Part shown: in pieces, positions 1 through 46,415 of the stretch
Layout: every line of letters starts with the position of its first letter
Numbering within the stretch: position 1 is the first letter of the stretch
NCBI RefSeq assembly: GCF_001758345.1
Contig: NZ_MKQS01000013.1
Coordinates: 15,955-62,369, forward strand
Direction: 5' to 3'
Source: Acinetobacter towneri
GTDB lineage: Bacteria; Pseudomonadota; Gammaproteobacteria; Pseudomonadales; Moraxellaceae
DNA: 46,415 nucleotides
Program-made: the position numbers and the translations under genes
The notes under the pieces: model-generated
Database searches by the model: none
What the model was told of the DNA's origin: nothing
What the model saw: only the letters and a program-made list of their open reading frames with translations

Positions 1-119
1 ACTGCACCCTCTCTATTTTTCATGATCAGGTGCAATGCCATGCGTTGAGCCGATTTTGGCCCAACACTTGGCAAAATGCGTAGCGCTTGTACCAGTTGAT
101 CAAAACGATCACTAAACAT
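1..119 (-). CDS. recR: Recombination mediator RecR, N-terminal fragment (cut by window edge)
   Basis: Only the first 39 codons are present; the rest lies to the left of the window. The start ATG is at 117-119, preceded by an AAGGA ribosome site eight bases upstream. The peptide begins [20 protein letters not shown] and continues with [12 protein letters not shown], the helix-hairpin-helix region at the N-terminus of RecR. RecR acts with RecO and RecF to load RecA on single-stranded gaps. It sits 10 bp after ybaB on the same strand, the usual ybaB-recR arrangement, so the two are probably co-transcribed. The zinc finger and Toprim domains cannot be checked here. Confidence 0.95.
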
Positions 120-129
120 ACGCCGTTCC

Positions 130-459
130 TTAGAATAAACCTGCCAAGCCCGGTGGCAAGCCCATACCTGAATTCGCAGACTTCATTTTTTCTTCAGAAA
201 TCTCTTCGGCTTGACGAACGGCATCATTCATTGCAGCGGCAATCAAATCTTCAATCATGTCTGCATCGTCTTGCAATAATTCAGGATTAATTTCAATGCG
301 TTTTACCACATTACGGCAAGTCATGGTCACTTTCACTAAACCACCACCCGCTTCTGCATGCACTTCAGTTTGCGCAAGTTCTTCTTTGGCTTTTTTAATG
401 TTGTTTTCCACTTCTTTTTGCATACGCTGCGCTTGCTGCATCAACATATTAATGTTCAT
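130..459 (-). CDS. ybaB: YbaB/EbfC family nucleoid-associated protein
   Basis: A 109-residue protein with the typical YbaB start ([19 protein letters not shown]), a long first helix, a central beta hairpin carrying [11 protein letters not shown] and a C-terminal helix ([16 protein letters not shown]). It ends in a glycine/proline-rich tail. Family members are small dimers that bind DNA in the nucleoid. A GGAG ribosome site lies eight bases before the ATG. recR follows 10 bp downstream, and such pairs are commonly read together. The gene dnaX, often upstream in other bacteria, is not here: the upstream neighbour is metZ, which ends 32 bp away on the same strand. Identification is firm; the precise role in the cell is less well established for the family. 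Confidence 0.95.
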
Positions 460-491
460 AAAAAATCTCCGAACAATTGATCTATTTAGTT

Positions 492-1679
492 TTAAATGAG
501 GTCTAAACCGCGCTCGATGTCGCGAATAATATCATCAATATCTTCCAAGCCAACAGAAACACGAATTAAACCTTCACTGATGCCTGCTGCTTGTTTGGCT
601 TCTGCGGTCATTCTGCCATGAGATGTTGTTGCAGGATGGGTAATGGTTGACTTTACATCCCCCAAGTTACTGGTGATGGACAGGAAGCGTGTGTTGTCAA
701 TCACGGTCCACGCGCCTTGACGCTCACCTTTCACCACAAACGATACAACACCACCAAAGCCAGACTGTTGCTTTTTCGCCAACTCGTGCCCTGTGTGATG
801 CGGCAAGCCTGCATAATACACTTTTTCAACTTTTGGATGTGCATCTAGCCACTCGGCAAGTGTTTGCGCACTGGCGCAATGTGCTTTCATCCGCAGGCTT
901 AAAGTTTCTAAGCCTTTTAAGAAAATCCATGCGTTAAATGGACTTAATGAGTTACCCAAAGTACGAATCACACCATTGATTTCTTCAACCAATTTGTTTT
1001 TACCTACCACAGCGCCACCTAAAGCACGTCCCTGCCCATCAATATATTTGGTCGATGAGTAGATAATCAGGTCTGCACCAAATTTAATCGGTTGTTGTAA
1101 AACTGGAGTGCAGAAAGTGTTATCGACTGCAAATAATGCATTATTTGCATGGGCAATATCGGCAATAGCTTGTAAATCGCCCACTTGTGCCAATGGATTC
1201 GATGGCGTTTCAATAAATAAAAGACGTGTGTTAGGACGAATGGCTTGTTTCCAGCTCTCTAAATCTTCTAAATCAACAAAAGTGACATCGACACCAAACT
1301 TCATCACATATTTTTCAAATAGTGAAATGATCGAGCCAAATACAGCACGTGAACAGACTACATGATCACCCGCTTTAAGATAAGCCAAAGTGATCGCATG
1401 AACGGCCGCCATACCCGAACTTGTCGCAACCGCACGTTCTGCACCATCTAATACTGCCAAGCGTTTTTCAAAAGCCTGTACAGTTGGATTGGTATAACGT
1501 GAATAGGTATTGCCTTCAATTTCACCTGAGAATTTTGCAGCTGCATCGGCAGCATTTTCACAAACAAATGATGAAGTCAGGAAAATTGGCTCACTGTGCT
1601 CGCCTTCAATTGTACGGTTGTGTCCAGTACGAATTGCCAAAGTATCTAATTGATATTCAATGTCGTCGTGTTGACTCAT
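492..1679 (-). CDS. metZ: O-succinylhomoserine sulfhydrylase MetZ
   Basis: A 395-residue cytoplasmic PLP enzyme of the Cys/Met metabolism family. In methionine synthesis it makes homocysteine directly from O-succinylhomoserine and sulfide. The N-terminal [17 protein letters not shown] and [11 protein letters not shown] segments are typical of MetZ. The PLP lysine lies in the [10 protein letters not shown] motif near residue 211, and SSGMAA supplies phosphate contacts. The extended match to the Pseudomonas-type MetZ pattern favours this over MetB or MetY, although the acyl preference cannot be proven from sequence. It has its own upstream region, shared divergently with the PhaC-like hydrolase gene, and 32 bp separate it from ybaB downstream. 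Confidence 0.9.
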
Positions 1680-1772
1680 CTTTACTGCTCAGCCCTAAAC
1701 TTAGTCCTAAGACCTGTTTGTTAAATAATTGCCAACATTTTGAGCGCCAAGCGCATTTAAGGTCAAGGTAAA

Positions 1773-1856
1773 ATGTATAAATATCGCTTAGACTTCATTC
1801 AAATCGGCGCCACGTGTGATGGAACACCTCATGAATCAGCTACAAAGAAAATTTAA
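1773..1856 (+). other. Possible short upstream reading frame overlapping the hydrolase start
   Basis: An ATG at 1773 follows an AAGG element by four bases and opens a 27-codon frame ending at TAA 1854-1856. It overlaps the beginning of the hydrolase gene in another frame. The ribosome site in front of it is better than that of the hydrolase itself. The peptide (MYKYRLDFIQIGATC...) matches nothing I recognise. It may be a translational coupler or simply chance. Confidence 0.2.
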
Positions 1857-2925
1857 TCTGCACCGAAAAAAGCTTAAAAACCTCAGCACTCGCTTATTTA
1901 AAAGCCGTGATTTGATATTATCTCAGACCACGCCATACGACATCGTGGCACGTTATAAGTATGCGCAGATTCGCTATTACGCTTCGCCAGATAAGCAATA
2001 TAAAGAGCCGCTGGTTTTTGTTGCGCCTTTAGCAATTACCATGTCGATTTATGACTTATATCCTTATCGCTCTTTAGTGAAACATTTTCAGCATAGCGGT
2101 TTTGATGTGTATTTGGTTGATTGGGGACAATTGACCTATCAACATTGTCATTTAAATTTTATGGCTTTTATTCAGGATGCAATCCCTAATTGTATTCAAC
2201 TCATTTTACAACACGCCAAAGTCGAACAAATTTCACTACATGGTTGGAGTATGGCGGGTGTTTTTGCCATGCTTTATACCGCAGACCAACAATCCGCACA
2301 TATTAAAAACTTGATGGTTTTGGGTAGCCCCGTAGATAGTTATGCTTCTGGGCGGGTTGGTAAACTCTTTCAATCGACCAATAAGCTGATTTCTAAATAC
2401 CCGAAACTGCAACATGCCTTTTATTCAGGAAAAATTCCCAAGCATTTTATTCATACACCAGGTTTAATCAATGCGATTGGTTTTAAGATTTTAGACCCTA
2501 GAGCATGGCTTGAAAGCAATAAACAGATGCTCTCGAATCTGCACGACTTACAAACCTTGCATGAAAATGCCACTTTAGCCAATTTTTTAAATAATATGAT
2601 TGATTATCCGGGCGGCATTAATCAAGACATGATGTTAAATGTGTGGCTGCAAAATCCGCTCAAACAAGGCGCTATTCAACTGAATCAACATACCATTAAG
2701 CTTGAAAATATTAATTGTTCACTTTTGGTTGGTGCAGGTGATAGCGATCAAATTGTCACGGCCGAAGCTGCCCAACCTTTATGTGAATTGACAAGTAGTA
2801 GCGATGTCACGTTTACTCTCATTCCAGGGGGACATTTAGGTTTAATGTCCAGTCAAAAAAGTGCTAATGAATTTTGGCCTAAATTGACCACATGGTTAGA
2901 ACAACGATCCAGCAAAATCGCATAA
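1831..2925 (+). CDS. PhaC-like alpha/beta hydrolase with a serine nucleophile
   Basis: A 364-residue protein from ATG 1831. GTG 1816 and ATG 1819 are in-frame alternatives, and 1831 is chosen for a weak GGA element seven bases upstream. It resembles the catalytic domain of polyhydroxyalkanoate synthases: a TPYDIVARY N-terminal segment, VFVAPLAI, then the nucleophile elbow GWSMAG (Ser about 140), a candidate acid in GDSDQIV (Asp about 306) and PGGHLGLM (His about 335). True PHA synthases have Cys in the G-x-C-x-G-G box; here the nucleophile is Ser, which fits a hydrolase or depolymerase-like enzyme better. No signal peptide is seen. An oxidoreductase gene follows 13 bp downstream, so the two may be co-transcribed. 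Substrate unknown. Confidence 0.75.
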   Translation: MNQLQRKFNLHRKKLKNLSTRLFKSRDLILSQTTPYDIVARYKYAQIRYYASPDKQYKEPLVFVAPLAITMSIYDLYPYRSLVKHFQHSGFDVYLVDWGQLTYQHCHLNFMAFIQDAIPNCIQLILQHAKVEQISLHGWSMAGVFAMLYTADQQSAHIKNLMVLGSPVDSYASGRVGKLFQSTNKLISKYPKLQHAFYSGKIPKHFIHTPGLINAIGFKILDPRAWLESNKQMLSNLHDLQTLHENATLANFLNNMIDYPGGINQDMMLNVWLQNPLKQGAIQLNQHTIKLENINCSLLVGAGDSDQIVTAEAAQPLCELTSSSDVTFTLIPGGHLGLMSSQKSANEFWPKLTTWLEQRSSKIA

Positions 2926-2938
2926 AGAGAGCACGAAC

Positions 2939-3811
2939 ATGATTCAATCTGTTGCATTTATTGGCTTAGGCGCAATGGGCTACCGCATGGCAGCACATTT
3001 ACCCAAACATTTTGACACGGTCTATGTTTGGAATCGTAACTTTGCCAAAGCCGAGCAACATGCTGCAGAATATGGCACTCACGCGGTTGAATTGGCCCAA
3101 GCGGTACAGGCTGATATTATTTTTTCTTGCTTGCCTACCAGTACCGAAGTTGAAAACCTGATTGCACAAGTCCAACATAAAGCAGGTTCAGTTTGGGTCG
3201 ATTGCACCAGTGGCGTACCCGAAAGTGCTAAAAAACTAGTACAAAAACTTGAAGCACAACAGGTCGACTTTTTAGATGCACCTGTGAGTGGGCAAACCAT
3301 TGGGGCAGAAAATGCAACATTAACAGTTATGATTGGTGGTAAAGCAACTGCTTTTGAAAAAGCGCTACCTGCAATTCAGTCTTTTGGTAAAGTGATTCAA
3401 CATGTAGGTGAACCTGGTGCAGGCTTTGCAGTAAAAGCAGTCAACAATATGTTAATGGCTGTGAGTTTATGTGCTGCAGCTGAAGGTTTTACCGCCTTAA
3501 AAGCACATGGCGTAAACTTAAATCAGGCCTTGCAATGTATTAATGCTTCGAGCGGCAAAAGTGCAGTAACGGAAATGATTTTGCCCCAGCGAGTACTGAA
3601 CCGTGCTTTTCCAAATACTTTTGCTTTACCTTTACTAGCTAAAGATACAGGCATTGCATTAGATTTAGTACGTGAAGCAGCTTTGCCTGCACCTGTACTG
3701 GCTTTAACCCAAAGTCTAATTCAAGCAGCAAATTTAAACTCAGAAAAAGACAGTGACTTTTCCACTGTCGTGAAAATGTATGAATTATGGAGTAAGATTA
3801 CCCTAGAGTAA
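2939..3811 (+). CDS. NAD(P)-dependent 3-hydroxyisobutyrate dehydrogenase-family oxidoreductase
   Basis: A 290-residue beta-hydroxyacid dehydrogenase. The Rossmann fingerprint [13 protein letters not shown] lies at residues 9-21. The substrate-binding signature [16 protein letters not shown] is near 118-133, and the catalytic lysine lies in [12 protein letters not shown] near 175. This set defines the family that includes 3-hydroxyisobutyrate, tartronate semialdehyde and succinic semialdehyde reductases. None of the neighbours is a valine or glycerate pathway gene, so the substrate cannot be chosen. The start has an AGAGAG ribosome site eight bases upstream. The 13-bp gap after the PhaC-like hydrolase suggests co-transcription, consistent with a hydroxyacid substrate for both, but that is inference. 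Confidence 0.85.
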
Positions 3812-3834
3812 GAACTCGCCATTGAATATACAGC

Positions 3835-3870
3835 TATAATCCCAATAATGTGTATTAAGTGACTAGTCAC
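3835..3870 (+). promoter_or_regulatory. Candidate promoter -10 and palindromic operator upstream of the YARHG gene
   Basis: A perfect TATAAT hexamer at 3835-3840 has no good -35 at 16-18 bases. Eighteen bases downstream of it is a perfect 12-base palindrome, GTGACTAGTCAC (3859-3870), inside the predicted 5' leader of the small secreted protein gene. Placement just after a likely transcription start suits a repressor site. No specific regulator can be named. Confidence 0.4.
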
Positions 3871-3896
3871 ATCATCATTAAATAGAGGAAACTCTT

Positions 3897-4166
3897 ATGA
3901 ACAAGTTTAGCATTGCCGTATTTGCAAGCCTTGCAACTTTAATTGGGGCAAGTTCAACTGCTTTTGCATCTGAACAAGAATGTCAAAAACTTAAAAATGA
4001 CCATGATGTGATTTACGCATCAAAAGGCTTCTGTTTTAAAGATCCTGAAGCTAAAGCCCGTTTTGGTAATGACAACTGCTATACAACAAAGCCAAAGTTC
4101 TCTGAAAAAGAACAACAACGTCTTGACACAATCAAAGCACGTCAAAAAGAACTGAACTGTAAATAA
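3897..4166 (+). CDS. Small secreted YARHG-type protein
   Basis: An 89-residue protein with a clear signal peptide (MNKFSIAVFASLATLIGASS, then an AFA cleavage site at residues 22-24), giving a mature peptide of about 65 residues in the periplasm or outside. The segment YASKGFCFKD (40-49) followed by ARFGNDNC fits the YARHG domain pattern (Tyr-Ala-x-x-Gly-x-x-Phe). Four cysteines remain in the mature part (29, 46, 61, 88), enough for two disulfides. The C-terminal third is charged and helical. The family has no firm function. The ribosome site AGAGGA lies in a small potential hairpin (AGAG-GAAA-CTCT) just before the ATG. Gaps to both neighbours suggest its own transcript. Confidence 0.75.
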   Translation: MNKFSIAVFASLATLIGASSTAFASEQECQKLKNDHDVIYASKGFCFKDPEAKARFGNDNCYTTKPKFSEKEQQRLDTIKARQKELNCK

Positions 4167-4205
4167 CCGTTCTAAAATAGCATAGGCTGAATTTAAGGAA
4201 TCATA

Positions 4206-4619
4206 ATGGCTTACGATGATCAAAATATTTTTGCAAGAATTCTACGTGACGAGCTTCCTGCAATTAAAGTGTATGAAGATGACCAAGTTCTTGCGTTTAT
4301 GGACATCATGCCGCAAGCCGATGGTCACACTCTCGTGATTCCCAAGACACCTGCAGTAACTTTATTGGATTTACCTGCAGATGCAGCAGCTTATACTATT
4401 CAAATTGTTCAAAAAATTGCGAAAGCTATGCAGCAAGCTTTGGGTGTAGATGGTATTGTATTAATGCAATTGTCAGGTGCAAGTGCAGGTCAAACTGTCC
4501 CTCATGTACATTTCCATTTAATTCCAACTTCAGTTCACGAACTTGGAAAACATGCTGCACAAATGGGCGACCAAGAAAAAATTAAAGCCCAAGCAAAAAA
4601 AATTAAAGCAGCGCTTTAA
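4206..4619 (+). CDS. HIT family nucleotide hydrolase (HINT-type)
   Basis: A 137-residue histidine-triad protein. The motif HVHFHLIP at 100-107 gives the full HxHxH triad, preceded by GQTVP as in the HINT branch. The N-terminal IFARILRDELPAIKVYEDD and LVIPK segments are also typical. These enzymes hydrolyse nucleoside phosphoramidates and aminoacyl-adenylates in the cytoplasm. The length is usual for the branch. An AAGGA ribosome site sits before the ATG. It is followed by a clear hairpin terminator. A second, variant HIT gene lies at 19512-19946. Confidence 0.9.
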   Translation: MAYDDQNIFARILRDELPAIKVYEDDQVLAFMDIMPQADGHTLVIPKTPAVTLLDLPADAAAYTIQIVQKIAKAMQQALGVDGIVLMQLSGASAGQTVPHVHFHLIPTSVHELGKHAAQMGDQEKIKAQAKKIKAAL

Positions 4620-4645
4620 AAATTTCAAAAATGTCATACAAAATG

Positions 4646-4669
4646 AATGGAGCAGCTGCTCCATTTTTT
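4646..4669 (+). terminator. Intrinsic terminator after the HIT gene
   Basis: The 20-base perfect palindrome at 4646-4665 (half-site AATGGAGCAG) runs into a T tract ending at 4669. It lies 27 bp after the HIT stop codon. Confidence 0.85.
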
Positions 4670-4972
4670 CATCTCAAGCTTTAACCCTGCATTTTTTATA
4701 GCAGTTTATGACAATAGCATGTCAATCTTTTTGCAATTAAGTTATTCATTACATATATTTTTTCTAAATTTAAAAACTCAGTCACTAAAAAAATGCGAAT
4801 AAAAGTAAGTTTTTGATCTAATTTGTTCTTTTTAATAATTTTGAAATATCTCCTTAATATTACTGTCGCATTTGTAAGGAATACTTAGCACCAATAGAGA
4901 ACAGCGGTAGATCAACTCTACTTCTGAACAATGTTTAGGACTAAAAAACAATAGTCTGTATTGGAGCTACAC
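4670..4972 (+). promoter_or_regulatory. Long AT-rich leader and promoter region of the porin gene
   Basis: About 300 bases without a gene. A spaced inverted repeat TGACA-N6-TGTCA lies near 4708-4723. A possible promoter is TTGATC-17-TAATTT around 4814-4842. Just before the ribosome site GGAG (4963-4966) is a short hairpin with arms GACTA and TAGTC. The distance from promoter candidates to the ATG implies a leader of roughly 120 bases. I see no open frame or RNA gene here that I can name. Confidence 0.3.
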
Positions 4973-6124
4973 ATGAAAAAAACGCTTTGCGCATTAGCAG
5001 TTGGGGCAACCTTATTTACACCAGCACTAGCTATGGCTGCTGATGTTAAAGTTTATGGTCGTGCACACGTATCTTTAGACTATCTTGATGATGGTAAAGA
5101 CTACAACGAAGTTGGTCTTTCTTCTAACTCATCACGTTTAGGCTTCAAAGCTGAACAAAAATTAGAAAATGGCATGACTGTTTTTGGTCAAATTGAACAA
5201 GAAATTAACTTTGCTAGCGGTTCTGCAAATGATGATTTAGAGTTTGCTACTCGTGATACTTTTGTAGGTTTAAAAGGTGACTTCGGTCAAGCGCGTGTAG
5301 GTCGTTTTGACAGCCCATTTAAAGCTGCACGTGGTCCAGTCAACTTCTTTGGTGCCCAAGTTGGTGACATCCGTAACGTAACTCGTGCTGGTAACTTACG
5401 TTTTGATGAGCGTAATGCGAATACAATTGAATATCAAACCCCTAAATTTGGCGGTGGTTTTAATGTTCTAGCTGCACTTTCTTTACATGAAGGTAATAGT
5501 GCTGGTTATCCTTCTAAAGTAACTAAAACCTCAACAAAAACAATCCGTATTGTAGATGCAAACGGTAAAGAACAAGTTATTACAGTACCAGACACTACAA
5601 CAACAATTGCTGAAAAAGGTGACTCTAAAAAAGATAAAGCTTACGACTTAGCTTTAACTTATAAAGAAGGTCCGGTTGATTTTGCTGCTGCGTATGAGCG
5701 CTATGAAGAAGAAGCAAGAGGTGGTGAGCGTGATGGCTTCCGTATTGCCGCTGCATACAAAATCACACCTGAGTTTAATTTAGGTGCGCTATATCAATTG
5801 TTAACACATGATGATGATAAAGCAAACCCAGATGCACAAGTCTTTGGCGTAGCAGCAGACTATAAAGTTGCGCCGAAGACTTATGTACGTGGTCAAGTAT
5901 TCCATCGTGACGTAGATGCTGATGATGCAAATGCAACATTATTGGCAGTAGGTGTTGAGCACCGTTTAGACAAAGCAGTACGTGTATACGCAAACCTTGC
6001 AACTATGCTTAATGACACCAAATCAAACTTAACACCATGGTCACAAGGTCGTTCAAACAACGTTGGTGGCGTGAATGACGAAGATGCTTTAGGTCTTTCT
6101 TTAGGTTTCCGTTACGACTTCTAA
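4973..6124 (+). CDS. Outer-membrane general porin (Gram-negative porin family)
   Basis: A 383-residue protein from ATG 4973, chosen because GGAG at 4963-4966 is six bases upstream; an in-frame TTG at 4961 lies too close to that site. A signal peptide ends MAMAA-like (cleavage near residue 22-23, ALAMAA-DVKVYG). The mature start DVKVYGRAHVSLDYL, the SRLGFKAEQKLENGMTVFGQIE strand pair, FVGLKGDFGQARVGR and the terminal phenylalanine in LGFRYDF mark a 16-stranded trimeric porin of the Porin_4 type. A threonine/lysine-rich stretch at about 180-215 probably forms an external loop. It should carry small hydrophilic solutes across the outer membrane; specificity is not visible. Its own promoter region and terminator make it monocistronic. 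Confidence 0.9.
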   Translation: MKKTLCALAVGATLFTPALAMAADVKVYGRAHVSLDYLDDGKDYNEVGLSSNSSRLGFKAEQKLENGMTVFGQIEQEINFASGSANDDLEFATRDTFVGLKGDFGQARVGRFDSPFKAARGPVNFFGAQVGDIRNVTRAGNLRFDERNANTIEYQTPKFGGGFNVLAALSLHEGNSAGYPSKVTKTSTKTIRIVDANGKEQVITVPDTTTTIAEKGDSKKDKAYDLALTYKEGPVDFAAAYERYEEEARGGERDGFRIAAAYKITPEFNLGALYQLLTHDDDKANPDAQVFGVAADYKVAPKTYVRGQVFHRDVDADDANATLLAVGVEHRLDKAVRVYANLATMLNDTKSNLTPWSQGRSNNVGGVNDEDALGLSLGFRYDF

Positions 6125-6146
6125 GTCTTAACCGAACTTAAAACAT

Positions 6147-6172
6147 AAAAAACACGCTTCGGCGTGTTTTTT
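6147..6172 (+). terminator. Intrinsic terminator after the porin gene
   Basis: An A tract, the stem CACGC/GCGTG closed by a TTCG tetraloop (6158-6161) and a T tract at 6167-6172. It is 22 bp after the porin stop. Confidence 0.92.
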
Positions 6173-6194
6173 ATTGCATGTTTAAAAATCTGAA

Positions 6195-6233
6195 TAAAAA
6201 CCGAACCAGTAAATTTGCTGACTTGGTTTTTTT
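6195..6233 (-). terminator. Probable terminator for the YidB-like gene (possibly bidirectional)
   Basis: An imperfect inverted repeat with outer arms AAAAACC and GGTTTTT and an inner CAG/CTG pair lies 36 bp beyond the stop of the minus-strand gene. Both ends carry A or T tracts, so it could work in either direction. Confidence 0.5.
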
Positions 6234-6268
6234 ATAGCTCAAGTTTTAACAACAAAGCCTTTCTTTCA

Positions 6269-6871
6269 TTAACGCTTTAAAAACCCAGACACTAAATTCA
6301 TGACTTGTTGAATATCGTCGTTGGCTTCTTGTTTACTGGTTTGCTCACCTTGGGGTGTCAATGAATCAATAATTTGCGGCAATACTGTAGAAATTGCACT
6401 ATAAATATCTTGCTTTGGTGCCTGAGTTTGCTGTGCAACCTGTTCTACATCCGCATCATCAAATAAGTTTTGTACTTGATCAGGCTGCACTTGCGCATTT
6501 TCACCCGGGCCTGTAGACACCCAGTCATCCACCTGACTGGTTAAGCCTTGTCCTTTTAGTTTATCCAAAGCGCCTTGCAAGCCACCCTGTTTTTGAATCC
6601 ATGCCAACACCAAAGGCAAAACTGCAATCAATAAACTTTGTGTACCTGAAGCACCTGTAGCAGAACGCTGTTGTTGCCCACCCAACTGACCTAATACAGA
6701 ACCCAAAATACCACCCAAGCCGCCTTGTGCAGATTGTTGGTTATTGCCACCAAGTTGCCCCAAAACCGAGCCTAAAATACCGCCCAATCCACCCTGAGAT
6801 TGATTAGATTGCTGATTTGCACCCAATGCTTGCTTTGCCAATATTTCAACAATATTGCTTAAATTGGTCAT
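6269..6871 (-). CDS. YidB-like (DUF937) protein with internal tandem repeat
   Basis: A 200-residue protein resembling the YidB/DUF937 group. Near the N-terminus a 17-residue unit QGGLGGILGSVLGQLGG occurs twice (about residues 25-42 and 49-66), separated by glutamine/asparagine-rich linkers. A hydrophobic segment LLIAVLPLVLAWI (about 80-92) and the conserved LQGALDKLKGQGL and DDWVSTGPG stretches follow; the WxxxG pattern is typical of YidB. The C-terminal half is a helical domain ending in LVSGFLKR. No signal peptide is seen. The function of the family is unknown. It stands alone between the porin and an unrelated minus-strand gene, 139 bp from the latter. Confidence 0.75.
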   Translation of the reverse strand: MTNLSNIVEILAKQALGANQQSNQSQGGLGGILGSVLGQLGGNNQQSAQGGLGGILGSVLGQLGGQQQRSATGASGTQSLLIAVLPLVLAWIQKQGGLQGALDKLKGQGLTSQVDDWVSTGPGENAQVQPDQVQNLFDDADVEQVAQQTQAPKQDIYSAISTVLPQIIDSLTPQGEQTSKQEANDDIQQVMNLVSGFLKR

Positions 6872-7010
6872 TTTATTTTCCTCATCATGCTCTATGACAG
6901 CATACGAAGTTTTGACTGAATTGCGCGCTTGAAATTGTTAAATTTTGCAATATCCTATATTTATGTTAAGCATTTAACATTATTATGTTTTTGTTAGTTT
7001 AATCCTGCAC

Positions 7011-7505
7011 TTACCAACGGAATTTATCCCAATTTTCAGGATTTGCCCAAAACTTTGAGTTAAACCAATCAGGTACGTGCTTATAAGTTAAAATATTAAA
7101 TTGCCATAAGCATAAATGATGCTCCTCAAAGCGATGTTCAATCAATTGCGTAAAACCAAGCGCTCTAAGCAATTTCTCATCTTGACGCGTAGCAACCACC
7201 ACAATACGCTTTGCAAATAAGTCACGTAGCTTCACCAAAATTTGCGAGGTGTGTTGCGACGTCTGCGAAGCAAAATCTGAAGCATCCAAAAATACAACTG
7301 CCAAATCAAAACGTTGGGTAAAAGGCAGATTTAAAAATGCCAATGCGCTAAAATACTGCCATTGGATAGTTGGCTGCTCATCAGCCGCTTGATTGTTATG
7401 CTTCGGGCTTGCTTCAATATTTTGCCCTATACACAATGCAGTCGAAATTGGCTGTTGTTGAGATAAATCATCAATCAATGCTTGAATTAAACGCATTTCA
7501 GCCAT
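7011..7505 (-). CDS. Uncharacterised protein (possibly DUF6231)
   Basis: A 164-residue protein from ATG 7505, chosen over GTG 7508 because AAGGA lies eight bases upstream of the ATG. The middle reads FDLAVVFLDASDF and later AKRIVVVATRQDEKLLRALGF, alternating hydrophobic strands and helices as in a Rossmann-like methyltransferase-type fold. No SAM-binding glycine motif is clear. The C-terminus is rich in tryptophan (WQFN, WFNSKFWANPENWDKFRW). It resembles Moraxellaceae/Pseudomonas proteins called DUF6231, recalled with moderate confidence. It is divergent from the DUF2797 gene, with only 34 bp between the two start codons. Confidence 0.6.
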   Translation of the reverse strand: MAEMRLIQALIDDLSQQQPISTALCIGQNIEASPKHNNQAADEQPTIQWQYFSALAFLNLPFTQRFDLAVVFLDASDFASQTSQHTSQILVKLRDLFAKRIVVVATRQDEKLLRALGFTQLIEHRFEEHHLCLWQFNILTYKHVPDWFNSKFWANPENWDKFRW

Positions 7506-7539
7506 CACTGCATTCCTTCATTTTTGAGAGAGTATTCTT

Positions 7540-8412
7540 ATGGAACTACAAGGCATTTGCCATAAAATGCACGCAGGTCTTAAGGACCATAGTGTAACTG
7601 ATGAACAGGTACAAAAGGCAAATGTTGAATATAAATTTATTCTAGACCGTTCAGAAATTGACCTGCCTTTTCAGCTTGGGCAAGAACTTAAACTGGAATG
7701 GACTGGCAAGATTTATTGTGTTTCTTGTGGCGTAAAAACCCCAAAATCCTATTCGCAAGGGCATTGCTTTAAGTGTTTTAAAACTAAAGCATCTTGTGAT
7801 ATGTGCATTATGAAACCTGAAACCTGTCATTATCATTTAGGGACTTGTCGTGAAGATAGTTTTGCACATGAGGTCTGCTTTCAACCACATATTGTCTATT
7901 TAGCCAACTCCAGCGCTTTAAAAGTGGGAATTACCCGTCTAGGACAAATGCCAACACGCTGGCTTGATCAAGGTGCAACCCAAGCCTTGCCAATTATGAA
8001 AGTTGGTTCACGCCGTTTATCTGGGCAACTCGAAATCATGTTTGGTTCACAAGTGGCAGATAAAACGGACTGGCGTAAACTGCTTAAAGGTGAAGCAGCA
8101 CCTTTGAACTTAATTGAAGTGCGCGAACAGCTCATTGAAGAGTTTGCACCTAAAATTCAAACTATTCGTGATGAATTTAGTCAAAACTTAGAATTCAATG
8201 AAACCGTTGAATTGTTAGATCAAGAGCCACCACGTGAGTTTGTCTATCCTGTAGAGCAATATCCTGAAAAGATCAAATCGCATAATTTGGATAAAACCCC
8301 AATTATTCGCGGTAAGTTACAAGGTATTAAAGGACAATATCTCATATTAGATACTGGCGTGATTAACATTCGCAAATACACAGGTTATGAATTAAAAATC
8401 CGCGCTGAATGA
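7540..8412 (+). CDS. DUF2797 cysteine-rich protein
   Basis: A 290-residue protein. A cysteine-rich block at about residues 60-110 contains CVSCG, CFKCF, CDMC, CHYHLGTC and a further Cys, enough for two zinc sites. After it come IVYLANSSALKVGITRLGQMPTRWLDQGA and RRLSGQLEIMF, which recall a GIY-YIG-like core (Tyr, KVGIT, Arg and Glu). This arrangement is characteristic of DUF2797. The family has no established function; the GIY-YIG resemblance is my inference and would suggest nucleic-acid processing. A GAGAG ribosome site precedes the ATG. It ends at a strong terminator shared with convergent ppiD. Confidence 0.8.
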   Translation: MELQGICHKMHAGLKDHSVTDEQVQKANVEYKFILDRSEIDLPFQLGQELKLEWTGKIYCVSCGVKTPKSYSQGHCFKCFKTKASCDMCIMKPETCHYHLGTCREDSFAHEVCFQPHIVYLANSSALKVGITRLGQMPTRWLDQGATQALPIMKVGSRRLSGQLEIMFGSQVADKTDWRKLLKGEAAPLNLIEVREQLIEEFAPKIQTIRDEFSQNLEFNETVELLDQEPPREFVYPVEQYPEKIKSHNLDKTPIIRGKLQGIKGQYLILDTGVINIRKYTGYELKIRAE

Positions 8413-8448
8413 GCCACAAATATTCTTAGTCAACGCTTTCACAAGCAC

Positions 8449-8477
8449 AAAAAAACCAGCAAATTTGCTGGTTTTTT
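8449..8477. terminator. Bidirectional terminator between DUF2797 gene and ppiD
   Basis: A perfect palindrome centred at 8463/8464: A tract, CCAGC, AAATTT, GCTGG, T tract (8472-8477). It lies between convergent genes with A/T tracts on both sides, so it can stop transcription from either direction. Confidence 0.9.
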
Positions 8478-8495
8478 CTTTGATGATAAATATGA

Positions 8496-10367
8496 CTATT
8501 TGATTTTCGCTTGAGACTTCAAATATTGAGTGTAGTCATCCAACTCTTGCTGAGCACGAAGTTGTTGATATAACTGCGCCAATTCTTTGAGCTGTTCAGG
8601 CGTTAAAGCATTCGAAGTGGTGTCATTTACATTCGATACAGCAACCACAACCAGTTCATTCGGTAAAGATGCTGTAGTCACTGACCACATGCCTTGCTTA
8701 GGTGCAAGTACACTAAAAGCAGCACGTTCAATATCGCGCTTTAACAAACCATCTGCACGGGTGAATGTGCCTGCATTTTCAAAACGGATTTGGTTTTTGG
8801 CCAAAACGGTCGCTGCAGGCTGAGTTTTAAAGGCATCCAATGTGGCTTGAATATCTTTTTTGGCTGCATCAAAGGCTTTTTTCTCAATCAATTTAGCTTT
8901 TACGCGTGGTGTTGCCTCTTCCAAAGTTTGCACACCTGCAGCATGGTAATTACGCACTTTAACCCATACCACATCACCATTCGCTAAAGTAATATTACTA
9001 GATGCGTTACGGTCGCCATTTTTCACATCATCATTAAACAATTTAACTTTAACAGTTGGCTGACTTAAAACAGGATGCTGTGACGCTAAAGTTAAACCAG
9101 TGATAGATTCGACTTTGGCTGTTTTCACTTCTTCCGCTACCACATCTAAAGCATCACTACTCACCACCAATTCATTTAAGCTGTTGATGGTATCGGTATA
9201 CGCATTTTCAGTTTTGGTTTTTTGCAATTCCGCCGTTAAACGTGCTTTTTGAGTTTCAAACGCAGGCACCTGAACCGTAGCACCTTCTGTTTGAATTACG
9301 TGATAACCATATTGAGTTTTGATAGGCTGTGATACTTCTCCTGATTTTAAGCTACCCACGGCTTTATCAAAAGCATCACCAAATACACCTATTTCATAAC
9401 CTGCAACCACACCACCTTTGGCTTTAGACTCAGGATCGTCCGAATACTTTTGCGCAGATGCAGCAAATCTTGTACCTTGCTTAATTTCAGCAACCGCTTG
9501 CTGTGCAAGTTTTTTTGCTGCGGCATCATCACGTGCATCCGTGGTGATTAAAATATGTTTCACTGTAGGTACAGCAGCACCTTTTTGAGTTTCGACAAAC
9601 TTTTGATACGCCTGTTGTAACTCTGCTTCAGTGACAGTCGCATTTGCAGGTGCAATATTCGCTGGAGTCACCACAATAAAATCGACATCAACACTGGCTA
9701 CCTGTTTAAAGTCATTCGCATGCTGTTCGTAATAGGCTGCAATTTCTTGCGCATTTGTAGTGATATTTTTCTTGTAGTTATCTAACTTGATGCTAGATAA
9801 ATGCAAAGTACGTTGCTGGGTTTGTAAGTTGGCAATTTGCTGAATATCAGATGGGCTAACTAAAGCATAATCAGTAAAGCTAGCACTGAGCATTTTTAAC
9901 GCATGGTCTTGACGTAAATTTGCCACAAGCGCCTGATTGGTCATGCCTACAGATTGAAGATAGTTCGCATACAAGCTTTCAGAAAACTTGCCATCTTGTT
10001 GGAAATTCGGTTGCTGTGCAATCATTTGTTCAATTTGCGCATCGCTCAAAGAAACCCCTAATTTCTCTGCTTGTTGTAATAACAAAGTACGTGCAACCAA
10101 AGTATCTTTTGCTTTGTTTTGAATATAATTTTGATTCAATAGTGTTTCGTCACCATTGGTATAAGCCAAGTATTGTTCTTTCAGCGAGTTGGTCAGATTG
10201 TCTAGTTCTCGTTTTGAAATTTGCTGACCATTCACGGTTTGTGCAGTGTCTTCAGACTGACCACCACTAAAATATCCTTCAATACCTACAAGTGCTAAAG
10301 GGGTCAAGAATAAAACGAGCAAAACTTTGCCCAACCAACCCTTAATAACTTTACGAAAAGATTCCAT
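8496..10367 (-). CDS. ppiD: Periplasmic folding chaperone / peptidyl-prolyl isomerase PpiD
   Basis: A 623-residue inner-membrane-anchored protein. The N-terminus has a short cytoplasmic basic segment (MESFRKVIKGWLGK) and one membrane helix (VLLVLFLTPLALVGIEGYF, 15-33). A SurA-N-like chaperone region follows (VNGQQISKRELDNL onward). The parvulin domain at about 265-365 is marked by VKHILITTDARDD, FAASAQKYSDDPESKAKGG, FDKAV and GYHVIQTEG. The C-terminal region is a second chaperone lobe. The length matches the family. PpiD helps newly exported outer-membrane proteins fold near the Sec translocon. It lies after hupB on the same strand, the common hupB-ppiD order, but with a terminator between them. 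GGAA provides the ribosome site. Confidence 0.93.
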   Translation of the reverse strand: MESFRKVIKGWLGKVLLVLFLTPLALVGIEGYFSGGQSEDTAQTVNGQQISKRELDNLTNSLKEQYLAYTNGDETLLNQNYIQNKAKDTLVARTLLLQQAEKLGVSLSDAQIEQMIAQQPNFQQDGKFSESLYANYLQSVGMTNQALVANLRQDHALKMLSASFTDYALVSPSDIQQIANLQTQQRTLHLSSIKLDNYKKNITTNAQEIAAYYEQHANDFKQVASVDVDFIVVTPANIAPANATVTEAELQQAYQKFVETQKGAAVPTVKHILITTDARDDAAAKKLAQQAVAEIKQGTRFAASAQKYSDDPESKAKGGVVAGYEIGVFGDAFDKAVGSLKSGEVSQPIKTQYGYHVIQTEGATVQVPAFETQKARLTAELQKTKTENAYTDTINSLNELVVSSDALDVVAEEVKTAKVESITGLTLASQHPVLSQPTVKVKLFNDDVKNGDRNASSNITLANGDVVWVKVRNYHAAGVQTLEEATPRVKAKLIEKKAFDAAKKDIQATLDAFKTQPAATVLAKNQIRFENAGTFTRADGLLKRDIERAAFSVLAPKQGMWSVTTASLPNELVVVAVSNVNDTTSNALTPEQLKELAQLYQQLRAQQELDDYTQYLKSQAKIK

Positions 10368-10454
10368 AAGTATTCCAATATTTTATTTGCGGAAGATTTT
10401 AACTGAAAACCCTCAGCGAATGAATGCGTTGACGCCTTTTATTGACATTATTAA

Positions 10455-10481
10455 TAAAAAACGCGCCAATTGGCGCGCTTT
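10455..10481 (-). terminator. Intrinsic terminator after hupB
   Basis: A 16-base palindrome CGCGCCAATTGGCGCG, followed on the minus strand by a run of six T. It is 18 bp after the hupB stop and should separate most hupB transcripts from ppiD. Confidence 0.88.
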
Positions 10482-10498
10482 CTTGGCATTTTAAAAGA

Positions 10499-10771
10499 TT
10501 ATGCTACTGAATCTTTTAAACCTTTACCCGCTTTAAAGCTTGGTACTTTGCTTGCTTTAATTTCAAGTGTAGCACCTGTTTGTGGGTTACGACCTGTGCG
10601 AGCAGCACGCTCTTTCACATTAAATGTACCAAAACCAACGAGGGTTACAGTATCACCCGCTTTAAGCGCTTCAGTAATAGAAGCAATTGTTGCGTCTAAG
10701 GCCTTACCTGCATCAGTCTTAGACAACCCCCCTTTCTCTGCAATTGCATCGATTAATTCTGATTTATTCAT
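10499..10771 (-). CDS. hupB: DNA-binding protein HU (beta-type)
   Basis: A 90-residue histone-like protein. [27 protein letters not shown] forms the helical base, followed by [28 protein letters not shown], the HU/IHF signature on the DNA-gripping arm, and [19 protein letters not shown] at the C-terminus. The proline in RNPQTG is the residue that intercalates into DNA. The length is exactly typical. The sequence resembles HU rather than IHF. GAGGA precedes the ATG by about ten bases. It has a leader of about 200 bases without another gene, and a strong terminator downstream. Confidence 0.95.
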
Positions 10772-10985
10772 GAAGATTACGTCCTCTTAATATCGTTTAT
10801 TTAAGGTCCAGAGATTTAATTTAAATTACCGTAACGCCTTTATAGCAATGCTTTGAGGGTAAAAGCAATACTCCCTGTACGCTTTTATGCAAAATAAATG
10901 GTAAAAAACGATGGAGCATAAGATACTATTGACAATTAGTCTAAAACCCGCCTCTCATCCACATCTGCATGTTTCTAAATCTAGG

Positions 10986-11462
10986 CTAGACACGTTTACT
11001 TTTTGCAACATCTTCTTTTAATTGTTTATTTTCTTCAATCAAGGCATCAACTTTGGCATGTAATTGTAATACTAAATGCTCTAAATGTTGAAGATCTTTT
11101 GCTGTTACTAAGCCAATTCTATTTAAAGAATGATTTACACTATGGTCAATTAAACGTTCGACTTTATCTTTAGTATCAATCACCGATTCTTTGGCTTTTT
11201 CAGACACCTTTTCAACAGTTTGATCGGCTATTTCTGTAGTTTTGGATTCTAATTCCTCACCCACTTTGACCAGAGAGTCAAACAATTTATTGCCTTCTTC
11301 TTCTGCACGTGAAAATGCACCTAAACCCGCCAACCAAATTTGCTTGGTATATTTACGAAAGTCGAGTGATGATTTACGTCCTGAACGTAATTTATCTTTA
11401 TTTTTCAATGTGATTTCTTGCTCAACCAAATGCTCTTTTACGCTATCCGTCATTTTTTCCAT
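10986..11462 (-). CDS. Phasin-family polyhydroxyalkanoate granule protein
   Basis: A 158-residue protein. After a charged N-terminus comes the conserved phasin segment KQIWLAGLGAFSRAEEEGNKLFDSLVKVGEELE (quoted here as residues about 40-72), then a lysine/glutamate-rich amphipathic helix. A C-terminal heptad stretch (LEHLVLQLHAKVDALIEENK) probably makes a coiled coil for oligomerisation. These features match the PhaF/PhaI-type granule-associated family, which coats PHA granules. No PHA synthase, thiolase or reductase operon is in the window. The PhaC-like hydrolase at 1831 is 8 kb away. It could also serve as a general lipid or membrane-surface protein. GGAG lies six bases before the ATG. Confidence 0.8.
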   Translation of the reverse strand: MEKMTDSVKEHLVEQEITLKNKDKLRSGRKSSLDFRKYTKQIWLAGLGAFSRAEEEGNKLFDSLVKVGEELESKTTEIADQTVEKVSEKAKESVIDTKDKVERLIDHSVNHSLNRIGLVTAKDLQHLEHLVLQLHAKVDALIEENKQLKEDVAKSKRV

Positions 11463-11656
11463 GAACCTCTCCTGCTTATTTTATGCGCACATAAATGTAA
11501 TAAACCTACAAAATGCTTTCATAATAGCAAATTAAATACTTGATCGTTTTGCTAAACTGTTCTACAAAGCATGATTATTCGCTGCGCTTCTATAAGACTT
11601 ATTCGCTATGAAGCGCAAAACAAGGAATTCAACTTTAGATTTAGGGACTTGATTTT

Positions 11657-12304
11657 ATGAGTGATTCGCAACAAAGACAAAGTAATCCACATTTGTTGCT
11701 GACCATGCTCATGATTGTGTTAGAAACAATTTTTAGCTTTATTCTGAAACATGATCGTGTGGTCGCTTTGCAGGCTAAAAAATTTGTTAACCATAAAGTC
11801 ACCATTAAAATTAATAGCTATATTCCTTATTTCGATATTTACGTGGAATTCAATCCAAATGGCATCTTCTTTGACACCAAAGCACCCGAACAAGCTGTCG
11901 ATTTAGATGTACGCACCACCCTCATAGATTTATTCAAAATCTTTATTTTAGGTAATCGTCGCAGTATTAAACACATGCGTATAGATGGTGACATTACTCT
12001 GAAAGATGAATTTCGTGATCTGATTTTGCATTTTAGTGCGCCCAAAGTTTTAGCCGACTGGAAACAATGGCTGAAAGAAGCACCTCAAGAACAAGAGTTG
12101 ATCGCTTCTAAAAAGCGCATTGCCCCACTTTTAGATAAAATTGATGAACAACGCTCTAAAATCAACACCTTACAAGTTGAGCTTAAACAGTACAAAAACC
12201 GCATTCGTCGAATTGAACGCCGTCAAAAGCGCATTAACATCGCCTTTGGTGTAATAACGGTATTATCAATTACGTTATTAGTGTATAATTTATGGGTCGT
12301 TTAA
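11657..12304 (+). CDS. SCP2-like protein with coiled coil and C-terminal membrane anchor
   Basis: A 215-residue protein in three parts. Residues about 15-130 resemble an SCP2 sterol-carrier-like domain as in UbiJ: an N-terminal hydrophobic helix, IKINSYIPYFDIYVEFNPNG, DLDVRTTLIDLFKIF and HMRIDGDITLKDEF. Residues about 145-193 are a highly charged coiled coil. Residues 195-212 (IAFGVITVLSITLLVYNLWV) form a tail-anchor-like membrane helix. UbiJ proper also has an SCP2 domain and a C-terminal helix, but ubiE and ubiB are not neighbours here. The role is therefore unknown, possibly lipid binding at the inner membrane. It is upstream of isc but has a separate promoter zone between. Confidence 0.55.
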   Translation: MSDSQQRQSNPHLLLTMLMIVLETIFSFILKHDRVVALQAKKFVNHKVTIKINSYIPYFDIYVEFNPNGIFFDTKAPEQAVDLDVRTTLIDLFKIFILGNRRSIKHMRIDGDITLKDEFRDLILHFSAPKVLADWKQWLKEAPQEQELIASKKRIAPLLDKIDEQRSKINTLQVELKQYKNRIRRIERRQKRINIAFGVITVLSITLLVYNLWVV

Positions 12305-12362
12305 ACGCATTGAAATATAAAATAAAAACAGCGTAAATCCTCGCGCACAATATCACAATAAA

Positions 12363-12387
12363 ATACTTGACTATTTTAGTCGGGATT
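12363..12387 (+). promoter_or_regulatory. IscR type 1 binding site upstream of iscR
   Basis: The sequence from ATACTTGACT to TCGGGATT matches the 25-base E. coli type 1 IscR consensus (ATASYYGACTRWWW, then YAGTCRRSTAT) at 23 positions by my count; only two near the right end differ. It covers the -35 hexamer and most of the spacer of the iscR promoter, as in E. coli, where [2Fe-2S]-IscR represses the operon. This supports feedback control by iron-sulfur supply. Confidence 0.85.
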
Positions 12388-12395
12388 CATAGAAT
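12367..12395 (+). promoter_or_regulatory. Sigma-70 promoter of the isc operon
   Basis: TTGACT (12367-12372), a 17-base spacer and TAGAAT (12390-12395). Start of transcription is expected near 12402, about 27 bases before the iscR ATG. It overlaps the IscR site. Confidence 0.8.
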
Positions 12396-12428
12396 ACCCA
12401 TATCTAGTCTAATCATGTGTATCGAATC

Positions 12429-12902
12429 ATGCGCTTAACAACTCGCGGTCGCTACGCAGTGACTGCTCTACTTGATTTAGCTTTGCAGCCAACTGAACAA
12501 ACGATCACGCTTGCTGAAATTGCAGCCCGTCAAACTATTTCTGTTGCTTATCTTGAGCAGTTATTCGCAAAACTTAAGCGCCACGGCTTAGTGTCTAGTG
12601 TTCGCGGTGCTAACGGTGGCTACCATTTAGCACGTAGTGCAAATGAAATCACTGTGCTAGAAATCATTGAAGCCGTAAACGAAACTGTTGATGCAACGCG
12701 TTGCGACCATAAAGGCAACTGTCAAAATGGTGCAATGTGCTTGACTCACGACTTATGGCAGGAACTCTCCCATCATATTGCCGACTATCTCGCTAAAATC
12801 TCACTTGCTGACTTAGTTGCGCGTGACAACGTACAAACTGTTGCCATCCGCCAGAACACAGCACCGTTTGATTCAGCTCTTTTATCGGTTACAGGTATTT
12901 GA
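12429..12902 (+). CDS. iscR: Iron-sulfur cluster regulator IscR
   Basis: A 157-residue Rrf2-family repressor. The start is set at ATG 12429 because the protein then begins [19 protein letters not shown] exactly like IscR; an in-frame GTG at 12417 would add four residues. The winged helix spans about 1-60 with [20 protein letters not shown]. The cluster ligands fall at Cys92, Cys98, Cys104 and His107, the same numbering as E. coli IscR. It senses [2Fe-2S] status and should repress its own operon through the site at 12363-12387. iscS begins one base after its stop, so translation is coupled. Confidence 0.97.
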
Positions 12903-12903
12903 C

Positions 12904-14121
12904 ATGAAACGTCCAATTTATCTTGACTACGCAGCAACCACTCCTGTAGATCCTCAAGTTGCAGAACGCATGATGGAGTGCCTGACTTTTGATGGGACTT
13001 TCGGTAATGCCGCTTCTCGTTCGCACGCTTATGGCTGGCAAGCAGAAGAAAAAGTTGAATATGCTCGTGAGCAAGTTGCAAACTTGATCAAAGCAGACCC
13101 GCGTGAAATCGTATGGACTTCTGGTGCAACAGAATCAGATAACCTTGCACTGAAAGGCGTAGCACAATTCTATGCGTCTAAAGGTAAACACATTATCACT
13201 TCTAAAATTGAGCACAAAGCCATTTTAGATACCTGCCGTGAGCTTGAATCTGAAGGTTTTGAAATCACCTACTTAGACCCACAACCACAAACAGGTTTAA
13301 TTACACCTGAAATGGTCGAAGCGGCAATTCGTCCAGACACCATTTTAGTGTCGTTGATGATGGTGAATAACGAAATTGGTACGATTACCGATGTTGCTGC
13401 AATTGGTGAAATCACCCGTGCTAAAAAAATCTTCTTCCATGTCGATGCTGCCCAAGCTGCTGGTAAAGTAGAAATTGATTTATCCACCTTAAAAGTAGAT
13501 TTAATGAGCTTCTCTGCACACAAAATCTACGGTCCTAAAGGTGTTGGTGCGCTATTTGTACGTCGTAGTCCACGTGTACGCTTGAAAGCACAAATGCATG
13601 GTGGTGGTCATGAGCGTGGCATGCGTTCAGGCACACTAGCAACCCACCAAATTGTAGGTATGGGTGAAGCATTTGAACTTGCAGGGAAAAACTTGGCTTC
13701 TGAGCAAGCCCGTTTACGTGTATTACGTGACAAACTTTGGAATGGCTTGAACAGCATGGAACAAGTATTCCTGAATGGTCATCCAACGCTAAACGTTGCT
13801 AACTACTTAAATGTCAGCTTCAACTTTGTTGAAGGTGAATCCTTAATGATGTCTCTTAAAGATGCTGCGGTATCTTCAGGTTCTGCGTGCACTTCAGCGA
13901 CTTTAGAGCCATCTTATGTATTACGTGCACTAGGTCTTTCAGACGAACTTGCACACAGCTCAATTCGTTTCAGTTTTGGTAAATACACCACTGAAGAAGA
14001 TATTGATCATGTCCTAACTGTGACTAAAGCTGCTGTTGAAAAGTTACGTGAACTTTCACCGCTTTGGGATATGTATAAAGAAGGGATTGACCTTTCTAAA
14101 GTAGAATGGACTGAACACTAA
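12904..14121 (+). CDS. iscS: Cysteine desulfurase IscS
   Basis: A 405-residue PLP enzyme from ATG 12904, giving the canonical start [17 protein letters not shown]; longer in-frame extensions overlap iscR. It removes sulfur from cysteine and passes it to IscU, tRNA-thiolation enzymes and others. The PLP lysine is Lys207 in [12 protein letters not shown], the PLP-contacting His is in [10 protein letters not shown], and the mobile-loop sulfur acceptor is Cys329 in [13 protein letters not shown], the IscS (group I) signature. Length is one residue more than E. coli. The ribosome site is inside the end of iscR. A strong hairpin follows before iscU. Confidence 0.97.
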
Positions 14122-14130
14122 TTCATCCCA

Positions 14131-14163
14131 AATCTAATGGCTTTGACAGGAAGCCATTAGATT
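14131..14163 (+). other. Strong intercistronic hairpin between iscS and iscU
   Basis: Perfect 12-bp arms AATCTAATGGCT (14131-14142) and AGCCATTAGATT (14152-14163) with a nine-base loop, ten bases after the iscS stop. No T tract follows, so it is not a standard terminator. It may be an mRNA processing or stability element separating iscRS from iscUA. Confidence 0.75.
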
Positions 14164-14225
14164 GATAAAGGTAATTTCACCCCCATATTTATATTAAGGC
14201 TGACCCCGAGGTTTGGAGAAGCGAC

Positions 14226-14612
14226 ATGGCTTATAGCGATAAAGTAATTGATCATTACGAAAACCCTCGTAATGTTGGCGTTTTAGACAAAAATGCTGAA
14301 AACGTTGGTACAGGTATGGTGGGCGCACCTGCATGTGGCGATGTAATGCGTCTGCAAATTCAAGTCAATGACGAAGGCGTAATTGAAGAAGCACGTTTCA
14401 AAACTTATGGTTGTGGTTCTGCCATTGCCTCAAGTTCTTTGGTTACTGAATGGCTTAAAGGTAAAACTTTAGATGAAGCACAAGCCATCAAAAATATTGA
14501 TATTGCAACCGAACTTGCACTCCCACCTGTGAAAGTGCACTGTTCTGTATTGGCAGAAGATGCTATTAAAGCTGCTGTAGAAGACTATCGCAGCAAAAAG
14601 ACCAAAGCTTAA
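14226..14612 (+). CDS. iscU: Iron-sulfur cluster scaffold IscU
   Basis: A 128-residue scaffold on which [2Fe-2S] clusters are built from IscS sulfur. The ligands fall at the canonical places: Cys37, Asp39, Cys63 and Cys106. The HscA recognition motif LPPVK is at 99-103, so the DnaK-like chaperone HscA encoded downstream should bind it. The N-terminus MAYSDKVIDHYENPRNVG is typical. GGAG lies before the ATG. It is separated from iscS by 104 bp containing a hairpin and a possible internal promoter, while iscA follows 36 bp downstream. Confidence 0.97.
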   Translation: MAYSDKVIDHYENPRNVGVLDKNAENVGTGMVGAPACGDVMRLQIQVNDEGVIEEARFKTYGCGSAIASSSLVTEWLKGKTLDEAQAIKNIDIATELALPPVKVHCSVLAEDAIKAAVEDYRSKKTKA

Positions 14613-14648
14613 TTTACTAAGTTTTGTGGAAAAATAAACGGAGTTTTC

Positions 14649-14969
14649 ATGATCAATTTAACTGAAAATGCTGCAACTCATATCAGCAATTACTTAAAGA
14701 ATCGCGGTAAGGGTCAAGGTATTCGCGTTGGTGTGAAAACTTCAGGCTGTTCTGGTTTGGCTTATGTACTCGAATTTGTAGATGAAGTCGATACGCATGA
14801 TCAAATGTTTGAACAGTTTGGTGTTAAAGTTTTCGTTGATCCGAAAAGCCTAGTTTACCTTGATGGCATGGAAATGGACTATGTCAAAAATGGTTTAAAC
14901 GAAGGTTTCGAGTTTAACAACCCCAATAAAAAAGGTGAATGTGGCTGCGGTGAATCGTTCACGGTATAA
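14649..14969 (+). CDS. iscA: A-type iron-sulfur carrier IscA
   Basis: A 106-residue A-type carrier that receives clusters or iron and hands them to target proteins. The three conserved cysteines appear in [10 protein letters not shown] (Cys about 35) and GECGCGESF (Cys about 99 and 101). Length and start ([16 protein letters not shown]) match IscA. A GGAG ribosome site lies six bases before the ATG. It is followed by a strong AT-rich hairpin before hscB. Confidence 0.96.
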
Positions 14970-14991
14970 CAGCCGCTTCCCTCTTTTTAGT

Positions 14992-15020
14992 TTAAAACAG
15001 TGTACAATACACTGTTTTAA
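14992..15020 (+). other. AT-rich hairpin between iscA and hscB
   Basis: Perfect 13-bp arms, TTAAAACAGTGTA (14992-15004) and its complement (15008-15020), with a three-base loop. The second arm ends in TTTTAA and is followed by TTGTATTT. It could act as a weak terminator or attenuator, or as a processing site, between the iscRSUA and hscBA-fdx halves. As double-stranded DNA it is also a large palindrome that a dimeric regulator might bind. Confidence 0.65.
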
Positions 15021-15069
15021 TTGTATTTATTCAGCCAATTTTGCACACTAATCGCGGATTCCATCTCCC

Positions 15070-15585
15070 ATGAATCATTTTGAGTTGTTTAATCTTCCTG
15101 TTGCACTCGATATTGATTTTGCTACTTTAAAAGCTGAATTTTTAAAGCTACAGCAGCAATATCACCCCGACAAAGCCGAAGACAAAGATCAGGCATTGAT
15201 TAAATCTAGTGAAATTAATCAGGCATTTAAACAACTTTCTGCTGTAGATAGTCGTGCTGCATATTTACTCTCATTGAAAAAGCAAGATTATCATCTCGAT
15301 CAATCCATTCATGATTTTGAATTTTTACAAGACGCCTTGGAAATTCGTGAGCAATTGGATGATGCCAGTTGTGCCGATGACTTACAGTCTTTGAAAGTTG
15401 AAGTACAACAATGGGTTGATGGTTTAGTCCGTGAATTTAAAATTGACTATGCCGAAGAAGATTGGGCAGAAGCACGTGACACTGTGCGTAAATTGCGCTT
15501 TTTCACAAAAATCATGGCTGACATAGACAAAGCTGAAGATCGTTTCCTAGATGATGACAGTTTTGATTTAGACGATGATTTTTAA
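15070..15585 (+). CDS. hscB: J-domain co-chaperone HscB
   Basis: A 171-residue co-chaperone. The J domain covers about residues 1-75 and contains the essential HPD motif at 32-34 (YHPDK). The C-terminal three-helix domain, which binds IscU, covers about 85-171 and begins with EFLQDALEIREQLDDA. It stimulates HscA ATPase and delivers IscU. The C-terminus is unusually acidic (DDDSFDLDDDF). The ribosome site is poor. It stands 100 bp after iscA, with a hairpin between, and 45 bp before hscA. Confidence 0.95.
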   Translation: MNHFELFNLPVALDIDFATLKAEFLKLQQQYHPDKAEDKDQALIKSSEINQAFKQLSAVDSRAAYLLSLKKQDYHLDQSIHDFEFLQDALEIREQLDDASCADDLQSLKVEVQQWVDGLVREFKIDYAEEDWAEARDTVRKLRFFTKIMADIDKAEDRFLDDDSFDLDDDF

Positions 15586-15630
15586 TTTTAGTTTGTATTT
15601 TAATATTTAACGGGCAAAGGATTTTACATA

Positions 15631-17490
15631 ATGGCGCTCTTGCAAATTGCAGAACCAGGTCAATCAAGTGCACCGCATGAACATCGCATTGCAATTGGCA
15701 TTGACTTAGGCACCACTCATTCATTGGTCGCCACAGTTCTTTCTGGTAAAGCCAAAGTCTTGCATGATGAGCAAGGTCGCGTGCTACTGCCTTCTATCGT
15801 CCATTATGCAGCGCAAAATACACATTACGGCAATGCTGCTGCGCCATTTATTACTACAGACCCTAAAAACACCATTGTTTCAGTCAAGCGTTTTATGGGT
15901 CGCTCTAAAGCTGACATCAAATTTCAACATCCATACACGTTAGTGGGTGAAGACAATCAAATGCCTGCGTTTGAAACAGCTCAAGGGCGTAAAACGCCTG
16001 TTGAAATTTCTGCAGAATTGCTTAAACAACTCAAAGACCGCGCAGAAGCCAGCTTACAAAACCCTGTAAATGGTGCCGTGATTACTGTACCTGCATATTT
16101 TGATGAAGCGCAACGTCAAGCTACACGTGATGCTGCCGAGCTTGCAGGTTTAAACGTATTACGCTTATTGAACGAACCAACAGCAGCTGCTGTAGCTTAC
16201 GGTTTAGATCAAGACACTAACTTAGCACAAGACCGTAACTATGTGATTTACGACTTGGGCGGTGGTACTTTTGACGTTTCTATTTTACGTTTCTCTCAGG
16301 GTGTTTTTGAAGTTTTAGCTACAGGCGGTCACACTGCTTTAGGTGGTGACGACTTAGATCGTCTGATTGTAAAATGGGCAAAAAAACAGCTGAATATTGA
16401 AAGCTTGGATGATGCAGAATATGCACACTTTATTGTGTCTGCACGTAAAGCTAAAGAAGCGCTCAGCAATGCAGAAAATGTTGAATTAAAACTGTTAGAA
16501 CATACGCTGCAATTAGACCGTGCAAACTTTGAAAGTATTATTCAAGTTGCTTTGGATAAAACCATTAGTGTTTGCAAACGCGTATTGCGCGATGCCAAAC
16601 TTGAACTAGACGACATTCAAAATGTGGTTTTAGTCGGTGGTTCAACACGTTCTTATGCTGTACAAAAAGCTGTACGTGAAGTGTTTAATCAAGAACCATT
16701 ATGCACGATTAACCCAGACGAAGTGGTTGCAATTGGCGCGTCAATTACCGCCAATCAACTGATTGGTAACAGTAAAGATGGTTCATTACTCTTAGATGTT
16801 ACCCCACTGTCTTTAGGTTTAGAAACCATGGGCGGTTTGGTGGAACGTTTAATTTCACGCAATACTGCAATTCCTGTAGCACGTCGCCAAGAATTTACCA
16901 CTTATCAAGACGGTCAAACTGCCATGCTCATTCATGTGGTACAAGGTGAACGTGATTTGGTAGAACATTGCCGTAGCTTAGGTCGTTTTGTGCTGCATGG
17001 TATTCCACCAATGACTGCGGGTCAGGCGCGTATCGAAGTTACCTTTCAAGTCGATGCAGATGGCTTACTTAGTGTTTCAGCCAAAGAAACCACCTCTGGT
17101 GTAACTGCGAATATCGATATCAAGCCATCTTATGGTTTATCTGAAGCAGATACCGAGCGTTTGCTGCTAGATGGTTTCAAATATGCAGAAGAAGACAAGC
17201 TATTGCGCCATTTGCATGAAACCAAAGTTGAAGCACAACGTGAACTTGAAGCTTTACAACAAGCCTTAAAGGTGGATGCACAACTTTTAAGCTCAGAACA
17301 GTTGCAAGCTTTAAATAATGCCAAAGCGCAGTTAGAAGCCGAGTTGACTGGGCAAGACATTAAAGCCATTGAACATGCTGTTGAACAGCTTAAAATACAC
17401 AGTGATGCTTTTGCTGCGCTTCGCATGAATCAACATATTGATGCAGCACTCAAAGGCACTAAACTCGATGACTGGTCAAACTCAAACTAA
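15631..17490 (+). CDS. hscA: Fe-S protein maturation chaperone HscA (Hsp70)
   Basis: A 619-residue specialised Hsp70 that promotes cluster release from IscU. The nucleotide-binding domain is marked by [17 protein letters not shown] near the N-terminus, [50 protein letters not shown] and [14 protein letters not shown]. The peptide-binding domain begins [17 protein letters not shown]. The C-terminal lid is shorter than in DnaK and lacks the EEVD-like tail. Its position beside hscB and fdx separates it from DnaK. AAAGGA precedes the ATG, and fdx starts 15 bp downstream. Confidence 0.97.
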
Positions 17491-17505
17491 TTTAAGGTAA
17501 AGATT

Positions 17506-17844
17506 ATGCCACGTATTAAAGTACTTCCACATGCGCAATTCTGCCCAGAAGGTGCTGAGTTTGAAGTCGAACAAAATGCCAACTTATGCGAAAGCTTACT
17601 TGAAAATGGCATTAAAATTGAACATGCTTGTGATATGTCTTGTGCATGCACGACCTGTCACGTTGTGGTTCGTAAAGGCTTTGACAGCCTAGAAGAAATG
17701 GATGACGTGGAAGCAGATTTATTAGACCGTGCTTGGGGCTTAGAGCCTGATTCACGCTTATCTTGTCAGGTGAAAGTGGTCAATGAAGACTTGGAAGTTG
17801 AAATTCCAAAGTACACCATTAACCATGCTTCAGAAAATCATTAA
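17506..17844 (+). CDS. fdx: ISC-type [2Fe-2S] ferredoxin
   Basis: A 112-residue adrenodoxin-type ferredoxin. The four cluster cysteines are seen as Cys-x5-Cys-x2-Cys in HACDMSCACTTCHVVV, with the last in SRLSCQVKV. It supplies electrons for cluster assembly on IscU. Length and the N-terminal PRIKVLPHAQFCPEGAEFE are typical of Fdx. A TAAGG ribosome site is seen. It is the last gene of the cluster: a terminator follows, and there is no iscX gene after it in this window. Confidence 0.96.
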   Translation: MPRIKVLPHAQFCPEGAEFEVEQNANLCESLLENGIKIEHACDMSCACTTCHVVVRKGFDSLEEMDDVEADLLDRAWGLEPDSRLSCQVKVVNEDLEVEIPKYTINHASENH

Positions 17845-17867
17845 TCAGAAAATGATTCTAAATCTAA

Positions 17868-17894
17868 AAAACTGCGTTACTACGCAGTTTTTTT
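17868..17894 (+). terminator. Terminator of the isc operon
   Basis: Ten-bp arms AAAACTGCGT (17868-17877) and ACGCAGTTTT (17882-17891), loop of four, continuing into a T tract, 24 bp after the fdx stop. Confidence 0.92.
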
Positions 17895-17963
17895 ATTGCA
17901 CAACTTCAGCTTTAAAAAGCTTGAGGATTTAAAAGTTAAACTAAATCAGTCTGATAAGAAATT

Positions 17964-19445
17964 TTAGTGTTTTTCAGGAATATGCGTTTTGGCAATTTCT
18001 TGAACAGGTGCATGTTCAATAACTTCATCCTCAAGATTGAGTTTTACAATCCCCTGTGAGTTGGTCAATTTTTGCTGGGTTTGAATTCTTTTAATCATTT
18101 TTTCTAATACGGTAATGAGTTCAGGATATTCAAAATTCTGCACTTCATCCAAATTTAGCAACAAATGGAAGCCTTTATACTCGTAGTCAAACCAACGCTG
18201 ATAATCCGACTTGCTGGCCGCATATTTTTCCATCACTTGCCAAGTTTTTACAGGGCCTTGAATCCCCTTTAAAAAGATCGGTGCTTTTGGCGCACACAAA
18301 TAATCATTTTTAATCAGTTTATAAGTATCATCTGAAAGTAAAATTTCATCGACTTCTGCAGCACTTTGTAAACGTGCGGCTAAGTTAGCATCACGTCCAA
18401 CAATGGTATATGCCATACGATGTGCTGCACCGTAGTTCCCAACGTGGCAATATCCTGTACTGATACCCATACGAATATGTAAAGGTGGATAACCCATTTT
18501 GACCCAACGCTCGCGTAACAATTTCATTTGCTGACGCATTGCGATTGCCATGTCTACACAAGTTTTAGCATCTTGCTCAACGCCTTGCGAATTTGGATCG
18601 CCAAAGAAAATCAGAATCGCATCACCCATGAATTTATCTACCGTCGCTTCATATTGTTTGGCAATTTCGGTCATGTGGCTTAAATAATCATTGAGTAAGA
18701 ATGCTAAATCATCTGGAATCAGTGTTTCAGAAAGCTCAGTAAAGCCTTGAATATCTGAAAAGAAAATTGTCAATTTTTTTCGTTTATATTCGATTTTCGC
18801 TTCCGACTCGCCCTTCATAATGGATTGCCATAATTGTAAAGGTGCATAGCGACTTAGTTGATTGGCAAATTCTATATATCGATTCATTTGCCTATAGTAA
18901 TGATCTTTTTTTGCCATAGTATAGCGAATACGACGTGCTTGATACGCACTGCCCATTCCAAAATAAAAAATCATACATAAAAAAGCTAAAATCGTAAGCT
19001 CACTACTGCTTTGTTGAAAATATTCGTTAAAACCAAAAATAAAAATATTACAAAAATAAAAAACTGTGACACCCAATAAGGAAGCGAATGCCACCCAAAA
19101 AGAAGAAACTTTAATATAAATCGCGGTATATAACAGGGCAAATAAAGCAGCAAAAGTAAGTACCAAATTCAGTTGTACCGCAGACAAACATGCCGCAACC
19201 ACTACAGTATCAATAATAAACAGGATATTACGCTTAACTTGACGACTATATTTATATTGCAGCCAACGGGAAAATTTAGGAATAATCAGTAATAAAAAAG
19301 TGAGAAAAAATGGAAGATAAATTTGATAATTGGTATCGGCGTAGGTGTAGTGATAGACCACCATCATTAGGGATAAACTTGCATACCCGACTAATCGATG
19401 CAGAAATTCGAATTGTTGAGGATCTCTTTTCATCCAATTGTACAT
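17964..19445 (-). CDS. Membrane-bound class III adenylate/guanylate cyclase
   Basis: A 493-residue protein. About six membrane helices fill residues 17-166 (for example 42-56, 73-90, 116-138, 150-166), followed by a helical linker and a class III cyclase catalytic domain at about 222-405. Metal-binding aspartates are Asp231 (FFSDIQGF) and Asp275 (DKFMGDAIL). The adenine-selecting pair reads Lys271 and Thr347 (YTIVG), and the transition-state residues are Asn354 and Arg358 (NLAARL). Lys/Thr is the pattern of class IIIb adenylate cyclases, so cAMP is the likely product. The membrane part probably senses or localises. Acinetobacter species are known to use such an enzyme for cAMP signalling with a Vfr-type regulator, though no crp/vfr gene is nearby. 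The start has a weak ribosome site; Met5 is an alternative. Confidence 0.85.
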   Translation of the reverse strand: MYNWMKRDPQQFEFLHRLVGYASLSLMMVVYHYTYADTNYQIYLPFFLTFLLLIIPKFSRWLQYKYSRQVKRNILFIIDTVVVAACLSAVQLNLVLTFAALFALLYTAIYIKVSSFWVAFASLLGVTVFYFCNIFIFGFNEYFQQSSSELTILAFLCMIFYFGMGSAYQARRIRYTMAKKDHYYRQMNRYIEFANQLSRYAPLQLWQSIMKGESEAKIEYKRKKLTIFFSDIQGFTELSETLIPDDLAFLLNDYLSHMTEIAKQYEATVDKFMGDAILIFFGDPNSQGVEQDAKTCVDMAIAMRQQMKLLRERWVKMGYPPLHIRMGISTGYCHVGNYGAAHRMAYTIVGRDANLAARLQSAAEVDEILLSDDTYKLIKNDYLCAPKAPIFLKGIQGPVKTWQVMEKYAASKSDYQRWFDYEYKGFHLLLNLDEVQNFEYPELITVLEKMIKRIQTQQKLTNSQGIVKLNLEDEVIEHAPVQEIAKTHIPEKH

Positions 19446-19477
19446 GAATAACGCGGCCTAATTCGATTTTTGGATTA

Positions 19478-19500
19478 AAAAGCCACGCATGCTGCGTGGC
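19478..19500 (-). terminator. Terminator after the variant HIT gene
   Basis: On the minus strand the arms GCCACGCA and TGCGTGGC close a three-base loop and run into TTTTT. It lies 11 bp after the HIT stop and 33 bp before the cyclase start, so the cyclase needs its own promoter or readthrough. Confidence 0.85.
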
Positions 19501-19511
19501 AATTAATTCAA

Positions 19512-19946
19512 TTAATCCATTCGCCAGTCAAATGGCATATCGCCTTGCCCACGCAGAGCAAGCATTAAGGTTTGACGCATGTGAGCCAAAACTTCATTGC
19601 TATATGGTACAGCTGGGGTACCCCAAACAGGTTTAGGCCAAGCTACATCATTTTGATAACGCACGACATGATGAAAATGCAATTGTGGAACCATATTACC
19701 TAAAGCCGCCACATTCATTTTATCGGCACGAAATACGCGTGATAATTGGCTAGATAGCCAGCTGGATTCACGTAAAAATTGTTCTTGGTCTGCCTGACTT
19801 AATTCGTATAGTTCTGTAACCCCTGGCACACGTGGAATTAGAATTAACCAAGGGAATTGCATATCATTCATTAAACGACATGTTGACAGAGGAAAGTCGC
19901 CTACAAAAAAAGTATCTTGAGCAAGTTGTGGGTGCAAACTAAACAT
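19512..19946 (-). CDS. Variant HIT-domain protein (Gln in place of first triad His)
   Basis: A 144-residue protein from ATG 19946. A longer version from GTG 19991 would add a hydrophobic stretch not typical of the family. The HIT region reads NMVPQLHFHHVVRY: residues 88-92 are Gln-Leu-His-Phe-His, so the first histidine of HxHxH is replaced by Gln. This QLHxH form is usual in a subgroup of proteobacterial HIT proteins whose next segment is WPKPVWG, as here. It probably still has the HIT fold and nucleotide binding with His92 as a possible nucleophile. The substrate is unknown. It is read alone, with a terminator downstream. Confidence 0.8.
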   Translation of the reverse strand: MFSLHPQLAQDTFFVGDFPLSTCRLMNDMQFPWLILIPRVPGVTELYELSQADQEQFLRESSWLSSQLSRVFRADKMNVAALGNMVPQLHFHHVVRYQNDVAWPKPVWGTPAVPYSNEVLAHMRQTLMLALRGQGDMPFDWRMD

Positions 19947-20153
19947 ATCTTTATAAATGACGCAAATTGTAATGATGACTAATACTATCACATCCCCAGT
20001 ACACTGAGTATCATTCCCATCATGTTTCCATGTAAATAAAGTGCAATTTTAACCAAATTCATCATAAATAATTTTCATCATAGAATCAGAGGTTTCTTAG
20101 AAATTTTTCATAATTTACTCATGTGTTATTTAGGTAGATTTGCATTTTTCAAC

Positions 20154-23100
20154 TCAGCTGTGCAAAGTTTTAAGCAGGTTGTTTAATAGATCGGCAATAA
20201 ATTGAATCCGCTTTTCAGCATCTTGCAACATCACCATTACTTTTAAACGCTGCCCACCATCCATACGGAAATAGGTCGGTTGTTTTTGCATCATTTGAAT
20301 GATGCTCATGGCTTGCACAGGCGTATCGGGTGAAAATTCGATATGACCACCATTTGTGCCAATATCAATTTTAGTGATGCCCAACTGCTCTGCTTTTAAA
20401 CGCAATTGATGCACCGCAAAGAGTTGTTTCACCGCTTGTGGCGGAATACCAAAACGGTCAATCAATTCCATACGGATATGATCAAGCTTTTCTTGAGTAT
20501 CGGTATTACTAATGCGCTTGTAGAATAATAAGCGCTGATGCACATCGCCCAAATAATCATCTGGAATCAAAGCAGGCATGTGTAGGTTGATTTCTGCAGT
20601 TAAAGACAATGGCGCATCGAAGTTAGGTGTTTTACCCTTTTGAATGGCTTTGGTGGCTTTTTCTAGCATTTCAATATACAAGCTATAACCAATGGCTTGC
20701 ATTGACCCACTTTGTTGCTCACCCAGTAATTCTCCCGCACCACGAATTTCCAAGTCTTCGGTTGCTAACATAAAACCAGCCCCTAAAGTTGAGGCACGCT
20801 GAATGGCATCCAAGCGTTTTTCAGCATCACCTTTTAAGCCTTTAATAGATGGTACAAGCAAATACGCATAAGCTTGGTGATGCGAGCGCCCGACACGACC
20901 ACGTAGTTGGTGCAACTGCGCTAATCCGAGTTTATCTGCACGTTCAATTAAAATGGTATTGGCATTTGGGACGTCAATTCCTGTTTCAATAATGGTCGAG
21001 CAAACTAAGACATTGTATTCTTTATGATAAAACTGCTGCATGACTTGCTCTAATTCGCGTTCTCGCATTTGCCCATGTGCGACTGCAACGCGCGCTTCTG
21101 GTACCAATTCACGAATGGTTTCAGCACTGCGTTCAATAGTTTCCACTTCATTGTGCAGGTAATACACCTGACCACCACGTAACAATTCACGTAGAATGGC
21201 TTCTTTCACAGTATCGCGAGTATGTTCCTGTACAAAGGTTTTCACCGCTAAACGGCGTGCAGGCGGTGTGGCAATAATAGATAAATCGCGCATACCACTA
21301 AATGCCATATTTAAGGTACGTGGAATTGGCGTTGCGGTTAAAGTCAGCATATCCACATCGGCACGCAACGCTTTAATACGTTCTTTGTCACGTACACCAA
21401 AACGATGTTCTTCATCGACAATCATTAAACCCAACTGCTTGAACTGAATATTTTCTTGCAGAATTTTGTGCGTCCCAATCACAATATCGACTTTGCCTTC
21501 AGCTAAATCTTCAATGGTTTTTTGATGAGATTTGCTTGAACCAAAACGCGATAAGACTTCAATACGCACAGGCCAGTCGGCAAAACGGTCTTTAAAAGAT
21601 TCATAATGCTGTTGTGCCAACAATGTTGTTGGAACCAATACAGCAACTTGTTTGTTGTTCTGTACCGCGACAAATGCAGCCCGCATGGCAACTTCAGTTT
21701 TACCAAAACCAACATCACCACAGACCAAACGATCCATTGGTTTTGCCAATTGCATATCATGTAAGGTCGCTTCAATTGCATTGGCTTGATCTAAGGTTTC
21801 TTCATAAGCAAAGCCACTGGCAAATTGCATATAAAGACTATGATCCAATTCAAAAGCGAAACCTGGTTTAGATTGACGGCGTGCTTGAATATGCAGTAAT
21901 TCTGCTGCGACATCATGAATTTGTTCCAAAGCTTTGCGTTTGGCTTTATTCCACGCATCTGTGCCTAATTTATGCAAAGGCGCAAGGTCTGGGTCACCTC
22001 CGCTATAACGGCTAATCAAATGCAAATTGGTAACAGGCACATACACTTTTGCAGCATCGGCATAATCGAGTTGTAAAAACTCATGTTCTTGCTCATCAAT
22101 GCTTAAAGTAATTAAACCTGCATAACGACCAACACCATAATCAATATGTACCACAGGTGCGCCTATGCTTAACTCGGTCAAACTACGAATTAAAAACTCT
22201 TCTGAAACTTCCTGCTGACGTTTACGACGGCGCTGCACCACGCGATGTTCATACAGCTGATTTTCTGAGATTACACTCAATTGGTCTTGAATGACCAAGC
22301 CGCGGTCTAAAGGTGCATGGGTAATCGCAATAGCTTGTAAAGACTGCTGAAAGGCCTCAAAACTCTCAACTTGTGGAATTTCACCTAAAGCTGCACGTAA
22401 TGCATCTTTTAATGTTTCACGGCGGCCTGCACTTTCTGCCACCAATAAAACAGGATGATTGGCGGCATCAATATATTGCTTAACGGCATGAAAGGGTTGC
22501 TCTTGTTTTGGATCAACCGCTAAACGTGGTGGTGCAAGCGTGCTTAAGTTCACCACACCTGCTTTTTGCTCAAAAGCTTCGGGGGATGCAATCACACGTC
22601 CAAATTGATTCAGTTGTTCTAATAATTGATTCGGTTGTAGAAATAATTGTTCAGGCGGTAAAATTGGTTGGTCGATGTTATGACGTCTGTCCTCATAACG
22701 ATACAGCACATCTTTCCAAAATTGAGTTAAACCGTCATCGATCGCCTTATCTGTAATGACAATGCAATGCTTTGGTAAGTATGAAAATAGTGTATTTTGG
22801 CCTTCAAGCTGAGCCTGAGTGAAAAATAAGGGAGAATAAAACTCTAAACCAGGCGATGCAATGCCTTCTAGCACATCCTGATATACAGGGTTTTTCTTCG
22901 GATTTGCTGTTGGGAAACTTTCTGCATAGCGGTCACGGAAAATCGCACGACCTTCTTTTAAAGGAAATTCTTTGGCAGGTAAAACCGTAAAATTCTGCAA
23001 GCTTTCAGTGGTTCGCTGCGTTTCTGGATCAAAAAACTTTAAGGTTTCAACTTCATCATCAAATAAATCAATACGGATGGGTGCTTCTTGTCCCGAAGCA

Positions 23101-23615
23101 TAAATATCCATAATACTGCCACGCACAGCGAACTCGCCATGATCATAGACAGAATCGACCAGATGATAGCCTGCTTGTACTAAACGCTGTTTTTGTTGTT
23201 CCAAAGCAAACTTTTGCCCAACACGAATATCAAAATGCTCACCCAACACCCATGAGGTTGGTGCAACACGTTGCGCTAAAGTGGTCGCCGACACCAATAA
23301 CACGCCTTGCTGTGGCATATTGGATAAAATCGCCAGACGCTCCGACACAATGTCTTGATGTGGTGATAAGCGGTCATAAGGCAAAATTTCCCAATCGGGG
23401 AAAATGGTCGGTTTTACCCCGTAAAATTCTAATTCACTTTCCAACTGCGCCAAATGTTGTTGATTGCGCGCAACAATCACAAATAAATGCGGGTTCTGCT
23501 GACCAATTTCTTTAAATAATAATGCTGCGGCAGAACCATGTAGATTACCAATCCAGCGTTTTTCGCCAGCTTTCAGTTGAGCTAAATTGAGTTGGGAAAT
23601 TTCGTGTTGGAACAT
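20154..23615 (-). CDS. mfd: Transcription-repair coupling factor Mfd
   Basis: A 1153-residue ATP-dependent translocase that removes RNA polymerase stalled at lesions and recruits UvrA. The N-terminal UvrB-like module is seen in FPDWEILPYDRLSPHQDIVSERL and GSIMDIYASG. The RNA-polymerase-interacting, CarD-like domain is near residues 480-545 (GAPVVHIDYGVGRYAGL). The RecG-like motor has Walker A GDVGFGKTE with the lysine near 637, the DEEH box (VDEEHRFGV), LTATPIPRTL and QLRGRVGRS. The C-terminal TRCF domain closes the protein. Length is normal. Genes on both sides are unrelated and separated by more than 140 bp, so it is probably monocistronic. Confidence 0.97.
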   Translation of the reverse strand: MFQHEISQLNLAQLKAGEKRWIGNLHGSAAALLFKEIGQQNPHLFVIVARNQQHLAQLESELEFYGVKPTIFPDWEILPYDRLSPHQDIVSERLAILSNMPQQGVLLVSATTLAQRVAPTSWVLGEHFDIRVGQKFALEQQKQRLVQAGYHLVDSVYDHGEFAVRGSIMDIYASGQEAPIRIDLFDDEVETLKFFDPETQRTTESLQNFTVLPAKEFPLKEGRAIFRDRYAESFPTANPKKNPVYQDVLEGIASPGLEFYSPLFFTQAQLEGQNTLFSYLPKHCIVITDKAIDDGLTQFWKDVLYRYEDRRHNIDQPILPPEQLFLQPNQLLEQLNQFGRVIASPEAFEQKAGVVNLSTLAPPRLAVDPKQEQPFHAVKQYIDAANHPVLLVAESAGRRETLKDALRAALGEIPQVESFEAFQQSLQAIAITHAPLDRGLVIQDQLSVISENQLYEHRVVQRRRKRQQEVSEEFLIRSLTELSIGAPVVHIDYGVGRYAGLITLSIDEQEHEFLQLDYADAAKVYVPVTNLHLISRYSGGDPDLAPLHKLGTDAWNKAKRKALEQIHDVAAELLHIQARRQSKPGFAFELDHSLYMQFASGFAYEETLDQANAIEATLHDMQLAKPMDRLVCGDVGFGKTEVAMRAAFVAVQNNKQVAVLVPTTLLAQQHYESFKDRFADWPVRIEVLSRFGSSKSHQKTIEDLAEGKVDIVIGTHKILQENIQFKQLGLMIVDEEHRFGVRDKERIKALRADVDMLTLTATPIPRTLNMAFSGMRDLSIIATPPARRLAVKTFVQEHTRDTVKEAILRELLRGGQVYYLHNEVETIERSAETIRELVPEARVAVAHGQMRERELEQVMQQFYHKEYNVLVCSTIIETGIDVPNANTILIERADKLGLAQLHQLRGRVGRSHHQAYAYLLVPSIKGLKGDAEKRLDAIQRASTLGAGFMLATEDLEIRGAGELLGEQQSGSMQAIGYSLYIEMLEKATKAIQKGKTPNFDAPLSLTAEINLHMPALIPDDYLGDVHQRLLFYKRISNTDTQEKLDHIRMELIDRFGIPPQAVKQLFAVHQLRLKAEQLGITKIDIGTNGGHIEFSPDTPVQAMSIIQMMQKQPTYFRMDGGQRLKVMVMLQDAEKRIQFIADLLNNLLKTLHS

Positions 23616-23723
23616 GTATATAGCTTTAGGGTCTTAACAACATGGGACTTATACTAGCACGATGAATTGACGGTTTTGCGTAATTTTTTCATCCTGAATT
23701 GCATCGTTTTAATTGCAACATTT

Positions 23724-23758
23724 TATAAAACAGCGTGCTTTAAAGTTTGATACACGCT
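23724..23758 (-). terminator. Weak terminator after the small unknown gene
   Basis: On the minus strand AGCGTG and CACGCT form a six-bp stem with a long loop, followed by GTTTTAT. It starts six bases after the stop of the gene at 23764. Confidence 0.4.
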
Positions 23759-23763
23759 CCGCT

Positions 23764-24123
23764 TTACTTTTGATCTCGTAAAAACTGTCGATAATAATCA
23801 TTCAATTTTTTTACAATCGCTTTAAATTCCTGTAGGTTTTCTTCGGTATTGCCAAGCAATGTATTAAAACGCTGTTGCGCAATTTCAAGATCAATTTTTT
23901 CATTGATAATCATGGCAGTAGAATACAATTGCGCTAAATCATCAAACTTTTGCATACGTCGGTTGGATAAATAATTTAAACGCGCTGCTAAAACATTGTT
24001 AAGCACAATACCATCGACAATATAGCCTTGTTCTGCATCCCATTGAATTTTATGTGCTTCTAAATAGGCAATTTCTTCGAGATTGGCTTTATTTTTAAAC
24101 AACCCTGTAAGTTTGCTGAACAT
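23764..24123 (-). CDS. Small hypothetical protein
   Basis: A 119-residue protein I do not recognise. The start is placed at ATG 24123, where AGG lies seven bases upstream; an in-frame extension to 24180 has no ribosome site. After MFSKLTGLFKNKANLEE come mostly charged helices (EEIAYLEAHKIQWDAEQGYIVDG, EKIDLEIAQQRFNTLLG, LQEFKAIVKKLNDYYRQFL). No signal peptide, membrane segment, or cysteine is present. It is probably a soluble helical protein. It lies upstream of mfd on the same strand, 148 bp away, with no obvious link. Confidence 0.6.
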   Translation of the reverse strand: MFSKLTGLFKNKANLEEIAYLEAHKIQWDAEQGYIVDGIVLNNVLAARLNYLSNRRMQKFDDLAQLYSTAMIINEKIDLEIAQQRFNTLLGNTEENLQEFKAIVKKLNDYYRQFLRDQK

Positions 24124-24197
24124 TTTGAACCTATAAATTGGCGAAATCAAAGTGAATGCTGCAGAGTTTAAATGCTTCACTAAAATAGATGCAACTG

Positions 24198-24223
24198 ATC
24201 AGGGTGATTTATGCTCCCCTGAT
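24198..24223. other. Hairpin in the gap upstream of the small unknown gene
   Basis: Arms ATCAGGG (24198-24204) and CCCTGAT (24217-24223) with a 12-base loop, and no T tract. It lies in the 225-bp gap between the GST-like gene and the small unknown gene; it could be an operator or leader structure. Confidence 0.3.
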
Positions 24224-24300
24224 GTTATAAGTCAGTGTTTCAACCCCACTTTGCTTAGGCTATTTATAATGATGCATATTTTGCATCCTGCCAAATGCAA

Positions 24301-24323
24301 AAAAGCATCTTGAAGATGCTTTT
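24301..24323 (-). terminator. Terminator after the GST-like gene
   Basis: A near-perfect palindrome (AAAAGCATC and GATGCTTTT arms) 25 bp after the stop of the GST-like gene; on the minus strand it ends in a T tract. Confidence 0.85.
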
Positions 24324-24348
24324 ATAACAATCAAAAACCACTTAACGC

Positions 24349-25128
24349 TTATTTGCCATAAGTTTGCTGTAAATACTTCACAATCTTAGCTGATTCAAAA
24401 AGCTGAGTCTGGGTATTTGGATCGATTAAAAATGGGACTTGAATATTATCACCCATGACTTTTAATACCTGCTCACGCTTACCACCTGCCAGTGGCACAT
24501 ATTTACCCGGTTTTAAACGTAATTTTGCCAAGCCTTGATCTTGCCAACGCTCTTTGGCTACATTATGAAATTTGAATGGCAACTCCAGTTCAGTCAATAC
24601 ACCACGCACTACACGTGTATAAGGACTAGCCTCAAAACCCCACAGTTCAATCAATTGTTCAGGTGCAGCGCGCTCTACAATTTGCTGATTAATCCACACA
24701 CCACGTGCACCATTCAATAATGTGCCCGCAAGCGCCACATAAGGAATTTTAGGAAAATGCGCATATTTTTTTGGCGTTTTTCCACTTTTACCATAATGTT
24801 TGAATAAATGATGAATGATCTGCTGTGATTCATAGAGGTGATCACCTGTATTTTCATCAATTAAAAATGGAAACTGAGTTTTACCGCCGAGTAGTTTCAC
24901 TAAAGGACGATATTTTGTGCCGCCTTTGGGACATGGATAAACTTGATAATCCAAATTTAACAAGGTCATGACTTCACGTACACGACGGCAAAATGGTGAA
25001 CCTTCAAACTCATATAACTTTAAGGCTTTTTCGGGTTGCTTGGGAAACGCAGTCCCATTCACGCCACGCCCACCCTCGGTAAGCATAGATGCGATTGCCT
25101 GAATGACTTTAATTTGATGATGCACCAT
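24349..25128 (-). CDS. Double glutathione S-transferase N-terminal domain protein
   Basis: A 259-residue protein made of two thioredoxin-fold GST-N domains. The first is at about 35-118 (ALKLYEFEGSPFCRRVREVM, FPFLIDENTGDHLYESQQII) and the second at about 158-257 (LIELWGFEASPYTRVVRGVL, VPFLIDPNTQTQLFESAKIV). Each has the cis-proline (VPFLID/FPFLID) and the ES motif that contacts the glutathione gamma-glutamyl group. The first keeps one active-site-like cysteine (SPFC); the second has SPYT. No all-helical GST C-terminal domain is present. Similar tandem proteins occur in plants and proteobacteria, and their reaction is not settled. AAGGA precedes the ATG. rraA-like gene upstream on the same strand, 53 bp away. 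Confidence 0.8.
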   Translation of the reverse strand: MVHHQIKVIQAIASMLTEGGRGVNGTAFPKQPEKALKLYEFEGSPFCRRVREVMTLLNLDYQVYPCPKGGTKYRPLVKLLGGKTQFPFLIDENTGDHLYESQQIIHHLFKHYGKSGKTPKKYAHFPKIPYVALAGTLLNGARGVWINQQIVERAAPEQLIELWGFEASPYTRVVRGVLTELELPFKFHNVAKERWQDQGLAKLRLKPGKYVPLAGGKREQVLKVMGDNIQVPFLIDPNTQTQLFESAKIVKYLQQTYGK

Positions 25129-25181
25129 TTTGTTTTCCTTTTGATGTGCTTAGCAATTTGATGACTGCGCCATCAAACCGC

Positions 25182-25694
25182 TTATAAATCGACCAGCTTT
25201 TCCTTTGCTACAATAATACCGTTGTTGTCGGCATAGACATAATCGCCAGAATTAAAAGTGACTTGTCCGAAATGCAAACTCACATCTACTTCACCCACGC
25301 CTTTGCGGTTACTTTTTTGTGGAATTGAAGCCAAAGCATGTACGCCTAAATCAAGTGCTGCAATTGCATCGACATCGCGCACACAACCGTAAATAATCAC
25401 GCCATTCCAGTGATTTTTCACTGCAGATTCAGCAATCAAGTCTCCCATCAAGGCACAGCGCATAGATGCCCCACCATCTACTACCAAAACCTTGCCCGTA
25501 CCATCGGTTGCCAATAACTCTTTTACACGCGAGTTATCTTCAAAGCACTTTACAGTCACAATTTGACCACCAAAAGTTTTACGTGCACCGTAACTTTTGA
25601 AAAATTTACCATCCAAAGATGGAATCACCACTTCAAGGTCATGTTTTGGATGGTCATCTAATAAGTCACAAGTTACGAATGGTACTGTAGACAC
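25182..25694 (-). CDS. RraA-like protein; possible 4-hydroxy-4-methyl-2-oxoglutarate aldolase / oxaloacetate decarboxylase
   Basis: A 170-residue RraA-family protein with a GTG start, preceded by AGGGGA at suitable spacing. FGGQIVTVKCFEDNSRVKELL, VVDGGASMRCALMGD and NHWNGVIIYGCVRD are typical. Asp85, Arg106 and Asp107 complete the D-X20-R-D metal motif of HMG/CHA aldolases; E. coli RraA has Gln after the Arg and lacks the aldolase reaction. This protein therefore looks catalytically competent, although such genes are often labelled ribonuclease E inhibitor RraA. It lies 12 bp after the TIP30-like oxidoreductase gene and is probably co-transcribed with it. Confidence 0.85.
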   Translation of the reverse strand: MSTVPFVTCDLLDDHPKHDLEVVIPSLDGKFFKSYGARKTFGGQIVTVKCFEDNSRVKELLATDGTGKVLVVDGGASMRCALMGDLIAESAVKNHWNGVIIYGCVRDVDAIAALDLGVHALASIPQKSNRKGVGEVDVSLHFGQVTFNSGDYVYADNNGIIVAKEKLVDL

Positions 25695-25706
25695 GTTGTT
25701 CCCCTT

Positions 25707-26372
25707 TTACTTGGTTTTTTGTATTTGTAAATTATCATAAATTTGAAATTTATGAATTTGCGATTGCGCCGCCTCGACCATAGTATGAGCCACTTGTGTA
25801 GCGCTTACTGGCTTATATCTAAAATGATCGGGAATAAATCGTGATATTTTAAGATACAGCTTTTGCCCTAAATCTTCTAAACGCCGTTGTTCATTGCGCT
25901 CACCCAATAATAAAGATGGACGCAACATTGATACTTTGTCTAAATCTAAGCTTTCAATATATTGTTCTAGCTCGCCTTTGACACGATTATAAAATACGGC
26001 TGATTTAGCTTGTGCACCCAAAGCACTGACCAATATGTAATGCGTACCCTTCGCCTGCAATAGTTCGGCGAAATGTGCATTGATGGTATAATCCACAGCA
26101 TAAAATGCCTCTTTTGAGCCTGCCTTTTTTAAAGTTGTGCCTAAACAACTGAATGCATGGCTATAACCACTCACATCTTCATCATTGAGCAATAAAAAGT
26201 CTTCGAGTAATAACGTGTGGACTTTTTCTAAGTGATTCAATTCAGGACACGGTCGGCGCAAAACAACGGTGATGTTTTTACATTCAGATAGCTGATTCAG
26301 CCGTTTAACCAATTGCTGCCCAACTAAACCATTTGCACCAATTACAATTGCATTTTGAATAGAATTTATCAT
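25707..26372 (-). CDS. NAD(P)-binding oxidoreductase, atypical short-chain (TIP30/HTATIP2-like)
   Basis: A 221-residue Rossmann protein. The dinucleotide motif GANGLVG is at about 13-19. AFSCLGTTLKKAGSKEAFYAVD and YNRVKGELE (a Tyr-x3-Lys pair near 138-142) are characteristic of the HTATIP2/YbjT-like group of atypical short-chain dehydrogenases. RPSLLLGER then follows. Substrate and role are unknown. It starts the minus-strand pair with the RraA-like gene. The region upstream is shared divergently with rpsT. Confidence 0.78.
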   Translation of the reverse strand: MINSIQNAIVIGANGLVGQQLVKRLNQLSECKNITVVLRRPCPELNHLEKVHTLLLEDFLLLNDEDVSGYSHAFSCLGTTLKKAGSKEAFYAVDYTINAHFAELLQAKGTHYILVSALGAQAKSAVFYNRVKGELEQYIESLDLDKVSMLRPSLLLGERNEQRRLEDLGQKLYLKISRFIPDHFRYKPVSATQVAHTMVEAAQSQIHKFQIYDNLQIQKTK

Positions 26373-26453
26373 TTTTTAAACAATCTCTGAGGCTTAAAGC
26401 TAATCTACCTGTTTCTTTCCGATTTTTCTGCAGCTAAAATGTTGTCAAAGCAT

Positions 26454-26490
26454 GTCAAGACTTGACTTAACTGTCTAGTTTCATCAAAAT
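26454..26490 (+). promoter_or_regulatory. Candidate rpsT promoter with a palindrome over the -35
   Basis: TTGACT (26462-26467), a 17-base spacer and CAAAAT (26485-26490). A perfect palindrome GTCAAG-A-CTTGAC (26454-26466) overlaps the -35, and another TGTCAA copy lies just upstream. The -10 is weak, so a further start nearer the gene is possible. Confidence 0.4.
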
Positions 26491-26587
26491 ATGGCACTTG
26501 TTTACGGGCTGGTGATAATTCTTCTGATGTTGGTTTTCGGAAGTAATTGCAGCCCGCCCAGACCAATCTATTTCAAGGAGTGTACGA

Positions 26588-26857
26588 GTGGCAAACTCTG
26601 CTCAAGCTAGAAAACGTGCTCGTCAAAACGTTAAAGCACGTAAACACAACGCAAGCTTACGTTCTATGGTTCGTACTTATTTAAAACGCACAATCGCTGC
26701 TATTGCTGCAGGCGATTATGCGGTTGCATCTGAAGCTTACAAAAAAGCTGTTCCAGTGATTGACCGTATGGCTGATAAAGGCATCATCCATAAGAACAAA
26801 GCAGCTCGTCATAAGAGCCGTTTAAACGCTCAAGTTAAAGCTTTAGCTTCTAACTAA
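26588..26857 (+). CDS. rpsT: 30S ribosomal protein S20
   Basis: An 89-residue basic protein of three long helices, starting (M)[20 protein letters not shown] and continuing [13 protein letters not shown], as in S20, which binds 16S rRNA early in small-subunit assembly. The start codon is GTG at 26588 with AAGGAG seven bases upstream. E. coli rpsT likewise uses a non-ATG start, linked there to autogenous translational control, so the same may apply. A terminator follows 13 bp after the stop, making it monocistronic. Confidence 0.97.
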
Positions 26858-26870
26858 GTGTTAAACAAAA

Positions 26871-26892
26871 GAAGCCCGTTAGGGCTTTTTTT
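26871..26892 (+). terminator. Terminator of rpsT
   Basis: AAGCCC, a four-base loop, GGGCTT and a T tract, 13 bp after the rpsT stop. Confidence 0.92.
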
Positions 26893-27079
26893 GTGTCTGC
26901 TAACTCGCTTGCGCTTCCAACTGTTACTTAAAATTAGGCATTTCAACTTACTTAAAGCTTTTTTTAGCCATGAGTACGAGCATTTTTACCGCAGGTTGAA
27001 TACAATCGCTTTATTGCGAAATATTCCGTGTCGATAATAACTTCTCGGCTTGATGCACTTGATGCGTTCAATGTTCTAC

Positions 27080-27814
27080 TTAAACTTTCTGACGAAATTG
27101 TGAAATATCTAAAGTGTGAATCTGACCGCGCCAAATCCATTTTAACTTAGATTCTAAAAACTCATCGCCTTCAAACCAAACAAATAAACCTTCCATCATG
27201 CCTGGCCAATCGGCTTGCGTGACTTCCTTGCGTCCAGAAATTACCGCAATAATTGCGGCCAGAATAGTATCGTGACTTACAGCCAAACTGAGTCCGTAGG
27301 GGTTGGTCGGATGAGTGTTATAAATCAGCTCAAGAACATCTACCACCCCATGAATCGGATGTTTCATGCCAGGCAAGGCCTTGTTTACAAAACTATTGAT
27401 AAAGCCTAACGCGCCCTGCTCCTGAAAATATGGACCTGCCTGCTTGATATCAAGTACAAAGCTTCCAGGCTCAACCAACAATCCTTGTTCTATAATTTCA
27501 ATGTGATGGGTATTAGGTTCAAGGGTAATACCATCCGCTCCACGAATCATTAATGCAGCTGTATCGACACAACGCTGAATAGGACTTGAAATACAGTGTT
27601 GAATCACTCGATCTGTATTTCCAACCAAGTAGCCTCCCCATGCTTCGGCTAAATCACGGCCTTGATCTGTCAACTGCAAATTATAGCCAGCCAAACCCTG
27701 ACCCGCGACAATTTCACGAATAGAATGACGGGTAAATAAAGTCACAGGCGTCTGAGCATCTGGCAATAAATCAATTGCTTTAAGCATACTTGCAGGGAGT
27801 AGTTCTAATGCCAT
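27080..27814 (-). CDS. Histidine phosphatase family protein
   Basis: A 244-residue protein with the catalytic motif TRHSIRE near residue 28 (the Arg-His pair of the superfamily), a second arginine region in ISSPIQRCVDTA near 77, and AVSHDTILAA near 183, which resembles the HD/HAE motif of branch 2 acid phosphatases. The spacing and SHDT element favour a phosphoanhydride or acid phosphatase-like enzyme over phosphoglycerate mutase. No signal peptide is visible, so it is probably cytoplasmic. Substrate unknown. It is downstream of cysQ on the same strand, 59 bp away. Confidence 0.75.
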   Translation of the reverse strand: MALELLPASMLKAIDLLPDAQTPVTLFTRHSIREIVAGQGLAGYNLQLTDQGRDLAEAWGGYLVGNTDRVIQHCISSPIQRCVDTAALMIRGADGITLEPNTHHIEIIEQGLLVEPGSFVLDIKQAGPYFQEQGALGFINSFVNKALPGMKHPIHGVVDVLELIYNTHPTNPYGLSLAVSHDTILAAIIAVISGRKEVTQADWPGMMEGLFVWFEGDEFLESKLKWIWRGQIHTLDISQFRQKV

Positions 27815-27873
27815 GATCTAGCCAAAATTTTTTTACTTGGTTACTTGACACTATACCATGTTCAGCACTTTGC

Positions 27874-28731
27874 TCAATCTGACTTCGCCATAAGTGCCAG
27901 TGCTTGTAAGGCAATCTTTTTCATCTGTGTATTTTTATAGGAGATAAAACCACCATTTAGCAATGTATCGCGCTGATTGTATAAAAATGGCCGCCCATGA
28001 AAATCGACCAATCCACCACCAATTCGTTCCAGCAAGCATTGTCCTGCACTAGTGTCCCATTCCGAGGTCGGATGAAAACGTGGGTAGACATCGACACGAT
28101 CTTCCAAAATCATGCAGAATTTATACGCACTCCCTGCTTTTATTTCTTCAAAATCGGTCAACTGTGCCAAGCTTGTTAAATAGTCTGCATAGTGTGACTT
28201 TTTTTGACTGCTGTGGCTTAAACCAATTTTTAGAATTGAAGATGTTACCGTTGGTGCTGGCTGATAGAGATACCATTGCTGAGTTAAAATATCATATTTG
28301 AATGGCATACCCTGTTCTGGGCAAAAATAAATCGTGTGCTCGCCCGGTACAGCAAGCACCGCAAAAGTTGTTAGCGCACCACAAATTAAACTTAAATTAA
28401 TGGTAAATTCTGGACGTTGATGTAAAAACTCTTTGGTGCCATCTAAAGGATCTAGCAACCAAAACTTCTGCCATTGGTGGCGCTGATCTTGTTCACCTTC
28501 TTCTGACAATACAGGCAAATTTGAAATTTCTGCCAAAGCCTGCATTAAATAATAATTGACCCGATAATCAGCTTGCGTAACAGGAGAATCATCAATTTTC
28601 TTTTCGACATCAAAAGCAGCACCTGAACAGTAATCTTGAAATTCCTGATTTAAAATTTCACATGCCTGCTGCATGATTGACAACAACTGTAAAATTAAAG
28701 TATGCGTTGGCGCCGTTGTTTTTATAAACAT
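27874..28731 (-). CDS. cysQ: 3'(2'),5'-bisphosphate nucleotidase CysQ
   Basis: A 285-residue member of the lithium-sensitive inositol-monophosphatase-like family. Metal ligands are seen in VLSEEGE (first Glu), LLDPLDGTKEF (the DPLDGTxxF motif near 93-101) and SEWDTSAGQCLLERIGG (the WDxxAG motif near 223). VTQADYRVN is also typical. It removes 3'-phosphoadenosine 5'-phosphate from sulfate assimilation and related reactions. AAGGA precedes the ATG. The phosphatase gene downstream may be co-transcribed. Confidence 0.9.
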   Translation of the reverse strand: MFIKTTAPTHTLILQLLSIMQQACEILNQEFQDYCSGAAFDVEKKIDDSPVTQADYRVNYYLMQALAEISNLPVLSEEGEQDQRHQWQKFWLLDPLDGTKEFLHQRPEFTINLSLICGALTTFAVLAVPGEHTIYFCPEQGMPFKYDILTQQWYLYQPAPTVTSSILKIGLSHSSQKKSHYADYLTSLAQLTDFEEIKAGSAYKFCMILEDRVDVYPRFHPTSEWDTSAGQCLLERIGGGLVDFHGRPFLYNQRDTLLNGGFISYKNTQMKKIALQALALMAKSD

Positions 28732-28913
28732 AACTATCCTTTTTAGACCGTATCTAAAGGTCTAACTTTTCATTACTTTCATAAAAACATTGTAATAAAA
28801 ATTACGGCTGATACGTAGCAAAAAACTCAGTCTCTTAATATGCTAAATCAAGACTTTAAGTTTCAAAGGAATTCATTTTTTACATGAATTTTATTTATTC
28901 AGTGCTAAGTTAA

Positions 28914-29093
28914 TTAATTCTTAAATGGATCAGATAAGCTTTTTTTGAACATGGAAAAAGTGAGTGCAGCACTGACCATTAATAAAATTCCCACAATAAC
29001 CAAATAAGTTTCGCCACCAACAAAACCAAAAATAATTGCAGCAATACCCAATAAACCCAAAATAGTGGTAATGGCAATTCCTAAAATGGACAT
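28914..29093 (-). CDS. Small membrane protein of unknown function
   Basis: A 59-residue protein from ATG 29093, preferred over GTG 29096 because AAGGA lies seven bases upstream of the ATG. Two membrane helices, MSILGIAITTILGLLGIAAI onward to residue about 24 and YLVIVGILLMVSAALTFSMF (about 30-49), are joined by a short glycine-rich turn. The C-terminus is basic and ends SDPFKN. I do not recognise the family. It stands alone between two long gaps. A longer reading frame overlaps it (to 29181), but its composition is unlike a real protein. Confidence 0.65.
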   Translation of the reverse strand: MSILGIAITTILGLLGIAAIIFGFVGGETYLVIVGILLMVSAALTFSMFKKSLSDPFKN

Positions 29094-29632
29094 CACAATT
29101 CCTTATAAATTTTCTTAATGATGAAAAATTGACAATTCTCAGGGATCGCTCTGTGACATTCATGCATCTTTTGATAGTCAAAGCGTAACATTTGATCTTA
29201 CTTTACAGCATTTATATACAGAACTTATACTAAAATAGACTAATCACATCCTATTTCATTTCACTGAGCTTGCTGAATAGATTAAGTGCAAATTATGACA
29301 ACTTGATGCATTTGATTAAAACAACTGAAATAACTATGCTTACTCCGTAATAGACTTCTTTCATAATTTTTTAATCCCTCATTCAGCAGCCTTATCCACT
29401 TGCGGATTAATCATCATGATGAACCATACATGGCGCAAGAGAAAGGGCTTTCATTCCAAGTTTTACAAATGATTGATGATCAAATTTTTTCTAAAAGAAT
29501 TACAATTCATTCCAAAAAATTCATAGCATTGATTCATAAAAAAACCCGATCTGCATCAATCTGGTTAAATTTAAAGGTATACAAGTTTGTACACTTAATA
29601 AAAACCGACTTAGATTTTAAACCGAAATTCGA
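29094..29632. other. 540-bp gap with no convincing gene
   Basis: AT-rich. A possible plus-strand promoter is TTTACA (29202-29207), 18-base spacer, TATACT (29226-29231), with no obvious gene or RNA after it. A plus-strand frame from TTG 29400 crosses the end of the next gene and lacks a ribosome site. I see no repeat or mobile element ends. It could hold a small RNA or a decayed gene. Confidence 0.35.
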
Positions 29633-29878
29633 TCAATCTTTTTCTAGAAAAGTTAACTCCCCCTCATCTGAGGTAATTTTAATTTTCACTTTACGATAAC
29701 TGCGTTTATCTGGATTTAATGCCGATTCTGAAACATGATGGGCGAATTTCTCATCTCCCATTAAATGCGCAAATAATTTATAACCGATACGCATTTTCTT
29801 AATTTTCTTCTTCTTTTTCTCAAACTCATCGAGTTGTTTATCTAAGTGTTTTAAATCTAAATACTGTTGTTCAGCCAT
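29633..29878 (-). CDS. Small basic hypothetical protein
   Basis: An 81-residue protein. The start ATG at 29876-29878 has GGGAG seven bases upstream. The N-terminal half is a charged helix with a lysine cluster (LDEFEKKKKKIKKMRIGYKL), followed by LFAHLMGDEKFAHHVSES and a C-terminal strand pair (YRKVKIKITSDEGELTFLEKD). No membrane helix, signal peptide or cysteine is present. I do not recognise the family; the basic cluster might bind nucleic acid, but that is inference. It is monocistronic and divergent from yrfG. Confidence 0.6.
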   Translation of the reverse strand: MAEQQYLDLKHLDKQLDEFEKKKKKIKKMRIGYKLFAHLMGDEKFAHHVSESALNPDKRSYRKVKIKITSDEGELTFLEKD

Positions 29879-30162
29879 TACTAGCTCCCTGATTTAAAAA
29901 AATTTACCTTTCAATTCTATGCTTATACAGAAAAACAAATACAGAAATATGTCAAAAAAAATGTTTTTGTGAACGCTACAGTAACTTTCTACAACTGCCG
30001 CATCTCAGTTGTTTATATGAAAAACCTACACAGTACTTATCTATTTAGCCTAACATGATTTGGCTAAAAATAAGACAGTATTTTGAGTTATGCCTCAAGC
30101 ATGTTTAAATGAGTCTGTTTTTTCTGCCTTTTGGCAATTGCTTTATGGTTTAAGGTGTCTAA

Positions 30163-30837
30163 ATGCGCAAAAATATCATCATGTTTGACATGGACGGAAC
30201 GTTGTTAGATCTCGCTTATGATGATTTTATTTGGAATGAACAATTGCCAATTCGCTATGCAGAATTACATGCCTGCTCTTTAGCACGCAGCAAAGAAATT
30301 TTATACGTTTTTTATCAAGAACATAGCCACACTTTAGAATGGTATTCCTCACGTTTTTGGACAGCCAAAGTCGGGGTTGATATGTTAGCCATGCAACTTG
30401 AATATAAAGATCAAGTCACTTTGCGTCCACAAGCCATTGAGTTACTGGAATATTTAAAAAATAATGGCTATCGTATTTGGCTCACCACCAATGCAGATTG
30501 TGCAGGTTTAGACTTTAAACTAGCACATACAGGTTTGACAAAATACTTTGAAGTGATTGTTAGCTCTGAAAGCGTTGGTTATGCCAAAGAACGCGTTGAA
30601 TTTTGGCAAACATTGCAACAACAACATGCGTTTAATCCTGCAGATTGCTATTTTATTGATGACACCGAAAAGGTGCTTAATGGTGCTAAAGCCTTTGGGA
30701 TTGGACACTTATATAGTATTGCCCAGCCATCTTCAGCAAAACCAGCGCGTCAGACTTGTAATTACCCTATGTTGCACCAATTAACAGATTTAATTCCTGT
30801 CTTAGAACAATTTGAGGACACTCAAAAATATGCCTAA
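30163..30837 (+). CDS. yrfG: HAD-family GMP/IMP nucleotidase YrfG-like
   Basis: A 224-residue haloacid-dehalogenase-type phosphatase. Motif I is FDMDGTLLDLAYDDFIW (nucleophile Asp9), motif II LTTNAD near 107, the motif III lysine in GYAKERVEFW near 141, and motif IV CYFIDDTEK near 164. The LLDLxYDxxxW start and the order yrfG-hslR are typical of the GMP/IMP nucleotidase YrfG. AAGG precedes the ATG by eight bases. Its last eight bases overlap the start of hslR, so translation is coupled. Confidence 0.85.
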   Translation: MRKNIIMFDMDGTLLDLAYDDFIWNEQLPIRYAELHACSLARSKEILYVFYQEHSHTLEWYSSRFWTAKVGVDMLAMQLEYKDQVTLRPQAIELLEYLKNNGYRIWLTTNADCAGLDFKLAHTGLTKYFEVIVSSESVGYAKERVEFWQTLQQQHAFNPADCYFIDDTEKVLNGAKAFGIGHLYSIAQPSSAKPARQTCNYPMLHQLTDLIPVLEQFEDTQKYA

Positions 30838-31270
30838 AACTTCGTCCCACGAAGCCATTGAAACGATTCGAATTGATAAATGGCTATGGGCTGCACGTTT
30901 TTTCAAGACCCGCTCTATTGCAAAAGCTGCCATTGAAGGCGGCAAAGTACATCACAATGGCGAGCGCGTTAAAGTTTCCAAAGAAATTCGTGTGGGAACT
31001 GAACTGACCATTCAACAGGGTTTTGATAAAAAAACCGTATTGGTCAAGGCATTATCGGGTGTACGTGGCCCGGCACCCATCGCTCAGCAACTTTATGAAG
31101 AAACTGAAGTGAGTATTGCACGCAGGGAATTGATTGCGACCCAAAGAAAGTTGCATAATCTAGCACGACCTGATCATCGACCAAGTAAAAAAGACCGTCG
31201 TGACATCAGCAAATTCAAACAAGAAAATGATCAGCAATTTGACCAATTTTGGTCATATAATGATGATTAA
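30830..31270 (+). CDS. hslR: Heat-shock protein 15, S4-domain RNA-binding protein HslR
   Basis: A 146-residue protein from ATG 30830, with GAGGA about eleven bases upstream; an in-frame TTG at 30812 is rejected. The S4 domain occupies about 13-75: IRIDKWLWAARFFKTRSIAK, GGKVHHNGERVKVSKEIRVG. The C-terminal third is basic (RKLHNLARPDHRPSKKDRRD). Hsp15 binds free 50S subunits carrying a blocked nascent chain and helps recycling. It overlaps yrfG by 8 bp. Confidence 0.92.
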   Translation: MPKTSSHEAIETIRIDKWLWAARFFKTRSIAKAAIEGGKVHHNGERVKVSKEIRVGTELTIQQGFDKKTVLVKALSGVRGPAPIAQQLYEETEVSIARRELIATQRKLHNLARPDHRPSKKDRRDISKFKQENDQQFDQFWSYNDD

Positions 31271-31278
31271 ATAGAGCG

Positions 31279-31310
31279 TCATAGTTTGTCGCAAAGGCTA
31301 TGATATAAAT
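31279..31310 (+). promoter_or_regulatory. Extended -10 promoter with inverted repeat upstream of recA
   Basis: TGA-TATAAA at 31301-31309 fits an extended -10. Immediately before and overlapping it is an inverted repeat: TCATAG-TTTG (31279-31288) against CAAA-GG-CTATGA (31292-31303), with a two-base bulge. There is no LexA-type CTGT-N8-ACAG box. Transcription would begin near 31316. Confidence 0.4.
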
Positions 31311-31355
31311 AGAACTACAGGAAAAATTCTGTCACTATATCGCATGTGGAAAAGA

Positions 31356-31385
31356 TTGAAGTAAATGCATCCACTTGAGTATATT
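31356..31385 (+). promoter_or_regulatory. Second candidate recA promoter
   Basis: TTGAAG (31356-31361), 18-base spacer, TATATT (31380-31385), with start expected near 31392, some 23 bases before the recA ATG. It competes with, or adds to, the extended -10 site upstream. Confidence 0.4.
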
Positions 31386-31414
31386 ATTTCGTGACATCGT
31401 AATGAGGTTGTAAG

Positions 31415-32461
31415 ATGGATGAGAATAAAAGCAAGGCGTTAAATGCGGCGCTTAGCCAAATTGAAAAACAATTTGGTAAGAACACTGTCATGCGTCTAGG
31501 CGACAACACTGTGCAAGCGGTAGAAGCCGTATCTACAGGTTCATTGACCCTAGATATTGCATTGGGTATTGGTGGCTTACCTAAAGGTCGTATCATTGAA
31601 ATTTACGGCCCTGAATCATCAGGTAAAACCACAATGACCTTGCAAGCCATTGCAGAATGTCAGAAAGCTGGTGGAACCTGTGCCTTTATTGATGCCGAAC
31701 ACGCGCTTGATCCTCAATATGCACGTAAACTTGGTGTAGATATTGACAATCTTTTGGTATCGCAACCAGACAATGGTGAACAAGCCCTTGAAATTGCCGA
31801 TATGTTGGTACGTTCTGGCGCAATTGACATGATTGTAGTCGACTCCGTGGCAGCCTTAACCCCTCGTGCCGAAATTGAAGGCGAAATGGGTGACTCGCAC
31901 ATGGGCTTACAAGCACGCTTAATGAGCCAAGCCTTGCGGAAAATCACGGGTAATGCCAAACGCTCGAACTGTATGGTGATCTTCATTAACCAAATTCGTA
32001 TGAAAATTGGTGTAATGTTTGGTAGCCCAGAAACTACAACAGGTGGTAACGCATTGAAGTTCTATGCTTCTGTTCGTTTAGATATCCGCCGTGTAGGTCA
32101 AGTGAAAGAAGGCGACGAGATTATTGGTTCTGAAACCAAAGTCAAAGTTGTGAAAAACAAAATGGCACCACCATTTAAAGAAGCATTATTCCAGATTCTT
32201 TATGGTAAAGGTGTTAACCATTTAGGTGAGCTGGTCGATTTAGCCGTTCAACAAAATATCGTGCAAAAAGCAGGTGCTTGGTATTCTTATCAGGGCGATA
32301 AAATTGGTCAAGGTAAAAACAACACCATTCGCCATCTTGAAGAACATCCAGAGCTTGCTAAAGGCATCGAAGCGATTATTCGTGAACAACTACTCACGAC
32401 AGGTCAAGCTGCACCTGTAGAAGATAAAGACGAAGAAGAATTCGACTTACTTGATGTTTAA
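31415..32461 (+). CDS. recA: Recombinase RecA
   Basis: A 348-residue recombinase. Walker [10 protein letters not shown] is at about 67-75, Walker [11 protein letters not shown] near 140-148, and the loop L1/L2 region includes [21 protein letters not shown] and [26 protein letters not shown]. The C-terminus is acidic ([13 protein letters not shown]). It forms filaments on single-stranded DNA for recombination and repair. GAGG precedes the ATG. recX follows 81 bp downstream, beyond a terminator. Confidence 0.98.
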
Positions 32462-32501
32462 AGCATGCGCTAAGATGAACACAACAAACTGAATTAAATA
32501 G

Positions 32502-32523
32502 AACGCTCTACGGAGCGTTTTAT
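32502..32523 (+). terminator. Terminator between recA and recX
   Basis: AACGCTC, loop TACG, GAGCGTT and then TTTA. The T tract is short, so partial readthrough into recX is likely; this arrangement keeps RecX well below RecA in many bacteria. Confidence 0.75.
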
Positions 32524-32542
32524 TGTATATGGAAGCATTACC

Positions 32543-33232
32543 ATGCCTGAAGACAAATTCCCCAAACTGATTGATTACGCTGCGCTAAAACAACAATTTG
32601 GCGAAGATGAGCAATCATGTAGCCGAACTGAGCAGATATATTCCGAAACAACGTCTGCCCTGCATTTTGCCTCAAATTCTGCGCCTAACATTAATAAACA
32701 ATACCCTGCTCATACGGAAGCCATTGATGATCAAGAACACAATCACAATGAAGACCAAGACGAACAGCAAAACAAACGCCCAGGACTAACAGGTTCTCGT
32801 CTACGCAGCTATGCCTTTGCTGTCTTAACGCGTAAAGAATATTCTAAAAATGACTTAATTGAAAAACTGGCTTTATATGCAGAAAACCGTGATGAAGTGA
32901 TTGAGTTAGTCAATGAATTGGCACGTGAAAATTATCAGAGTGATCAACGCCTAGCAGAAATGTTACTGGCTAGCCAAAAGCGGCAAGGTAAAGGGCCAAA
33001 TCGTATTAAAATGGCTCTTAAAAACAAAAAAGTGGATAGCAGTTTAATTTCAGAAGAACTTAAAGAAACTGATTGGGCAGAACAAGCCTATCAACTGAAA
33101 GTGAAAAAATTCGGCACAGAAGTCGCAAACGAGCCAAAACTTAAAGCCAAACAAATTCGTTTTTTACAGTATCGGGGCTTTGATATGGATGCGATTATGA
33201 AAGCAATTCGTAGGAAAGAGCAGAATTTTTAA
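32543..33232 (+). CDS. recX: Recombination regulator RecX with acidic N-terminal extension
   Basis: A 229-residue protein. The RecX domain is in the C-terminal two thirds: SRLRSYAFAVLTRKEYSKNDLIEKL, QSDQRLAEMLLASQKRQGKGPNRIKMALKNK and KAKQIRFLQYRGFDMDAIMKAI. Residues about 25-85 are an extra low-complexity stretch rich in Asn, Gln, Glu and Asp, absent from the usual 150-170-residue RecX. RecX limits RecA filament growth, in line with its place just after recA. GGAAG lies before the ATG. Confidence 0.92.
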   Translation: MPEDKFPKLIDYAALKQQFGEDEQSCSRTEQIYSETTSALHFASNSAPNINKQYPAHTEAIDDQEHNHNEDQDEQQNKRPGLTGSRLRSYAFAVLTRKEYSKNDLIEKLALYAENRDEVIELVNELARENYQSDQRLAEMLLASQKRQGKGPNRIKMALKNKKVDSSLISEELKETDWAEQAYQLKVKKFGTEVANEPKLKAKQIRFLQYRGFDMDAIMKAIRRKEQNF

Positions 33233-33290
33233 AATAGTGGATATAAGATCAAAATAAGTAGAAGATAAATAGAATTATTATTTCAAAACT

Positions 33291-33403
33291 GGTGGCAACC
33301 CTACCAGCAAGCCTTCGGCACATCATAGTTCCACTACCGCTGCTACCTTCCGGTCCTGACGGGGTTCGTAGAGTACAATTGCGAAGTAACCAGCAGGGCT
33401 ACC
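33291..33403 (-). ncRNA. ffs: Signal recognition particle 4.5S RNA (small bacterial type)
   Basis: On the minus strand the apical loop reads GTCAGGACCGGAAGGTAGCAGC, given here as positions 33337-33358, with the invariant GGAA tetraloop and flanking asymmetric bulge that bind Ffh. The two ends pair over 15 bases with G-U wobbles: GGTAGCCCTGCTGG at the 5' side with CTGGTAGGGTTGCC at the 3' side. Length is about 110 bases. The ends are estimated from base pairing and could shift by a few bases. Confidence 0.93.
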
Positions 33404-33416
33404 ATTGCAAAAACAG

Positions 33417-33446
33417 AGTATAGAGATTTTTAACAAACTTGCAAGC
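33417..33446 (-). promoter_or_regulatory. Promoter of ffs
   Basis: On the minus strand TTGCAA (33441-33446), an 18-base spacer and TATACT (33417-33422), about 13 bases before the estimated 5' end of the RNA. An overlapping TATATA would give a 16-base spacer. Confidence 0.7.
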
Positions 33447-33739
33447 GTTGTTCTGTATTTCCTTTTATAATGCTATCCAATTGATTATTTTAAAAACAAT
33501 TGAAGACATTTATAGAATAACGTCATTTAAAATTTAGTCTAACTAACCCATCATAAAATTATTTCGAGATTTAAATCCTAGATTTACCCATATTGCGCTG
33601 AGATTGATGATAAGTTTGTAAAAGCTTATTGCAATTCCACGCGTGGACGTTTTAAATGTGGAAAATGACCAAATCAACAGGTTGAGTCCAATATGCTTAC
33701 AAGGACTCACCTACACAAGATTAAGATGGATGTTCAATT
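33447..33739. other. Gap between ffs and cpoB
   Basis: About 290 bases, AT-rich, without an open frame I can support. It must contain the promoter of cpoB, but I cannot choose one. GAGTCC and GGACTC arms near 33684-33709 form a six-bp hairpin in the likely cpoB leader. Confidence 0.35.
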
Positions 33740-34582
33740 ATGCTAAAAAAGCATGCACTTTGTGCTCTTGCCCTACTGTGCTCAACGCCTATATTTGCCA
33801 ATATTCCAATTGAAAGCCACAATCTCAGCCAAAGCAGTGCTAGGTATGCCAATAGCCCTGCGATTGCAACGAGTAATATGGCAACTGCCAATGTACCCAC
33901 CAATATCAATTGGCAGTTGATGCAAAAAAACCAGCAACTTGAAAATGACATCCGCCAGTTACGTGGCAAAATTGAAGAACAAGACAATGAAATTGCGCAG
34001 CTCAAACATGAATTGCAAAATCGCTATACCGATTTAGATCAACGTCTAGAACTGCTCCAACAAAAAATAGACCCTGAATCTGCTCCTGCCGCTGAGGAGG
34101 ATAACCAAAAAGATACTGCACCCAGCGCCAGCAACAACCAGTTAAACAAGAATGCCACGCAATCTGTGCAAAATACAACGCATGTGAGTCCAACAGCTCA
34201 AGGTTTAAATACCAATATTGAGCTGGAAAAAGCAGCCTATACTGTTGCATTGGATGCCTATAAACAAGGTGGTGCCAAAAAAGCGATTGCACCTATGCAA
34301 AACTTTATTAAAAACCACCCAAACAGTGTGTATATCAGCAATGCGTATTTTTGGTTAGCTGAATTTAATTTAGCAATTGAGCCAACCAATTACACCGAAG
34401 CCAAAAAGAATTTTGAAATTGTAGCAACAAAGTATCCCCAATCTGCAAAAGCATCAAGTGCCTTATATCGCTTATATAGCATAGCGCAAGATGTAGATCA
34501 CAAACCTACTTTAGCAGCGCAATACAAAAGTAAAATTCTGAGCCAATATCCAAAGTCTGAAGAAGCAAGATTTTTAAAATAA
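33740..34582 (+). CDS. cpoB: Cell-division coordinator CpoB (YbgF)-like periplasmic TPR protein
   Basis: A 280-residue protein with a signal peptide (MLKKHALCALALLCSTPIFA, cleavage near 20-21). Residues about 55-110 are a coiled coil (QLENDIRQLRGKIEEQDNEIAQL) as in the trimerising part of CpoB. A low-complexity linker of Asn, Gln, Ser and Thr follows, then TPR repeats at about 160-278 (AYTVALDAYKQGGAKKAIAPM, SVYISNAYFWLAEFNL, KYPQSAKASSALYRL). CpoB links peptidoglycan synthesis with Tol-Pal-driven outer-membrane constriction. In most gammaproteobacteria it lies next to pal; here it is alone, which weakens the assignment slightly. Confidence 0.8.
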   Translation: MLKKHALCALALLCSTPIFANIPIESHNLSQSSARYANSPAIATSNMATANVPTNINWQLMQKNQQLENDIRQLRGKIEEQDNEIAQLKHELQNRYTDLDQRLELLQQKIDPESAPAAEEDNQKDTAPSASNNQLNKNATQSVQNTTHVSPTAQGLNTNIELEKAAYTVALDAYKQGGAKKAIAPMQNFIKNHPNSVYISNAYFWLAEFNLAIEPTNYTEAKKNFEIVATKYPQSAKASSALYRLYSIAQDVDHKPTLAAQYKSKILSQYPKSEEARFLK

Positions 34583-34591
34583 GCCAATAAA

Positions 34592-34615
34592 AAAAGACAT
34601 CCGAGGATGTCTTTT
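34592..34615. terminator. Bidirectional terminator between cpoB and lpxA
   Basis: Ten-bp arms AAAAGACATC and GATGTCTTTT, with a CGAG loop, lie between the convergent cpoB and lpxA. A and T tracts serve both strands. Confidence 0.88.
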
Positions 34616-34653
34616 AATATTCTGAAGCTTGCCGTATTCGGTAAACTCAAACC

Positions 34654-35442
34654 TTAACGCACAATACCACGTTCAGATTGTTCTAAAGAATCAATTAAAC
34701 GCTGCGCTTCTGCCACATTTGGCAAAATATCACTGCGAATTTGCTGAATGGCTTGCTCAGTGGTTAATCCAGATTTGTAAATGAGTTTAAAGGCTTCACG
34801 AAGACCTTGAATCACATCCTTCGACCAGCCTTTACGACGCATTCCTTCCACATTCATTGCAAATGCATGTGCAGGATTACCAGAAACCATGACATACGCA
34901 GGCACATCTTTAAGAATAAGCGATGCACCACCAATCATGCTATAAGAGTCAATTTTACAGAATTGGTGAATACCAGAGTTTCCACCGACAACCACATAAT
35001 CCCCAACATGCACATGACCTGCCACACCCACGTTATTGGCAAAAATATTGTGATCACCCACCATACAGTCATGTGCGATATGTGTATTGACCATAAGTAA
35101 GTTGTGACTACCAATTTTGGTCAGGCTATTGTCTTGCACCGTACCACGATGCAAACTGCAGTGTTCACGAATTTTGTTGTGATCACCAATTTCTAGCCAA
35201 GTTTCCTCACCTGCATATTTTAAGTCCTGACAGACCTCACCTACGCTGGCGAACTGGAAAATTTCATTGTGCTGACCAATACGGGTGTAACCACCAATCA
35301 CCACATGCGAATGAAGTTTTGTACCCTCACCAATCGTTACATTTGGGCCAATAATACAGTATGGACCAATCGTGACATCTGAAGCGATTACTGCAGATGA
35401 GTCAATAATAGCGGTTGGGTGAATGAGTGGGTTATTGCTCAT
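34654..35442 (-). CDS. lpxA: UDP-N-acetylglucosamine acyltransferase LpxA
   Basis: A 262-residue left-handed beta-helix enzyme catalysing the first step of lipid A synthesis, transfer of a 3-hydroxyacyl chain from ACP to UDP-GlcNAc. Hexapeptide repeats run from IHPTAIIDSSAVIASDVTIG to about residue 185. The catalytic histidine lies in NTHIAHDCMVGDHNIF near 120-125. The C-terminal helical part starts NVEGMRRKGWS. It overlaps fabZ by four bases (ATGA). It is the last gene of the cluster; lpxB, which often follows, is missing. Confidence 0.96.
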   Translation of the reverse strand: MSNNPLIHPTAIIDSSAVIASDVTIGPYCIIGPNVTIGEGTKLHSHVVIGGYTRIGQHNEIFQFASVGEVCQDLKYAGEETWLEIGDHNKIREHCSLHRGTVQDNSLTKIGSHNLLMVNTHIAHDCMVGDHNIFANNVGVAGHVHVGDYVVVGGNSGIHQFCKIDSYSMIGGASLILKDVPAYVMVSGNPAHAFAMNVEGMRRKGWSKDVIQGLREAFKLIYKSGLTTEQAIQQIRSDILPNVAEAQRLIDSLEQSERGIVR

Positions 35443-35927
35443 GCTTGCTCTGTTTTCTGATGCGAAACCATAATTTCCGCGGTTGCTGCGACGACGCCTT
35501 CAACGGTGGCGATACAATTATATTTGTAAATGCCTCGTTTTTGCATAACTAATTCAGATTTTAATACAAGTTGATCGCCTGCAACGACTTGTTTTTTAAA
35601 TCGAACTTTTTCTGCGCCTGCAAAAAGGAACAAAGAACCTGCGCTCGGTTTCTCATTATTCATGATAAAACCTAAAATACCCGACACTTGTGCCATCGCT
35701 TCAACGATTAAAACACCTGGCATGATCGGATAATTCGGGAAGTGTCCTTGCAAGAATTCTTCATTGATAGATACGTTTTTATAACCCACGATACCGTTAT
35801 CAGTGACTTCTACAATGCGGTCTACCAATAAAAACGGATAGCGATGGGGTAAATATTCACGAATGGTTTGAATGTGCATTGGCAATTCAGGTTTAGTGAA
35901 GGTGCTAGAATTCGACTCAGTCATCAT
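35439..35927 (-). CDS. fabZ: 3-hydroxyacyl-ACP dehydratase FabZ
   Basis: A 162-residue hot-dog-fold dehydratase of fatty-acid elongation. HRYPFLLVDRIVEV and the catalytic GHFPNYPIMPGVLIVEAMAQ motif (His and Glu of the active site) are intact. MVSHQKTEQA forms the end. Two adjacent ATGs (35927 and 35924) are possible starts. It sits between lpxD and lpxA, both of which use the same 3-hydroxyacyl-ACP pool, so co-expression balances lipid A against phospholipid acyl supply. A 2-bp gap separates it from lpxD, and it overlaps lpxA. Confidence 0.96.
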   Translation of the reverse strand: MMTESNSSTFTKPELPMHIQTIREYLPHRYPFLLVDRIVEVTDNGIVGYKNVSINEEFLQGHFPNYPIMPGVLIVEAMAQVSGILGFIMNNEKPSAGSLFLFAGAEKVRFKKQVVAGDQLVLKSELVMQKRGIYKYNCIATVEGVVAATAEIMVSHQKTEQA

Positions 35928-35929
35928 AA

Positions 35930-37000
35930 TTATTTACGCAATTTAAAAGTTGATTCAAGGGACTCAATTTGAGATTGCATATCATCAAGTCTTTTCACCA
36001 ATTGGGTCAATGGCACATCTGCTAATTGTCTGAGGCGCACAACAGTACGTTTCCACTTTTGATTTTCAAACAAGCCTATACCTGACGAATATTTTCCTGA
36101 TTCAGAAATATTATTTGTGACCATTGACATTCCTGTCAAAGTCACATTATCGGTAATATTTAAGTGCCCTGAAATTGCACTTCCACCACCAATGATACAG
36201 TTTTTGCCAATTGTCACACTTCCAGCCACGGCAGTTTTTGCTGCAATGGCCGTATGAGCACCTAATTTGACGTTATGTGCGATTTGCACAAGGTTATCAA
36301 TAATGACACCATCTTCCAAAATTGTATCATTTAGCGCACCACGATCTACGCTGCAATTCGAGCCAATACGAACATCATTACCAATAATCACAGAACCCAA
36401 TTGCGCAATTCTGTGCCATTTACCTTGATAAGGCGCAAAACCAAAGCCTTCACCACCAATTACAGTATTGGCATGTATACGCACCCGATTGCCAAGTTTA
36501 GCTTCGCCTGTTAAGGTCACGTGCGAATCAATAAAACACTGTTGACCAATTTCGACAAAGTCATCAATTTTACAGTGCGATTGCACAATCGTATTGTCAC
36601 CAACCACGCAATTTTCACCAATCACCACATAATGACCAATATAAGCACTCTCCGCAATGATGGCTGAAGGATGGATTTGTGCTGTACTTTCTATACCGCG
36701 TTGCGTATGTTTACGCTCAAATACATGAGTCAGAATTGCAAAAGCCAGATACGGATTCTCAACCACAATAAAGTTGTAATGATTGTCTAACTCAGCTTGT
36801 AGTGAAGCGGTCACAATTAAAGCCCCCGCTTGGGAGCTACGTGCTTCCGCTAAATATTTATCACCATTCACGAATGCAAGTTGATGCGCCTGAGCAGACT
36901 CAAGGCTTGCCAAACCTTGCAAACGTAAATCGGCTTGTCCAATACATTGACCTTGAACTAAACCAGCAATTTCTTCTAAGCGATAATATTGGGAACTCAT
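35930..37000 (-). CDS. lpxD: UDP-3-O-(3-hydroxyacyl)glucosamine N-acyltransferase LpxD
   Basis: A 356-residue enzyme adding the second acyl chain in lipid A synthesis. The N-terminal uridine-binding domain (about 1-100) includes [20 protein letters not shown] and [10 protein letters not shown]. The hexapeptide beta-helix (about 105-320) includes [20 protein letters not shown] and the catalytic His region [17 protein letters not shown]. The C-terminal helix is involved in ACP binding. The gene follows skp by 3 bp and precedes fabZ by 2 bp. Confidence 0.96.
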
Positions 37001-37003
37001 TGA

Positions 37004-37504
37004 TTATTTAAGTGCGTTGACCTTTTGGATCATTTTATCAGTTAAATCATACTTCGGGTCATAGGCAAGTGCTGAGTTTTTATTCAAAACCACATCTAAA
37101 CCATTTTCTTTACGCAATTGTTCAGCAACTTGCTTTAAACGAGTTTCAAAACCATCGTTAATTTTGTGCAATTCTGACTGGACACGGGTTTGTACCGCTT
37201 GTTGCAAACTATTAAATTCTTTCAATTTCGCTTGAAACTGTGTATTCATTCTTTGCTTTTCAGCGTCTGATAAATTCGTAGCCTGCTGCGCACGTTGCTG
37301 CATGGTTTCTAACTCTTTTGTCAGTTGCTCAAGCTTGGTGGTTTGTGGTTTGACCGACTGTTGCAAAGCCAGATTTTGCTGTTTGAGATAACTGCTATTT
37401 TCGACAACACGCTCTAAACTTACTACACCATAGCCTGCAGCATGTGTCACTGTAGCCAGTGTAGATAAACCAAACAATGCCAAACTCAATATTGTTTTTT
37501 TCAT
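37004..37504 (-). CDS. skp: Periplasmic chaperone Skp (OmpH family)
   Basis: A 166-residue protein with a signal peptide (MKKTILSLALFGLSTLATVTHA, cleavage near 22-23). YGVVSLERVVENSSYLKQQN forms the body strand, followed by two long helices that make the tentacles (LEQLTKELETMQQRAQQA onward), and a final strand region GLDVVLNKNSALAYDPKYDLT. Skp carries unfolded outer-membrane proteins from Sec to the BAM machinery. It lies 41 bp after bamA and 3 bp before lpxD, the standard order. Confidence 0.93.
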   Translation of the reverse strand: MKKTILSLALFGLSTLATVTHAAGYGVVSLERVVENSSYLKQQNLALQQSVKPQTTKLEQLTKELETMQQRAQQATNLSDAEKQRMNTQFQAKLKEFNSLQQAVQTRVQSELHKINDGFETRLKQVAEQLRKENGLDVVLNKNSALAYDPKYDLTDKMIQKVNALK

Positions 37505-37545
37505 ATGCTACATCCTGTGTTTAAACGATCCAACACGGGTCGCAC

Positions 37546-39990
37546 TTAGAAAGTACGACCAATTTCGAATTGGATATTTTTAGTGTCATCGCCTTCTTTA
37601 TCATTCAATGGATAGGCATAGCTAAGTGACAATGGACCAATCATGGTAATCCAGGTAAAGCCTACACCCACGCTATAACGCATTTCACCAAAGTCGAAGC
37701 CGTAATTGTCTTTACAGTACTTTCTTAAGTCAGCAGATGAAGAAATATCGCATTGAGTATCAAAGACTTGTGCGCCTTCTGCAAAAATCACTGGACGGAC
37801 TTGACGTGTCCAATCCCCTTTAAATGGCACTGGTAACGCCAATTCTGTACCGAATTGGACTAAAGCATTACCGCCCACTTCTTCCAAATCATAATTTTCC
37901 AATGAATTATGTTCTGCATAAACACTGTCATATTTAGGCCCAAGCGTGCTGTTGTCATAACCACGTACCGAACCGTAGCCACCTGCATAGAAGTTCTTAT
38001 AGAACGGTAAATCATTACCAAAACCTAACTTACCATAGCCACGTAAGACAAAATCCTTGCCTAATGGGAAATAAGCCTGTGCATCATAAGTCACTTTTTG
38101 GAATTCTACATCACTACCAGGCAAAGCAATTTCAGCATTAACACGATGCGACATACCATTGGTTGGGAAAATTGGACGGTTTAAGGTGTTATACGACCAT
38201 CCCAAGTTTAGATTGTAAGTTAAATAATCACCAGAAAAACGATCAGCTTTAAGTTCTGTTGTACAAGGATCATTCTTATCTACACAATAATTTGATGAAC
38301 CAATTTCTTTACCACCATTTTCCAATAAATAGTCACGAATATACGTTGAAACTCGATTACCCGTTGTAACTTCAGTCTGGTCAATGTTTAAACCTGCACT
38401 AATGCTTTGGTTTTCATCAATTGGGTAACCGAAGTTAATGCCACCACCGAAACTATCTGTCACATAGTTGTTTACGTTATAGGTATCATCTAGTTTAGTT
38501 TTACGATAGTACATGTTGTAACCACGACGCACACCATCAATCGTGAAGTATGGATCGGTCACACTCAAGTTATAATAGTCTTGTGTTTCAGAACGTGATA
38601 AATCAATCGAAACTGCGTTACCTGTACCCAAGAAGTTGGTTTGGCTTAAACCTGCTTGGAATGTCACACCACCGCTTTGCGAGAAACCTACCGCCAAAGT
38701 ACTGGTACCTGAGTGCTGTTCTTCTACATTAACATTTAAGTCAATTTGGTCAGGCACGTTGGGAATACGCACTGGCTTAACATCAACAGTTTTAAAGAAA
38801 CCTGTACGTTCTAAACGGACTTTAGATAAGTCGATTTTTTCATTACTTGCCAATGCGCCTTCCATTTGACGCATTTCACGACGGAGCACTTCATCGGCAG
38901 TTTTACTGTTACCTGAGAAGTTAATACGACGTACTGTAACTTGCTGACCTGGATTAATGTAGTAGTTTAAATCGACCAGTTTCGTTTCTTTATCAATTTG
39001 TGGCACAATATTCACTTCGGCATAGTAATAGCCTGCATTGCCATATTTACGCAGTAACAATTGTTTTACCGCATTCACTTTTTCTTGTGAATAGGTTTCA
39101 CCATCTTTATAAATTTGCAGTGCTGTAAGTTCTTCTGGTTTGTACAAAGCATCGCCCAAGAACTTGCTTTCGCCAAACTTGAATTGCTCGCCTTCATCCA
39201 CCGAAACTTCAACAAAAATATGCTTTTTGTCTTCACTCAAGTTCAAACTTGAATTGGTAATATTGAAGTTGATGTAACCTTTATTGAGGTATAGAGCACG
39301 TAATGCTTCAAGACTTGCCGCCATTTTTTCACGTGCATAGCGGTCATTACGGGTAACAATTGAACTCCAGCTACTTTCTTTTACCGCAAAAGCCTGCTTA
39401 ATTTCACTTTCTTTGAAAACCGTATTGCCAATGATGTTGATATCCACCACTTTAGCGGCTTTACCTTCAACAAACTCCACGGTTAAATCTACACGGTTAT
39501 TTGGACGTGCCGTGGTGATGACGCGTACATCAGCATCATAACGACCTTGCTGCATATATTGCTGTTCAAGCTCAGACTCTAAAGTTTGTAGTGCAGATTT
39601 TTTCAGCACTTCACCTTCAGCCACGCCCATTTTCTTTAAACCATCTTCCAATGCTTCTTTTGGAATCAGTTTATTGCCCTTAAATTCAACTTTAGAAATG
39701 ATTGGACGTTCAACCACTTTAAAAACCAGCGTATCTGCTTCACGCGTAGCCTGAATATCATCAAACAAACCGGTGGCATACAGTGAGCGAATCGCATTGG
39801 CTAAAACGGCCTCATTGACACGATCACCACTATTGACTGGAATCATTCCATAGACATTGGCTGGCGTTAAACGAACAAGACCATCTATTTTTATATCTCG
39901 TACAATGAATTCATCTGCTGCATATACTTGTTGTGTTGCCGCCATTGCACTGACGAGTGCCAAGGGCATAAATAAATGTGTGTGCTGCAT
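37546..39990 (-). CDS. bamA: Outer-membrane assembly factor BamA
   Basis: An 814-residue protein from ATG 39990; an in-frame TTG at 40005 is not preferred. A signal peptide ends QQVYA-AD. Five POTRA domains follow (FIVRDIKIDGLVRLTPANVYG first), then a 16-stranded barrel beginning near residue 425. The barrel has the conserved VRGYDNSTLGPK loop-6 motif (VRGF/Y) and ends IQFEIGRTF with terminal Phe. BamA folds outer-membrane proteins and is essential. Two cysteines in extracellular loops (CVDKNDPC) and others (CDISS, KYCKD) may form disulfides. Confidence 0.97.
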   Translation of the reverse strand: MQHTHLFMPLALVSAMAATQQVYAADEFIVRDIKIDGLVRLTPANVYGMIPVNSGDRVNEAVLANAIRSLYATGLFDDIQATREADTLVFKVVERPIISKVEFKGNKLIPKEALEDGLKKMGVAEGEVLKKSALQTLESELEQQYMQQGRYDADVRVITTARPNNRVDLTVEFVEGKAAKVVDINIIGNTVFKESEIKQAFAVKESSWSSIVTRNDRYAREKMAASLEALRALYLNKGYINFNITNSSLNLSEDKKHIFVEVSVDEGEQFKFGESKFLGDALYKPEELTALQIYKDGETYSQEKVNAVKQLLLRKYGNAGYYYAEVNIVPQIDKETKLVDLNYYINPGQQVTVRRINFSGNSKTADEVLRREMRQMEGALASNEKIDLSKVRLERTGFFKTVDVKPVRIPNVPDQIDLNVNVEEQHSGTSTLAVGFSQSGGVTFQAGLSQTNFLGTGNAVSIDLSRSETQDYYNLSVTDPYFTIDGVRRGYNMYYRKTKLDDTYNVNNYVTDSFGGGINFGYPIDENQSISAGLNIDQTEVTTGNRVSTYIRDYLLENGGKEIGSSNYCVDKNDPCTTELKADRFSGDYLTYNLNLGWSYNTLNRPIFPTNGMSHRVNAEIALPGSDVEFQKVTYDAQAYFPLGKDFVLRGYGKLGFGNDLPFYKNFYAGGYGSVRGYDNSTLGPKYDSVYAEHNSLENYDLEEVGGNALVQFGTELALPVPFKGDWTRQVRPVIFAEGAQVFDTQCDISSSADLRKYCKDNYGFDFGEMRYSVGVGFTWITMIGPLSLSYAYPLNDKEGDDTKNIQFEIGRTF

Positions 39991-40032
39991 GCCAGTCTTT
40001 TCCAATGTTAAATTTATTTCGTATCTACGTTG

Positions 40033-41388
40033 TTATAAACGCATAATGTCATTAAATAATGCAAGGAGCATCATACTTCCAAGCAGTACCATACCAATTT
40101 TTAAACCAACTAATTGTATTTGTTCAGAAACAGGTTTTCCACGAATCAGCTCGATAAAATAATAAACTAAATGCCCGCCATCCAACATTGGAATTGGCAA
40201 TAAATTTAGAATTCCTAAGCTTACGCTCATGAGTGCCATAAAGGAAATAAAAGTTTGCCACCCCATTTCCGCACTTTGTCCTGCGACTTTAGCAATGGTA
40301 ATTGGGCCAGATAAATTATCTAAACCAATTAAACCACGTACCATTTTGACAATAGAGTTCAGAATCATGCTAGACAGCTGACCTGTTTTATCTACTGCCA
40401 TCAATAAAGCTTCACTCGGGCTATATTGAATCGTTTGCTTATAATCTTCTGGAATGACAATTTTTCCAGGATCACTTTGCACACCCAATACACCCGAAAC
40501 ATTGCCCATATTGTCACGTTTACCTTGCGGCATTACTTCCAGTTGTTGCACTTGATTGTTACGCAGCACATCTACTTTCAGTAATTTTTCTGGCGATGCT
40601 TGAACAACTTGCACCACATCGTACCAGTCATTCATTTTTACGCCATCAATCGCAACAATTTGATCGCCTTCTTGCATGCCTTGACGAATGGCTGCGCCAT
40701 CTTCACTTAACTTGCTGACAATCGCAGGAATTTGTGGACGATACGGTGTAAAACCTAAAACATCTAAAGGCGATTGAGATTGATCATTTAAGAAATTTTG
40801 AATGGGTAAGCTAAACGTTTTGATTTCACCTGCGCGTTCAGCCTGTACCTGAATTTTGCCTGTTTCACCTACACGGTCTACCAAGGCAAAGTTCAGCTTT
40901 TCCCATGTCGTCACAGGCGTACCATCAATGGCGGTAATCTTATCACCTACTTGCATTTGCGCTGCCGCCGCAGGTGTATCTGCCAGTACCTTACCCACAC
41001 GGGTATTCAACTGTTCTTGAGAGGGTAAAAATAATAGCCAGAACAATAATATGGCAAAAATTAAGTTAATCAACGGCCCTGCTGCCACAATCGCAATACG
41101 TTTCCACGGATGCTGACGATTAAAGGCATAAGGTAGGTCTGCTTCTGCAACGTTTTCTTCGCGTTCATCAAGCATTTTGACATAGCCACCCAAAGGCAGT
41201 GCCGAAAGCTGATATTGAATCCCCGATTTTTTAGACGTCCATTTTAAAATGGTTGGCCCAAAGCCTATGGAATACACCAAAACTTTGACACCTAATTTAC
41301 GTGCAACAAAGTAGTGCCCAAACTCATGAATTGCAATTAAAGGTCCTAGCAAAAGAATCGCTGCAACCACAATAAATAAGGCACTCAT
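40033..41388 (-). CDS. rseP: Site-2 protease RseP
   Basis: A 451-residue inner-membrane zinc metalloprotease. The HExxH motif is in AIHEFGHYFVARKLGV near 20-24, and the third ligand is in NLLPIPMLDGGHL near 402. Two PDZ domains lie between (about 110-200 and 205-290). RseP cuts anti-sigma factor RseA and clears signal-peptide remnants. In Acinetobacter the sigma-E partner is not obvious, and none is in the window. It follows dxr by 3 bp and precedes bamA by 42 bp. Confidence 0.95.
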   Translation of the reverse strand: MSALFIVVAAILLLGPLIAIHEFGHYFVARKLGVKVLVYSIGFGPTILKWTSKKSGIQYQLSALPLGGYVKMLDEREENVAEADLPYAFNRQHPWKRIAIVAAGPLINLIFAILLFWLLFLPSQEQLNTRVGKVLADTPAAAAQMQVGDKITAIDGTPVTTWEKLNFALVDRVGETGKIQVQAERAGEIKTFSLPIQNFLNDQSQSPLDVLGFTPYRPQIPAIVSKLSEDGAAIRQGMQEGDQIVAIDGVKMNDWYDVVQVVQASPEKLLKVDVLRNNQVQQLEVMPQGKRDNMGNVSGVLGVQSDPGKIVIPEDYKQTIQYSPSEALLMAVDKTGQLSSMILNSIVKMVRGLIGLDNLSGPITIAKVAGQSAEMGWQTFISFMALMSVSLGILNLLPIPMLDGGHLVYYFIELIRGKPVSEQIQLVGLKIGMVLLGSMMLLALFNDIMRL

Positions 41389-41391
41389 GCT

Positions 41392-42588
41392 TTAGCTTCC
41401 TTTATTCAACACAAAATACTGTGCAATAGCACGAGCATTTTGGTCTGCCTGCAAAATCAGTTCAATGCTTTCTGCGGCTGAATTTTGTATTTGGTTCAAG
41501 GTATGCTCAACCACTGTCGCAATTTCAGTAAAACGAATTTTTTGCTGCAAGAATGCTGCAACTGCAATTTCATTTGCTGCATTTAAAATAGCAGGCGCCA
41601 GACCACCTTCTTGCATGGCTTGACGTGCCAGACTTAAGGCAGGAAAACGTATGGTATCGGGTGCTTGAAAATCAAGCTGATGATTGACAAACAAATCTAA
41701 AGGCGGAACATGCGTTTGGATACGCTGCGGCCATGCCAAAGCATGCGCAATAGGCGTACACATATCAGGATTACCCATTTGCGCCAAAGTTGAACCATCC
41801 ACATATTGAACCATGGAATGAATAATACTCTGTGGATGAACTACAACTGTAACAAAGTGTTCTGAAATTGCAAAAAGATGACACGCTTCGATTAATTCCA
41901 AACCTTTGTTCATCAAGGTTGCAGAATCTACCGAAATTTTTTGTCCCATAGACCAATTTGGATGTTTGCACGCTTGAGCAGGGGTAACGTGTTGCAGTTC
42001 TTCTAGGCTATGATTTAAAAATGGACCGCCCGAAGCAGTCAGTAAAATTTGTGATACGCCTAACTTAGGTTGTCCATTTCTTTCGGTTTGTAAATAATGT
42101 TCAGGCAAACATTGAAAAATCGCGTTATGTTCAGAGTCTACTGGCAACAACAAAGCACCATGTTCACGAGCTGCCTGCATCATGATATCACCCGACATCA
42201 CCAATGCTTCTTTATTGGCCAATAATACACGCTTACCTGCTTTAACTGCTGCCAATGTTGGCAATAAGCCTGCAGCACCTACAATAGCTGCCATGACCAC
42301 ATCCACTTCAGGATGTTCAGCAACCGCAATTAGCCCCACTTCATCACTTAAAATTTCAATATTTGAAATTTGATTTTGGCGAAACAGTTGATGCAATTCA
42401 TCTACTTTGGCGGCAGGTACAACCACAACTTTAGGATGGTACTGTTTGCATATTTGAACCAGTTCTTGAATTCGGCTGTGCGCCGTCACGGCAAAAACTG
42501 AATACTGCTCAGGATGTTGTTGCAGTACTTTTAGGGTGCTTTGTCCAATTGAACCTGTCACACCCAAGATACAAACAGCTTGTGACAT
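41392..42588 (-). CDS. dxr: 1-deoxy-D-xylulose-5-phosphate reductoisomerase Dxr
   Basis: A 398-residue NADPH enzyme of the MEP isoprenoid pathway. The NADPH site GVTGSIGQSTL is at residues 9-19. LANKEALVMSG and LPVDSEHNAIFQCL (metal-binding Asp/Glu) follow, with TASGGPF, HPNWSMGQKISVDSATLMNKGLE, and a C-terminal LNAANEIAVAAFL. The ATG follows the cdsA stop with no gap, so translation is coupled. Isoprenoid precursors made here feed UppS encoded in the same cluster. Confidence 0.97.
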   Translation of the reverse strand: MSQAVCILGVTGSIGQSTLKVLQQHPEQYSVFAVTAHSRIQELVQICKQYHPKVVVVPAAKVDELHQLFRQNQISNIEILSDEVGLIAVAEHPEVDVVMAAIVGAAGLLPTLAAVKAGKRVLLANKEALVMSGDIMMQAAREHGALLLPVDSEHNAIFQCLPEHYLQTERNGQPKLGVSQILLTASGGPFLNHSLEELQHVTPAQACKHPNWSMGQKISVDSATLMNKGLELIEACHLFAISEHFVTVVVHPQSIIHSMVQYVDGSTLAQMGNPDMCTPIAHALAWPQRIQTHVPPLDLFVNHQLDFQAPDTIRFPALSLARQAMQEGGLAPAILNAANEIAVAAFLQQKIRFTEIATVVEHTLNQIQNSAAESIELILQADQNARAIAQYFVLNKGS

Positions 42589-43413
42589 TTATAAATCTAC
42601 GCCAATAAGTTTTAAAACATACATACCTGCAGCAAAAATTGGAGCTGCTGCAAGTAAAGAATCAATCCGATCTAGCACACCACCATGACCTGGCAAAACT
42701 CGCCCAGAGTCTTTAATACCTGCACGGCGCTTGATCATGGATTCAAACAGATCGCCCAATACTGAGCTAAATACCGTAAATACCGAAAGAATCAAAAATA
42801 AAATATGTTGTGCCAAAGTTAGGTCCAAATACACCACTTCGACAACAATCACAATTAGCATGGCTGTAAACACACCGCCATATAAGCCTTCTACTGACTT
42901 GTTTGGACTGACATTTGGTGCAAGTTTTTTCTTGCCTAGTTTGCGTCCAACAAAATAAGCACCTGAGTCTGCACCCCAAACCAACAAGAACAAGTACATT
43001 AACCACCACGGCGAACTATTCCATACGGAAAAAATTGCAGTGACCGCAGCAGAAATTAGAATAAAACCAATAAAACTTAAGCTTGGGTTATACCATGCAT
43101 CGTATTCTGGATAAGACTTGACCCAATAAATACTGAGTAACCATGTCAAAATAGAAGCTGCCCAAAGTAACAAGGCAATATCACTAAAATAAAGTGCCAT
43201 TGCTGCCAAAGCGGCAGTCAATACACCAAAGCCCCAAGCCACAGGTTTGAGGACATATTTAGTTTTTCTTGGCATGAGTTTGAACCACTCATAGCCCGCA
43301 ACCCCTGCTGCAACAATCATCAGCATAAACATTGGATAGTGCGACTGAGTTGCAAACATACAACTCAACACCACAGCAACCAATACCAATGCGGTAATAA
43401 TCCGCTCTAACAT
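42589..43413 (-). CDS. cdsA: Phosphatidate cytidylyltransferase CdsA
   Basis: A 274-residue integral membrane enzyme making CDP-diacylglycerol, the branch point of phospholipid synthesis. About eight membrane helices are visible. The family signature is complete: SMIKRRAGIKDSGRVLPGHG followed by GVLDRIDSL near residues 225-250. WGADSGAYFVGRKLGKKKLAP is also typical. The stop codon abuts the dxr ATG, and uppS ends 3 bp upstream. Confidence 0.96.
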   Translation of the reverse strand: MLERIITALVLVAVVLSCMFATQSHYPMFMLMIVAAGVAGYEWFKLMPRKTKYVLKPVAWGFGVLTAALAAMALYFSDIALLLWAASILTWLLSIYWVKSYPEYDAWYNPSLSFIGFILISAAVTAIFSVWNSSPWWLMYLFLLVWGADSGAYFVGRKLGKKKLAPNVSPNKSVEGLYGGVFTAMLIVIVVEVVYLDLTLAQHILFLILSVFTVFSSVLGDLFESMIKRRAGIKDSGRVLPGHGGVLDRIDSLLAAAPIFAAGMYVLKLIGVDL

Positions 43414-43416
43414 GTA

Positions 43417-44169
43417 TTAATTCTCAATTTTCTCTTGTTGAATTTGCTCAGAAGTTTTACCAAAACGACGTTCGCGACCACCAAATACTGCCAGTGCATC
43501 GTCAAATTCTTCTATGCTAAATTCAGGCCACAAGGTTTGGGTAAAATACAATTCAGCATACGCAGCTTGCCAAAGTAAAAAGTTGGACAATCTAAAATCG
43601 CCACCTGTACGAATCAACAGATCGACAGGTGGTAGGTCTGCCAGACTGACATATTGACCAAAAAGTTGTGTATCTAATTGTTCAATATCAATTTTATGCG
43701 CCACAACATCTGCTGCAATTTGTTTTGCAGCTTGTGCCATATCCCACATACCACCATAACTAATGGCAATTGTGAGTGTCATGCTGTTGAAATTAGCAGT
43801 CCTTTGTTCGGCATGCAACATTAACTCACGCAAATGCGGCGACAAACGTGAACGGTCACCAATAAAACGTAAGGCAATATTGAATTTTTCCATGCGTGGT
43901 AATTGCTCATGAATTGTGGTTTCCAGCAATTGCATGAGTAAATCCACTTCAAACTGCGGACGATTCCAGTTTTCACTCGAAAAAGCAAAAACGGTTAAAG
44001 CTTGAATGTGTTTTTTTCTACAATGTTCAACAATCGGGTCAAGTACATCTTTACCAGAGCGATGTCCTTCCCCTTTTTGCATTTGATTTTTTTTTGCAAA
44101 ACGATTGTTGCCATCCATAATGATGGCAACATGTTTTGGCAAAGACGCGCTGTCTTCCGATGTGGTCAT
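43417..44169 (-). CDS. uppS: Undecaprenyl diphosphate synthase UppS
   Basis: A 250-residue cis-prenyltransferase making the lipid carrier for peptidoglycan and surface polysaccharides. The catalytic Asp19 is in VAIIMDGNNRFAKK; the usual GNGRW reads GNNRF here, a modest change in a conserved site. VFAFSSENWNRP, AISYGGMWD and LIRTGGDFRLSNFLLWQAAYAELYF are canonical, and the C-terminal RERRFGKTSEQ ends the protein. It lies 3 bp after frr and 3 bp before cdsA. Confidence 0.96.
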   Translation of the reverse strand: MTTSEDSASLPKHVAIIMDGNNRFAKKNQMQKGEGHRSGKDVLDPIVEHCRKKHIQALTVFAFSSENWNRPQFEVDLLMQLLETTIHEQLPRMEKFNIALRFIGDRSRLSPHLRELMLHAEQRTANFNSMTLTIAISYGGMWDMAQAAKQIAADVVAHKIDIEQLDTQLFGQYVSLADLPPVDLLIRTGGDFRLSNFLLWQAAYAELYFTQTLWPEFSIEEFDDALAVFGGRERRFGKTSEQIQQEKIEN

Positions 44170-44172
44170 TGA

Positions 44173-44727
44173 TTAGACCTTCATCAACTCAGCTTCTTTT
44201 GCAGCAAGACGCTTGTCTACTTCTGCAACGTATTTGTCTGTGATTTTTTGGATGTCATCTGCTGCACGGCGCTCATCATCTTCAGAAATTTCTTTTTCTT
44301 TCAATAATGCTTTGATGTCGCCCAATACATCACGGCGGATGTTACGAATAGCAACTTTGGCATTTTCTGCTTCAGAACGCGCAACTTTTTGCATGTCACG
44401 ACGAGTTTCTTCAGTCAATGCTGCAAGCGGTACACGAATTGCATCGGCTGTGATTGGGTTTAGACCCAAATCTGACTCACGAATTGCTTTATCAATTGCA
44501 GACACCATTGAACGCTCAAATGGCTGAACCAATAAGGTACGTGAATCTTCTACACCAATGTTGGCTACTTGGTTAAGTGGCACATCGGAACCGTAGTAAG
44601 AAACCATCACACCATTTAAAATTGATGGATGTGCACGACCTGTACGTACTTTGGCAAAACCATGTTCTAAAGACTCTAAAGTCTTGCTCATACGTTCTTC
44701 GCTGTCTTTTTTAAGATCGTTAATCAT
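44173..44727 (-). CDS. frr: Ribosome recycling factor
   Basis: A 184-residue protein from ATG 44727, chosen because the protein then starts [20 protein letters not shown] as in the family, with AAGGAAG five bases upstream; a longer frame to 44763 lacks this. [21 protein letters not shown] and [15 protein letters not shown] are canonical. With EF-G it splits post-termination ribosomes. It follows pyrH by 88 bp and precedes uppS by 3 bp. Confidence 0.97.
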
Positions 44728-44805
44728 AAGATCTTCCTTACTGTATTCTAAAATTTGAGTCAAAATATAGGGTTAAATTAAACCGTAGTATAAAGAGCTT
44801 TGTGG

Positions 44806-44832
44806 CTCACGTACATTAGTTCGTAACGTGAG
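44806..44832 (-). other. Inverted repeat across the pyrH stop codon
   Basis: CTCACGT and ACGTGAG arms enclose 13 bases that include the pyrH stop. No T tract follows, so it is not a classical terminator. It may modulate the pyrH-frr junction or be chance. Confidence 0.3.
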
Positions 44833-45544
44833 TTCCTTCTTTTTCGCCCATCACTACAGAAAGCAATGCACCTGCTTTATTCATATCAAAAACTTGCAAC
44901 GGCACATTGTGATCGCGGCATAAGCAGATTGCAGTTAAATCCATAACACCTAATTTTTCATCCAACACCTGGTCAAATGTAAGTGTGTCATATTTCACCG
45001 CATCTTCGTATTTGCTTGGATCTTTGTTATATACGCCATCTACTTTGGTCGCTTTTAAGATCAAGTTAGCTTCGATTTCGATACCACGTAAACATGCTGC
45101 TGTATCTGTGGTAAAGAATGGATTGCCTGTACCCGCAACGAACACACACACTTCACCTTGAGTCAGATGACGAATTGCATCTCGGCTTGAGTAAGACTCG
45201 ACTACAGTGCCAATAGGTAATGCAGACATTAAACGAGTTTTGATGTTACGGCGTACCAAAGCATCACGCATGGCCAACCCATTCATCACAGTTGCCAACA
45301 TACCCATTTGGTCACCAGTTACACGACCAACCAAACCGTCTTTTTGTAATTGGCTGCCACGATACAAGTTACCACCACCCACAACAATACCAACTTCCAC
45401 ACCTAGACCAACCAAGTGTGCAATAGCCAAAGACATTTGATCGAGCACTTGCGCATCAATCCCCATGTCTTTATTGCCTGCAAGCGCTTCACCCGATAGT
45501 TTCAACAAGATACGTGCATAACGTGGCTTTTTTGAATCTAACAT
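44816..45544 (-). CDS. pyrH: UMP kinase PyrH
   Basis: A 242-residue amino-acid-kinase-fold enzyme forming UDP from UMP. The start is placed at ATG 45544, with GGAG eight bases upstream; ATG 45550 is too close to that site. [40 protein letters not shown] and [18 protein letters not shown] are all typical. In many gammaproteobacteria rpsB-tsf precede pyrH; here the gene upstream on the same strand is rimO, 84 bp away. Confidence 0.96.
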
Positions 45545-45628
45545 TGTCATTACTCCAATTCTAAATTCTAAACTTTAAATTCTTACAATTCGTCTGATTT
45601 ACAACTTGAAATCTTAGTCAGAGAAACC

Positions 45629-46415
45629 CTAAGCAGACTTGACCTGAATCAGTTTGGCAAATAAGTCGTATTCATCGGCATCGGTAATTTCAACTTCAAG
45701 CAAATCACCTGCTTTAATTAAATTCTTGTCGATATCTTCTACAAATACGTTGCCATCAATTTCTGGTGCATCGGCATAAGAGCGTGCTACTGCCACTGGA
45801 AATTCCTCTTCCAAATCATCAACCAATACCGTCATAGTTTGACCAATACGCTTTTGAAGTTTGGCTGCAGAAATTTCTTGCTGAACCTGCATAAAACGCT
45901 CATAGCGTTCTTGTTTAATTTCTTCAGGCACATGATCAGGTAAATCGTTTGCTGCGGCACCTTCAACTGGTGAATAGGTAAAACAACCAACACGGTCTAG
46001 TTGCGCTTCTTTGAGCCAATCCAGCAAGATTTGGAAATCTTCTTCTGTTTCACCAGGGAAACCCACCACAAAGGTAGAACGAATAACTAACTCAGGGCAT
46101 TTTTCACGCCACAGCTTTAAACGCTCTAAAGTGTTTTCGCTGTGTGCAGGACGCTTCATTAGCTTTAACACTTTCGGGCTGGCATGCTGAAACGGAATAT
46201 CTAAATAAGGCAAAATCTTGCCTTGAGCCATTAAGTCAATCACAGCATCGACATGCGGATATGGATAGACATAGTGCAAACGCACCCAAATGCCCAACTG
46301 CCCTAAGGCTTCGCACATATCGTAGAATTTGGTTTTAACAGGCTGCCCATTCCAAAAGTCTAATTTGTATTTGGTATCTACACCGTAAGCAGAAGTATCT
46401 TGCGAAATCACCAAT
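45629..46415 (-). CDS. rimO: Ribosomal protein S12 methylthiotransferase RimO, C-terminal part (cut by window edge)
   Basis: About 261 residues remain. They start within [16 protein letters not shown], just beyond the radical-SAM CxxxCxxC motif, which lies outside the window with the N-terminal domain. The visible part covers the remaining TIM barrel ([39 protein letters not shown]) and the TRAM domain ([21 protein letters not shown] onward). QDTSAYG and [14 protein letters not shown] favour RimO over MiaB. It modifies Asp89 of S12 and needs two Fe-S clusters. Confidence 0.94.

Follow-up and report, generated by a model that had tools for sequence, protein, structure and literature searches.

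A short RraA-fold protein of Acinetobacter towneri, probably a metal-dependent enzyme outside the RraA1 clade of RNase E inhibitors

The rraA-like gene and its surroundings

The window analysed here, a 46,415-nucleotide stretch of Acinetobacter towneri, carries on its minus strand an rraA-like coding sequence for a protein of 170 residues (25182..25694), recognised as an open reading frame with its translation: it starts at a GTG (25694..25692) and runs for 170 codons to a stop codon ending at 25182. A likely ribosome-binding site, AGGGGA, was read directly at 25700..25705 on the same strand, 6–11 bases upstream of the GTG. The protein matches Pfam PF03737 together with NCBIfam NF006875 and NF009134, and in a profile search the gene is the only PF03737 match of its own 2.95-Mb genome. 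Sequence and alignment locate Asp85 at 25440..25442 and, after exactly 20 residues, Arg106 (25379..25377) and Asp107 (25376..25374), the latter two codons filling 25374..25379, all on the minus strand; the three residues stand where a preliminary description had placed a D-X20-R-D motif resembling that of HMG/CHA aldolases. This resemblance is not due to chance, for the residues align with those of the aldolase in PDB 3noj, in which GD-X20-RD is also present, and of three LigK copies from the genus. The residues invariant between the window protein, these three LigK and one RraA2 protein (see below) include G84, D85, R106, D107, D151, D156 and G159. The same description was also right that E. 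coli RraA has Arg-Gln at positions 106–107 (PDB 1q5x); in addition, E. coli RraA has Ala in place of Asp85.

Another distinguishing feature of the protein is a five-residue insertion, Ser-Leu-Asp-Gly-Lys, at codons 26–30 (25605..25619, minus strand): judged by alignment columns, it is absent from the 75 gammaproteobacterial homologues compared, and it is present in 18 of 20 members of the same bacterial family from other genera, being missing in L317 and L087. Codons 9–30 (25670..25605) thus combine two traits seen in all 55 genus copies, the insertion and, in a wide alignment, a Leu at the usual Cys position. In that alignment the position of E. coli Cys9 is taken by Leu12 in 55/55 copies, with a Cys three residues earlier (Cys9 of the window protein); a narrower alignment sets Cys on Cys, and the predicted model has low confidence around this Cys9/Leu12 region. 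The stretch may affect the contacts between subunits of the oligomer.

Three chromosome-sized Acinetobacter baumannii records matched about two thirds of 24300..26900 at 75.5–75.6% DNA identity, with 83.7–84.5% identity for the protein. Two deposited Acinetobacter contigs name the gene RraA. Some database labels look doubtful: three Acinetobacter records of 3.7–4.1 Mb filed as plasmids (NZ_CP077849.1, NZ_CP064203.1 and NZ_CP104448.1) are probably mislabelled chromosomes, and two records filed as 'Acinetobacter phage MD-2021a' (CAKLQH020000011.1 and CAKLQF020000009.1) carry a chromosomal-type rraA and are probably host contigs or mislabelled.

Upstream of rraA, across a gap of 12 bp (25695..25706) that agrees with the preliminary description, a minus-strand gene (25707..26372) encodes a TIP30/PA4017-like NAD(P)-binding (Rossmann) protein of 221 residues (PDB 2a35, PA4017, 3e-28; TIP30 2bka, 8.9e-19). 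Downstream by 53 bp, and again on the minus strand, lies a gene for a glutaredoxin/GST-like protein (24349..25128) with two GST N-terminal-type (thioredoxin-fold) stretches (Pfam GST_N_3), which passes no NCBIfam equivalog cut-off. A weak terminator-like hairpin follows it (24301..24323, minus strand); the scan returned two such sites in the region against 2.6 expected by shuffling, the other being inside rraA itself (25609..25622), and no terminator-like site in the two gaps between these closely spaced genes. Co-transcription of the three genes is plausible.

A TIP30-like gene stands upstream of rraA on the same strand at 52 of 55 genus loci, at 12 of 20 family loci from other genera (20 read of 60 matches, namely the 19 best-scoring plus L087) and at 0 of 74 other gammaproteobacterial loci; the corresponding counts for a GST-like gene downstream, also on the same strand, are 49/55, 9/20 and 0/74. 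Eight further genus loci have the TIP30-like gene in seven cases and the GST-like gene in all eight. The three genus loci without a TIP30-like gene lack it within the stretch read; for L085 that stretch runs out some 650 bases before rraA on its upstream side, where the contig stops. The pairing that the preliminary description had singled out is real, but it is conserved only inside this bacterial family, and the linkage of the three genes is, on these gene orders, a family habit and not a general partnership. Being so confined, the TIP30-like link says little about chemistry; this, together with the finding of YxxxKxE in 40 of the 52 genus TIP30-like partners, led us to drop it as a clue to the substrate.

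Family models, predicted fold and the spread of the motif

Against PF03737 the window protein scores 160.1 bits (gathering threshold 24.5), and it passes NF006875, 'ribonuclease E activity regulator RraA', with 224.3 bits against a cut-off of 136. The latter model does not discriminate: eight proteins of the RraA1, RraA2 and other types were scanned, and every one of them passes it as well. NF009134, 'putative HMG aldolase', is passed narrowly, by 5 bits (201.2 versus 196). The protein fails both the enterobacterial RraA model TIGR02998 (176 versus 241.25 bits) and the LigK/HMG-CHA aldolase equivalog TIGR02798 (40.5 versus 304.5 bits). NF006875 and NF009134 are curated 'equivalog' models whose names conflict, one denoting a regulator and the other a putative aldolase, and both are passed not only by the window protein but also by others such as L222, L003, L022 and L030.

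An AlphaFold model of the window protein, made with 14 sequences (mean pLDDT 79.9; residues 1–9 and 124–130 under 50), predicts an RraA fold: it matches P. aeruginosa RraA (PaRraA, PDB 3c8o) with Z 25.2 and an rmsd of 1.7 over 157 residues. Among solved structures PaRraA is the nearest (193 bits; 55% identical when aligned by structure), and it resembles the window protein in its intact D-X20-R-D motif and in its charge (−7 versus −5). Unlike PaRraA, the window protein has the insertion at 26–30, and in the wide alignment its Cys at 9 is off the E. coli Cys9 position. The predicted model also matches T. thermophilus RraA (1j3l; Z 24.8), which by alignment uses another motif, G-X20-R-D-X2-E; this protein is reported to have HMG aldolase and oxaloacetate decarboxylase activity (Mazurkewich 2014). 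With the LigK/ProA family (3noj, Z 16.0 to the model; TIGR02798) the window protein shares the fold, GD-X20-RD and, as seen in the three genus LigK, D151, D156 and G159; on the other hand, the two are only 20–22% identical, and the window protein fails the ligK cut-off and has no C-terminal extension. In P. putida LigK, one more acidic residue comes from that extension of the adjacent subunit.

An rraA-like gene was found in 55 of 59 genus genomes, and all three motif residues are present in 55/55 genus copies, that of the window included. No match was obtained in the other four of the 59 (G019, G020, G026 and G049); although these absences may be draft gaps, they suggest that some members of the genus probably do without the gene. 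We also made a class-wide draw of 274 gammaproteobacterial genomes: 94 matched NF006875, 80 of them over the cut-off, and 75 of these were read (left out were our own genome, G066, G145, the partial G269 and G323, as well as the 14 matched genomes under the cut-off). Of these 75 copies, 56 have D-X20-R-D, 16 combine Gly85 with R-D and Glu110, and three have neither form; Arg106 is present in 75/75 and Asp107 in 73/75, and 72/75 carry one or other of the two metal motifs. On these alignments D-X20-R-D is the family norm and E. coli RraA the exception, and we rejected the idea that the motif is an unusual feature of the window protein, given its presence in 55/55 genus and 56/75 gammaproteobacterial copies.

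The second form corresponds to an alternative metal motif, G-X20-R-D-X2-E/D, that Mazurkewich 2014 is said to have described. Glu110 accompanies Gly85 in 16/16 copies, against 11/56 of those with D-X20-R-D (Fisher 3e-9, uncorrected for ancestry). We do not count this link as independent evidence: the tree holds only two well-supported independent pairs, and when all 16 Gly85 rows were held together, the resulting tree was not rejected (p-AU 0.65), its likelihood exceeding that of the free quick tree. The pairing of Gly85 with Glu110 may be a single event; it is in line with the two motifs already published and carries no independent weight. In PMC5065237, most RraA homologues are described as having one of two motifs for metal binding and catalysis, and as likely class II pyruvate aldolases. 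The general idea of RraA homologues as pyruvate aldolases is therefore already in print (Mazurkewich 2014, cited in PMC5065237).

The RraA1 clade and the RraA2 paralogue

We name as RraA1 the proteins of the E. coli RraA/VvRraA1 type, and as RraA2 those of the type of VvRraA2 and V. cholerae RraA (PDB 1vi4). For RraA1 we read 125 rows (the 80 best of 405 relatives, 10 top matches, 34 chosen by place, and L023), of which 121 are distinct; L027 was dropped because its contig equals that of L132 in length and in sequence match. The 36 RraA2 rows (the 30 best and six more) were chosen by similarity to 1vi4, not by motif. The title of L132 (NZ_JAGHQT010000008.1), Endozoicomonas sp. G2_1, looks doubtful, for the RraA of this record stands closest to those of Colwellia and Thalassotalea. 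An RraA2-like match of 48% identity (G377:C37:231635-231997) falls within a reading frame 10,820 residues long, which would be a giant fusion protein if it is not an artefact of the frame.

The two types differ sharply at the metal site: Asp85 is kept in 0/125 RraA1, and the full motif is present in 36/36 RraA2 read. Almost every RraA2 row (35 of 36) comes from a genome that also has an RraA1 paralogue, and in one order-wide draw RraA2 accompanies RraA1 in at least 35 of 114 genomes with any match. Where both were read within one genome (35 genomes), RraA2 was intact and RraA1 broken in 35/35, with RraA1 12 to 21 charges below its partner. Counted across the aligned part, net charge runs from −13 to −23 in RraA1, from −8 to +1 in RraA2, from −3 to −8 in the genus (−5 in the window protein) and from −13 to +4 in a further 73 gammaproteobacterial copies; of the 164 rows outside RraA1 not one reaches −14, and the ranges meet at −13, with two RraA1 rows on one side and L105 on the motif-intact side.

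In a 99-row tree made without the motif columns (a quick search, unrooted, with many weak inner forks), RraA1 forms one clade of 26 rows (SH-aLRT 100); beyond it, L123 alone has a broken motif. The window protein falls outside RraA1, together with proteins of the same bacterial family (an 11-row clade, support 98). E. coli RraA, to which it is 49% identical over the structural alignment, and VvRraA1 share its fold and family (TIGR02998 being their model); the differences are the strong acidity of RraA1, its want of Asp85 and the place of the window protein outside that clade. With RraA2, for which NF009134 is the matching model (the single row scanned passes it at 260 bits), the window protein shares the intact motif and a mild charge. 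RraA2 nevertheless sits elsewhere in the tree, near PaRraA, where its support as a single group is 23, but 97 for 16 of its 17 rows, and the window genome has no RraA1 paralogue, unlike those of 35/36 RraA2 rows. A sister relationship of RraA2 and RraA1 was not supported in this quick search. Because the outside relatives 1nxj, 2pcn, LigK and 5x15 are intact, loss of the motif in RraA1 is the simpler direction of change on the unrooted tree.

The shift in RraA1 is one event on the tree, so that motif loss and acidity are correlated once only. We rejected a general rule by which every loss of the motif would make a protein acidic, since L123 lost it independently and has a net charge of −4. This gammaproteobacterial RraA (G307:C1:2853359-2856841) has Arg85 and Asn107. 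Among the papers listed in literature searches, mostly as abstracts or titles and outside closed journals, we found no division of RraA1 from RraA2 by the metal motif. What appears to be new, as far as the aligned proteins go, is a rule at the level of clades: RraA1 lost the metal site and turned acidic, and RraA2 and nearly all other relatives read, those of Acinetobacter among them, kept the site. We offer a tentative hypothesis, to which we give somewhat less than an even chance: in Gammaproteobacteria, RNase E inhibition would be a derived property confined to RraA1, a clade descended from a pyruvate-enolate enzyme whose metal site it lost on one occasion while turning strongly acidic; the enzyme would persist as RraA2 in many RraA1 genomes; and all other 'RraA' proteins, those of Acinetobacter included, would be misnamed enzymes, with the state of Asp85 and the net charge separating the two kinds.

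Enzyme or RNase E regulator

PMC5738090 describes VvRraA1 of V. vulnificus as a hexamer that binds and inhibits RNase E, and VvRraA2 as a trimer that does neither; PaRraA is said there to form a hexamer, a state linked to RNase E binding. ScRraA2 (S. coelicolor RraA2) appears in the same paper as an effective inhibitor of the RNase E-like protein RNase ES, S. coelicolor RraA1 being another reported inhibitor. We placed the two V. vulnificus proteins by the residues that their cloning primers encode (given in PMC5738090), compared with L212, L132, L222, L224 and 1vi4: MEYNTS for VvRraA1 and, after a presumed cloning Gly, KDIT for VvRraA2 are the starts of RraA1 and RraA2 rows, respectively. E. 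coli RraA and VvRraA1 therefore belong to the clade that lost the site, and VvRraA2 fits the type that kept it. According to PMC3814787, E. coli RraA contacts the helicase SrmB via a negatively charged cluster, which fits the charge shift of RraA1; the same paper calls its physiological role in RNase regulation debated and reports no direct inhibition of RNase E catalysis. The relation between motif loss and inhibition is a correlation drawn from one evolutionary event and not proof, and three cases count against it: ScRraA2 (5x15), whose aligned stretch has an intact D-X20-R-D and which is an inhibitor; PaRraA, intact and hexameric; and L123, broken and not acidic.

We consider it fairly probable that the window protein is a metal-dependent oxaloacetate decarboxylase/aldolase, a short RraA-fold enzyme outside the RraA1 inhibitors. 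Counted in favour are the aligned motif and its conservation, the fold matches, the NF009134 pass and the TIGR02998 failure, the place outside RraA1 and the charge of −5. Counted against are the predicted model, which shows no metal; the shortness of the protein, without the C-terminal extension of LigK; ScRraA2 and hexameric, motif-intact PaRraA; the RNase E of the own genome, where two RNase E/G-family genes are over the cut-off; and the equivalents of E. coli D50 and D128, which are kept or similar, E53 being lost. These three residues, D50, E53 and D128, which were tested in E. coli RraA for helicase binding, correspond to E59, A62 and D137 of the window protein, the first two varying within RraA1 also: the E53 position holds Ala in 54/55 genus copies and, among 125 RraA1 rows, Glu in 36 and Ala in 25.

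The preliminary description had set enzyme against RNase E inhibitor as an either/or test. This test is weak: since ScRraA2 keeps the motif and is yet a reported RNase ES inhibitor (PMC5738090), enzyme and inhibitor need not exclude each other. A protein with both capacities, enzyme and binder of the Acinetobacter RNase E or of a DEAD-box helicase, could draw on that precedent, on the genome's RNase E, on the acidic equivalents of D50 and D128 and on the hexamer ascribed to PaRraA in the same source. We nonetheless think it unlikely: VvRraA2, placed among the intact, mildly charged proteins, neither binds nor inhibits RNase E in that account, E53 is replaced in nearly all genus copies, albeit at a position that also varies inside RraA1, and the oligomer Cys needed in V. 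vulnificus is Leu12 in 55/55 copies by the wide alignment, if Cys by the narrower one. That the protein is purely an RNase E regulator and its motif a relic is highly improbable, despite the NF006875 pass (224 versus 136 bits) and the 49% identity to E. coli RraA: a relic would hardly be kept in 55/55 genus copies and, in either metal form, in 72/75 wider homologues, and the clade of E. coli RraA and VvRraA1 has Asp85 in 0/125 rows, while the window protein fails the model of that clade. A different chemistry on the same fold and metal site, for instance that of a sugar-acid dehydratase/decarboxylase, we regard as improbable. FlDet, an RraA-family protein, is a KDGR dehydratase/decarboxylase (PMC8563752), and the TIP30-like and GST-like neighbours indicate no particular pathway; FlDet is, however, distant, sharing 26% identity with the RNase E inhibitor of S. 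coelicolor and 20% with HMG/CHA aldolase (same paper), and the window protein groups with short RraA on the tree.

For the favoured decarboxylase/aldolase, we infer metal binding, catalysis and substrate from the observed residues, fold class, conservation and tree place. The protein would be a short enzyme, probably trimeric like its relatives, that binds Mg2+ or Mn2+ at a site using Asp107 and, through water, Asp85; Arg106 would hold the 2-oxo acid, these roles likewise being those proposed by analogy with relatives. A pyruvate enolate would be formed either when oxaloacetate is decarboxylated or when a 4-hydroxy-2-oxo acid undergoes retro-aldol cleavage. Our first guess at a cellular role is the decarboxylation of oxaloacetate, possibly as metabolite repair, since this reaction passes through the enolate and is common to class II pyruvate aldolases (PMC5065237). 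The proposal of the preliminary description that the regulator name may hide an enzyme gains from the narrow NF009134 pass, the TIGR02998 failure and the position outside the site-loss clade; it loses in that the window protein shares its motif with most of the family, for which the same case had already been argued in 2014. Judged on sequence, the enzyme name fits at least as well as the regulator name.

If most proteins called 'RNase E activity regulator RraA' are metal enzymes and one clade are inhibitors, conclusions about RNA decay drawn from the name would be unsafe for bacteria such as Acinetobacter and Pseudomonas, and a conserved step in central metabolism would be going unnoticed. 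The paralogue pairs of vibrio-like genomes and their relatives offer a ready test of a change from enzyme to protein inhibitor.

The gene is unlikely to be devoted to protocatechuate 4,5-cleavage: only 3/59 genus genomes (G015, G016 and G041) have a true ligK over the cut-off, all three together with the short gene, which is present in 55/59. The own genome encodes one LigB-family protein, which we take, from an E. coli match in a control, to be of the YgiD type.
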